Of a stretch of DNA of 36,507 nucleotides, positions 1 through 36,507 are shown in pieces; the stretch's first letter is position 1; each line of letters opens with the position of its first letter. The position numbers and the translations under genes are program-made. Source of the DNA: Porticoccaceae bacterium (lineage in GTDB: Bacteria > Pseudomonadota > Gammaproteobacteria > Pseudomonadales > Porticoccaceae); contig PABE01000034.1 in assembly GCA_002702725.1 (NCBI GenBank), forward strand, positions 1 through 36,507, written 5' to 3'. The notes beneath the pieces were generated by a model. The model had not been told where the DNA came from. It saw only the letters and a program-made list of their open reading frames with translations, and made no database searches.

Positions 1-453
1 CCGATCGAGGCGGCGCAACAGATCGTCGAGGGATACCGAGACGGGCCCATGATCGAGCACCGCGGCACCATGGCGTTCTACCGGGCGGGCCAGGACCTGG
101 TCCGGATCCCCGAGCCGGCGAGGTTCGTGGACGGGGAGTCGTACTACGCCACGCTCTTCCACGAGCTCGTCCACTCGACCGGGCACAGCAAGCGGCTCGA
201 TCGGGGGCTGGACCGCGACCCGAAGCCGTTCGGATCACCGGACTATTCGAAAGAAGAGCTCGTCGCCGAGATGGGGGGGGCGTTCCTCGCGGCCGCGGCC
301 GGGATCGGGGCCCAGACCGTCGAACAGTCGGCCGCGTACATTGATGGATGGAAGCGGAAGCTGGCCGGCGACAAGAAGCTGGTGGTCAGCGCCGCGGCAG
401 GTGGCCAGAAGGCGGCTGATCACATCAAGGGGACCACAATCGAGCCATCCTGA
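1..453 (+). CDS. ardC: ArdC antirestriction protein, C-terminal part (continues from window end)
   Basis: The frame is open from base 1, so this is the 3' part of a gene whose 5' part lies at 36088-36507 if the molecule is circular. The 150 residues here contain the zinc-metallopeptidase signature HELVHSTGH, followed by KEELVAEMGGAFL and, near the end, DKKLVVSAAAGGQKAADHI. These are hallmarks of the C-terminal domain of ArdC-type antirestriction proteins, which plasmids express on entry to protect incoming DNA from host restriction. The ATG at 49 is internal (residue 157 of the joined protein), not the real start. The gene is probably translated together with the membrane protein at 35494-36081, 6 bases upstream of its ATG. 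The family call is strong. The circular joining is an inference. Confidence 0.9.
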   Translation, partial: PIEAAQQIVEGYRDGPMIEHRGTMAFYRAGQDLVRIPEPARFVDGESYYATLFHELVHSTGHSKRLDRGLDRDPKPFGSPDYSKEELVAEMGGAFLAAAAGIGAQTVEQSAAYIDGWKRKLAGDKKLVVSAAAGGQKAADHIKGTTIEPS

Positions 454-738
454 ATACATGCGTGCTGGCCATTGATCTGAAAGCCTTCACAACATATTTA
501 TGGATCTGCGCGAATCAAAAGCACAGAACTGTGGATCACTATTATGAATGCAGCTACGGGGTCACGATGTGATCGAATACCTGCCATATAGGCACTTCCG
601 CTGCTTTCGTGGGTGGTGTACCGGTACAAAGACGGCGTCATACGCACCCTTGGCTGCGATGTTGAGACCGAAGCACTACCGGTTCGCCTGGCACGCAAGT
701 TGCCGGTGTCATGTTCACAACACGAAATGAGGTGATAC
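454..738. promoter_or_regulatory. Intergenic leader of the cyclase operon
   Basis: This 285-base stretch separates ardC from the cyclase operon and holds no convincing gene. It is more AT-rich than ardC. It contains a perfect 12-bp palindrome, TGTACCGGTACA, at 617-628 that could be an operator. The ribosome-binding site GAGGTG (729-734) sits four bases before the cyclase ATG. I could not assign a promoter with confidence. Confidence 0.4.
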
Positions 739-2205
739 ATGGCAGATCAGATTGCGGTTCGGCTGGCAGAGAGTCTCGAAGACTTCCGGTCCTTCAAGGC
801 TGAGAGCGAGATTTGGCCATTTCGGCCGATGATTCTCGAACACGTGTACGTCAAGCTCGACCTTGAACATCGATACGAAAACGCAAGGACAGCTGAAGAC
901 GCGAAACTCTTCTTGAAGTCAGTCGCCCGTGCTGTTGCGGCCGCGAGCAAGACCGCTGAACAGTACGGCGGGTCGATTCTAGAAGTTCAAGGGTCGATGA
1001 TTCATGCCGGGCTTCCTCTCGCCGGCCTGGACGACGCGGCACGGGCCCTGGAATTCATCCAATCACTACACGATGCTTTGGAAATCGTCTTCCAGGCACG
1101 CAGCCGAGTGCTGGGCTGGCGAATGACCGCCGATACCGGAAAGACACTCGTGGTGGCCGGTCGCGGGGCCCATGGTGATGACTCATGGGTATCTCTCGGC
1201 CCAGCAGCAAACAACCCCGCGAAGCACCTCTACAGCCAGCTCGAACGGCCGGAGGACAGCAGATCACTCAAGCGGTTCCATGTCGGGTTCTTCGACAGGC
1301 AGTCGGAATCGTGGCAGTACGCCGACCTCAGAAAAACGTCACGAGATATGGATGAATCAAGGGTGATTGCCCGCAAAGCCCTTGAAGAAGAACCCGTGCT
1401 TCGGTTCTTTGACGTAATTGGTGAAAACCGCACCATCCTCGCCGATGCGGTCAACATTGGCGCACCTGGGACACCGGGAGCGCCCACGGCCGACCTTCCC
1501 CTCACCTATTACGGCTGGGTGATGCGCTCCGACCTCGATGGTTTCACATCTCTCGTTGAGAAAAGTATTGACGATGATGCACGGCTAGAAAAACTAGCCT
1601 CCGACTTCTACTCGATCATGGCGGCATCCGGCGCGTTCGTGGATCGACACAGCGAAAGCTTGATCCAATTGCCCTGGGCAGGGGATAACTTCACGGCGAG
1701 CGCGGTCTTTCGCAGCATGGACGCGTACCGGGACGCCGTCCCGAAGCGCCTCATCGAGCTATCACTCGATTTTGACAAAGACCTTGAGAGCGATGCAAAA
1801 CGGATCGGCTCAAAGGGATGGGCGCACGGAATCGCCGGTGGTGTCCCTCACGGAAACGCTGGGGGAAGCATCTATGTCGCCGGGATGGAAATCGGTGACA
1901 GAAGGTTCCTTGTCGGTGCCGGAGAGGGTTTCGGAAGGAGCATCCAAGCTTTTGCGGACATCAACCCGGACGCGGGTGAGTTCGTTGTGCTCAAGGACGA
2001 TTGGGACCAGCTCGACGACGGCTACATGCACTCATTTACCCAGGCAGAGAACACTCGGGGAGGGCAATCAAGCCTGTTCCGCATTGGGGCTTCATCCGGT
2101 CTCATTCGAGCCAGAGCACGGATCGCTGCAGACGGATCACCGACTGACGTCACAATGTCAAGGGCAAAGCCAGAACCTGTGACCCCTCGGCATTATTACA
2201 GATGA
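739..2205 (+). CDS. Tandem class III nucleotidyl cyclase, Pycsar-like
   Basis: The 488-residue protein shows two cyclase-homology halves. The C-terminal half has the class III signature S-D265-L-D-G-F-T, and 51 residues later W-A-G-D316-N, the two metal-binding aspartates. The N-terminal half has an equivalent strand (VYVKLD41) but reads QGS86 where the second aspartate should be. It does carry LGPAANNPAKHL (153-164), matching the Gly-x-x-x-Asn-x-Ala-Ala-Arg segment that contacts substrate, with Lys at the Arg position. The halves therefore look complementary, giving one composite active site. Pycsar cyclases make cCMP or cUMP on phage infection and activate a membrane or TIR effector. The next two genes fit that role. 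The start has a GAGGTG site four bases upstream. The stop overlaps the next start (ATGA), implying translational coupling. The nucleotide made cannot be read from the sequence. Confidence 0.72.
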   Translation: MADQIAVRLAESLEDFRSFKAESEIWPFRPMILEHVYVKLDLEHRYENARTAEDAKLFLKSVARAVAAASKTAEQYGGSILEVQGSMIHAGLPLAGLDDAARALEFIQSLHDALEIVFQARSRVLGWRMTADTGKTLVVAGRGAHGDDSWVSLGPAANNPAKHLYSQLERPEDSRSLKRFHVGFFDRQSESWQYADLRKTSRDMDESRVIARKALEEEPVLRFFDVIGENRTILADAVNIGAPGTPGAPTADLPLTYYGWVMRSDLDGFTSLVEKSIDDDARLEKLASDFYSIMAASGAFVDRHSESLIQLPWAGDNFTASAVFRSMDAYRDAVPKRLIELSLDFDKDLESDAKRIGSKGWAHGIAGGVPHGNAGGSIYVAGMEIGDRRFLVGAGEGFGRSIQAFADINPDAGEFVVLKDDWDQLDDGYMHSFTQAENTRGGQSSLFRIGASSGLIRARARIAADGSPTDVTMSRAKPEPVTPRHYYR

Positions 2206-2687
2206 ATCGAACCCACCAATTCACGAATCTGTTAGCCCGGTCACTGCGGGATCCAGAGTATATGTACAACCGAGGCTCTCACCATTCAGTAGCGGGGGTA
2301 CTCGATACAGGTCCCACTCTTGCCTCGATCGAGATCTGGGTACCTTGGTACTTCAGGGATTTGAAGCGAGATCCGCCTGAGGTTGTCTGTCACGAGCCCT
2401 GGATGAAGAAGGGAGCCGATTGGCACAATGGTCATTCGATGTGCTGGATCCTGCCCGCAGAGTGGCGTGCAGCGATGTCGTGGCGCGAGAAGCCGGTGAG
2501 TGACATCATGCTTGAGGGCAACGAGTGGCTGTTCAAGAACGTTCGATGCCTTGTCAATCGGCACTATCTCGCTCATCTCGATGGGATTACAGAATGGCCC
2601 GAGGAGTGGGCATACTGGGAGCACTATGAAGCCGGGAGGAGGCAGTTTGAACGAGAACGTCGAAACCGTGACCGATGCAGGCGCTGA
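2202..2687 (+). CDS. E2-like (ubiquitin-conjugating fold) protein
   Basis: This is a 161-residue soluble protein. Residues 62-82 contain C-H-E-P-W, then D-W-H75-N-G-H-S-M-C81-W. That resembles the His...Cys block of prokaryotic E2-like proteins, in which the Cys is the catalytic thiol. It is followed by LPAEWRAAM and, near the end, EWPEEWAYWEHYEAGRRQF, a tail also typical of small bacterial E2 proteins. In short type II CBASS operons a lone E2-like protein acts with the nucleotide-producing enzyme without separate E1 or protease genes, and the arrangement here is the same but with a cyclase. The ATG overlaps the cyclase stop by four bases, and the 3' end overlaps the effector gene by 41 bases. 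The family call rests on a short motif and context. An unrelated small protein remains possible. Confidence 0.55.
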   Translation: MNRTHQFTNLLARSLRDPEYMYNRGSHHSVAGVLDTGPTLASIEIWVPWYFRDLKRDPPEVVCHEPWMKKGADWHNGHSMCWILPAEWRAAMSWREKPVSDIMLEGNEWLFKNVRCLVNRHYLAHLDGITEWPEEWAYWEHYEAGRRQFERERRNRDRCRR

Positions 2688-3243
2688 TGGACCTGGCGCT
2701 AACTCACTTGATTTCGAGAGCCGAGTAGGCCATCTTCGTGCCGGTTACGAAAACAGCCAAGCTGCAGTGCGATTCCTGGACACGAAGGCGGCGGCGGTAG
2801 TCGGTGGGATCCCTGTAATACTGGGGATCTTCACGACGGTCTTCAAGTGGGCACTCGACGCCGAACTTGGTGCTTCCATTTTTTCGTGTGTTGTGGGTCT
2901 CGTGATCTCCGTGATCTTCTCGTTGACGATGCTGCTACTGGCATGGCTCTCATTGCACAGCGCATTTCAGGCGTTGAGCCCGAGAAACACTGGAGAAGCC
3001 CAGCCGAGCGTACTATTTCCATACAGATCGAGCGGGTTCGGTCAACGGCTCTCGTTTTTTACCGACGGTAAGGCTTCCGAAGAAACAGTGGTTGAGGACT
3101 ATCACCGCCAGATCACAAGGATGAGCGAGATCGTCGAAGCCAAAATGGACAGGGTGAAATCAGCGATTCGGTACCTGCAATGCCTCTTGTGTGTCGGAAT
3201 CTCGGCAGTTGCCGTCCTAGCTCTCGTCGCCGCATTCGGATGA
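2647..3243 (+). CDS. Pycsar-type transmembrane effector (DUF5706-like)
   Basis: This is a 198-residue membrane protein. After a soluble N-terminus it has R-F-L-D45-T-K-A-A-A-V-V-G at the entrance of the first helix, the usual signature of Pycsar TM effectors. Predicted helices lie at 48-70, 77-106 and 174-197. Between the second and third is a polar segment (107-173) with an amphipathic helix rich in E, K and R. Such effectors respond to cyclic pyrimidine nucleotides by damaging the inner membrane of the infected cell. I chose TTG at 2647 because GGAGGAGG lies at 2635-2642, four bases upstream. An open frame runs back to 2500 but overlaps the E2 gene and lacks a ribosome-binding site there. 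GTG at 2668 is a weaker alternative. Confidence 0.72.
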   Translation: MNENVETVTDAGADGPGANSLDFESRVGHLRAGYENSQAAVRFLDTKAAAVVGGIPVILGIFTTVFKWALDAELGASIFSCVVGLVISVIFSLTMLLLAWLSLHSAFQALSPRNTGEAQPSVLFPYRSSGFGQRLSFFTDGKASEETVVEDYHRQITRMSEIVEAKMDRVKSAIRYLQCLLCVGISAVAVLALVAAFG

Positions 3244-3300
3244 TTATCCGGCAGTGCCATGCACGTGGACAAGAGCGACAATGACTGGGGTCAGTAAGAA

Positions 3301-3321
3301 CCCGCCCCGGGACGGGGCGGG
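3301..3321 (-). terminator. GC-rich hairpin between convergent genes
   Basis: A perfect 9-bp stem (CCCGCCCCG with its complement) closes a GGA loop. It lies 11 bases beyond the stop of the minus-strand gene at 3333-3590. On that strand it is followed by TTCTTACTG, a weak T-rich tail, so it probably ends that transcript. It may also stop the cyclase operon arriving from the other side. Confidence 0.6.
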
Positions 3322-3332
3322 CAGGGCCCGGA

Positions 3333-3590
3333 TCAGGCCAGGGACTTCCGGTCGGCGTCCCGCAGGAGCCTGGTTTCGCTGTAGGCGATGTCGGCGAGGC
3401 GGGAGACCCGCAGGAGCTCGCTGCCGGTGAAGCTGTGCGAGTCGTGGTACTTGCCCTCGTCGTCACGCCAGGTGCGGCTGATCTCGACGGAGTAGAAGTT
3501 TCCGTTGTCGCCGAAGCGTTTCCAGATGGTCGCCTTGAGGCTTCCGTCGCGGATGGTGTCGATGGGCTTGGAGTCGGGTGTGTTGGTCAT
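3333..3590 (-). CDS. Small conserved plasmid protein of unknown function
   Basis: This 85-residue protein starts MTNTPDSKPIDTIRDG, then LKATIWKRFGDNGNFYSVEISRTW, and ends in SFTGSELLRVSRLADIAYSE. The pattern (IRDG..KATIW, FYSVE.SRTW.D..G..HDS.SF.G.ELL..S.LA) is one I recognise from small proteins common on plasmids and conjugative elements beside ardC and relaxase genes. Their function is not known. AAAGGA lies seven bases upstream of the ATG at 3590, which favours this start over the longer open frame reaching 3764. No membrane segment or catalytic motif is visible. A GC hairpin follows the stop. Confidence 0.75.
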   Translation of the reverse strand: MTNTPDSKPIDTIRDGSLKATIWKRFGDNGNFYSVEISRTWRDDEGKYHDSHSFTGSELLRVSRLADIAYSETRLLRDADRKSLA

Positions 3591-3818
3591 GATGGTTTCC
3601 TTTCGTGGTTGGTTGACCGATGCCACACCAAACGCACGGCCACCAGGGACGGGGCTCAAGCTGAATCTCGGAGGGTCCGCACCCGAGCGCAGCGACAGGG
3701 GTGGAGGCCGCGATTCTGCTTGAACTGCGGCCCGGCTGTGCGAGTGTCGGCATCTGCAGGTCAACCCAGCCGCGCAAGGAAAAGAGCATCCATCACCCGA
3801 CGATCTATTGCCGGTCGT

Positions 3819-3938
3819 TCATACGGGGCGGTGCAGGGACATCTTGATCAGCTTCAGGCTGAAGAGGATCGAATCCAGGTCGTCGGTGATCCGGATGAGT
3901 TCGTCGGCGAGTTCCTCGTCGCTCAGAGTGGTCGGCAT
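3819..3938 (-). CDS. 39-residue small protein
   Basis: A short open frame encodes MPTTLSDEELADELIRI, then TDDLDSILFSLKLIKMSLHRPV. The sequence is strongly helical and amphipathic with an acidic first half. A good ribosome-binding site, AAAGGAG, lies seven bases upstream of the ATG at 3938. The gene points the same way as the 85-residue gene 228 bases downstream and may share its transcript. I do not recognise a family. Confidence comes from the ribosome-binding site and the protein-like composition. Confidence 0.5.
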   Translation of the reverse strand: MPTTLSDEELADELIRITDDLDSILFSLKLIKMSLHRPV

Positions 3939-4251
3939 GCTTCGGCTCCTTTCGCTGGTGGGCCGGACCCAACAAGCCTCCGCATGAAGGCGCGCCCTAT
4001 TGACGGCCGGGGCCGGTATTCAGGCGCGATCCGGCCCATCGGCCGAAGTCCATACGGCGGGTTGTTGGCCCGGCGGGGCATGATCGCCCCCGCGGTTTCA
4101 CCAATAGCGCACTTGTCCGGGACAATTCAAGCGAATTCGATCGCGGGCCGAGCCAGATACAAGAACGAAAAGACCGGTCCCACCATTGGGCGACACCAGC
4201 CGGTTGAATAACGAGATCACGAGAGCAGTGGGGGGATGGCGCGCCAGAGAC
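3939..4251. other. Intergenic stretch without a recognisable gene
   Basis: About 310 bases lie between the 39-residue gene and the DUF2130 gene. The longer plus-strand frame running through it reads antisense to the small genes and has no ribosome-binding site. Upstream promoter elements for the 39-residue gene should lie near 3950-4010, but I cannot pick them with confidence. Confidence 0.4.
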
Positions 4252-5661
4252 TCATTCGGATCCTGAGTCATCTTGCTCACCCAGCTCCGCGAACTTCGCC
4301 TTCATGGTCGGATTGTTGTGCGTCAACTTCTTGATCGTCACATCCTGTGCCTTGTCATTCGCGAGCCGGAGGTTCCGCCCAGTGCTGAGCAGGGCGTCTT
4401 TCGTCTTTTGTAGATGGCTGATGGACTTGTCGATCTCGTCGATCGCATTCTGGAACTGCCGGGTGGCGAGGTCATAGTTCCTGGCAAAACCTGCCTTGAA
4501 CTTCTCCAGCTTCTCCTCAAAGTTGGTGATGTCCGTGTTCTGAGATCTGACCAACGCTAGCTCGGTCTTGTACTCAAGGGAGTTCATAGCGGCGTTGCGT
4601 AGCAGCGTGATCATGGGGAGGAAGAACTGCGGACGGATGACGTACATCTTGGGGTATCGGTGAGAAACATCAACGATTCCGGTGTTGTACAGTTCGCTGT
4701 CGGGTTCGAGTAATGATACGAGAATCGCATATTCGCAGCCCTTCTCGTTGCGGTCTTTGTCCAACTCCTTGAAGAAGTCTTCGTTCTTCTTCTTCGTCGC
4801 AGTGGTATCGCTCTCGTTCTTCATCTCAAACATGATCGAGACGATCTCGGTCTCTTCCTCGTTCCTGTCTCTGAAGATGTAGTCGCCCTTGCTCCCCGAG
4901 GAAGCATCGTTGTCCTTCTCGAAGTATGCCCGCGGGAACGCGGTTGCTCGGATGCCGTTGAACACCGCTTCGCAGTGTTGCTCAAGTGTTTCCCCAAGCA
5001 TTTTGGTTGAGAGCTTGGCTTTCATGTCTCGCAAGCGTTCGATCGATTCGTCGCGATCTCTGATCTGGGTCTCGTACTTGTCTTTGAGGGCTTGCTCGCC
5101 CAGCTGTTTCTCAAGCTGAGAGCGTTCAAGACCGCTCTTCAAATCATCCCTCTCCTTCTCCACAGCGCTCACAGCTTGGCTGACGGCTAGTTGCTGAGAC
5201 ACTTCGTTGGCATCAACCTTGGCCTGCAGCTCTTGGATCTCGGCATTCTTAGCGGCCGTGGTCTCTTGAAGCTCCTTCGCGTGTTGGGCCGCAGCGATCT
5301 CGAGCTGAGTTTTCTGGCCAGTTTGCGCTGTCTCCAGCTCACGGGCGAGTTCGTCACGCTCCTTCTCGACGGCCTTGAGAGCCTCGGTTACTGCCAGTTT
5401 CTGCTCCATTTTGCCGGCATCGAGCTTGGCTTTCAGCTCTTGAATCTCGGCGTCTTTAGATGCGGCAGCCTGCTGTATCTCGTTGCTCGCCGCACTCTTG
5501 GCCAGCTCAACCGCGTTCTGCTTGTCCTTCTCCGCCAGTGCCAGTCGCTCCTGCAACTGCTGATCGAACTCGTGATCGCGAACCTGCTTCAAGATGTCCG
5601 CGTATCCAGCCTCATCGACCTTGAACGCTTTACCGCAATGGGGACAGATGATCTCTTGCAT
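4252..5661 (-). CDS. DUF2130 domain protein with coiled coil and nuclease-like core
   Basis: This 469-residue protein begins [13 protein letters not shown], the usual DUF2130 opening, with a two-cysteine zinc-ribbon-like C6-x2-C9. Residues 30-215 are charged coiled coil. Residues 69-110 and 138-179 are a duplication with an exact 69-residue period ([13 protein letters not shown] vs [22 protein letters not shown] vs AVEKERDDL). The C-terminal core has G-D260-Y-I-F-R and, 19 residues on, F-E279-M-K281. That spacing resembles a PD-(D/E)xK nuclease site, and it is followed by [14 protein letters not shown] and [13 protein letters not shown]. The role of DUF2130 is not established. I infer a DNA-acting enzyme. 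The ATG at 5661 was preferred to an upstream GTG at 5712 because family members begin with the Cys motif. The gene is AT-richer than its flanks. Confidence 0.8.
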
Positions 5662-5730
5662 ATTTAGCTCTCTGCTTTGGGGAACATGGGCGTTCAGCGT
5701 GTCAATGGACACCGGTAACCACGAGACGAA

Positions 5731-5943
5731 TCAGAACGGCCGCGCGTGCCTGAAGGTGAGCTTCGCGAGCATGACCCAGGCGGATCGGCCCGATGCCAGG
5801 ACGCAGATCGCGACAACGATCCAGCCCCACAACGGCATGGCACTGATAACGGCCAGAGTGACGTCGATGATGCCCTGGGTTCGGGCTTCGTACACCTCAC
5901 CGACGGAGACAGGCAACTTGATCGGCGGCATCGTCGCGGTCAT
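5731..5943 (-). CDS. Small membrane protein coupled to the ParE-like toxin gene
   Basis: This 70-residue protein has one strong membrane segment, about residues 28-53 (VTLAVISAMPLWGWIVVAICVLA). A polar N-terminus precedes it and a basic end (KLTFRHARPF) follows. Its ATG overlaps the toxin stop in an ATGA quartet, so it is probably translated by ribosomes finishing the toxin. That makes it the third gene of the toxin-antitoxin operon. I do not recognise a family. It could be an accessory of the module or simply a passenger. No signal peptidase site is evident. Confidence 0.55.
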   Translation of the reverse strand: MTATMPPIKLPVSVGEVYEARTQGIIDVTLAVISAMPLWGWIVVAICVLASGRSAWVMLAKLTFRHARPF

Positions 5944-6263
5944 TGGTCATCCTTCTTTGGAGTGATCGGCAGCTGCCGTCCGTGCCGGGCGTTCAGGACG
6001 GTCACGACGCCGGCGTCGTCATCGACCGTGAACAGCAACAAAAAGCCGTCGATGTTGAGCTTGCGGATCTCGATGGTGAAGAACGCGTCCTCGTCTGCAA
6101 CGGCGCAGCGTCTGGGCCATCGCTCGAGCGTGTCGACGGACTCAAGCACCCTGGCGAGCCATCGGCCCGCGTTGACGGGCTCGCCGGCTTCCTCGGCGAT
6201 GTAGCGGGCCTGGTCGCGGATCTTCCCCAGGGCCTCATCGGTGAGATCAACGCGATAGATCAT
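5940..6263 (-). CDS. ParE/RelE-family toxin
   Basis: This 107-residue protein begins MIYRVDLTDEALGKIRDQARYI, typical of the ParE/RelE toxin fold. It continues with WLARVLESVDTLERWPRRC and ends with a strand pair around IRKLNIDGFLLLFTVDDD and VVTVLNARHGRQ. ParE toxins poison DNA gyrase and RelE toxins cleave mRNA on the ribosome. Motif reading alone does not settle which applies. The first Met of the longer open frame (6326) was rejected because it overlaps the antitoxin gene. The ATG at 6263 lies ten bases after the antitoxin stop, the normal order. Expression is presumably controlled by the operator at 6587-6604. Confidence 0.85.
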   Translation of the reverse strand: MIYRVDLTDEALGKIRDQARYIAEEAGEPVNAGRWLARVLESVDTLERWPRRCAVADEDAFFTIEIRKLNIDGFLLLFTVDDDAGVVTVLNARHGRQLPITPKKDDQ

Positions 6264-6273
6264 TGGCGGTAGA

Positions 6274-6567
6274 TCATTGATCGAGGGTGACCCCGAGCTC
6301 GCCGGCGATCTCGCGGATGCCGTCACGCATCGGGCGGACCCGGCCGGCGCTCGCGTCCTCGAGTCCGCGTTCGATCGAGGCCAGGCTCTCGACGAGCTCG
6401 GCCTTGCCGATCAGCTCGTCGAAGAGCTCCGGGCTCATCAGGACCGCCTCGGTCTGGCCGTTGGTGGTCACGAAGAGGGGGCGTCCGGTGCTGCGGACGA
6501 GATCCAGCCGGGGCCGGAGGCTCTTGCGGAGCTCGGTGAAGCTGGTGATGTCGGTCGATCGGGTCAT
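6274..6567 (-). CDS. Phd/YefM-family antitoxin
   Basis: The 97-residue protein opens MTRSTDITSFTELRKSLRPRLDLVRSTGRPLFVTTNG, then QTEAVLMSPELFDELIG, the Phd/YefM DNA-binding fold. The C-terminal third is an acidic toxin-binding tail (ASIERGLEDASAGRVRPMRDGIREIAGELG). Antitoxins of this family bind their own promoter and neutralise the downstream toxin. Here the toxin starts ten bases after the stop. GAGGAG lies close upstream of the ATG. Such modules stabilise plasmids by killing cells that lose them. Confidence 0.9.
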   Translation of the reverse strand: MTRSTDITSFTELRKSLRPRLDLVRSTGRPLFVTTNGQTEAVLMSPELFDELIGKAELVESLASIERGLEDASAGRVRPMRDGIREIAGELGVTLDQ

Positions 6568-6586
6568 GGTCTCCTCATCGGCACGT

Positions 6587-6637
6587 TGTACTGAATTCTG
6601 TACATCCAGTATGCCATGCCGGAGGTGTGCTTGTCAA
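6587..6637 (-). promoter_or_regulatory. Toxin-antitoxin promoter and palindromic operator
   Basis: On the minus strand TTGACA (6632-6637) is followed after 18 bases by CATACT (6608-6613), a good sigma-70-type pair. Immediately downstream lies the near-perfect palindrome TGTACTGAATTCTGTACA (6587-6604), with one mismatched pair around a central GAATTC. Its position over the transcription start is where an autoregulating Phd/YefM dimer would bind. Confidence 0.65.
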
Positions 6638-6854
6638 GCCTGGGGGATGTGGATTCGGGATCTGTGAGTTTTACGGAAGGTCAATTATCGGCGTTTTATC
6701 GGACGGTGTTCCGTCAGGGTTCGGGCTCTAACGCAGCCCGGAGCTTTCCGAATATCCACGACCGATGCCGATGCTGAGGAAAAAGGCGGGAGAATTCAAC
6801 GGTCGAAGGTGGTACGGGCCCGACGCCGCTCCGCAAGGCGATCAATAACGAGCA

Positions 6855-7418
6855 TCACCGCGCCATCGATCGCCTCGCGGCAGAGCCGCTGGCCTGAAGC
6901 TCACGGAGGGCCGCCACCGTGACCTTGGTTTCGATATTGACAAGCCCCTGGCCGTGGCCTGCAGCGATGAGACGCCAGCCTTGGCCACGGCGCTCTTCTA
7001 GGCGAACCACCGCGCGGCAAAGGAATTCTTCGATCTCGACGCTCGCACTCCCAGAAAGAACGGGATCCGTGGGGTTGCGGATGTCGATCGCGTAGCCGCT
7101 GCCGTCCGCTTGGAGGATAGTCACTCGAGTGTGAAGGCGCCTCATTACTCCGGACAAGTTACCCCCACTCACGGCATCGAACCACTCGGTATTCCCAGCG
7201 GTGTCGAACGTCCGGTCGGACGCGTGCTTCGCCACATCCATGGCGAGCTGAGTCGCGTGTGCTGGGAGTTTCTCCTGCACAATGAACACTGTCTCAGCGC
7301 GGGTACCGGGCGGCAAGGCGGGTCGATCTGCGGAGGTCGTGGGAGACGATTCGCAGCTCACCATCGCCATTACAAGAACAGCCGCAAGCAGCGTTCGCAC
7401 GACATCACGATGGATCAT
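6855..7418 (-). CDS. Predicted lipoprotein, unknown function
   Basis: The 187-residue protein starts MIHRDVVRTLLAAVLVMAMVSC, a lipoprotein-type signal peptide with Cys22 as likely lipid attachment site. A Ser/Thr/Pro linker and a mixed alpha/beta domain follow (TRVTILQADGSGYAIDIRNPTD, EFLCRAVVRLEERRGQGWRLIAAG). The second half may be a small beta-rich domain. The ATG overlaps the stop of the upstream lipoprotein gene (ATGA), with GGAGAG six bases before it. The longer frame to 7577 would overlap that gene. I do not recognise the family. Coupling suggests the two lipoproteins act together in the envelope. Confidence 0.6.
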   Translation of the reverse strand: MIHRDVVRTLLAAVLVMAMVSCESSPTTSADRPALPPGTRAETVFIVQEKLPAHATQLAMDVAKHASDRTFDTAGNTEWFDAVSGGNLSGVMRRLHTRVTILQADGSGYAIDIRNPTDPVLSGSASVEIEEFLCRAVVRLEERRGQGWRLIAAGHGQGLVNIETKVTVAALRELQASGSAARRSMAR

Positions 7419-8191
7419 CGGGTCTCTCCAGCCGGCCCAGTGGCATCGTATTCTTCGAGAAAATTGACAAGACCCCAGTGAAGTGTATTGAAGGTCGTTT
7501 CTTGGAGGCGCGCTCTGTTGCTGACCCGCCACGACCGCTCCGTGGGGTTGGCCCGACCGATGGTCAGACTTTGCCATTCTTGGCCTCCCATCAGGTACAC
7601 GCCGTTTTCGTACTCGTTCGACACTGACGGTTCACTGGCGAGACTAGGCCGGAACTCGATGCGCACTTTCGCCCAATATCCAAGATCGATGCCCATGTCT
7701 TCGTTCTCAAGCGAAAGCCGAGCCAACTCACGCCCAGTATTCGAGTCACCGATTGAAAACGATGGACGATTCGACGGGTCGGAAAAAGAGTACGCGAGCT
7801 CTTGGACGCTGAAGAGCATCGATGCGAAGCTGGCCAAGAGCCTCCGACTTGTCGGAAAATCCTGTATTAGGGCGATCTTTTCAAGTGTGACGCTCAACTC
7901 AGGTAACGAGGCCGTGCGCCGCTGAGGCTCGACGAGTACAAATCGGCCCGTGTTGGTCACGAGCTCCTCGGCCAGAAGCCGGTACTCGTGTTCGAATTCT
8001 GCACGCTGTTCGCTGTCCGTGAAAGACGCCGTATCGACATGCACCGCCAGCGAAACCGGCTGGGGCCGTGCGGACGACCGCGGCGGGGTGAAGACCCCAA
8101 GAGAACCAGAGCGCGTGCAGCCCAGAACATTGAAACAGCTGGACAGTACAAATAACAGGAACAGAAGCCGTCTTGTTGATGTTCCGAGCAT
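7415..8191 (-). CDS. Predicted lipoprotein, unknown function
   Basis: The 258-residue protein begins MLGTSTRRLLFLLFVLSSCFNVLGC. It has a classic signal peptide with lipobox V-L-G-C25, then TRSGSLGVFTPPRSS as a flexible linker. The mature part is soluble, with no further membrane segment and no recognised catalytic motif. GGAG lies eight bases before the ATG. The gene is translationally coupled to the second lipoprotein downstream. Its upstream region is cut by the left end of the Tn3-family transposon at 8347, only 155 bases before the start, so its original promoter region may have been altered. Confidence 0.65.
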   Translation of the reverse strand: MLGTSTRRLLFLLFVLSSCFNVLGCTRSGSLGVFTPPRSSARPQPVSLAVHVDTASFTDSEQRAEFEHEYRLLAEELVTNTGRFVLVEPQRRTASLPELSVTLEKIALIQDFPTSRRLLASFASMLFSVQELAYSFSDPSNRPSFSIGDSNTGRELARLSLENEDMGIDLGYWAKVRIEFRPSLASEPSVSNEYENGVYLMGGQEWQSLTIGRANPTERSWRVSNRARLQETTFNTLHWGLVNFLEEYDATGPAGETR

Positions 8192-8284
8192 GGCAAGATC
8201 TCCGACTGCACTTTACGTTCTAAAAGCACCCTTCGGGAGCTTCGGCACATTGCTGTACAGTGATTTTGTTGAGATTCCACAAAG

Positions 8285-8330
8285 CTGTGCCGCCGCACAG
8301 AAGTTCGCCACAGAACTGTGCGAGAACTTC
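8285..8330. repeat. Two adjacent hairpins next to the transposon's left end
   Basis: CTGTGC (8285-8290) pairs with GCACAG (8295-8300) around a CGCC loop. It is followed at once by GAAGTTC (8300-8306) with GAACTTC (8324-8330), enclosing CACAG/CTGTG. In the direction of the lipoprotein genes this would lie in the 5' leader. It could be a regulatory leader structure, a protein-binding site, or a remnant of a longer element cut by the transposon. Confidence 0.4.
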
Positions 8331-8346
8331 GAGCTCGCCCCAACAA

Positions 8347-8383
8347 GGGGTAAGCTCGGGATACGTGTAATAGGTAGTCACTT
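8347..8383 (+). repeat. Left terminal inverted repeat (37 bp)
   Basis: Begins GGGGTAAGCTCGGG and ends AGGTAGTCACTT. The reverse complement recurs exactly at 16735-16771. The outer GGGG and the length match the 38-bp ends of the Tn3 family. Confidence 0.9.
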
Positions 8384-8459
8384 GGGCTAAACTTGCGGTG
8401 ATCCCCGCAATACAAGCGTTCTGGCCCATGGCCAATTTGCACAGCTATGAGGTCACTGA

Positions 8460-11426
8460 CTACGCCGCCACGACCAATTCCCGCGACATGAGCGGCGGCG
8501 GCAGAACGGTCATGTCGAGATCGTACTGGCCGAACCGCCGAATATGCTCGCGCATGTAGGGACTGAGACGCTGCACGTGCTCTTTGGTAAAGGTGTGTCC
8601 GCCATCTGCCAAATCAGCCAGGGCGTCGGTCAGGTCGGCGACGTTTTGGAGCATGATCGCATTGGCGACCAAGTCCATGTACTTGAGCTGCTTGGCTTGC
8701 TCAACGGGATCACCACTTTTGACGATTGGCCCGCCGAACCCAATCCAGTCCATGAAGCTGTGAAACGACTCGACCTTCGTTGTTTCAGCCCGGATCGAGA
8801 TCCGGAATTCGGTTTCCGAAACGTACCGCAACAGGAACATGGTGCGGATGACGCGGCCAAGCTCACGGAAGGCCTTGTGGAGTGTATTCGTGCGGTTGTG
8901 GCTCCCGAGCTTGCGCAGCAGCATCGATGGCAGAACTGTGCCCGCCTGAACTGACAGAACCACCTGCATCATGTCTGGCCAGTGACGTTCGATCAACGCC
9001 CAATCGACCACTTGGCCAAACAGAGCATCAATATGTCGATAGGTGCTCGATTTCTCAGGCCGATAGAACACGACATCGTTCCAATTCCGCATGCGCGGGT
9101 ACAATTTGATGCCGAGTAGATGTGCCAGCCCAAAGACCGGTTCACTTTGTCCGTGGGTGTCAGCGTGAAGCGTGTCCGGTTGAATGTCGGAGCGGTTTTC
9201 CAACAGGCCATCCAGGATGTAGACGGCCTCCCAAACGCCGCAGGCAATGAAGTTGCAAAACAGTGCGATGTAGGTGTCGGAGATGTGGTGGTAGGCAATC
9301 CCGCCGTAGCCGCCATAACGAATGTGACGTTCGCCAATCAGATTGTTTTCACGCAGCTCAATATGCTTGCCATCAGCGATCGCAGCTTGACCACTGCCCC
9401 ATAAGCGCGGGAGCTCGAACCGAGCATATTCGTTGATGACATCGGTTCTGGCGGCGTCAAGGGTGTCGGCGCTGACATGTTGAGCATTGATCCGACGTAA
9501 GGTGTGCCGGTTGATGGTTTCCGGCGCGTGGTGAGCGGTCTGATTGGGGCCAAGGTTACATCCAAAGCCGAAGATCGCGAAGAGATAGCGCTTGGTGGCA
9601 TCGTCGAGTTTTGGGTCAGAGCCCGAAGCAGGCCCGAAGTGTCGAGTGTATGGCACCCAATGATGGACGTTCTTCAGAATGTCCAGAAGATGTCGCTCCG
9701 GCATGCGCTTGCGCACGGCGGCCTCGAATGCCCGGAAGTTGTCCGACGGCGCCACCGCCTTCAGCCTCCGGAGATGCGGCTTTCCATCTGTGTCGATGCT
9801 CAGTTCCGTGTTGACCGGAAAACCAGTATCGACATGGTCGGCCAGAGCGCTCAGTTGCACCCGAAGTTCAGTCACAAGTGCCGACCCGGTTTCCGGCAAG
9901 CCCACCTGACAACAGTATTCCAGAAAACGGTTGCGACATTCATCTAAGGGCAAAAGTTGCGTTCGGTAATCGGCGTATTCGCTTGATCCTTCGATATAGA
10001 GATCGCCGCTTTCGAGCCCTTTGCCGAGGTAGGAAAAAACGCAAACCTCCAAGGCGCGTCGATCGATGACCACCATGCCGTCGACGCGTTTGGTCAGGAA
10101 GGATCTCCACCTTGCGGCAGCAAAGCTCAGATCAAGATCGTTCGGAATATAGTCGCGGCGGCTATGGCGATGCTCGCGAACTGTATTGAGAGCCTGCAAC
10201 ACGGACACGTCGTGCGTCGCCGAGCGAATGTCCAACAGCTCTAAAACCCGGAATAGTACTGACCGGTGTTTGGCATGGGCAGGCCACATCAACGGGAGGT
10301 AGTTGTCGTCGTGGAACGCTGACACGGCGTTGTATTGCTGACCGATCACTTCGATGCCGCCCTTCTCGGCCAGCAATTGCCGCACCTGACGCCCCAGTGC
10401 TGCGTCGTCGTCCGCATCTCTTGCATGATCCAGCACACCGCCCACGACGCCAATTAGACGTTCCTCGATGTCGCGGTGTCGATCCTGAAGAGCCTTGAGT
10501 TCATCACGAGCGCTGCCGCGTGTTCGTCGGATGCGCCGCAACAGCATACCGGTCAGTTCATCGCGCGTAGATGTCTGTGCGTGTTCTATAAAGCAAACCA
10601 GTAGCGCATGACGTTTGCCGGGGTGCGTAACGTCGCGAAGATCGCTTGCTTCGTAGGCTTTGGCTTCAGCGGCAAACTGCCGAACCTTTGTGTGAGGAAT
10701 ACCGTCCAACAAAGGCTTGGGATCGATGATGACGTTGAGGCCCGCCAACCGATCCGCCCAAGTCCGAACATGAGAGAGCGTGGCCGGACCTGGCGTTTCC
10801 TTCAGGGCCACGAAAGGTGTCACCGTCTCACCATCGGCAACACGGAGCAATTCGTCCAGCTGCTCTCGATCATCGGGAGTCAACGAGCCCGCGACGGCGT
10901 GATAGAGCTCATCATGCACCTGTTGGCGGACGTGGCCGACAAGTCGGTCCAATGTGCTGAATGCCGGAAGCTCAATGTTGGCCTTGGTCAACGCCTCAAC
11001 AGCGACATTGATGAGATCGGCAGGGTCACTCATTGTCCGAGCTGCCGAAGCGATGGCTGGTACAACGACGTCGTTGCCGACATCTGCAAACAACCGGCAA
11101 CCAAGGTGCGCCCGGATTGCCAGCCGATAGCGCGACCGGCTTTTGCGAAGATGTTCCGCATCTGCCAGTCGCGTGCCTGCTTCCAGAGACAGCTGTTCGG
11201 TCATATGGCGCAGAACACTTTCTGGCACCTCGGATACTGATGGAAAATAGCCGAGCGACTGACGGGTCTTCAGGAGGACGGCAAAGGTCAGGCGTCCAGA
11301 GCTGCCGTTGGCGCTTTGTAGGACGAGCGCCTTCTCATCTTCCGTAAGCGAGTAGGACTGTCGAAGCCCGGCCTCCGACATTCGCCCCGTCAGTCTTGGA
11401 TATGCCGTCCGCTCGATTGAGGCCAT
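8460..11426 (-). CDS. tnpA: Tn3-family transposase TnpA
   Basis: This 988-residue transposase is full length for the family. The N-terminus (MASIERTAYPRLTGR) matches the DUF4158 domain of Tn3 transposases. The C-terminal catalytic domain shows the DDE positions as I-A-D-G-K-H-I-E-L, then L-H-A-D-T-H-G-Q-S-E, and T-T-K-V-E-S-F-H. The protein binds both terminal repeats and catalyses replicative transposition, leaving cointegrates for the resolvase. The ATG at 11426 was chosen because GGAGCAGG lies just upstream and the family starts there. The open frame extends back to 11549, which would cover the likely res site. It reads towards the left end, stopping 77 bases before the repeat. No frameshift is visible, so it is probably functional. 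Confidence 0.93.
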   Translation of the reverse strand: MASIERTAYPRLTGRMSEAGLRQSYSLTEDEKALVLQSANGSSGRLTFAVLLKTRQSLGYFPSVSEVPESVLRHMTEQLSLEAGTRLADAEHLRKSRSRYRLAIRAHLGCRLFADVGNDVVVPAIASAARTMSDPADLINVAVEALTKANIELPAFSTLDRLVGHVRQQVHDELYHAVAGSLTPDDREQLDELLRVADGETVTPFVALKETPGPATLSHVRTWADRLAGLNVIIDPKPLLDGIPHTKVRQFAAEAKAYEASDLRDVTHPGKRHALLVCFIEHAQTSTRDELTGMLLRRIRRTRGSARDELKALQDRHRDIEERLIGVVGGVLDHARDADDDAALGRQVRQLLAEKGGIEVIGQQYNAVSAFHDDNYLPLMWPAHAKHRSVLFRVLELLDIRSATHDVSVLQALNTVREHRHSRRDYIPNDLDLSFAAARWRSFLTKRVDGMVVIDRRALEVCVFSYLGKGLESGDLYIEGSSEYADYRTQLLPLDECRNRFLEYCCQVGLPETGSALVTELRVQLSALADHVDTGFPVNTELSIDTDGKPHLRRLKAVAPSDNFRAFEAAVRKRMPERHLLDILKNVHHWVPYTRHFGPASGSDPKLDDATKRYLFAIFGFGCNLGPNQTAHHAPETINRHTLRRINAQHVSADTLDAARTDVINEYARFELPRLWGSGQAAIADGKHIELRENNLIGERHIRYGGYGGIAYHHISDTYIALFCNFIACGVWEAVYILDGLLENRSDIQPDTLHADTHGQSEPVFGLAHLLGIKLYPRMRNWNDVVFYRPEKSSTYRHIDALFGQVVDWALIERHWPDMMQVVLSVQAGTVLPSMLLRKLGSHNRTNTLHKAFRELGRVIRTMFLLRYVSETEFRISIRAETTKVESFHSFMDWIGFGGPIVKSGDPVEQAKQLKYMDLVANAIMLQNVADLTDALADLADGGHTFTKEHVQRLSPYMREHIRRFGQYDLDMTVLPPPLMSRELVVAA

Positions 11427-11587
11427 TTCCTGCTCCATGATGCGGTTCAGAAAAACGTTCGTTTTGCTGAACGCCGTGCGGCGGAGCACACACGCCGCGA
11501 AAACTACTCGCATCAGGATAGAAAACCGGTTCATAAAATCAAAGTTCAACTTGTGCTGTTTTGCACGGGTTTCGTAGACTCATCCCC
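11427..11587. promoter_or_regulatory. Candidate res site and divergent promoters of tnpA/tnpR
   Basis: The 161 bases between the divergent transposase and resolvase starts contain several dyads: TTCAG...CTGAA around AAAACG/CGTTTT at about 11446-11471, and GTGC-TGTTTT-GCAC near 11552-11565. Tn3-family res sites occupy exactly this interval and consist of resolvase-binding dyads. Subsite borders are not assigned. Confidence 0.55.
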
Positions 11588-12175
11588 ATGAAAATCGGCT
11601 ACGCGCGGGTCTCGACCGGAGACCAGAACCTCGACCTTCAAATCGACGCTCTGCAACAAGCTGGATGCGAGCGTATTTTTGAAGAAAAGCTTAGCGGCTC
11701 GAGATCGGATCGCCCCGAACTCGAGCAACTGTTGGATCAAGCGCGGCCTGGCGATGTCATCATGATTTGGAAGCTCGATCGTCTCGGCCGCTCGCTGAAG
11801 CATCTGGTCGAGCTGGTGAGCCATCTGAACGAGCGCCGTATTGGACTTCGAAGCATCAATGATCCGATCGATACCACCAATGCTCAAGGCAAGCTGATCT
11901 TCAATATCTTTGCGTCACTGGCCGAATTTGAACGCGATCTCATCGCCGAAAGGACACAAGCCGGACTTCGATCAGCTCGGGCACGTGGCCGTGTTGGTGG
12001 CCGACCGAAAGGTTTAACCTCAGATGCCGAGCTGAAAGCCATAGCGGCCGAGGCGTTATACCGGGAAGGCAAATTGAGCGTCGTCGAAATCGCGAACAAT
12101 CTCAGCATCAGCAAGGCCACGTTATATAAATACTTACGTCACCGTGGCGTCGAAATCGGCGCCCAGAGCGCATAA
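11588..12175 (+). CDS. tnpR: Serine resolvase TnpR
   Basis: The 195-residue protein begins MKIGYARVSTGDQNLDLQ, with the catalytic serine in ARVST. It continues with GSRSDRPELEQLL, KLDRLGRSLKHLVELV, FNIFASLAEFERDLIAERT and the hinge GRVGGRPKG. It ends with a helix-turn-helix (KLSVVEIANNLSISKATLYKYL) that binds res. Serine resolvases convert cointegrates formed by Tn3 transposition into separate replicons. The ATG at 11588 was chosen over the frame start at 11561 because the catalytic domain begins there. It is divergent from tnpA, sharing the 161-base res region. Confidence 0.92.
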   Translation: MKIGYARVSTGDQNLDLQIDALQQAGCERIFEEKLSGSRSDRPELEQLLDQARPGDVIMIWKLDRLGRSLKHLVELVSHLNERRIGLRSINDPIDTTNAQGKLIFNIFASLAEFERDLIAERTQAGLRSARARGRVGGRPKGLTSDAELKAIAAEALYREGKLSVVEIANNLSISKATLYKYLRHRGVEIGAQSA

Positions 12176-12285
12176 CCTGACCGGCACATAACATACCTCC
12201 ATTCCACAGTTGCTATCCCTCAACGAGCAGATAGAATATGATCAGCAAAGCTGAGCTTAGGAAGACACCGAACGCTCACAATTCT

Positions 12286-12420
12286 TCAACCTTTCGGTTG
12301 GTCCGTGTAACGCTGATACGGCTTCGGTTGATTGAAGCCTCCAAAGCGTTCGTTGGCGTCATCATCGGATACTGCCGGTGTGATGATCACCTTATCTCCC
12401 GGTTGCCACTGTGCCGGGCT
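12286..12420 (-). pseudogene. Peroxiredoxin C-terminal remnant
   Basis: Forty-four residues in frame to a stop read QWQPGDKVIITPAVSDDD, then ANERFGGFNQPKPYQRYTDQ. This closely follows the C-terminal tail of 1-Cys peroxiredoxins (W-P-G-D-x-V-I, then KPYLRYT.QP). The rest of the enzyme, including its catalytic Cys domain, is missing. The fragment abuts an IS630 remnant, so the gene was probably broken by an insertion and then deletion. It lies inside the transposon and is cargo debris. Confidence 0.65.
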
Positions 12421-12575
12421 TGGCTTCGACGCTGCCGGTTGCATTCCAACGCGCGATCCGGCGGATCGCCGTCGAGGCGCCGATGTCGAGCACAAGCGCC
12501 GCCGCCCGCGCACTCTCACCTGACTGGACGATCGACACCGCGCGCGCGCAAGTCCTTCGAATACCCCTTCGCCAT
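12415..12575 (-). pseudogene. IS630-family transposase N-terminal remnant
   Basis: From an ATG at 12575 the sequence reads MAKGYSKDLRAR. After a shift of frame in a CG-dinucleotide run (about 12538-12550) it continues AVSIVQSGESARAAALVLD, then IGASTAIRRIARWNATGSVEAKP. This is the helix-turn-helix start of IS630-type transposases. It stops where the peroxiredoxin fragment begins, so most of the transposase is lost. The shift looks like slippage in the repeat. It is non-functional. Confidence 0.65.
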
Positions 12576-12674
12576 TGCAAATCCCCCGTTGCCATAAGCA
12601 CAACCGAATCTGATTTGCACGCCAAAGGGAATCCCTTTTCTAACCGTTCCGACTCACATCAGACGGAAACTGCT

Positions 12675-13178
12675 CTAGCCACTTTTTTTCTTCAATCTGT
12701 CACTCAAGGCGAGCAGAAGGCCGGACACCACGAACACGCCGTGTATCCCTGCCTGCCAGGCAAGCTGTCGATCGGTTAGCTGTTCCACGTGCATAAATGA
12801 TTTCAGCAATTGAATCGCCGAAATCGCTACGATCGAAACGATGAGGCTGAACTTGAGCCCACTCATGTCAACTGACCCCATCCAAGAAGGCCGGTCCGGG
12901 TGTCCGTTCGTTTCGATCTTTGAAACGAAATTCTCGTACCCGGCAAATATCACCAACAACACGAGATTTCCCACGAGAACGAGATCTATCAGCGATAGGA
13001 CGGCGAGCACGGTGTCATCACTTGATGATGTAACGATCTTGGGGACGTAGGACACGAGCTCCTGTAGGAATTTAAAGCCGAGCAAAAGGAGTGCCGCGAC
13101 CAGCCCCAAATAGAGTGGGGCCAACAACCAACGGCTCTGAAAGATAACCCATTCGATGGTCTCTTCGAACCACTTCAT
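12675..13178 (-). CDS. YqhA/UPF0114-family membrane protein
   Basis: The 167-residue protein has four likely membrane helices (about residues 19-37, 57-85, 108-126 and 143-160). It starts MKWFEETIEWVIFQSRWLLAPLYLGL and has SSDDTVLAVLSLIDLVLVGNLVLLVIFAGYENF, the diagnostic stretch of the UPF0114/YqhA family. The family's function is unknown. Its ATG overlaps the stop of the metal ATPase gene (ATGA), so the two are co-translated. Close association with metal or stress cargo suggests an accessory role in the envelope, but that is inference. Confidence 0.85.
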   Translation of the reverse strand: MKWFEETIEWVIFQSRWLLAPLYLGLVAALLLLGFKFLQELVSYVPKIVTSSSDDTVLAVLSLIDLVLVGNLVLLVIFAGYENFVSKIETNGHPDRPSWMGSVDMSGLKFSLIVSIVAISAIQLLKSFMHVEQLTDRQLAWQAGIHGVFVVSGLLLALSDRLKKKSG

Positions 13179-15703
13179 TTGGTGCTCCCTGCTGCGGTTT
13201 CTTGTTGTCTGGTTGATTGCGTCGACATTTCCGTATTGGATGCTCTATCCACTGGTGCAATTGGCGAAGTAAAACGGAATGCAAGCAAACGCAGCGCGTT
13301 GAAAACGACGACAATCGTCGATCCCTCGTGTACCGCAACTGCGGGACCAATTCCGAGACCGAGGATCGTAGCCGGGACCAGAAAGGCAACTACTCCTAAG
13401 CTGAACCACAGATTCTGCCGAATGATCGAGCTCGTCGACCGGCTCAACGCCACGGCGAAGGGCAGATGGTTCAGATTGTCCGCCATCAGCGCCACATCGG
13501 CCGTTTCCAGCGCGACATCCGAGCCTGCCGCGCCCATGGCAATCCCGACCGTGGCGTTCGCCATCGCCGGAGCGTCATTGACGCCATCGCCGACCATGGC
13601 GACCTTGGCCTCCGCGCGCAGGTTCTTGATCGTTTCCACCTTGTCATCCGGCATCAGATCGCCGCGCGCCTCGTCAAGGCCGATGGCCCGCGCCACCGCG
13701 TCGGCGACTTTCTGATTGTCGCCCGAGATCATGATCATCCGGCTGATGCCGATCTTGTGCAGTGCTTCGATGACCGCCGGGGCCGCTTCGCGCGGCGTAT
13801 CCATCAGCCCGATAACCCCAAGATACCGGTCCCCCTGGCGCACGACCATCGTTGTGCGCCCATCTGCTTCCAGCGCCTCGACCCGGGCGCGCAACGTATC
13901 GGGAATGGGCGGGCCGTCCACTTCGGCAAAAAGGTCGTCCTTGCCGATATATGTCATCTCGCCATCGACTTGGGCCACGACACCGCGGCCGGTGATGCTG
14001 CGCAGTTCAGATGCTTCAGCGGCAGGTGTGTCGCCAAGGCGTTCGCGTCCGTCCCTGACAACGGCGGCAGCGAGGGGATGGTCGCTCAGCGCCTCGACCC
14101 CGATTGCCACGCGCAGGAGGTCTTTTTCCTCGACGCCCTCGGCTGTCACCACATCGACCAGCTTCGGCTTGCCTTCGGTCAATGTACCGGTCTTGTCGAA
14201 CGCGATGGCTGTCAGCCGCCCCAGATTTTCAAGCGGCGCGCCGCCTTTGACCAGGACGCCGCCACGCGCGGCGCGTGCGACCCCGCTGAGAACCGCGCTT
14301 GGCGTCGCAATTGCGAGCGCGCAGGGGCTCGCCGCCACCAGAACCGCCATGGCGCGATAGAACGTGTCGCTGAAGGGTTCCTCGACAACGAAGCCCGCGA
14401 ACAAAAGTGCGACGACGAGAACCAATACCGCCGGAACGAAAATGCGTTCGAATTGATCGGTAAGGCGTTGTGTGGGCGATTGATTGGTTTCGGCCTCGTT
14501 CACCATCTTGACGACACGTGCGAGTGTCGAATCCGCGGATGTCCGCGTAACCTGAATTTCCAACGCGCCGCCGCCGTTAATCGTGCCGGCGAAAACACGG
14601 CTTTCAGCATCCACAGAGTCGGGGTTATCCGCGGCACCGGTCGCATCCTCGACGGGTGATTTGTCCACTGGCACGCTCTCGCCGGTGATCGGTGCCTGAT
14701 TGATGCTGCTTTCGCCCTTGGTGACAAATCCATCGGCGGCAAGCCGCTCATTCGGTTTCACCAGCACCATGTCACCGACCCGCAAGGCGTCGACAGCGAT
14801 CTCCGCCACCTTGCCGTTGCGGCGCACGGTGGCGGTCTTAGGCGCCAGGGCGCCAAGCGCTTCGATGGCCTGCTTGGCACGGCCCATGGCATAGCCTTCC
14901 AGCGCATGACCAAGGCTGAAGAGGAACAACAGTAGCGCGCCTTCTGCCCATTCGCCGAGTGCTGCCGCACCCGCCGCCGCCACCAGCATCAAAAAATCGA
15001 TCTCGAACCGGCCATTGCGGACACTGTCGATGGCTTCGCGCAAGGCGTAATAGCCACCGAAGAAATAGGCCGCGACCAGGATGGTGAGGGGCGCCCAATC
15101 CGGAACCGCTACGAACTTCGGCAAAAGCCAGCCTATGAGCAAAAGCACGCCGCACAAGGCTACGAAGATCAGTTCCGTTCGCGCACCAAAAATGCCGCCG
15201 TGAGCATGATCATGGTCGTGTGCTTCGTCAGCATTCTCGACCGTGCTGGGCTTTACTCGCTCCAGCGATACCCTCAAGTCCTCGAGGACGTTGCGGATGG
15301 TGCTCTCATTGGTTTGCGCTCGATCGAATTCGATCCGCAACGGACCGACCGCGTTGGCCTCGGCCTCTAGGACACCCGGTAGACGGCGCAACCGTGCGCT
15401 GACCGTCCTTGCCCGACGTTGATCCGAAATTCCGTCGACCTGCCAAACCACATGTCCGAACTTGGTGGTAATTTCCGCCCCGAACGTCTTGGCGACTCGG
15501 CGGATGCGTTCAAGTGGAAGCACGGCAGGATCGTAATGAATACACAACTCAGCGCGCGCGCCGTCCTCCGCATTACGAATGTGGGCGCGTTCGACGCCTT
15601 CACGAGATTCCAGGCTCTCGGTGAGCCGCCGTACACATGCGTCACGTGCGTCCGGTACCTCGGGGAGGAGGAGCGGGAGGTCGAGGCGAAGAGTTTCAGC
15701 CAT
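13175..15703 (-). CDS. P1B-4-type heavy-metal-translocating ATPase
   Basis: The 842-residue protein has two HMA-like ferredoxin folds at the N-terminus that lack the CxxC pair. A His-rich stretch follows (AHDHDHAHGG, about residue 170), then the P-type ATPase core. It has the ion-site motif S-P-C in VAASPCALAIATPS, phosphorylation site DKTGTLTEGKP, SDHPLAAAVV, hinge GDGVNDAPAMA, and V-H-E-G-S-T in the penultimate helix. SPC with HEG(S/G)T is the P1B-4 signature, for export of Co, Zn, Cd or Fe(II). It sits in the inner membrane and probably confers metal tolerance. No MerR, ArsR or other regulator gene is next to it. I chose ATG 15703 with AGGGTGG upstream. It overlaps the YqhA-like gene by four bases. 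Confidence 0.92.
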   Translation of the reverse strand: MAETLRLDLPLLLPEVPDARDACVRRLTESLESREGVERAHIRNAEDGARAELCIHYDPAVLPLERIRRVAKTFGAEITTKFGHVVWQVDGISDQRRARTVSARLRRLPGVLEAEANAVGPLRIEFDRAQTNESTIRNVLEDLRVSLERVKPSTVENADEAHDHDHAHGGIFGARTELIFVALCGVLLLIGWLLPKFVAVPDWAPLTILVAAYFFGGYYALREAIDSVRNGRFEIDFLMLVAAAGAAALGEWAEGALLLFLFSLGHALEGYAMGRAKQAIEALGALAPKTATVRRNGKVAEIAVDALRVGDMVLVKPNERLAADGFVTKGESSINQAPITGESVPVDKSPVEDATGAADNPDSVDAESRVFAGTINGGGALEIQVTRTSADSTLARVVKMVNEAETNQSPTQRLTDQFERIFVPAVLVLVVALLFAGFVVEEPFSDTFYRAMAVLVAASPCALAIATPSAVLSGVARAARGGVLVKGGAPLENLGRLTAIAFDKTGTLTEGKPKLVDVVTAEGVEEKDLLRVAIGVEALSDHPLAAAVVRDGRERLGDTPAAEASELRSITGRGVVAQVDGEMTYIGKDDLFAEVDGPPIPDTLRARVEALEADGRTTMVVRQGDRYLGVIGLMDTPREAAPAVIEALHKIGISRMIMISGDNQKVADAVARAIGLDEARGDLMPDDKVETIKNLRAEAKVAMVGDGVNDAPAMANATVGIAMGAAGSDVALETADVALMADNLNHLPFAVALSRSTSSIIRQNLWFSLGVVAFLVPATILGLGIGPAVAVHEGSTIVVVFNALRLLAFRFTSPIAPVDRASNTEMSTQSTRQQETAAGSTK

Positions 15704-15838
15704 GGTTAACCACCCTGCCACTTGCCGTTGAAACGAACATGGACCTAGGGCTTCCCGCGGTCGAGATCACCGCGATCATTGGCGGCTTCTGGAGTGCTGT
15801 CACTGCCCTGCAACATCGTATTTCGAATGGTGTTTTGC

Positions 15839-16282
15839 TCATGAATCGCTCTTATCTTCAGTGCTATTTTCGTGTTTCGGGCTTAGCCATGGCACGTGAT
15901 GGGCCGCCAGGATGAGAAACACGATAAGGGCCGACAACGAGCTGAGGACATACATCCCGTAACCAACACCGGTTCCGACCGCGGCAGTCGCCCAGATCGT
16001 AGCCGCCGTGGTCAGCCCGTAGGCACGGTTGCCATTTTGCATGATGATGCCGGCGCCCAAAAATCCGATACCGACCACAATGTTGGCTGCCATGCGGGAC
16101 GGCTCGGCACCGGGAATGTGTTGCGAGATGAGCGCAAAGACGCACGCGCCCATGGCCACCGACGCGTAGGTTCTCACGCTAGCTTCGCGATGGTGCCACA
16201 GCCGTTCCAATCCGATAAGTCCACCGAGAACCGTGGCGAAAATAGTTCTGCTGGCAAGCTGAAGTTCCAATGCCCAATCCAA
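15839..16282 (-). CDS. MgtC/SapB-family membrane protein
   Basis: This 147-residue protein has ATVLGGLIGLERLWHHREASVRTYASVAMGACVFALIS, then ANIVVGIGFLGAGIIMQNG and TTAATIWATAAVGTGVGYGMY. These are the conserved segments of MgtC/SapB proteins, with four to five membrane helices. Family members act in Mg2+ limitation, acid tolerance or virulence, and small plasmid-borne copies often accompany metal ATPases. TTG at 16282 is the probable start, with GGAGGG seven bases upstream and no better codon nearby. It is the first gene of the operon leading to the ATPase, 135 bases downstream. It lacks the C-terminal soluble domain of longer MgtC proteins. Confidence 0.85.
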   Translation of the reverse strand: MDWALELQLASRTIFATVLGGLIGLERLWHHREASVRTYASVAMGACVFALISQHIPGAEPSRMAANIVVGIGFLGAGIIMQNGNRAYGLTTAATIWATAAVGTGVGYGMYVLSSLSALIVFLILAAHHVPWLSPKHENSTEDKSDS

Positions 16283-16734
16283 TAATCGTCCCTCCGGATT
16301 TTTCGAAAATGCTCGTCCGCATACGATGGTACAGGTATGAGAGCCAATCCCCTATAACTGTACTTATGAACTTTAGTTGCCAGAGATTCAATAGGATGCA
16401 GCAGAAAAAAGCGCACACAGAAGTTGTTGCTTCCGATTGCTAATCGGCCAACACCTCGAAGAATTGCAGAAAAACCTTCGACGGACGCAGATCAAACAAA
16501 TCTGTCCTAGCGTTGCTCGGGCTTAACGTCGCCTCTAATCTCATGATCAAATCGTTGCCCAAGCGCGTCGTCCTCGCCAGCTGCCGCGTCCCTGCAGCAA
16601 AGTTGAGGCAATATCGAGCCTATTGTGCCTAGATCAGCCTCTTCCAAGTCGGATCAGCGGTCACTAAACTCCAAAAGAGCAAGCTCCCCTAGAGCATGCC
16701 TCCGAAACGGACGGGCCACCTCAAGACGTCGGCA
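16283..16734. other. Right arm of the transposon, no gene seen
   Basis: About 450 bases between the MgtC-like gene and the right terminal repeat. The first 140 bases should hold the promoter of the metal operon, read leftwards. Short frames here lack ribosome-binding sites and protein-like composition. The remainder is probably decayed sequence inside the transposon end. Confidence 0.5.
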
Positions 16735-16771
16735 AAGTGACTACCTATTACACGTATCCCGAGCTTACCCC
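16735..16771 (-). repeat. Right terminal inverted repeat (37 bp)
   Basis: Exact reverse complement of 8347-8383, with CCCC at the outer edge (16768-16771). It defines the right end of the Tn3-family element, 62 bases before the dif-like site. Confidence 0.9.
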
Positions 16772-16833
16772 AACTACAAGCTCTGGTCTAGCCCGTGGCC
16801 GGTTCTGAATCGGGTTTCACCCGGCGATCTTTC

Positions 16834-16861
16834 ACTCTTGATAAAATACATTATCAAGAGT
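16834..16861 (+). other. dif-like recombination site (11-6-11 palindrome)
   Basis: A left arm ACTCTTGATAA and a right arm that is its exact reverse complement flank a 6-bp centre, AATACA. The length of 28 bp, with 11-bp arms ending in ATAA and beginning in TTAT around a 6-bp spacer, is the layout of XerC/XerD dif sites. It lies 42 bases upstream of a tyrosine recombinase gene, as expected for a plasmid-borne multimer-resolution site. It could instead be, or also act as, the operator of the recombinase gene. Confidence 0.7.
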
Positions 16862-16903
16862 AAAGTAGCTGATAGAGGGTTCATGATCAACGACAGGAGC
16901 AGC

Positions 16904-17968
16904 ATGCCGGATCGGGGCAGTGGGAAAAGAGAGGATACCGCGGGCCTTATGCCTGTTCGAGCTGGGCGCGAGCTGGTGCACCAGCACGGCACCGAGCGGA
17001 TGCTCACGGCGCAGGAGTTCCAGAACCTCGCGGATGTGCCCGCTGCCGCCGTCTGGCTCGCCAACATCCACAACGAGAACACCAGGCGGGCCTACAAGAG
17101 CGATGTGGAGGCCTTTGTCGCCTTCTGCGGGATCGAGCACGCCGAAGAGTTCCGGTCCGTCACCCGGGCCCATGTCATCGCCTGGCGGTCCACGCTCGAG
17201 CACGCCGGGGCGCCGGCTCCGGATGGGACCCCCCGACCGCTCGCGCCGGCGACCATCCGACGCAAGCTCTCGGCCGTGAGCTCGCTCTTTGACTACCTCT
17301 GCAACGAGAACGCCGTTGAGTCGAACCCTGTGGCCGGCGTGAAACGCCCGACCGAGGGCGCGAACGAGGGGAAGACGCCGGCCCTGTCCGATGCCCAGGC
17401 CCGTGCCCTGCTCAAGGCGCCCGATCTGCTCGATGACCCCGGCTCTCTCAAGGCGCGGCGGGATCGGGCCATCCTGGCGACCTATCTCTTCCACGCCCTG
17501 CGGCGCTCTGAGGTCGCCGATCTCCGCGTCATCGACATGCGGGAACGGCGCGGCGTCATGCACTTCACTGTCTTCGGAAAGGGATCCAAGACGCGGTACG
17601 TCCCGGTCCACCCGGCGGCGCTCTCAGCAATCCAGGAATACCTCTCCCTCGCCGGGCACGGGGACGATCGGCCGGGGGCGTTGTTCCGGCCCGTGCGCAA
17701 CAACCGAACCGGCAAACTCGATGGCGCACTCACCGGCGATGGGATCTACAAGCTGCTCAGGTGGTATGGAGCGAAGGCCGGGATCACAATGGACGGACTC
17801 TGCCTGCATGCCCTTCGGGCGACGGCCGCGACCAATGCCCTTGAGCACCAGGCCGATATCGCGTATGTCCAGATGTGGCTTGGGCATTCATCGATCGCGA
17901 CGACACGACTGTATGACAGGAGGCGATCGCGGCCCGAGGACTCCCCCACTTTCAAGGTGAACTACTGA
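16904..17968 (+). CDS. XerC/D-like tyrosine recombinase
   Basis: The 354-residue protein has an N-terminal SAM-like core-binding domain (about 40-150, NTRRAYKSDVEAFVAFC) and a catalytic domain. The latter has A-L-R-R-S-E (first Arg), GKGSKTRYVPV (Lys), L-H-A-L-R-A-T (His and second Arg), LGHSSIATT (His) and the nucleophile Y in T-R-L-Y-D. All the usual catalytic residues are present. Such enzymes exchange strands at short dyad sites, and a perfect 28-bp candidate lies just upstream. It probably resolves plasmid multimers. AGGAG four bases before ATG 16904 favours that start. ATG 16883, with GAGGG, is an alternative. The longer open frame reaching back into the transposon end (16625) is an artefact. 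Confidence 0.88.
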   Translation: MPDRGSGKREDTAGLMPVRAGRELVHQHGTERMLTAQEFQNLADVPAAAVWLANIHNENTRRAYKSDVEAFVAFCGIEHAEEFRSVTRAHVIAWRSTLEHAGAPAPDGTPRPLAPATIRRKLSAVSSLFDYLCNENAVESNPVAGVKRPTEGANEGKTPALSDAQARALLKAPDLLDDPGSLKARRDRAILATYLFHALRRSEVADLRVIDMRERRGVMHFTVFGKGSKTRYVPVHPAALSAIQEYLSLAGHGDDRPGALFRPVRNNRTGKLDGALTGDGIYKLLRWYGAKAGITMDGLCLHALRATAATNALEHQADIAYVQMWLGHSSIATTRLYDRRRSRPEDSPTFKVNY

Positions 17969-17994
17969 GACCCATAAACGACGTTATGGGATAC
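17967..17994 (+). other. Second, imperfect dif-like site
   Basis: Immediately after the recombinase stop, CCCATAA (17971-17977) and TTATGGG (17984-17990) flank the 6-bp centre ACGACG. The inner seven bases of each arm are complementary, and they end in ATAA and begin with TTAT as in the upstream site. The outer four positions mostly do not match. A related inverted copy, CATAAACG/CGTTTATG, spans 17973-18015. This could be an accessory site, a partner site, or a terminator-like dyad. Confidence 0.4.
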
Positions 17995-18041
17995 CGTAAA
18001 ACGCAACCGTTTATGTCGCACCCGTCAAACTTGTTTGCTTG

Positions 18042-18743
18042 CTAGTTGTTTTCGGATTGCTTTCGTGGATGAACCAGACTGGGAGCCACTACCCTAGATA
18101 CCCGATCTACTGACTCCTTACAGTCTTCCTTTAGTTCTCTACCGCCATTTTGAGATACATATAATTCAAATAATTTTTTGTAACCAGTAATGTTTTTGTT
18201 TGCCTCTGCCCGCCTAAGCACATCTTCAGCTCGTTTCTTGTTTTCTGCAATCGCTTTGATGTATTTTTCGCGAGCCTGATCACCGTTGACATGCTCGGGA
18301 GACTTTCCATCATACAATAAGCCTCCACCCCCAGGAACGAGCCCCCTTGAGGGCAACTCTACAGGCCCATGGTTTACATCACCGTACTTAGAAGCAATTG
18401 ACTCCAGTATCATTGCAGACACACGCAATACGAAGCCATGGTCTTCTCTTCCATATTTTATCAACACATCCCTGATTCTGAATGGATTTACCGCACGTAA
18501 CAGCTGCTCAGCTCCATACTCTAAGCTTGCTGCTTGAAAACCGCTATTTTGCACAAGCGATTTATCTTGGCTGTCTTCCTGCATCACCAAATACCCCAGC
18601 CGATACAGACATGCATCATCAGCTATTATTTGAAGGAGATGATTATCTTGACTAATTTCATCATCTGATCCGCTACACGCCCAAGAAGTCCGGCCGATAA
18701 TTGTGAATAAAAATAGTACAAGCATTGATGATTTCGGAAGCAT
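18042..18743 (-). CDS. Secreted or lipoprotein-like small protein, unknown
   Basis: The 233-residue protein starts MLPKSSMLVLFLFTIIGRTSWACSG. It has a signal peptide, and Cys23 in SWAC could be a lipid attachment site. The mature part is helical and charged, with a Gly-rich loop LPSRGLVPGGGGLLYDGKS and a Lys/Glu helix (REKYIKAIAENKKRAEDVLRRAEANK). The base composition is clearly AT-richer than the plasmid backbone and matches the 3' half of the gene 30 bases upstream, so the two were probably acquired together. I do not recognise a family. A partner or immunity role for the large secreted protein is possible but unproven. Confidence 0.6.
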   Translation of the reverse strand: MLPKSSMLVLFLFTIIGRTSWACSGSDDEISQDNHLLQIIADDACLYRLGYLVMQEDSQDKSLVQNSGFQAASLEYGAEQLLRAVNPFRIRDVLIKYGREDHGFVLRVSAMILESIASKYGDVNHGPVELPSRGLVPGGGGLLYDGKSPEHVNGDQAREKYIKAIAENKKRAEDVLRRAEANKNITGYKKLFELYVSQNGGRELKEDCKESVDRVSRVVAPSLVHPRKQSENN

Positions 18744-18773
18744 TAATTATCTCCTAACGATAGTACGCTCCGC

Positions 18774-21347
18774 CTATGGGCAAATTGGCATCAGTGGGAT
18801 GCCGAGACATGAGTCGAATATATCACCAACTTCGTGATACGATAACCCATCCCCCTTTTCAACTGTGATTGTGCCAACGCTGTTGATTTCACCTATAGTA
18901 TTCACGTCAAAGAATGAATCTGATTCATAAAAACCTATTATATAATAATTTGGGATCGTGGCACTCATGTATCCGGGAGTATACATATTTGCCTGGTCAG
19001 CACACAAGGCCCTGTAAATTGAATCAACCGCTAGCGACCAGTTATCTTCGCCGACAAGATTCGGCGGGTTTGTTCTTGGATGAATGACTGGGTCCCCATT
19101 TGTAGTCGCGTTATGAACCTCAAGAAATTCTCCTGTCAAAGTGTAAGTCGCATTGCCTTCAAGGTGTAGAATCCCTGTGAAACTGACATCTATGGGATAG
19201 ATGCGCATATCGGCACAAAATCCGCTACTAGGTACATCTTCGATATGGGCAAATGAATACGGATAAAATCTAATCTCATTTGGCTCGACGATGGTAAACA
19301 CCACCGTCCTAGAGCAACCGTTCTTCGTCATTATCACTTCGTGAGTTCCGGCAGTGCTAGATGCCTGAAATGGGTAGTAGGAGCTGAGCGGGTAATGGTA
19401 TGTTTGGAATCCAGATTCATCTGTTACAGTGACATCCCACGTTACCGGATCTGTTGTTGTGATTGAAGAAAACTCCCCAACTCCGACTTTAGTGCGACTC
19501 TGATTAGCTGGTGTGCTTGCGAGATTCAATACTGTATATTCGAAGCTCGCAAACTTAATGCTTTTATTTTTGTCAATTGTAATTGTATTGCACTCTGGTT
19601 CGCTCCTGGATGTGTTGACCCGAAGCCGGAGATTCTCGCACGAGGATCCTGTCACAGAAACTTGGATAACCTTGGTGTCCGGAACTACCGAAGCAGAGCC
19701 CCGTTGTGTTGGCTGCCAGTCTCCATTGGCGTCCTGTACCTCGATAACCCATGGTGCAAATTCCCAGTCATGGTGAATGTTGCATTCCCGAGATTCCGAA
19801 CCACAATTCACACATTTCTTTTTATGACCGACCTGCCGGATTGGTTGGACTGTGAAAATAACAGTCTCGCCCGGGAGAGGTTGGGGATCGTCTACGTCAA
19901 TATTCCCGCCTGTAAGCGAACCCAGGGTCATGCACTCGTAGCACTCGTTCGGATCAAGATCATCGCAGCCAGGGCATCGCGAGCAATTTGTCCGTAGCTC
20001 GAGCCCGAGCAGATAGGGGATCACGCTCGGCGAGTTGTCCGGGCCGGCAGAGACGAAAATACAATCGTCCAAGCGGATGATGGCCCCGGCGGGCGCAATG
20101 TTCAAGCCGCTTGGGTGGCTTCCGAAGCCAGAAGCCCGACCACCGAATGAACGCAGCCGGTTGTCCTCCCAGAGGTCTTCAAAGATATTCGTAGTTGCGC
20201 CGTAATTCGAGAGCACCTGGCCAATGTCCGTGGCGTCGACGATGCCGTCTTTATTGATATCAGCCGCGGGCATCACGCCGGTCGCATTTGGTGATGTCCC
20301 GTACTGCCCAGTCGAGGCGGTCACGTCTGCGGTATCAACGACACCGTTCATATCGATGTCGCCGGGGTCGAGGAGTTGTGGAAGAGTCCCCTTGCTTCCG
20401 GCGAATGAACCATCCAATTCAAGGATGTCCGTCTCGAATTCGGACTTGGTCACCCCGTCTTCCGGGTCTGTGGTCGTGAGCGAGAGCACCTGGATGGTCG
20501 GGTTTGTCAGCCACCGGTTGGGGTGCATCGTGTCGATCTGCGCGGCGAACGTCCGCAGGCCCGTATCCCCGTTGCCGATCGTGTGGGCGGCGTCGACGAA
20601 ATCGAAGGTCGAGCTGGCGGTCGCGTCGCCGTGGTAGATGTAGATCTGGCCCTCGGCGCTCGTGCCGGCGAGACCGTCGGCGCGTGGGTCGGTGATCGCG
20701 ATATCCGCACGGCCGTCGCCGTTGATGTCCCCAAGCCCGAACACCCCAAAGCCGAAGTGTTCCGTCGCGGTGGCATCGGTGATCTCGGCGAGGATCGACC
20801 CATCCACACCCGAGAAGACGAACACAATGCCGTAGCCATCGTCAGTGGTGCCGTTGCCGAAGGTATCGACGGTCACCCATGCGGACGATGCGATGTCTGG
20901 CGTGCCGTCGCCGTTCCAGTCGCCGATGCCGGCCACGAAGCGACCGAGTGCGAGCTCGATGTACGGCCCCGGGATGGTGAGCAGGCTCGATCCGTCCTGT
21001 CCGCTGAAGACATGCACGCGGCCTTCCCACGCGTCGGCCGTTCCCCAGAGCGGCTCCCCCACTACGACATCATCGAACCCATCGCCGTTGATGTCGCCGG
21101 CGGACTCGCTGCTGTACCCAAAGAGCGTGTTGCTGTCCGGGGACACGATGGTCTGGATCGCGAGTTTCGAGGCACCGGACCACAGGCGAGAAGCGCCGCC
21201 CTGCGGATTGGTCTCGTCGTACCCCGTGATCGAGATCGGATAGTCGAGCGTCCCGTCGTCGTTGAAATCACGGGTGACCGGCTGAGCGGACACCGCCGTG
21301 CCCGCGACCGATGCGAAGAGGGCAGTCCATAGACAGAATCGATCCAT
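18774..21347 (-). CDS. Secreted FG-GAP/dockerin-like repeat protein with variable C-terminus
   Basis: The 857-residue protein has a signal peptide (MDRFCLWTALFASVAGTAVSA). It carries three FG-GAP (integrin-type) repeats with calcium loops (AGDINGDGFDDVVVG, IGDWNGDGTPDIA, LGDINGDGRADIAITD) and a dockerin-like pair (GDIDMNGVVDTADVTA...GQYG; ADINKDGIVDATDIG...SNYG) near residues 300-365. A Cys-rich segment follows (CSRCPGCDDLDPNECYEC; CVNCG), then Ig-like or beta domains (VGVGEFSSITTTDPVTW, TAGTHEVIMTKNGCS), ending YHEVGDIFDSCLG. Dockerin-like pairs of this kind are common in Planctomycetota. The 5' half is GC-rich and the 3' half AT-rich, suggesting a swapped C-terminus as in polymorphic secreted proteins. 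ATG 21347 has AAGGGG upstream. The frame's earlier start (21515) would overlap the rep gene. Confidence 0.8.
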   Translation of the reverse strand: MDRFCLWTALFASVAGTAVSAQPVTRDFNDDGTLDYPISITGYDETNPQGGASRLWSGASKLAIQTIVSPDSNTLFGYSSESAGDINGDGFDDVVVGEPLWGTADAWEGRVHVFSGQDGSSLLTIPGPYIELALGRFVAGIGDWNGDGTPDIASSAWVTVDTFGNGTTDDGYGIVFVFSGVDGSILAEITDATATEHFGFGVFGLGDINGDGRADIAITDPRADGLAGTSAEGQIYIYHGDATASSTFDFVDAAHTIGNGDTGLRTFAAQIDTMHPNRWLTNPTIQVLSLTTTDPEDGVTKSEFETDILELDGSFAGSKGTLPQLLDPGDIDMNGVVDTADVTASTGQYGTSPNATGVMPAADINKDGIVDATDIGQVLSNYGATTNIFEDLWEDNRLRSFGGRASGFGSHPSGLNIAPAGAIIRLDDCIFVSAGPDNSPSVIPYLLGLELRTNCSRCPGCDDLDPNECYECMTLGSLTGGNIDVDDPQPLPGETVIFTVQPIRQVGHKKKCVNCGSESRECNIHHDWEFAPWVIEVQDANGDWQPTQRGSASVVPDTKVIQVSVTGSSCENLRLRVNTSRSEPECNTITIDKNKSIKFASFEYTVLNLASTPANQSRTKVGVGEFSSITTTDPVTWDVTVTDESGFQTYHYPLSSYYPFQASSTAGTHEVIMTKNGCSRTVVFTIVEPNEIRFYPYSFAHIEDVPSSGFCADMRIYPIDVSFTGILHLEGNATYTLTGEFLEVHNATTNGDPVIHPRTNPPNLVGEDNWSLAVDSIYRALCADQANMYTPGYMSATIPNYYIIGFYESDSFFDVNTIGEINSVGTITVEKGDGLSYHEVGDIFDSCLGIPLMPICP

Positions 21348-21468
21348 CAGGTATTCCCCTTTCCACGCGGGCGTTCGTGCCCGAGGAGTAGATTCGCCTA
21401 GATTACCGGATACATGGATCCGGTGTTCATGTTTCAGAAGATTTATCGGATCGTGATCCGGGCACTGC

Positions 21469-23172
21469 TCACAAGTCGGCCTCGGCGTCGGTGTACCGCC
21501 ACCGCTCCAGGTCAATCAGATCAAGCTCGGCCCGGACGGCCTCGAACCGCTCCCTGTCCCACCCCTTCGCCCGCGCGATCGTGAACGCCCCCACGCCCCG
21601 GTGCTGTTTGGCGACGCGGATGCACGCGAGCACGACCTTCTGGTCCTGCGTGTACTCCGGCATCGCCTTCGGCCGGACCACCCCCCCACCGCCGTCGGGG
21701 TTGCTGGATGTTCTGACCGGCCTGCCGTTGAGGTGCTCGCGGAGCCTGCGGGCCGCCTCGTCCTCGTCGTGGAGCGTGATGAACGCCGTCTTCTGCTCGC
21801 GGATGAGCCAGTAGAACATCGCCCCGGGCCGCTTGCCCCGGTTCCTGGCCCGCTCGGCGAGCGCGAGGAAGTCCATCCGCCCCGACTCGCTCGCGTTGGC
21901 CAGCCCGATCACGCAGGCCTGGCGGTGGAGCTCGAGGAGCCGGTCGGTGTCGCGGAGATCGACGTCCCGGATGTCGCGGATGTTCGGCGGGGGCAGGCCC
22001 TCGGTGCGTGCCCGGCGATCGCTGACGGGCCGCCGGTCCCCTCCCCCACCGCCGCTCCGGCCACGGCGCCCTGGCCCGGATCGTCCGACCGTTCCCCTGC
22101 CCGGCTTCTTTTTCCTACTGCCCTGTTGAGCCCGCGGCGAAACACCAGCCGGTTCCCCCCGGCTCCGCCCGGGGGTGAGCTTTCTGGTATTTAGATCTCC
22201 CGTTAGGGAGAGAGATTCTGTTTGATCAGGGCTAGCAGATTCGCCGTCAAAATCGGCCGTTGGGGTAGCAGATTCACCGTCGCCCGCTCCGGACAACGGG
22301 AGCACCCCCCCCACCGCTCTCGCGTCTTCGGAGGCACCGCCGCGGCAACGGTCTGTTTCGTCGCCTCGGGCGTCGCTCTGCCAGGCGCTGTCCTCGTTCG
22401 CGGGCATGGCCCAATCGGTGTCGATCCGGTCGCGCAGCCCCCACCGGTTCATCTCCCACTGGGTGACGGGCATCGGTTGGATCCAGCCGAGCTCGATGAG
22501 CCGGGCCCGGGCGTCGGTCGCCCCGCGCCGGCTGATCCCGAAGTGCTCGGCGACCCAGGCGAGCGTGTACCGCCCGTCGATGCGGTAGTCCCCTCCCCCA
22601 CCGCCTTTGTCCTTGTGCCAGAAGAGCCCGCGGATGAGCAGCGCGTTGATGAGCGCCGTGACGTCCCTAGAGAACCCCGCCGCCAAGGCCCGCAGCATCC
22701 GCCGGGGCACGGGCACGCTGCGCCGGGCGTTGGGGATCTCGGCGAGCATTGCCCAGAATCCCGACATGTCGTCGACGCGGATCTGGTCGGCCGAGCGCGC
22801 GAACCTGATGCGGTGCTTGGAGACGGCGACGAGCCGGAGCCGCGCGAGGGCCTTCAGGTCGGCCCGCAGCTCACGGACCGCCCGGTCATGCCCCCGGCCC
22901 CCGACGAGCCGGACGATCTCAGCCATCGTGTAGAGCGGCCGGGCGTCGTCGTCGTCGGGCTCGAAGTACCGGCGCCGCTCCGCGAGCTCGTGGGCCGCGA
23001 AGTAGAGGCGGTACTGCCTCCGGGTCATATGGCCAGAACGGTACAGCCACCAGGCCAGCACCAGCTGATGGGTGGTGATGCGGCGGAAGCATCCCTCGAT
23101 GCGGTCGGTGCGTTCGCCGATCTTTGAGCGGGGCTTGACCCCCCCACTGCCGGGCTTGGGTTTGGTGTGCAT
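21469..23172 (-). CDS. Probable plasmid replication initiator (winged-helix)
   Basis: This 567-residue protein has no family that I recognise firmly, but its plan fits a replication initiator. An N-terminal region has WWLYRSGHMTRRQYRLYFAAHELAERR. Two helix-turn-helix or winged-helix-like segments follow (YTMAEIVRLVGGRGHDRAVRELRADL; YTLAWVAEHFGISRRGATDARARLIELGW). Then come a low-complexity Gly/Arg/Ser linker (about 270-385) and a C-terminal helical domain (MDFLALAERARNRGKRPGAMFYWLIR; YTQDQKVVLACIRVAKQHRG). It is divergent from parA, with the DnaA box and repeats between them. AAGGA lies upstream of ATG 23172. A replication role is inferred from position and DNA-binding folds. Confidence 0.6.
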   Translation of the reverse strand: MHTKPKPGSGGVKPRSKIGERTDRIEGCFRRITTHQLVLAWWLYRSGHMTRRQYRLYFAAHELAERRRYFEPDDDDARPLYTMAEIVRLVGGRGHDRAVRELRADLKALARLRLVAVSKHRIRFARSADQIRVDDMSGFWAMLAEIPNARRSVPVPRRMLRALAAGFSRDVTALINALLIRGLFWHKDKGGGGGDYRIDGRYTLAWVAEHFGISRRGATDARARLIELGWIQPMPVTQWEMNRWGLRDRIDTDWAMPANEDSAWQSDARGDETDRCRGGASEDARAVGGVLPLSGAGDGESATPTADFDGESASPDQTESLSLTGDLNTRKLTPGRSRGEPAGVSPRAQQGSRKKKPGRGTVGRSGPGRRGRSGGGGGDRRPVSDRRARTEGLPPPNIRDIRDVDLRDTDRLLELHRQACVIGLANASESGRMDFLALAERARNRGKRPGAMFYWLIREQKTAFITLHDEDEAARRLREHLNGRPVRTSSNPDGGGGVVRPKAMPEYTQDQKVVLACIRVAKQHRGVGAFTIARAKGWDRERFEAVRAELDLIDLERWRYTDAEADL

Positions 23173-23525
23173 GCACGGAGTCCTTTCCGTGCGTAGGCAC
23201 AGCGATCGCGCCGCCCGGAGCGTGGCCCCTTGACGGTTCGATCAACTCGCGCTACCTTGGAATTGGCATTCGTAGGTAGCCGGCTTCGCCCGTCCGTGGC
23301 GTACTCCGGCCGTGAGAACCGCTCCATGGCGTTGCCGCGCCGTTGAGCGGTTTTTCACTTATTGAGGCTGTCCGCTGCTCTACGCCTCCTTCGTCTGGTT
23401 GATCCTCGTCCGCTCGCGTGATGGAACGGACATGTGGTGTGAGCGTGTATACTCAGCCACAATATGTGGCGAATCGCCCCGCTCCGTCAACCCGATAAAG
23501 CGCGCGCACACAACCAGTTACGGTC

Positions 23526-23798
23526 CATATGGACATATCGAGAGGTCCATATGACCATATGCCCCAATCGAACGGGTCATATGTACTTGTCAAAATGGCC
23601 TCTTTGACTGGGTCATATAGCCATATGTCCATATGACCCATAATTCTGTGGATAACTCGCACGCCGCGTCGATCAACAGATTGCGTCCGATGCCCCTGAT
23701 GGGTTAGGGTCATATGGACAAGTCGTTCGGGCCATGTAGCCCGATCGAACGGGACATCTGCCCATATGACCATGTGTCCATATCGATCGGTACATATG
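23526..23798. repeat. CATATG octamer arrays upstream of parA
   Basis: Nine perfect CATATG hexamers and five one-base variants fall in 273 bases, many spaced exactly 8 bp: 23526/23534, 23548/23556, 23614/23622/23630 and 23763/23771/23779. A 14-bp step recurs at 23534-23548 and 23779-23793 within similar sequence (CATATCGA...GGT...CATATG). Spacing of 8 bp is what ribbon-helix-helix partition proteins bind, and such a protein is encoded downstream. They may be the partition centromere and parA operator, with or without a role as replication iterons. Confidence 0.65.
23647..23655 (-). promoter_or_regulatory. DnaA box
   Basis: TTATCCACA on the minus strand is an exact match to the consensus DnaA-binding nonamer. 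It lies between the repeat clusters, within the rep-par intergenic region. Confidence 0.6.
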
Positions 23799-23845
23799 GA
23801 CAGAAAGACGGCGAAAAAAAACTTGGGGAAAGGAGGCCCTCAATC

Positions 23846-24724
23846 ATGAACGACACACCGAAGCATGCCCAGGTGATCGCGGTGGGCAATCAGAAGGGTG
23901 GGGTGGGCAAGACCTCCAACACCCTCCACCTGGCCGCCGCGCTCGGCGAGCAGGGCAAGAAGATCCTCGTCATCGACCTGGACGGCAATTGCGGCGCGAC
24001 CCGCGGCTGCGGGCTGGGGACCGACTGGCTCGGCACGTTCGAGGCCCTGATGGGCCAGGACCCCGAGGAGCTCATCGTGGGCTCGGACCCGGTGGAGGGG
24101 ACCGAGCTCCCCGAGAACGTTGAGCTCCTGCCTGCCCGCCGCAACCTGGAGAGTTTCGAGGAGGAGTTCCGGCGGACCAACAAGTTCCGCGAGCCCTCGG
24201 CGACGCTCACGCCCGTCCTGGACCGTCTCCGTCACCGCTACGACTTCATCTTCCTCGACACAGCACCGAACGCGTCCGCCCCGACCGTCGCCTCGTATCT
24301 GTCCGCGGACTGGTTCATCCTCTCGACCGAGCCGGCGAAGCTCTCGGTCGAGGGCCTCACCGATGCCCTGATGGACATCCAGTCCGTCCGCGAGCAGGGC
24401 AACGCGGGCCTGCGGCTGCTGGGCGTTGTCATGTGCAAGGTGCGGACCGGGACCCGGGTCGCGGAGATCTTCACCGAGAAGATCCGCAAGGAGTTCCAGG
24501 CAGCGGGGGAGCTGGGTGCGTTCCGGACCACGATCTCGATGGCCACCGCGATCGAGAGCGCTCAGTACGACGGCAAGACGCTCTTCCAGACCGAGCCGAG
24601 CCACAAGGTCGCCGACCAGTACCGCGCGCTCGCGCAGGAGATCCTCGGCCGTCTGGAGACGGCCCGCGCGGCGTCCGAAGCGGAGCCCAAGCCTGACACG
24701 GTGACGGAGGCGAGCAATGCCTAG
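23846..24724 (+). CDS. parA: ParA partition ATPase
   Basis: The 292-residue protein has the deviant Walker A motif of ParA/MinD ATPases (VGNQKGGVGKTSNTLHLA), then VIDLDGN, and FIFLDTAPNASAP as Walker B. It continues with FILSTEPAKLSVEGL and VVMCKVRTGTR. It has no N-terminal helix-turn-helix, as in the small type Ib ParA proteins that work with a ribbon-helix-helix partner. It uses ATP-dependent nucleoid binding to move plasmid copies apart. AAGGAGG lies eight bases before ATG 23846, which I chose over the open frame's earlier ATG at 23714 because the motif begins there. The stop overlaps the next gene by eight bases. Confidence 0.93.
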   Translation: MNDTPKHAQVIAVGNQKGGVGKTSNTLHLAAALGEQGKKILVIDLDGNCGATRGCGLGTDWLGTFEALMGQDPEELIVGSDPVEGTELPENVELLPARRNLESFEEEFRRTNKFREPSATLTPVLDRLRHRYDFIFLDTAPNASAPTVASYLSADWFILSTEPAKLSVEGLTDALMDIQSVREQGNAGLRLLGVVMCKVRTGTRVAEIFTEKIRKEFQAAGELGAFRTTISMATAIESAQYDGKTLFQTEPSHKVADQYRALAQEILGRLETARAASEAEPKPDTVTEASNA

Positions 24725-25280
24725 GCGAGCCCCGACCGAGGACACGGTGGACCCGGTGCGCTCGCGGCTGGCGGCCTCGGTGGCGACGCCGGCCCCTCGG
24801 ACCGCGCCGCGACCGGCACAGGCACCGACACCCATGCCAGAGCCAGCCGAAGCCCCGGCCCCGGCGCCGGACCCGACCCCCGAGCCCCCGGCAGCGGTGG
24901 GGGGGGTGCCAGAGCCAGAGCCTCGTCATGTGCAGCGCAGGGTCCCCCCGCCAGTCCGACGCCCCGCGCCGCAGCCGCCGGCCCGCAAGGACGCGATGAG
25001 CGCCATGCGGATCACCAAGAAGTTCCTGGTGAACGAGAACGAGAGCGACCGGATGGAGGCGACCCTGGCCGCGATCGGCGACGCCTTCGGAAGCCGGGTC
25101 ACTTACTCCCAGGCATCGCGGGCGGTCTGGTCGCTGCTGGCGATCGCCGAGGAGGCCCTCGCGGCCCACCCACGCCGCGGCGAGCCGCTCCGCCGTCCAT
25201 CCAAGGGCGACGCGATCGGCATGGCCGAGTACGAGGAGGAGCTCAGCGACTACCTCCGGACCGTCCTCAAGCGGATGTGA
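24717..25280 (+). CDS. Ribbon-helix-helix-like partition partner
   Basis: The 187-residue protein begins eight bases before the parA stop, so it is coupled to parA. The first 90 residues are a Pro/Ala-rich flexible arm (PMPEPAEAPAPAPDPTPEPP). The C-terminal domain, about 95-150, reads MRITKKFLVNENESDRMEATL, then VTYSQASRAVWSLLAIAEEA, a strand followed by two helices as in ribbon-helix-helix DNA-binding proteins. In type Ib partition systems this protein binds centromere repeats and stimulates ParA through its N-terminal arm. The CATATG arrays upstream of parA are the natural target. It is too short and unlike classical ParB. Confidence 0.7.
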   Translation: MPRRAPTEDTVDPVRSRLAASVATPAPRTAPRPAQAPTPMPEPAEAPAPAPDPTPEPPAAVGGVPEPEPRHVQRRVPPPVRRPAPQPPARKDAMSAMRITKKFLVNENESDRMEATLAAIGDAFGSRVTYSQASRAVWSLLAIAEEALAAHPRRGEPLRRPSKGDAIGMAEYEEELSDYLRTVLKRM

Positions 25281-25306
25281 CCGTTCTGGCCATATGGCCA
25301 TAACGG
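25281..25306. terminator. 26-bp near-perfect palindrome after the par operon
   Basis: CCGTT and AACGG flank the perfect inner palindrome TGGCCATATGGCCA (25287-25300). It starts directly after the stop of the partition gene and has no poly-T tail. It may be a transcription end signal, a binding site related to the CATATG octamers, or both. Confidence 0.4.
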
Positions 25307-25533
25307 ATGCGGGTTCGTGCTCTCTTCGTCTAAGTCTTTCGCGACATCTTGTTCGTGTGTACACCGCCCGGTTTGGAAGTGGTGGGGGAGTGCTGCGCCG
25401 ATCTCGACTCACGTAGCGCAAATTTTCTTTGAGTTACCACAAAACTCGCGCGGACTTCTTGCTTCTTCCCTGTGAATCTCTGGTAGCCCGGTCGGCTGTG
25501 TAAGGCGGCTAGGACCAGTTTAGGGAGTACGCC

Positions 25534-25881
25534 ATGAGCAAGAACGACATCAACCAATCGATCGCGGAGAAGATCATCGGCGACCCGTCGATCATCGGTG
25601 AGACCATCGAGGGCATCATCATCTGTCGCGAAATCGGCATCGCCGCCGCGATCACGGGCATCATCGGTTCCGACGGGCAGATCATCGACCAGAAGAGCAA
25701 GCTGATCGACATCGATGGCATCAACGGGATCATCGAGCGAGACGGCATCGACACGGCGATCTCGAGCATCATCGGCCGCGAGGGCGAGTTGATCGCGAAC
25801 ACCAACGAGGACATCAACGGGAGCATCGCTCAGGACGGGAGCGCTCCGAGGGGGTCCTTTATTGCCGATCAAACAGCTTGA
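25534..25881 (+). CDS. Isoleucine-rich repetitive protein, unknown
   Basis: This 115-residue protein is about one quarter isoleucine (30 of 115) and has almost no aromatic residues. Recurrent I-I-G and G-I-I blocks occur every 6-18 residues (KIIGDPSIIGETIEGIII, AAITGIIGSDGQIIDQ, INGIIERDGIDTAISSIIG), separated by Asp, Glu and Gly. It has no signal peptide or continuous membrane helix. The pattern suggests a beta-solenoid or other repeat fold. GGGAG lies six bases before ATG 25534, supporting expression. Both antisense frames also stay open because the ATC/GAT-rich repeats are nearly self-complementary, but they lack start signals. I recognise no family. Confidence 0.6.
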   Translation: MSKNDINQSIAEKIIGDPSIIGETIEGIIICREIGIAAAITGIIGSDGQIIDQKSKLIDIDGINGIIERDGIDTAISSIIGREGELIANTNEDINGSIAQDGSAPRGSFIADQTA

Positions 25882-25912
25882 CAACCCCGCCACGTCTGTG
25901 GCAATAGGGGTT

Positions 25913-26143
25913 ATGGACGACGAACTCACTCCGGAGTTGCGCGAGCAGATCTGGGAACAATGCGAACGAGATTTCCGAAAGCGCTTGGAGGCATTCAACG
26001 ATTTCGCGAAGATGAACCCAGAGGCAACCGTCGCTGAGCTCGTTGCTTATCGACGCAAGATATGCCCCCCCGACCCCGTCAAGGCAGAGGCATTCACTAA
26101 CTGGTGTGTTCTCGAAGTGTACAAGGAGTTGAATAACGAGTGA
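25913..26143 (+). CDS. Small acidic helical protein, unknown
   Basis: The 76-residue protein begins MDDELTPELREQIWEQCERDF and is wholly helical with alternating charges (RKRLEAFNDFAKMNPEATVAELVAYRRKIC). AGGGG lies close before ATG 25913. An alternative TTG at 25862, with GAGGGGG seven bases upstream, would add 17 residues and overlap the preceding gene by 20 bases. It probably shares a transcript with the Ile-rich gene. No family is recognised. A strong hairpin follows the stop. Confidence 0.55.
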   Translation: MDDELTPELREQIWEQCERDFRKRLEAFNDFAKMNPEATVAELVAYRRKICPPDPVKAEAFTNWCVLEVYKELNNE

Positions 26144-26147
26144 TTCG

Positions 26148-26178
26148 CACGGGCCACCCTTTGAACGGGTGGCCCGTG
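26148..26178 (+). terminator. 12-bp stem hairpin after small genes
   Basis: CACGGGCCACCC (26148-26159) pairs perfectly with GGGTGGCCCGTG (26167-26178) around a 7-base loop, beginning five bases after the stop of the preceding gene. There is no T-run, so it is terminator-like rather than a textbook intrinsic terminator. It probably ends the 25534-26143 transcript. Confidence 0.55.
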
Positions 26179-26256
26179 TCGTTGGTGGCGGCGTTCCGGT
26201 TGCAGTCGGCTCGTCGAACCCAGCAGGTACAGGCCACGACGTTGAAGGGACACGTG

Positions 26257-26577
26257 ATGGCGAACAACTCAGACGACTCACGGTATCAGGAAATTATGGC
26301 TCTGATCTGGTCGAAGAGGGAGTGGACTCTCCGATCAATCATCTCCCGTTATGGCAGGAGGCACGCGGAGGAAATCCTTGGTACCGCGTACCTTATCGCA
26401 TCTGAATACTTCCGGGACAAGGCGGATGATTACGAACCAAAGGCGGCGTTCTCCGTTTTCCACCAGGGCCGCTCGCCCGGCTCGTCTTCCGGGATCGGCT
26501 CCCAGAACTTGATGATCCGCTCGCGGTCCAGATGGAGAGCGACCCGGGACTTGAAGTCGCTGAGGTGGGGCTGCTGA
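26257..26577 (+). CDS. Possible small protein overlapping a convergent gene
   Basis: From ATG 26257, with AAGGGA six bases upstream, the frame encodes 106 residues. Its first 60 (MANNSDDSRYQEIMALIW, then LRSIISRYGRRHAEEILGT, YLIASEYFRDKADDYEPKAAF) look like a real helical protein. From about residue 60 onwards it runs antisense to the 3' end of the gene at 26430-27158 and turns Ser/Arg-rich, so the tail may be fortuitous. The helical part faintly resembles a sigma-factor region 2 segment, but not enough to name it. It could be a truncated gene reading into its neighbour. Confidence 0.35.
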   Translation: MANNSDDSRYQEIMALIWSKREWTLRSIISRYGRRHAEEILGTAYLIASEYFRDKADDYEPKAAFSVFHQGRSPGSSSGIGSQNLMIRSRSRWRATRDLKSLRWGC

Positions 26578-27158
26578 TCGTGCCGGACATCGAGCAGCAA
26601 TTCGGCCCCGAGCCGGAACTCGGCGATGACGTACTCGCCCGAAATCGGTGCCATGATCCGGCGTGCCGCCAGGCTCGATACGTTCAAGCCACGCCAACCC
26701 GCGATCTCGAGGATCTTCGCGATGTCTTGGTCATCTTCGGCCTCGACATAGACCTCGTACCGCTGGACGTACACCCGATCGCTCGGGATATCAGCGATCG
26801 AGTACGGCTTCCGCGTCGTCGGGAAGAGGGGGTGGCCGGTGAGCATCTTGGTCGCGCTCTCGATGTGCTCATTGAAGCCGCGGTATTTCCCGTCAAAGTG
26901 GAATCGTCCGCAGTGGGTGCCCGCTTTCACCGAGAGGGCATAGATCTGCGAGCGCCGGAACATCCAGCACAGCTTGGCGAAGACCCCGGGGATATCCGTG
27001 CCGGATGTCTCCACGTCCAGCTCGGATTGCTGCGAACCGCTGAGCGGCCGGACCGTCCACGACACGGGCGTGTCCGATCCGCCGGACGCGGTGACGGACT
27101 GGGGTTTGGCTTCGATCTCCTGACCGATCGGGGGAATAGTGGGTGTGGGGTATGTCAT
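26430..27158 (-). CDS. Hypothetical protein, unknown
   Basis: The 242-residue protein has no signal peptide, membrane helix or recognised motif. After a Pro/Thr-rich start (MTYPTPTIPPIGQEIEAKP) it has mixed alpha/beta sequence with repeated phrases about position and contact (GRFHFDGKYRGFNEHI, RVYVQRYEVYVEAEDDQD, VIAEFRLGAELLLDVRHD). GGAG lies eight bases before the ATG. It is followed by the Toprim gene on the same strand 127 bases upstream in coordinate terms (that is, transcribed before it), so they may be co-transcribed. Homologues might exist on related plasmids, but I cannot name one. Confidence 0.6.
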   Translation of the reverse strand: MTYPTPTIPPIGQEIEAKPQSVTASGGSDTPVSWTVRPLSGSQQSELDVETSGTDIPGVFAKLCWMFRRSQIYALSVKAGTHCGRFHFDGKYRGFNEHIESATKMLTGHPLFPTTRKPYSIADIPSDRVYVQRYEVYVEAEDDQDIAKILEIAGWRGLNVSSLAARRIMAPISGEYVIAEFRLGAELLLDVRHDQQPHLSDFKSRVALHLDRERIIKFWEPIPEDEPGERPWWKTENAAFGS

Positions 27159-27285
27159 GCTGCGTTCTCCGTGCAGACTGGGCCGGTCTGCAGTAGTGAA
27201 GAAGCAGGCTGTTGAAGGTGATTATCCGCTAACAACGAGAATATCGATACATTCCATCGCTGTGTCGCCACAGTTTTCGCTGATA

Positions 27286-28266
27286 TCAGGGCTCCGGACA
27301 CCCGCCAATATCAGGATCGGGCGGGTGTGGTCGATCTCGGAGCACATCGTTCCAGTCGGCTCCGCGTTCGATTGGTCGATCGTTGTAGAGCGTGAGATCC
27401 AGCCGATTGGAATCGGCAAAGATCCCGGCAATCTTTCGGGTCAACCGATCACCGGCGTCGTCGTTGTCGAATGCGACGACCACCGCGCCGTTCCTCGGCA
27501 ACCGCCCGATCTCGTACCCGAGGAGGGCGGGCTGTTCGTCATTGAGTTCGCCGGCAACACTCACGAAGTGTGAGCGGTGGTGCCCGGACAGAACGGCGTA
27601 GCTTAGGGCGTCGATCGCTGTCTCTGCGATGATGAGTCTCTTATCCCGGTCCTCTGTACAGCTACTCCACAAGCCCTTCATGCCACCCTTGGCGTATCCG
27701 GTGAAGCCGCTGTTCTTGATCTCGTAACCGCACAGGCCATCGCGGTTGTAGTGGGGAAAAACGATGTTCCCATGTTCATCGCGGCGGATGACTCCGTTGA
27801 ACCGCTCTTGGGCGAGCAACTCCATCGGGATCCCTCGTTCTTCAGCGAGATAGCGGCTGTATACCCCGAGCGGTTCCATCCCGGCGAACCTGGTGCGCAC
27901 GAGCACGAGATCACGGGTGATTGGCACGAGGTCCTGTGCGTAGGAATTCTGAGGTGAGAGGGCAGGAGCAGTGGGGGAGCGAAGCCAGTCTCGGAGCCGA
28001 CGGCGGACTTGGCCGAGGTTCTCGCCGGTTCGCCGCTGCACGAAATCGATGACAGTCCCGTGATCGGTGTGATCACGGACGGAGAAAAAGATCCAATGTC
28101 CATCGTGACCGCGTGCAACGATGAGCTTGTCGCTGTTGGGGTGGATCATCGTGCACGAACTGCGTGAGCTCGATTTCGGGTGCTTGGCGTAGCCGAAAGC
28201 GGCCATCAATTGCGTGAGGTTGATGTCTGTCTTGAAGCGATCAAGTTCGGCCGATCGGTGGGTCAT
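27286..28266 (-). CDS. DUF3991/Toprim domain protein
   Basis: The 326-residue protein has an N-terminal DUF3991-like region (FKTDINLTQLMAAFGY, HGTVIDFVQRRTGENLGQVRRRLRDWL) and a C-terminal Toprim fold. Conserved acidic motifs are L-I-I-A-E-T-A-I-D-A-L and V-V-A-F-D-N-D-D-A-G-D. Toprim domains occur in primases and topoisomerases. Stand-alone DUF3991-Toprim proteins occur on mobile plasmids, sometimes fused to relaxases or primases, and may prime the transferred strand. The protein lacks a helicase domain. ATG 28266 fits the conserved start; an open frame continues to 28356. It is divergent from the gene at 28397. Confidence 0.75.
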   Translation of the reverse strand: MTHRSAELDRFKTDINLTQLMAAFGYAKHPKSSSRSSCTMIHPNSDKLIVARGHDGHWIFFSVRDHTDHGTVIDFVQRRTGENLGQVRRRLRDWLRSPTAPALSPQNSYAQDLVPITRDLVLVRTRFAGMEPLGVYSRYLAEERGIPMELLAQERFNGVIRRDEHGNIVFPHYNRDGLCGYEIKNSGFTGYAKGGMKGLWSSCTEDRDKRLIIAETAIDALSYAVLSGHHRSHFVSVAGELNDEQPALLGYEIGRLPRNGAVVVAFDNDDAGDRLTRKIAGIFADSNRLDLTLYNDRPIERGADWNDVLRDRPHPPDPDIGGCPEP

Positions 28267-28330
28267 CCATTCCACATACACCCTCAGAGTGCGAATGTGA
28301 AGTCGTGGTCCCGGTTCCGCGCACGAAAAC

Positions 28331-28359
28331 TTGCGCGATGCGCATATATGTGGCATAAT
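28331..28359 (+). promoter_or_regulatory. Sigma-70-type promoter for the transfer operon
   Basis: TTGCGC (28331-28336), a 17-base spacer and CATAAT (28354-28359) point rightwards. The predicted start is near 28366. It would drive the small gene at 28397 and the coupling protein gene. Confidence 0.5.
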
Positions 28360-28396
28360 TATTGAATATGTCTAACAATAATAGTGTTGAGGTAAC

Positions 28397-28777
28397 ATTC
28401 TAAAAGATAGCTTTGAAGACTTCGCTGAGGACCGGTACACGCACCGCTACCCCGGCGATATCACGAAAGAGGAGATGGGATCTGAGATCCGTCGCCTGTC
28501 TGAGTTCGCACAGAAGATGGGCCTGACAGCGGAGTTCGAATCCCGCGGCTCGGTGCTGCAAGTCCGCTTTGCGAACGAGGTTGAATGTCGGCGCTTTGTG
28601 TCTTCCGCGGAGGATTCGATGAGGTCTTTCTCGATCGACCGCATGACCGATGAGCAGAGACGGGAACTCTTGGCCGAAGCTCTTGAGGCCGTGGAAGGCC
28701 TCAAGGCGATCGGTTATGTTCCCGGCGAGCACGTCCCGCGCCGGGCAACCGCTCAGGACCTCGACTTCGAACAGTAA
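28397..28777 (+). CDS. Small protein upstream of the coupling protein; ATT or shifted start
   Basis: An open frame encodes 126 residues if it starts at ATT 28397 (ILKDSFEDFAEDRYTH...), or 100 residues from ATG 28475. The ATG has GGAG touching it, with no room for a normal spacer. The ATT has GAGGT four bases upstream, and the residues between look protein-like. A short frame (ATG 28368, MSNNNSVEVTF) ends at 28403 and would join the main frame by a -1 shift. The body is soluble, charged and helical (RRLSEFAQKMGL; SIDRMTDEQRRELLAEALEAVEGL). It stops 24 bases before the coupling protein and probably works with it. No family is recognised. Confidence 0.5.
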   Translation: MLKDSFEDFAEDRYTHRYPGDITKEEMGSEIRRLSEFAQKMGLTAEFESRGSVLQVRFANEVECRRFVSSAEDSMRSFSIDRMTDEQRRELLAEALEAVEGLKAIGYVPGEHVPRRATAQDLDFEQ

Positions 28778-28779
28778 AC

Positions 28780-28801
28780 CTGGCCCGGTATACTGGGCCG
28801 G
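28780..28801 (+). promoter_or_regulatory. Hairpin immediately before the coupling-protein start
   Basis: A 22-base near-palindrome, centred on GTATAC and with arms CTGGCCCG/TGGGCCGG, ends one base before the ATG at 28802. Nine of eleven positions pair, the other two as G-T. In mRNA it would mask the start codon region, suggesting translational control or coupling to the upstream gene. Confidence 0.4.
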
Positions 28802-31800
28802 ATGGCGATTCGAATAAAACGCAAACCACAGAAGCTGGGCACAGCCCATTGGCAGGATGACGCGGCGTTCGCCGCCTCGCACCCGTTCGAGTCCGGGAAG
28901 CTCTGGCTCGGTCGATCGCCCGAATCAGGAATCCCTGTGGGTTACGGGGACGACCGTCACGCGCTCGTTTGCTGCGGAACGCGGTCGGGCAAGGGCACCA
29001 CGGTCATCACGCCCAATGTCTGCCTCTGGCCGGGCTCGCTCGTTGTTGTCGATCCGAAAGGGGAGGTCGCCACGGTCGCTGCATCGCGGCGCGGCGAAGG
29101 ATCGGACTACTGCGTCGGCATGAATCAGAAGGTCTGCGTCGTCGATCCGTTCGGCGAGTCGGAGGTCGACGAGAAATACCGTGCGCGGTTCAACCCCCTC
29201 GATACGATCGACCCGGACGATCCGAACGCGGTCGCATATGCCGGCTCGATCGCCGAAGCGATGGTGATCATTCCCAAAGAATCGCACGAGCCGCATTTCG
29301 ATGAGCTAGCGAAGGATGTGATCGAAGCACTAATCCTCCATGTTCTTACGCACCCGCTGTACAAGGGGCGTCGCAACCTGGTGACTGTTCGCGACTTGAT
29401 TACGTGCGGAGATTTCGATTCGTTCGAGATCCTCCGTCGCGAAAACGGAGGGGACGAGCCCGCGATCGATTCCCACGCTCTGCTTTGGCAATGTGTTTCT
29501 GCGAACAGGAAGATCGCCGAAGTCGCACGGGTTGGATCGTCGATGCTCAGCATGTACCTGGCGAGCCAGAAGCAGTATTCGAGTGTCATGGCCTCGGCCT
29601 CGAGACACACGAAATTTCTGGGAACTCCGGCGATCGCCGAGAGCGTAGAGAAATCTGATTTCGCGCTCTCAGATCTGAAGACGGACCCGAGGGGTGTAAG
29701 CGTCTTTCTGACCATCCCCGATCGCTTCTATGCGTCCCACAAGCGTTGGCTGCGGATGATGCTCGTGCTGATCTCGAACGAGATGACGCGGAGCAAGAGG
29801 AAACCGGTGTGCGGGAGCCGGGTACTGATGGTGATCGACGAGTTCGCGGGCCTCGAACGGCTCGAAACGATGGAGCACAACATCTCGAAACTCGGTGGTG
29901 CGCACGTCACCATGATGTTCATCGTTCAGACACTGTCGCAACTCCGAGATATCTACAAAGACTTCTGGGAGACGTTTTTCAGCCAGTGCGGGACCCGCGT
30001 CTTCTTCAGCATCGACGACCTATTCACGAGGAACTATCTCTCGGAGTTCATCGGGGACACCGAGATACGGCCCATCCTCGAATCGATGAGCGAATCGGCC
30101 GGGCACAGCAAGGGGAGGACTGACGGGAACTCGGAGTCGAACGCCGTTTCGAACACGAAGACCACGAGTGAGACGAAGACGCATACGGATAGTACCGGTG
30201 AGAATGTCTCGACAACGATGGGAAGGAACAGCCAGCGGACCATCGGGACGCACAGCGCATCGGGGGAATCGCACCAGCGGGGATACAACGAGGGCCGCAG
30301 CGAGCAGAGCGGCTGGAATACGTCCACGAACCAGCAACGCAACTGGAGTAAAAACTCGAATTGGGGAAGCCAAGAGGGTACTGGGAAGAACGCCACATAC
30401 AACCAATGGCCGATCTTTCGCTGTGTTCCGAAGGCGATCCCGTTCATTCGCAAGGAGGAGAAAGCATCTCTGAGCAAGAACACGTCGTCGAACAAGGGGG
30501 GCGGCCAGAGCAGGGGAGGCGCAGAGGGAAGCAGCGAGGGCCAGTCGGGGAGCATCAGCCGCAACACCTCGATCGTGAGCAACATCGGTCACACGATCAG
30601 CACTGGCACGAATGAGAGCAACTCAGAGGGAGAGAACTACAGCCATGCGATTGGCCGGAACACCAGCTCCAGCGACGCGGTCTCTCGCGGGATTTCGCTG
30701 GCGGAAGCGATAACCAGGACCTACACCACGAACACCTCTGAAACGGTGACGGACACGGTGACCCAGACCGCGACGCGTTCCGAGAGCGTGCACAAGCGGC
30801 GTCTGATCACGGGTGATGAAATCGGTGAACAGTTCGATCGCGGGGAGGATGGCCGGCCGGCCGATGCCTTGGTATTGATTGGTGGGGGGCGGCCGATCAC
30901 GGTGAGGCGCACACCGTATTTCTCAGACGAGGTCTTCGGCTGGCTGTATGACCCGCACCCCGATCACGCGGAGCCACCGAAGCTCATCGGCGCGGTCCCG
31001 ATCCCGCTGCCGCCTGCCGTTGAACAATCCGTCGGCCTGTCCAGCATCCGATGGCTCAACCGCCAAGGCGACCGCGTGACACGCGGCCGTTCGCTCATCA
31101 GTCTCAGGTTCGAGGCACCCAGCACATGGGTCGACATGAACCACGTGCAACAGGGTGTGACCGGCGAGATGCCGAGTTTCGGGGGGACACCGGCCCACAT
31201 GATCGCCGGAGTCGATCTGACGGTTTTGTCGCCAGCGAGCGGCACGCTCCTCGAGTGCGGCGAAGGAACGAAGAGCTACGCAGCGATCAGATGCAACCGG
31301 CGGAAGCACTGGGAAGAGACGAAGAAGATCAGGCTGGAATGCGTGGTCGAGGAATACAACCGGTTCTGCGACAAACTTAGAGAACTCGAACGGGACGGTA
31401 TCGAGCGAGAAAGATTCGCGCGGGAAGAGACCGAGCGACGGAGGCGCGAGGAAGAGCGAAAAGCGGATGAGCGGAGACGTCTGGATCGAGAAGAAAGAGA
31501 GCAGTTCCGTGAAGAGCAGCGCCAACGGGATGTGGCCGAGGTTCTCGCAGCCTCGAAGGAACGCTACATCACGGGGAGCCCACCTTGGTGGGCCGATGCC
31601 GAAGGCGTCCAACTTCTTGGCTTTTGGGTCTCACTTTTTGGATCAGGTGCGCTGAGTTCCCAGTTTGTCTCGATATTCACTATTCAGGAACCAACAACCC
31701 GGCTCATGCTATTCGGGATCCCGTGCGCATTCGGTACCGTTACTGGCTGGCTGTTTTTCCGATGGCTCAGCAGGAAACTGCAGTCGCGCTATAGAGACCA

Positions 31801-31879
31801 GCGGCGTTCGGAGTGGAGCCGGATGAATCTCAAAGAGCGGCTCGATTATTCGGGGAAGGGATACCTCTACCGCTCGTAG
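28802..31879 (+). CDS. Type IV coupling protein (VirD4/TraG-like), unusual topology
   Basis: The 1025-residue protein has a Walker A GTRSGKGTT (59-67), then PNVCLWPGSLVVVDPKGE, and Walker B VLMVIDEF (341-348), as in VirD4/TraG proteins that pump relaxase-bound DNA into a transfer channel. Its N-terminus has no membrane helix. After FSIDDLFTRNYLSEF comes a Ser/Asn/Thr/Gly-rich insert (428-660), then the C-terminal TraG segment (KRRLITGDEIGEQF...). A lipoyl/biotinyl-like barrel follows (WLNRQGDRVTRGRSLISL...LSPASGTLLECGEG, 750-822), then a Glu/Arg-rich coiled coil (855-920). Two membrane helices follow near 935-957 and 967-988. Normal members have two N-terminal helices. The plasmid has no other type IV secretion genes. 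Confidence 0.88.
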   Translation: MAIRIKRKPQKLGTAHWQDDAAFAASHPFESGKLWLGRSPESGIPVGYGDDRHALVCCGTRSGKGTTVITPNVCLWPGSLVVVDPKGEVATVAASRRGEGSDYCVGMNQKVCVVDPFGESEVDEKYRARFNPLDTIDPDDPNAVAYAGSIAEAMVIIPKESHEPHFDELAKDVIEALILHVLTHPLYKGRRNLVTVRDLITCGDFDSFEILRRENGGDEPAIDSHALLWQCVSANRKIAEVARVGSSMLSMYLASQKQYSSVMASASRHTKFLGTPAIAESVEKSDFALSDLKTDPRGVSVFLTIPDRFYASHKRWLRMMLVLISNEMTRSKRKPVCGSRVLMVIDEFAGLERLETMEHNISKLGGAHVTMMFIVQTLSQLRDIYKDFWETFFSQCGTRVFFSIDDLFTRNYLSEFIGDTEIRPILESMSESAGHSKGRTDGNSESNAVSNTKTTSETKTHTDSTGENVSTTMGRNSQRTIGTHSASGESHQRGYNEGRSEQSGWNTSTNQQRNWSKNSNWGSQEGTGKNATYNQWPIFRCVPKAIPFIRKEEKASLSKNTSSNKGGGQSRGGAEGSSEGQSGSISRNTSIVSNIGHTISTGTNESNSEGENYSHAIGRNTSSSDAVSRGISLAEAITRTYTTNTSETVTDTVTQTATRSESVHKRRLITGDEIGEQFDRGEDGRPADALVLIGGGRPITVRRTPYFSDEVFGWLYDPHPDHAEPPKLIGAVPIPLPPAVEQSVGLSSIRWLNRQGDRVTRGRSLISLRFEAPSTWVDMNHVQQGVTGEMPSFGGTPAHMIAGVDLTVLSPASGTLLECGEGTKSYAAIRCNRRKHWEETKKIRLECVVEEYNRFCDKLRELERDGIERERFAREETERRRREEERKADERRRLDREEREQFREEQRQRDVAEVLAASKERYITGSPPWWADAEGVQLLGFWVSLFGSGALSSQFVSIFTIQEPTTRLMLFGIPCAFGTVTGWLFFRWLSRKLQSRYRDQRRSEWSRMNLKERLDYSGKGYLYRS

Positions 31880-32262
31880 TCGTGCTGCATGTCCTGCTCG
31901 TTGGACCGCTCCTGGGACTGTTCACCGTACCCCTTTGCTTCGAGCGATTGCGCAGCATCCTTCGCCTCGGCACGCATCGCGTTGTACTCGTCTTTGGACA
32001 TGCGGTCGAGATGGGCGAACCTGTCGGCCGGCTGGGCGATCTCCGGCGGCGGCCGCATCTCGTGCTGGTGTCCGGAGTTCTGAACTTGCGATGACCCTGA
32101 ACCCTGCGGTTGAACGGGCCCGTCGGAGGTGCCGGTCTTTTCGAATTCTCGCCCTAGGTCGGGGGCGTTTTCGAGCGATGTTCCCTTCAATCCATCGGGG
32201 TAGTAGTGATTCGCGGCAGAGGTTGTCCGTTCGGGGAGATCCCGATTGTGCTGCTTGGCCAT
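31867..32262 (-). CDS. Small hydrophilic protein downstream of the relaxase
   Basis: The 131-residue protein begins MAKQHNRDLPERTTSAANHYYPDGLKG. It is extremely hydrophilic, with Gln/Ser/Gly/Glu-rich stretches (SGSSQVQNSGHQHEM, GEQSQERSNEQDMQHDYER) and a helical patch DRMSKDEYNAMRAEAKDAAQSLEAKGYG. It has no membrane helix. It starts nine bases after the relaxase stop on the same strand, and its 3' end overlaps that of the coupling protein gene by 13 bases, convergently. It may be an accessory of the relaxosome. No family is recognised. Confidence 0.55.
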   Translation of the reverse strand: MAKQHNRDLPERTTSAANHYYPDGLKGTSLENAPDLGREFEKTGTSDGPVQPQGSGSSQVQNSGHQHEMRPPPEIAQPADRFAHLDRMSKDEYNAMRAEAKDAAQSLEAKGYGEQSQERSNEQDMQHDYER

Positions 32263-32271
32263 GCCGTAAGT

Positions 32272-33693
32272 TTAGTGCTCGAGCTCGTCGCGATCACGTT
32301 CATTTTGGCGATCGGTACTCCGATCGAAAGCGGCTTTCTTCCTGAGATACAAATCCATCAGACCGCGGAGCTCGCTGCTGGCGTCGTTCGACTGTGACTT
32401 TGCTGCCGCTGCACCACCGGGAGCCTTGGTACCGATCACCTTTGTGGGCTGTTCGTACGCGATTTTCCTGTCTCGAATCCGAGATTTCCAATCGGTACGG
32501 TTCGCCGCGTCTTCCATTGCGTGCCGGAAGACCAAACTGTGACGCGCAGTGTCGAATACCGCGCGGCTCTCGGCCAATCGTTCCTTCGCAGAGTTCTTGA
32601 TCGGTGCCGTTGCGGCACGCTCGTCACGAAGGCGTCGCCCGAGGATCTTCTTCTCGGCCGCGTCGTGTGTCCGCTTCAGCGCGTCGACCCGGTTCCCATC
32701 GCTCGAAATCGCGTTGTACGCATCAGTGAGAGCGGACTTCCGGTCCTCGGCCGAGAAGATCTTCCGCACATCGACGACACGCAAGACGTTCCGGGCCCGG
32801 CCCGCGATCGACCGGTCACGCTTCACGAAGTCTTTGAGCTCCTTGGACTGCGCTCGGTAGAGATCCTCGAGCACGCCCCGGTACTCGTCGCGGATCTCCT
32901 GGACCGCATGACGAGCCGCTTGCTTCGCTTCGGCCCGGATCGATCGCTCCGCGTCGCGTTGTGACGAGAGCAGGGTGTTCCACTCAGCGGCGTGCCGCTC
33001 ACGCAGACGGCGTGTCTCCCGTCCGAGCCGGGCATCGAGTTCACGCTGTGTCTTCACTGTCTTCTCGTGCTCCGGCCGGCCCTTATGCCCCGATTCGAGC
33101 TCGTGGGTGTGCCGCGGCCGGTCCTTCTTCCCGCGCGTGTACTCGCTGCGGTCGCGGGCCTTCCAGTTGTGCTCACGCTGCTCACACAGGACCTCGCCGT
33201 TCTGCTTCTCGAGATCGAGGGCCCACTTCGAGAGCCGGAGCTTCTCCTTCGACGAGCTCAGCATCCGCCCGTCCTCGGCCGAGACACGGTTGATGACCAG
33301 GTGCACATGCGGCTGCTCCTCGTCGTTGTGGGCCACGATGATCGCCTGGCGGTCCTCAGCCCCGAGCGCCCGGATGGCCCCATCGGCGGCGCTCAGCATC
33401 GCCTCCTTGGTCAGCCCAGAGGATTCCTCGGGGTGCCAGGCGAGCGTGACGTGCATGGCGACCTGGGCGGACTTCCGTCCGGTGTTCTTGATGCCGGCCC
33501 GGGCCTTCAGCTCGGATGCCCGCATTGCCGTCGCCGCCATCACCCGCCATGCGACATGCCCGTTCTGGGTGGCGAGGTTGCGGGTCCGGACCCATTCGAC
33601 GCGTTCGGTCGTGCTCGCCCGACCTTTGTCATGCAGTACGTAGTTGGCGAGACCCCTGAAGCTGGTGCCGCGCGGATGGATTTTGGGGACCAT
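32272..33693 (-). CDS. mobA: Relaxase/mobilization nuclease (VirD2-type domain)
   Basis: The 473-residue protein begins MVPKIHPRGTSFRGLANYVLHD. The candidate catalytic Tyr is Y18 in LANYVL. The metal-binding histidine motif is H122-N-D-E-E-Q-P-H129-V-H131-L-V-I-N135. It nicks oriT, stays linked to the 5' end, and is delivered through the coupling protein. Residues 190-470 are charged coiled coil and helical, a common C-terminal tail (ELKDFVKRDRSIAGRARN, AERSIRAEAKQAARHAVQEIRDEY). It starts within the mobC stop (one-base overlap) and is translationally coupled to it. No primase domain is fused. The full length and motifs indicate it is functional. Confidence 0.9.
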   Translation of the reverse strand: MVPKIHPRGTSFRGLANYVLHDKGRASTTERVEWVRTRNLATQNGHVAWRVMAATAMRASELKARAGIKNTGRKSAQVAMHVTLAWHPEESSGLTKEAMLSAADGAIRALGAEDRQAIIVAHNDEEQPHVHLVINRVSAEDGRMLSSSKEKLRLSKWALDLEKQNGEVLCEQREHNWKARDRSEYTRGKKDRPRHTHELESGHKGRPEHEKTVKTQRELDARLGRETRRLRERHAAEWNTLLSSQRDAERSIRAEAKQAARHAVQEIRDEYRGVLEDLYRAQSKELKDFVKRDRSIAGRARNVLRVVDVRKIFSAEDRKSALTDAYNAISSDGNRVDALKRTHDAAEKKILGRRLRDERAATAPIKNSAKERLAESRAVFDTARHSLVFRHAMEDAANRTDWKSRIRDRKIAYEQPTKVIGTKAPGGAAAAKSQSNDASSELRGLMDLYLRKKAAFDRSTDRQNERDRDELEH

Positions 33694-34037
33694 CAGTCGT
33701 CCCCCTCATCCAGCAACAGGCGTTCGAGGATCTCGCCCACCCGCTGAGCCAACGCCTCCCACTGGTCTGTGAACCGGCTCCCCCGGTGCACCGCCCGGGC
33801 CAGCTGGTTGACGTTGTTCCCCAGGGCGTTGAGCTCCCCGATCAGCCTGGGATCCGCGCCGCGGCGGCCGGTCCCCGCGGGGACGACGTACCCGACCGCC
33901 CGACGCCGGATGTACTCGGCGACATCGAGACCCGCCGCGTCCGCCTGAGCGCGGACGTGGTTCATCTCGGCGATCGTGAAGCGGAGATTGTGCCGCTCGG
34001 TCCGCTTCTCGTCGGGGTGTTTCTCCGGTCGTCCCAT
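33693..34037 (-). CDS. mobC: MobC-like relaxosome accessory protein
   Basis: The 114-residue protein begins MGRPEKHPDEKRTERHNLRFTIAEM, a ribbon-helix-helix-like DNA-binding start. It continues with AGLDVAEYIRRRAVGYVVP and NALGNNVNQLARAVHRG, the diagnostic motif of MobC proteins (LNxxGxNxNQLA). These bind oriT and help relaxase access the nic site. It is immediately upstream of the relaxase gene on the same strand. Its own 5' flank holds the array of hairpins, the expected place for oriT. Confidence 0.88.
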   Translation of the reverse strand: MGRPEKHPDEKRTERHNLRFTIAEMNHVRAQADAAGLDVAEYIRRRAVGYVVPAGTGRRGADPRLIGELNALGNNVNQLARAVHRGSRFTDQWEALAQRVGEILERLLLDEGDD

Positions 34038-34073
34038 GCCGTCTCGTCGGTTCCTTCTCGTTCAGTTTCGCAT

Positions 34074-34350
34074 CCAAGGGCGGTACCTTGGCCGGGATGC
34101 AACGCCGGGCCCGAAGGGCAGACGTTGCTCGTGATGGAGCGCCGAAACGCTCCTCGGGATGCACCGGACGAACCCGGTGCTCGATGGTCCGGGAGAGCGA
34201 AATCTCCCGGTGCGGCCCCGGGTGCACAACCCGGGCCATGGGGGTGCAGGGGGAGCTCGGAGGCTCCCATCTGCTCGCGATCCAACGGCGAACCGTTGGC
34301 CAGACCCGCGGAGCGGGCCCCGGAGGGGTAGTTTTTGGGGCACCAAAAAC
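34074..34350. repeat. Series of about ten short hairpins upstream of mobC (oriT or structured RNA)
   Basis: Stems (left arm; right arm) lie at 34074-34079; 34086-34091, 34099-34104; 34123-34128 (with an inner GCCC-GAA-GGGC), 34136-34141; 34148-34153, 34161-34167; 34174-34180, 34189-34196; 34203-34210, 34217-34223; 34229-34235, 34251-34256; 34263-34268, 34282-34288; 34293-34299, 34305-34309; 34313-34317 and 34331-34338; 34343-34350. All stems are perfectly paired but differ in sequence. Five loops contain CGAA (CCGAAA, ACGAAC, GCGAAA, CGAA and C-GAA-G). Linkers repeat a CTCG...GATG pattern. No convincing gene spans the stretch. It may contain oriT or encode a structured RNA. Confidence 0.65.
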
Positions 34351-34451
34351 ACATCTGGCTATTCTCCGTCCGCGTCTATACGACAAACGCCGCCCCGGGT
34401 TCAAGATCGGAGCGCGAATGTGTACGGTTGTGTGTCTTCGTGCGCCGCCGG

Positions 34452-35150
34452 TCAGGTCAGGCTCGACCACCGCCCGAGGGTCACCAGCGGTTCATCGAGG
34501 CTCGTTTTCGGGTCCCCCGCCGTCCAACGGCAGGCGGGCAGCCGGTACTGCGCCGGGTCGTCCAGGGGCAGGTAGGGGAGGTGGCAAGACAACAGCGTCA
34601 TCCCCGAGTCCGCCGTCGAGAACGTGTGCACCACGCCCCGCGTGAACACGAACACGTCCCGCTCCCGGGCGGCGACGGTCCGGACATCCGAGCCGTCGAA
34701 TCGCTCCACGGTCTTGTCCGAGCAGTGGAAGAAGCCGCGGCCCTCGAGGACGACGATCAGCCGATCGGAGGTCTCGTGGGTGTGCATCGGGAGGTCGTTG
34801 GCTCCCGCCTTCCAGTGAAGCTTGGCGACGCCGGCGGTCTCCGTCTTGCCGAGGAGCTCGGAGCCCAGCCAGGCGGCGCCGCCGACGTGCTCGGAGCCCT
34901 CGAACGGGTACCGGAGTTCGACGGGGTGATCCCGTTCCAGGATCCCGGCGAGTTCCGCGAACGACACGCCCGGGCCGGTCCCCCGGACCGTGCCCATCGC
35001 CGCGACGCGGCGATCGGGGCAACCCCGGCGGATCTCGTCGAAAGTTGTGTGCGCCGAGGCGAGCAGGGCGCTCAGCACGTCCCGACCGGTGGCCGGGCGG
35101 CAGTGGGGGAGGGTGAGCGGGGCGGTAGGAAGAGGAACGGGGCGAGGCAC
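34452..35150 (-). CDS. Cupin-domain protein
   Basis: The 232-residue protein has a C-terminal cupin barrel. It contains P-M-H-T-H-E-T-S-D-R-L-I-V-V-L-E-G-R-G-F-F, with metal-ligand-like His/His/Glu, then RDVFVFTRGVVHTFSTADSG, the second cupin motif with His. GTG at 35150 is the likely start, with GAGGAG six bases upstream. The open frame continues to 35333 but would run across the operators and the divergent regulator gene. Cupins bind small molecules or catalyse oxygenation and isomerisation. The substrate is not predictable. It is divergent from an XRE regulator and shares its operators, so they probably form one regulated unit. Confidence 0.75.
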   Translation of the reverse strand: MPRPVPLPTAPLTLPHCRPATGRDVLSALLASAHTTFDEIRRGCPDRRVAAMGTVRGTGPGVSFAELAGILERDHPVELRYPFEGSEHVGGAAWLGSELLGKTETAGVAKLHWKAGANDLPMHTHETSDRLIVVLEGRGFFHCSDKTVERFDGSDVRTVAARERDVFVFTRGVVHTFSTADSGMTLLSCHLPYLPLDDPAQYRLPACRWTAGDPKTSLDEPLVTLGRWSSLT

Positions 35151-35164
35151 GGCGGTCTCCTCTC

Positions 35165-35222
35165 TGCTCCCAATTCGGGAGCACGACCCCGCCGACTCTA
35201 GCGTGCTCCCGGAATGGGAACA
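35165..35222. promoter_or_regulatory. Two operators between the cupin and XRE genes
   Basis: A perfect palindrome, TGCTCCC-AATTC-GGGAGCA, lies at 35165-35183. A second copy, TGCTCCC-GGAAT-GGGAACA (one mismatch), lies at 35204-35222, 39 bases on. They cover the divergent promoter region and the ATG of the XRE gene, so the regulator probably represses both genes. Confidence 0.65.
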
Positions 35223-35450
35223 AGCCCCCAGCACAGAACTGCTTACAGAATGCTGTGCAAGGCCCTCCTCGCGCAGCGAGAAGCGGCCGAGCTCACGCAG
35301 CGGGCGCTCGCCGCGAAACTCGATAAGCCGCATTCATTCGTAGCCAAAGTCGAGCACGGGGATCGACGGATCGATCCGGTCGAGTTCGTCGAGTGGTGCC
35401 GCGCATGCGGGGCGGATCCCGCCAAGGAGATCCTCCGCATACGGGTGTAG
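35214..35450 (+). CDS. XRE-family transcriptional regulator
   Basis: The 78-residue protein contains a helix-turn-helix (LLAQREAAELTQRALAAKL, then DKPHSFVAKVEHGDRRIDPVEFVEWC) of the XRE/Cro type, nearly filling the protein. Such small proteins bind palindromic operators as dimers. Two matching 7-5-7 palindromes lie at 35165-35222. The ATG at 35214 sits inside the second operator and lacks a ribosome-binding site. ATG 35250 (66 residues) is an alternative that keeps the whole domain. It is divergent from the cupin gene. Confidence 0.8.
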   Translation: MGTSPQHRTAYRMLCKALLAQREAAELTQRALAAKLDKPHSFVAKVEHGDRRIDPVEFVEWCRACGADPAKEILRIRV

Positions 35451-35493
35451 TGGGGGGTTGTCGATCCGCCACGTCCTGTGCTAGATCCTTCAG

Positions 35494-36081
35494 GTGACCA
35501 CACACCCAATCGGCCCGCGTCTGTCCCCGCGAGACCGTGCCGACATCCTCATCGCGGAGTACAACGCCCTGTACGGGCTCGCGACCTTCCGGATGGGCGC
35601 CCTCGACCGGCGGGTGCCCGCGGCCGGCGCAGCGCTGCTCGCGTTCATGGGCTCGGTGCCAGTGCTGCCGGAGACCGCGCAGCATGTGTTTCTCGCGGCG
35701 ATCCCGGCCTCGCTCGTCTGGCTGCTGCGCACCACCATCAACCACGCCCGATCCTTCGAGGATCTCTTGCGCCGAATCGAGCATGTTGAGAACGCGCTCA
35801 ACCGCCTCGCCGGCGACGAACTGATGGGCTTCCAGTCCTCGCACCCGAGCCGGCTGAAAGCGGTGGGGGGTCGAACCGGCGCAGAGACCGTCGTCGCGGT
35901 CCTCATGGCATCGATCATCCTCATCGGCGCGTGCGCCGTCATCGGCTGGGGTGCGCTTCCGCACCCATCCATCGCTCTTGAATATGCCGGGTACCTCGCG
36001 ATCGTGACGGGCTATCTCTCGTGGCTGATCTGGCGGTGGACCCGGTACCGGTACACGGCTCGATCCCCTGCGAACGCGTGA
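35494..36081 (+). CDS. Predicted four-helix membrane protein, unknown
   Basis: The 195-residue protein starts at GTG 35494 (MTTHPIGPRLSPRDRAD). After an EYNALYGLATFRMGALDRR helix it has likely membrane segments near 42-58, 66-80, 132-152 and 163-182, separated by a cytoplasmic helical loop (FEDLLRRIEHVENALNRLAGDELM). The EYxAL...R motif followed by two helix pairs recurs in small bacterial membrane proteins of unknown function. Its stop is six bases before the ardC ATG, so it probably shares that transcript. A role linked to antirestriction or entry is a guess from context. Confidence 0.65.
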   Translation: MTTHPIGPRLSPRDRADILIAEYNALYGLATFRMGALDRRVPAAGAALLAFMGSVPVLPETAQHVFLAAIPASLVWLLRTTINHARSFEDLLRRIEHVENALNRLAGDELMGFQSSHPSRLKAVGGRTGAETVVAVLMASIILIGACAVIGWGALPHPSIALEYAGYLAIVTGYLSWLIWRWTRYRYTARSPANA

Positions 36082-36087
36082 CGGCCG

Positions 36088-36507
36088 ATGGCGCTCGATG
36101 TCTACCAGGCCGTGACGGATCGGATCCTCGAGCTCCTCGAGCGAGGGACCGTCCCGTGGCGTCACCCGATCCGATCTGCGGGCGGGCAAGGCCAATACCC
36201 CACGAACCTCGCATCCAAGCGGGCCTACCGCGGCATCAACGTCTTCCTGCTCGCTGTGACCGCCTGGGCCGAGGGGTACGGCTCGCCCTATTGGCTCACG
36301 TTCCGGCAGACCAAGGAGCGGGGCGGGCACGTCCGCAAGGGCGAGAAGGGGACGCTCGTCATCTTCTGGAAGCAGCACGCGACCCAGGACAAGAAGACCG
36401 GCGAGGACATCACCGTCCCGGTCCTCCGGCACTACACCGTGTTCAACACCGAGCAGTGCGAGGATCTCCGTCTGCCCGATGAGCCTGTCGATGAATCCGA
36501 GGCCGAG
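36088..36507 (+). CDS. ardC: ArdC antirestriction protein, N-terminal part (continues at base 1)
   Basis: The first 140 residues begin MALDVYQAVTDRILELLERG, then TVPWRHPIRSAG, YPTNLASKRAYRGINVFLL, GYGSPYWLTFRQTKERGGHVRKGEKGT, and RHYTVFNTEQCEDL. This is the single-stranded-DNA-binding N-terminal domain (DUF1738) of ArdC. The frame is open to the last base and continues in phase with base 1, where the C-terminal metallopeptidase-like domain lies. The complete protein would be 290 residues, normal for ArdC. The protein protects incoming plasmid DNA against type I restriction. Confidence 0.9.
   Translation, partial: MALDVYQAVTDRILELLERGTVPWRHPIRSAGGQGQYPTNLASKRAYRGINVFLLAVTAWAEGYGSPYWLTFRQTKERGGHVRKGEKGTLVIFWKQHATQDKKTGEDITVPVLRHYTVFNTEQCEDLRLPDEPVDESEAE

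Follow-up and report, generated by a model that had tools for sequence, protein, structure and literature searches.

Genes at the locus

The window, by which we mean the whole stretch of 36,507 nucleotides analysed here, is one contig (C75) in a Porticoccaceae genome of 3.56 Mb and 165 contigs. On its minus strand, mobC (33693..34037) encodes a NikA-like/MobC protein (Pfam PF21983, E=2.9e-18; PF05713, E=3e-7) and is directly followed, on the same strand, by a gene for a relaxase with a MobA/VirD2 nuclease domain of MOBP type (32272..33693; PF03432, E=5.9e-22). The window also holds a coupling protein gene on the plus strand (28802-31879) and the start of an ardC-type anti-restriction gene (36088-36507), recognised by its N-terminal ArdcN domain (E=1.4e-38) and cut by the contig end. 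Upstream of mobC, about ten small hairpin units form an array between this gene and an inverted repeat belonging to an origin of transfer (oriT); this array is the subject of the study.

Among plasmid records, the nearest relatives of the window's mobC and relaxase are found on the planctomycete plasmids pPla86_1 and pPla133_1 (Pla86 and Pla133 below), both typed MOBP. These plasmid-borne relatives lead us to regard the window as an element that is mobilizable or conjugative. Its ends share no exact repeat of 20-300 bases. Searches for MobC gave a match in the window's own genome only among 58 relatives, short matches at 8 loci in viral contigs and 2 loci in genome contigs; neither the alignment of the window relaxase nor the MobC of the planctomycete genome G563 found a match in the viral contigs. 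The contig of the transfer genes also encodes a 913-aa protein (18774-21515) that contains FG-GAP repeats and, below the cutoff, a dockerin-like stretch.

A row of short paired units upstream of mobC

A preliminary description of this DNA had reported about ten perfectly paired short stems upstream of mobC, and shuffle controls confirm them. When non-overlapping perfect stems with loops of 3-8 nt were counted in 34074-34350 and in 1000 dinucleotide shuffles, we obtained 9 stems of at least 5 bp against 2.1 ± 1.3 (maximum 8), 8 of at least 6 bp against 0.68 ± 0.79 (maximum 4), and 5 of at least 7 bp against 0.2 (maximum 3). Throughout the rest of the window, scanned in 277-base stretches every 10 bases that ended before 34000 or started after 34400, no stretch contained more than 4 stems of the 6-bp class. 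The fold z-score of 34060-34360 was -4.9 for the plus strand as RNA and again -4.9 for the plus strand as DNA, while the minus strand as RNA reached -2.9 (34030-34360).

Read on the plus strand and starting closest to mobC, the row begins with CCAAGG gcggta CCTTGG (34074..34091), a perfect stem whose CCAAGG(G) also stands closest to mobC in Labrenzia, Pelagovum and Roseivivax unnamed6. It is followed by a compound unit recognised by eye (34099..34128), in which an outer stem GCAACG/CGTTGC (34099-34104/34123-34128) encloses an inner GCCC gaa GGGC (34109-34112/34116-34119), and which is present in the minus-strand fold too. Next come three further units from the perfect-stem count, namely GGAGCG ccgaaa CGCTCC (34136..34153), whose GGAGCG/CGCTCC unit occurs in Labrenzia too, GCACCGG acgaac CCGGTGC (34161..34180), and CCGGGAGA gcgaaa TCTCCCGG (34189..34210). 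The unit CCCGGGT gcaca ACCCGGG, together with a conserved CCATG (34217..34240), is compensated across the window, Pla86 and Labrenzia. Two more perfect-stem units lie beyond it: a nested one (34246..34274), with outer GCAG/CTGC and inner GGGAGC tcggag GCTCCC, has an identical inner loop in Pla86 and Labrenzia, and CCAACGG cgaa CCGTTGG (34282..34299) is identical in stem and linker in Pla86 and has a Labrenzia counterpart with one compensated change. A 5-bp hairpin, CCCGC gga GCGGG, follows at 34305..34317.

The recurring CGAA that had been noticed in half of the loops is indeed there on the plus strand (in 4 of 8 loops and also inside the compound unit, in its inner loop), and so is the CTCG-GATG theme, with (C)TCGn(n)GAT(G) recurring in several linkers. 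The stem-loop at 34331-34350 (GTTTTTGG/CCAAAAAC), earlier counted as one of the units, is instead part of the oriT core.

The oriT core and its predicted nick

On the plus strand the core reads GTTTTTGG ggca CCAAAAAC, then ACATCTGGCTA. The inverted repeat, a perfect 8-bp stem (34331..34350) that also lies in the core recovered by BLAST, is followed on its 3' side by a nic-like sequence, ACATCTGG^CTA (34351..34361), assigned by its position and its likeness to the MOBP consensus. Furthermore, the arm GCCAGA (34299..34304) pairs with TCTGGC (34354-34359) to give a basal stem that encloses the inverted repeat. Of 26 loci examined, 23 had a recognisable core, and 18 of these cores possess such a basal arm of 5-7 bp; 200 shuffled controls averaged 5.7 and never exceeded 12. 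Some of the loci counted are close relatives, and the arm of one locus (L077), 73 nt away, is probably chance. Its variants are compensated, occurring as CCAGA/TCTGG, CAAGA/TCTTG, CGAGA/TCTCG and CAAGC/GCTTG.

A query of 1.1 kb found nothing among plasmids at E 1e-5, and the shared core was reached with a shorter one, allowing E up to 10. BLAST of the core matched Pla86 and Pla133 (E 5e-4) and Sphingobium (E 4e-5 and 1e-4), and there were weak matches to Bacteroides plasmids, pBF9343 among them (E 3); in pBF9343 and in Sphingobium pl6 the match stops roughly 70-85 bases before mobC. Cores with altered letters stand before mobC in Agrobacterium, Nitrosospira, Roseivivax, Pelagovum and Shinella, as well as in the planctomycete genomes G446, G069 and G1124. 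An 18-mer allowed up to 2 mismatches was found in 43 of 398 genomes. Only G446, G069 and the genome of the window carry it beside a MobC match; the remaining genome matches are probably chance. The exact 16-mer AGCCAGATGTGTTTTT occurred at 23 loci in viral contigs; these lack the inverted repeat, appear fortuitous and were set aside.

According to the portion of PMC3772185 used here, the MOBP nick consensus is (C/T)ATCCTG(C/T), and RP4-like systems carry an inverted repeat 5' of the nick sequence, with cleavage within or at the 3' end of ATCCTG. By analogy with this repeat-nick arrangement, the nick is predicted to fall on the plus strand between 34358 and 34359. The hexamer departs from the consensus, being ATCTGG in the window rather than ATCCTG; in pBF9343 it is ATCTTG, and both resemble the consensus hexamer while neither equals it. 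We file the site as an MOBP-type oriT by position and anatomy, with the nick hexamer as a near-match only: it adjoins genes for a MobA/VirD2-type relaxase and auxiliary protein (PF03432, PF21983, PF05713), and its inverted repeat lies directly 5' of a nic-like sequence, an arrangement common to other mobC loci. Leading regions carry anti-restriction genes, and the ardC side of this oriT is the side predicted to enter the recipient first. The earlier suggestion of an elaborate oriT stands as far as position goes, an MOBP-type core being located at the distal end of the array (34299-34361); for the array itself, a role in the origin is a proposal, to which we return below.

Between the last unit and the inverted repeat, at about 34317-34335, the plus strand carries the terminator-like hairpin CCCC gga GGGG (stem 34318..34328) followed by TAGTTTTT, of which 0.3 would be expected; the T run of this site doubles as the left arm of the oriT inverted repeat. 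Labrenzia has a terminator-like site on the corresponding strand as well (L106 794-777), with about one expected by chance.

Recurrence of the array in other plasmids and genomes

Besides the window, long arrays precede mobC in pPla86_1, pPla133_1, Labrenzia p1BIR, Sphingopyxis pSREG01 and Frigidibacter pcai42B, and likewise in the planctomycete genomes G563 and G1124 (L155), with a weaker case in G938 (L132). Short arrays, with 2-4 units after the core, occur in Sphingobium pl6, Roseivivax unnamed6 and Pelagovum. The array-bearing records thereby span two phyla, with planctomycete and alphaproteobacterial members. Several mobC loci, in Agrobacterium, Nitrosospira, Phaeobacter and Shinella, have a similar core but no long array, and since several plasmids do with the core and without such an array, the array is, as judged from these loci, an optional elaboration of the oriT-mobC interval that would not be essential to transfer in general. 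The array also seems separable from any one particular core, because that of G563 is accompanied by a different inverted repeat; there, a relaxase domain follows mobC, and a profile of the window-type relaxase finds nothing.

In a cluster scan for units combining loop and linker, Labrenzia (7), the window (5) and Pla86/Pla133 (4) came out on top, although a GC-rich Rhodovastum locus without an array (L120) also scored 4. Fold energies of the relatives were less pronounced, with a z-score of only -2.0 for a 620-base region of Pla86 as DNA (1 of 20 shuffles as good), and of -1.0 and -1.7 for the two-unit array of Sphingobium. A segment pattern made of CTCCGA, CATGG and TGYGC had one match in the window's own genome, which is the array itself, and none in viral contigs.

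In Pla86 and Pla133 the arrays are annotated as hypothetical genes (L011 3647-3973 and L069 2831-3406). These annotations lie on opposite strands and consequently do not speak for coding; the genes are probably spurious.

Compensatory changes and complementarity of loops and linkers

A hairpin preceded by CATGG and closed by a TGYGC loop is common to the window, Pla86 and Labrenzia. Across these three sequences all 21 of 21 cells are standard pairs and 6 of the 7 pairs are changed on both sides, a degree of compensation reached in 4 of 500 shuffles. A MAFFT alignment of the 87-100-base array segment misplaced the row of the window, and covariation was assessed by permutation.

Variable stems with constant loops and linkers, as the array had been described at first, do not quite capture its organisation: what tends to hold over several arrays is a mutual complementarity of loop and linker, unit by unit. 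The rule was noticed in seven arrays, where an unusual loop matches the unusual linker of its own unit, for instance GTTT-AAAC in Labrenzia, TCTG-CAGA in Pelagovum, TAGCC-GGC in Sphingobium and AACCG-CGG in Roseivivax. Over 42 units, the complementarity between each loop and its downstream linker summed to 127, against 104.1 ± 4.5 with permuted linkers (p=5e-5), and permuting linkers within arrays also gave p=5e-5; the upstream linker yielded no signal (p=0.42). The 19 loops without TCG gave p=3e-4, whereas the 18 loops with TCG showed none on their own (p=0.13), as is expected because both of their partners are nearly constant.

Because the rule had been found on the first arrays, it was then tested on four later ones (Sphingopyxis, Frigidibacter, G1124 and G938), which were chosen as hairpin arrays and read by eye. 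Here, too, loops matched their downstream linkers (p=0.022 for 18 units, and 0.015 for 22 units when wobble stems were added), and upstream linkers did not (p=0.95 and 0.54, respectively). Taking all 11 arrays together, a second stem of 3-5 bp could be formed in 44 of 61 units (17 had none); it lay within 1 nt of the 3' arm of the first stem in 37 of these 44, and the connecting linker measured 2-5 nt in every one of the 44, although 0-7 was allowed. A permutation with this geometry fixed gave p=2e-5 over the 61 units. As the second stem recurs at 2-5 nt with such permutation support, the units appear to be pseudoknot-like, their loops tending to pair with their own downstream linkers. The same covariation may also be read as hairpins that alternate, or as contacts between units.

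The compensated homologous stem, the arrays before mobC in two phyla and the loop-linker covariation together bear out the proposal of selection on structure. It is most improbable that the array represents GC-rich intergenic hairpins without selected function, of which high G+C does yield some (as in the array-free locus with 4 units in the cluster scan), given the shuffle controls of the window stems, the AT-richer array of G563, the compensatory changes and the replication of the loop-linker rule in later arrays.

The strand that probably folds

Stems with a single non-Watson-Crick pair offer a way to distinguish the two strands. Those on the mobC strand mostly contain A.C, which is G.T on the opposite (plus) strand. 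We counted such pairs in 11 arrays, in stems outside the perfect units, against 600 shuffles. In stems of at least 7 bp, A.C occurred 11 times versus 4.5 expected (no shuffle as high) and G.T 4 times versus 3.3; in stems of at least 8 bp, A.C occurred 7 times versus 1.2 (1 of 600 as high) and G.T not at all versus 0.9. The difference of A.C minus G.T was reached in 12 of 600 and 0 of 600 shuffles, respectively. Four of the A.C stems come from Sphingopyxis and look related, and without that plasmid A.C falls to 7 versus 3.9 (at least 7 bp) and 3 versus 1.1 (at least 8 bp), the difference being reached in 41 and 32 of 600 shuffles and the A.C excess itself in 61 and 63. In 7 of 7 arrays the raw RNA fold energy was lower for the plus strand, but this advantage does not survive correction by shuffling, RNA fold z-scores of these seven favouring neither strand consistently.

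In a pseudoknot of the TYMV type, a short loop crosses the deep groove of the longer stem. By analogy, the connecting loop of 2-5 nt would cross the deep groove if the plus strand folds, in agreement with the wobble data, and would run along the other groove of the 5-8 bp stem if the mobC strand does. In our judgement, the folding strand is probably the plus strand, antisense to mobC, with wobble support that leans on one plasmid.

A possible role in the transferred strand, and its alternatives

We tentatively propose that the array is a structured arm of the MOBP-type oriT that would act in the single-stranded transferred DNA, a reading to which we give somewhat less than an even chance. Of the other functions first suggested, a single-strand origin would be compatible with this reading, and an undescribed structured RNA may apply under the RNA alternatives below. 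Each unit would consist of a 5-8 bp stem whose loop, in most cases, also pairs with the adjoining linker, resulting in tandem compact pseudoknots. The plus strand, the one most likely selected to fold, would also be the nicked and transferred strand, and since the array lies 5' of the inverted repeat on this presumed transferred strand, it would leave the donor close to the end of transfer. While single-stranded during transfer, the stretch could fold into a rod of units and function as DNA. In one version it would be a site of priming, single-strand initiation or loading from which the T-strand is converted into duplex; in the other, relaxosome proteins would dock on the array close to the terminal end that holds nic and the inverted repeat. 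Computed support comes from the hairpin excess, the recurrence with compensatory change, the loop-linker covariation and the position beside a shared oriT core; what we infer is where nic lies, which strand folds, that the array acts as DNA and not as RNA, and what it does biochemically.

This DNA role is ranked first, ahead of a leader RNA of mobC and, third, a trans-acting or antisense RNA, because the strand that appears to fold is the presumed transferred strand and because sso/Frpo-type elements provide precedents. The sso of rolling-circle plasmids tends to lie 5' of the nick. Moreover, as described in the excerpts of PMC7690428 and PMC5714925 on which we draw, Frpo and ssi structures act in single-stranded plasmid DNA. 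A bolder form of the proposal, which we regard as doubtful, would make the array one example of a so far undescribed class of oriT elements, namely fast-evolving tandem mini-pseudoknots on the transferred strand that work as folded ssDNA in conjugation; as part of the same doubtful reading, their sequences would be free to change as long as stem and loop-linker pairing is kept, and they would be spread among MOBP-type modules of Planctomycetota and Alphaproteobacteria.

The closest competitor, unlikely in our estimate though deserving serious attention, holds that the mobC-relaxase mRNA carries the array as a structured 5' leader, which controls translation or decay of this message. The array is directly upstream of the mobC start, and the mobC strand would carry UUCG-type loops. 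Pla86 and Sphingobium have promoter-like sites upstream of the core and directed toward mobC (TTGACG-18-TAGAGT, 0.1 expected, and TTGATT-18-TATTAT, 0.4 expected), so that in these two relatives the array would sit in the mobC leader. By eye, the window has a weaker pair (TTGAAC 34404-34399 and TATAGA 34380-34375), but no promoter rises above threshold in 33900-34600, and the only promoter-like site of Labrenzia is inside the core. The wobble-type pairs, furthermore, fit the opposite strand, more weakly once Sphingopyxis is left out, and by the geometry rules of RNA pseudoknots a bridge of 2-5 nt along a stem of 5-8 bp, as the mobC strand would require, is tight.

Alternatively, the array could encode a trans-acting or antisense RNA needed for transfer, comparable to the sgm-sRNA of SGI1. 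This is rather improbable, even if the place between oriT and the first mobilization gene is the same and, at the oriT end of the array, a hairpin resembling a terminator and followed by a T run is present on the plus strand, the one that the wobble pairs favour. Against it, no promoter-like site was detected on the plus strand in 33900-34600, SGI1 relies on unrelated tyrosine-recombinase-like proteins, and there is no match in Rfam.

Finally, duplex binding sites are disfavoured, as are chance hairpins. NikA-type proteins bind inverted repeats, and the stems might accordingly be double-stranded palindromic sites for MobC or a regulator, or else cruciforms, with single-strand folding incidental. 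The MobC of RA3, as reported in the part of PMC4175270 considered here, binds an imperfect palindrome at its own promoter. We nonetheless judge such sites very unlikely, for the stem sequences vary from unit to unit and from plasmid to plasmid while pairing persists, the opposite of a sequence-specific site, and loop-linker covariation would not be expected.

Relation to known elements

Rfam 15 gave no match in the window at gathering score, and five related loci yielded none with E up to 1. The proposed arm of oriT is easiest to compare with the MOBP-type origins of RP4, VirD2 and IncU RA3, which likewise have an inverted repeat 5' of a nic-like sequence, located before auxiliary and relaxase genes. 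In the descriptions of RP4 and RA3 considered here, however, one to several inverted repeats are found at this place, in contrast to the chain of about ten units seen here. With sso, ssi and Frpo the array has in common that these are structures in single-stranded plasmid DNA, but no repeated pseudoknot-like units are described in the sections of PMC7690428 and PMC5714925 concerned.

In SGI1, the sgm-sRNA is encoded between mpsA and oriT and is essential for transfer, with a core that excludes oriT, as stated in the passages of PMC9299015 that we cite. In both cases the interval from oriT to the first mobilization gene holds a structured element; that of SGI1 is an RNA, whereas ours is known from sequence alone, and the evidence favours the strand antisense to mobC. 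SGI1-type (tyrosine-recombinase-like) mobilization proteins are absent beside the array, where relaxase and MobC belong to other Pfam families. The RNAs of type III toxin-antitoxin systems (ToxI) are made of tandem units able to form H-type pseudoknots and are in this respect similar, but they repeat one sequence beside a toxin gene, unlike the differing stems beside mobC.

In the open-access literature searched, by titles and abstract openings, we found no description of such an array beside oriT, and the open-access search returned no paper on tandem pseudoknots with plasmid conjugation or on multiple stem-loops at a conjugative oriT; a single listed paper, on pCTX-M3, matched oriT and relaxase together with a pseudoknot. 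Within that literature, the array is thus an apparently undescribed elaboration of an MOBP-type oriT.

What recurs beside similar transfer genes in distantly related bacteria is the shape of the array more than its sequence, and the origin of transfer of some plasmids may include a large folded structure. If the array does fold in the transferred strand, structure in ssDNA would be part of what defines some transfer origins, and searches for oriT by sequence would miss such parts. It would also offer a testable handle on T-strand priming, protection or termination, and on conjugation in Planctomycetota, for which the literature search showed no oriT paper by title. If, instead, it acts as RNA, it would join sgm-sRNA as another structured RNA linked to the mobilization of plasmids.

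Other structured arrangements were seen upstream of mobC. The mobC locus of G859 (L152, about 2030-2360) has an upstream row of longer stems of up to 11 bp, in a style unlike that of the window array. A recurrent motif on the oriT side, a CAAGGGGG-like hairpin ending in CCCC(C)GTTGCATCCC, lies near the core at L073, L107, L121, L123, L128 and L130, upstream of mobC in planctomycete, gamma-, beta- and alphaproteobacterial and Desulfosarcina loci.
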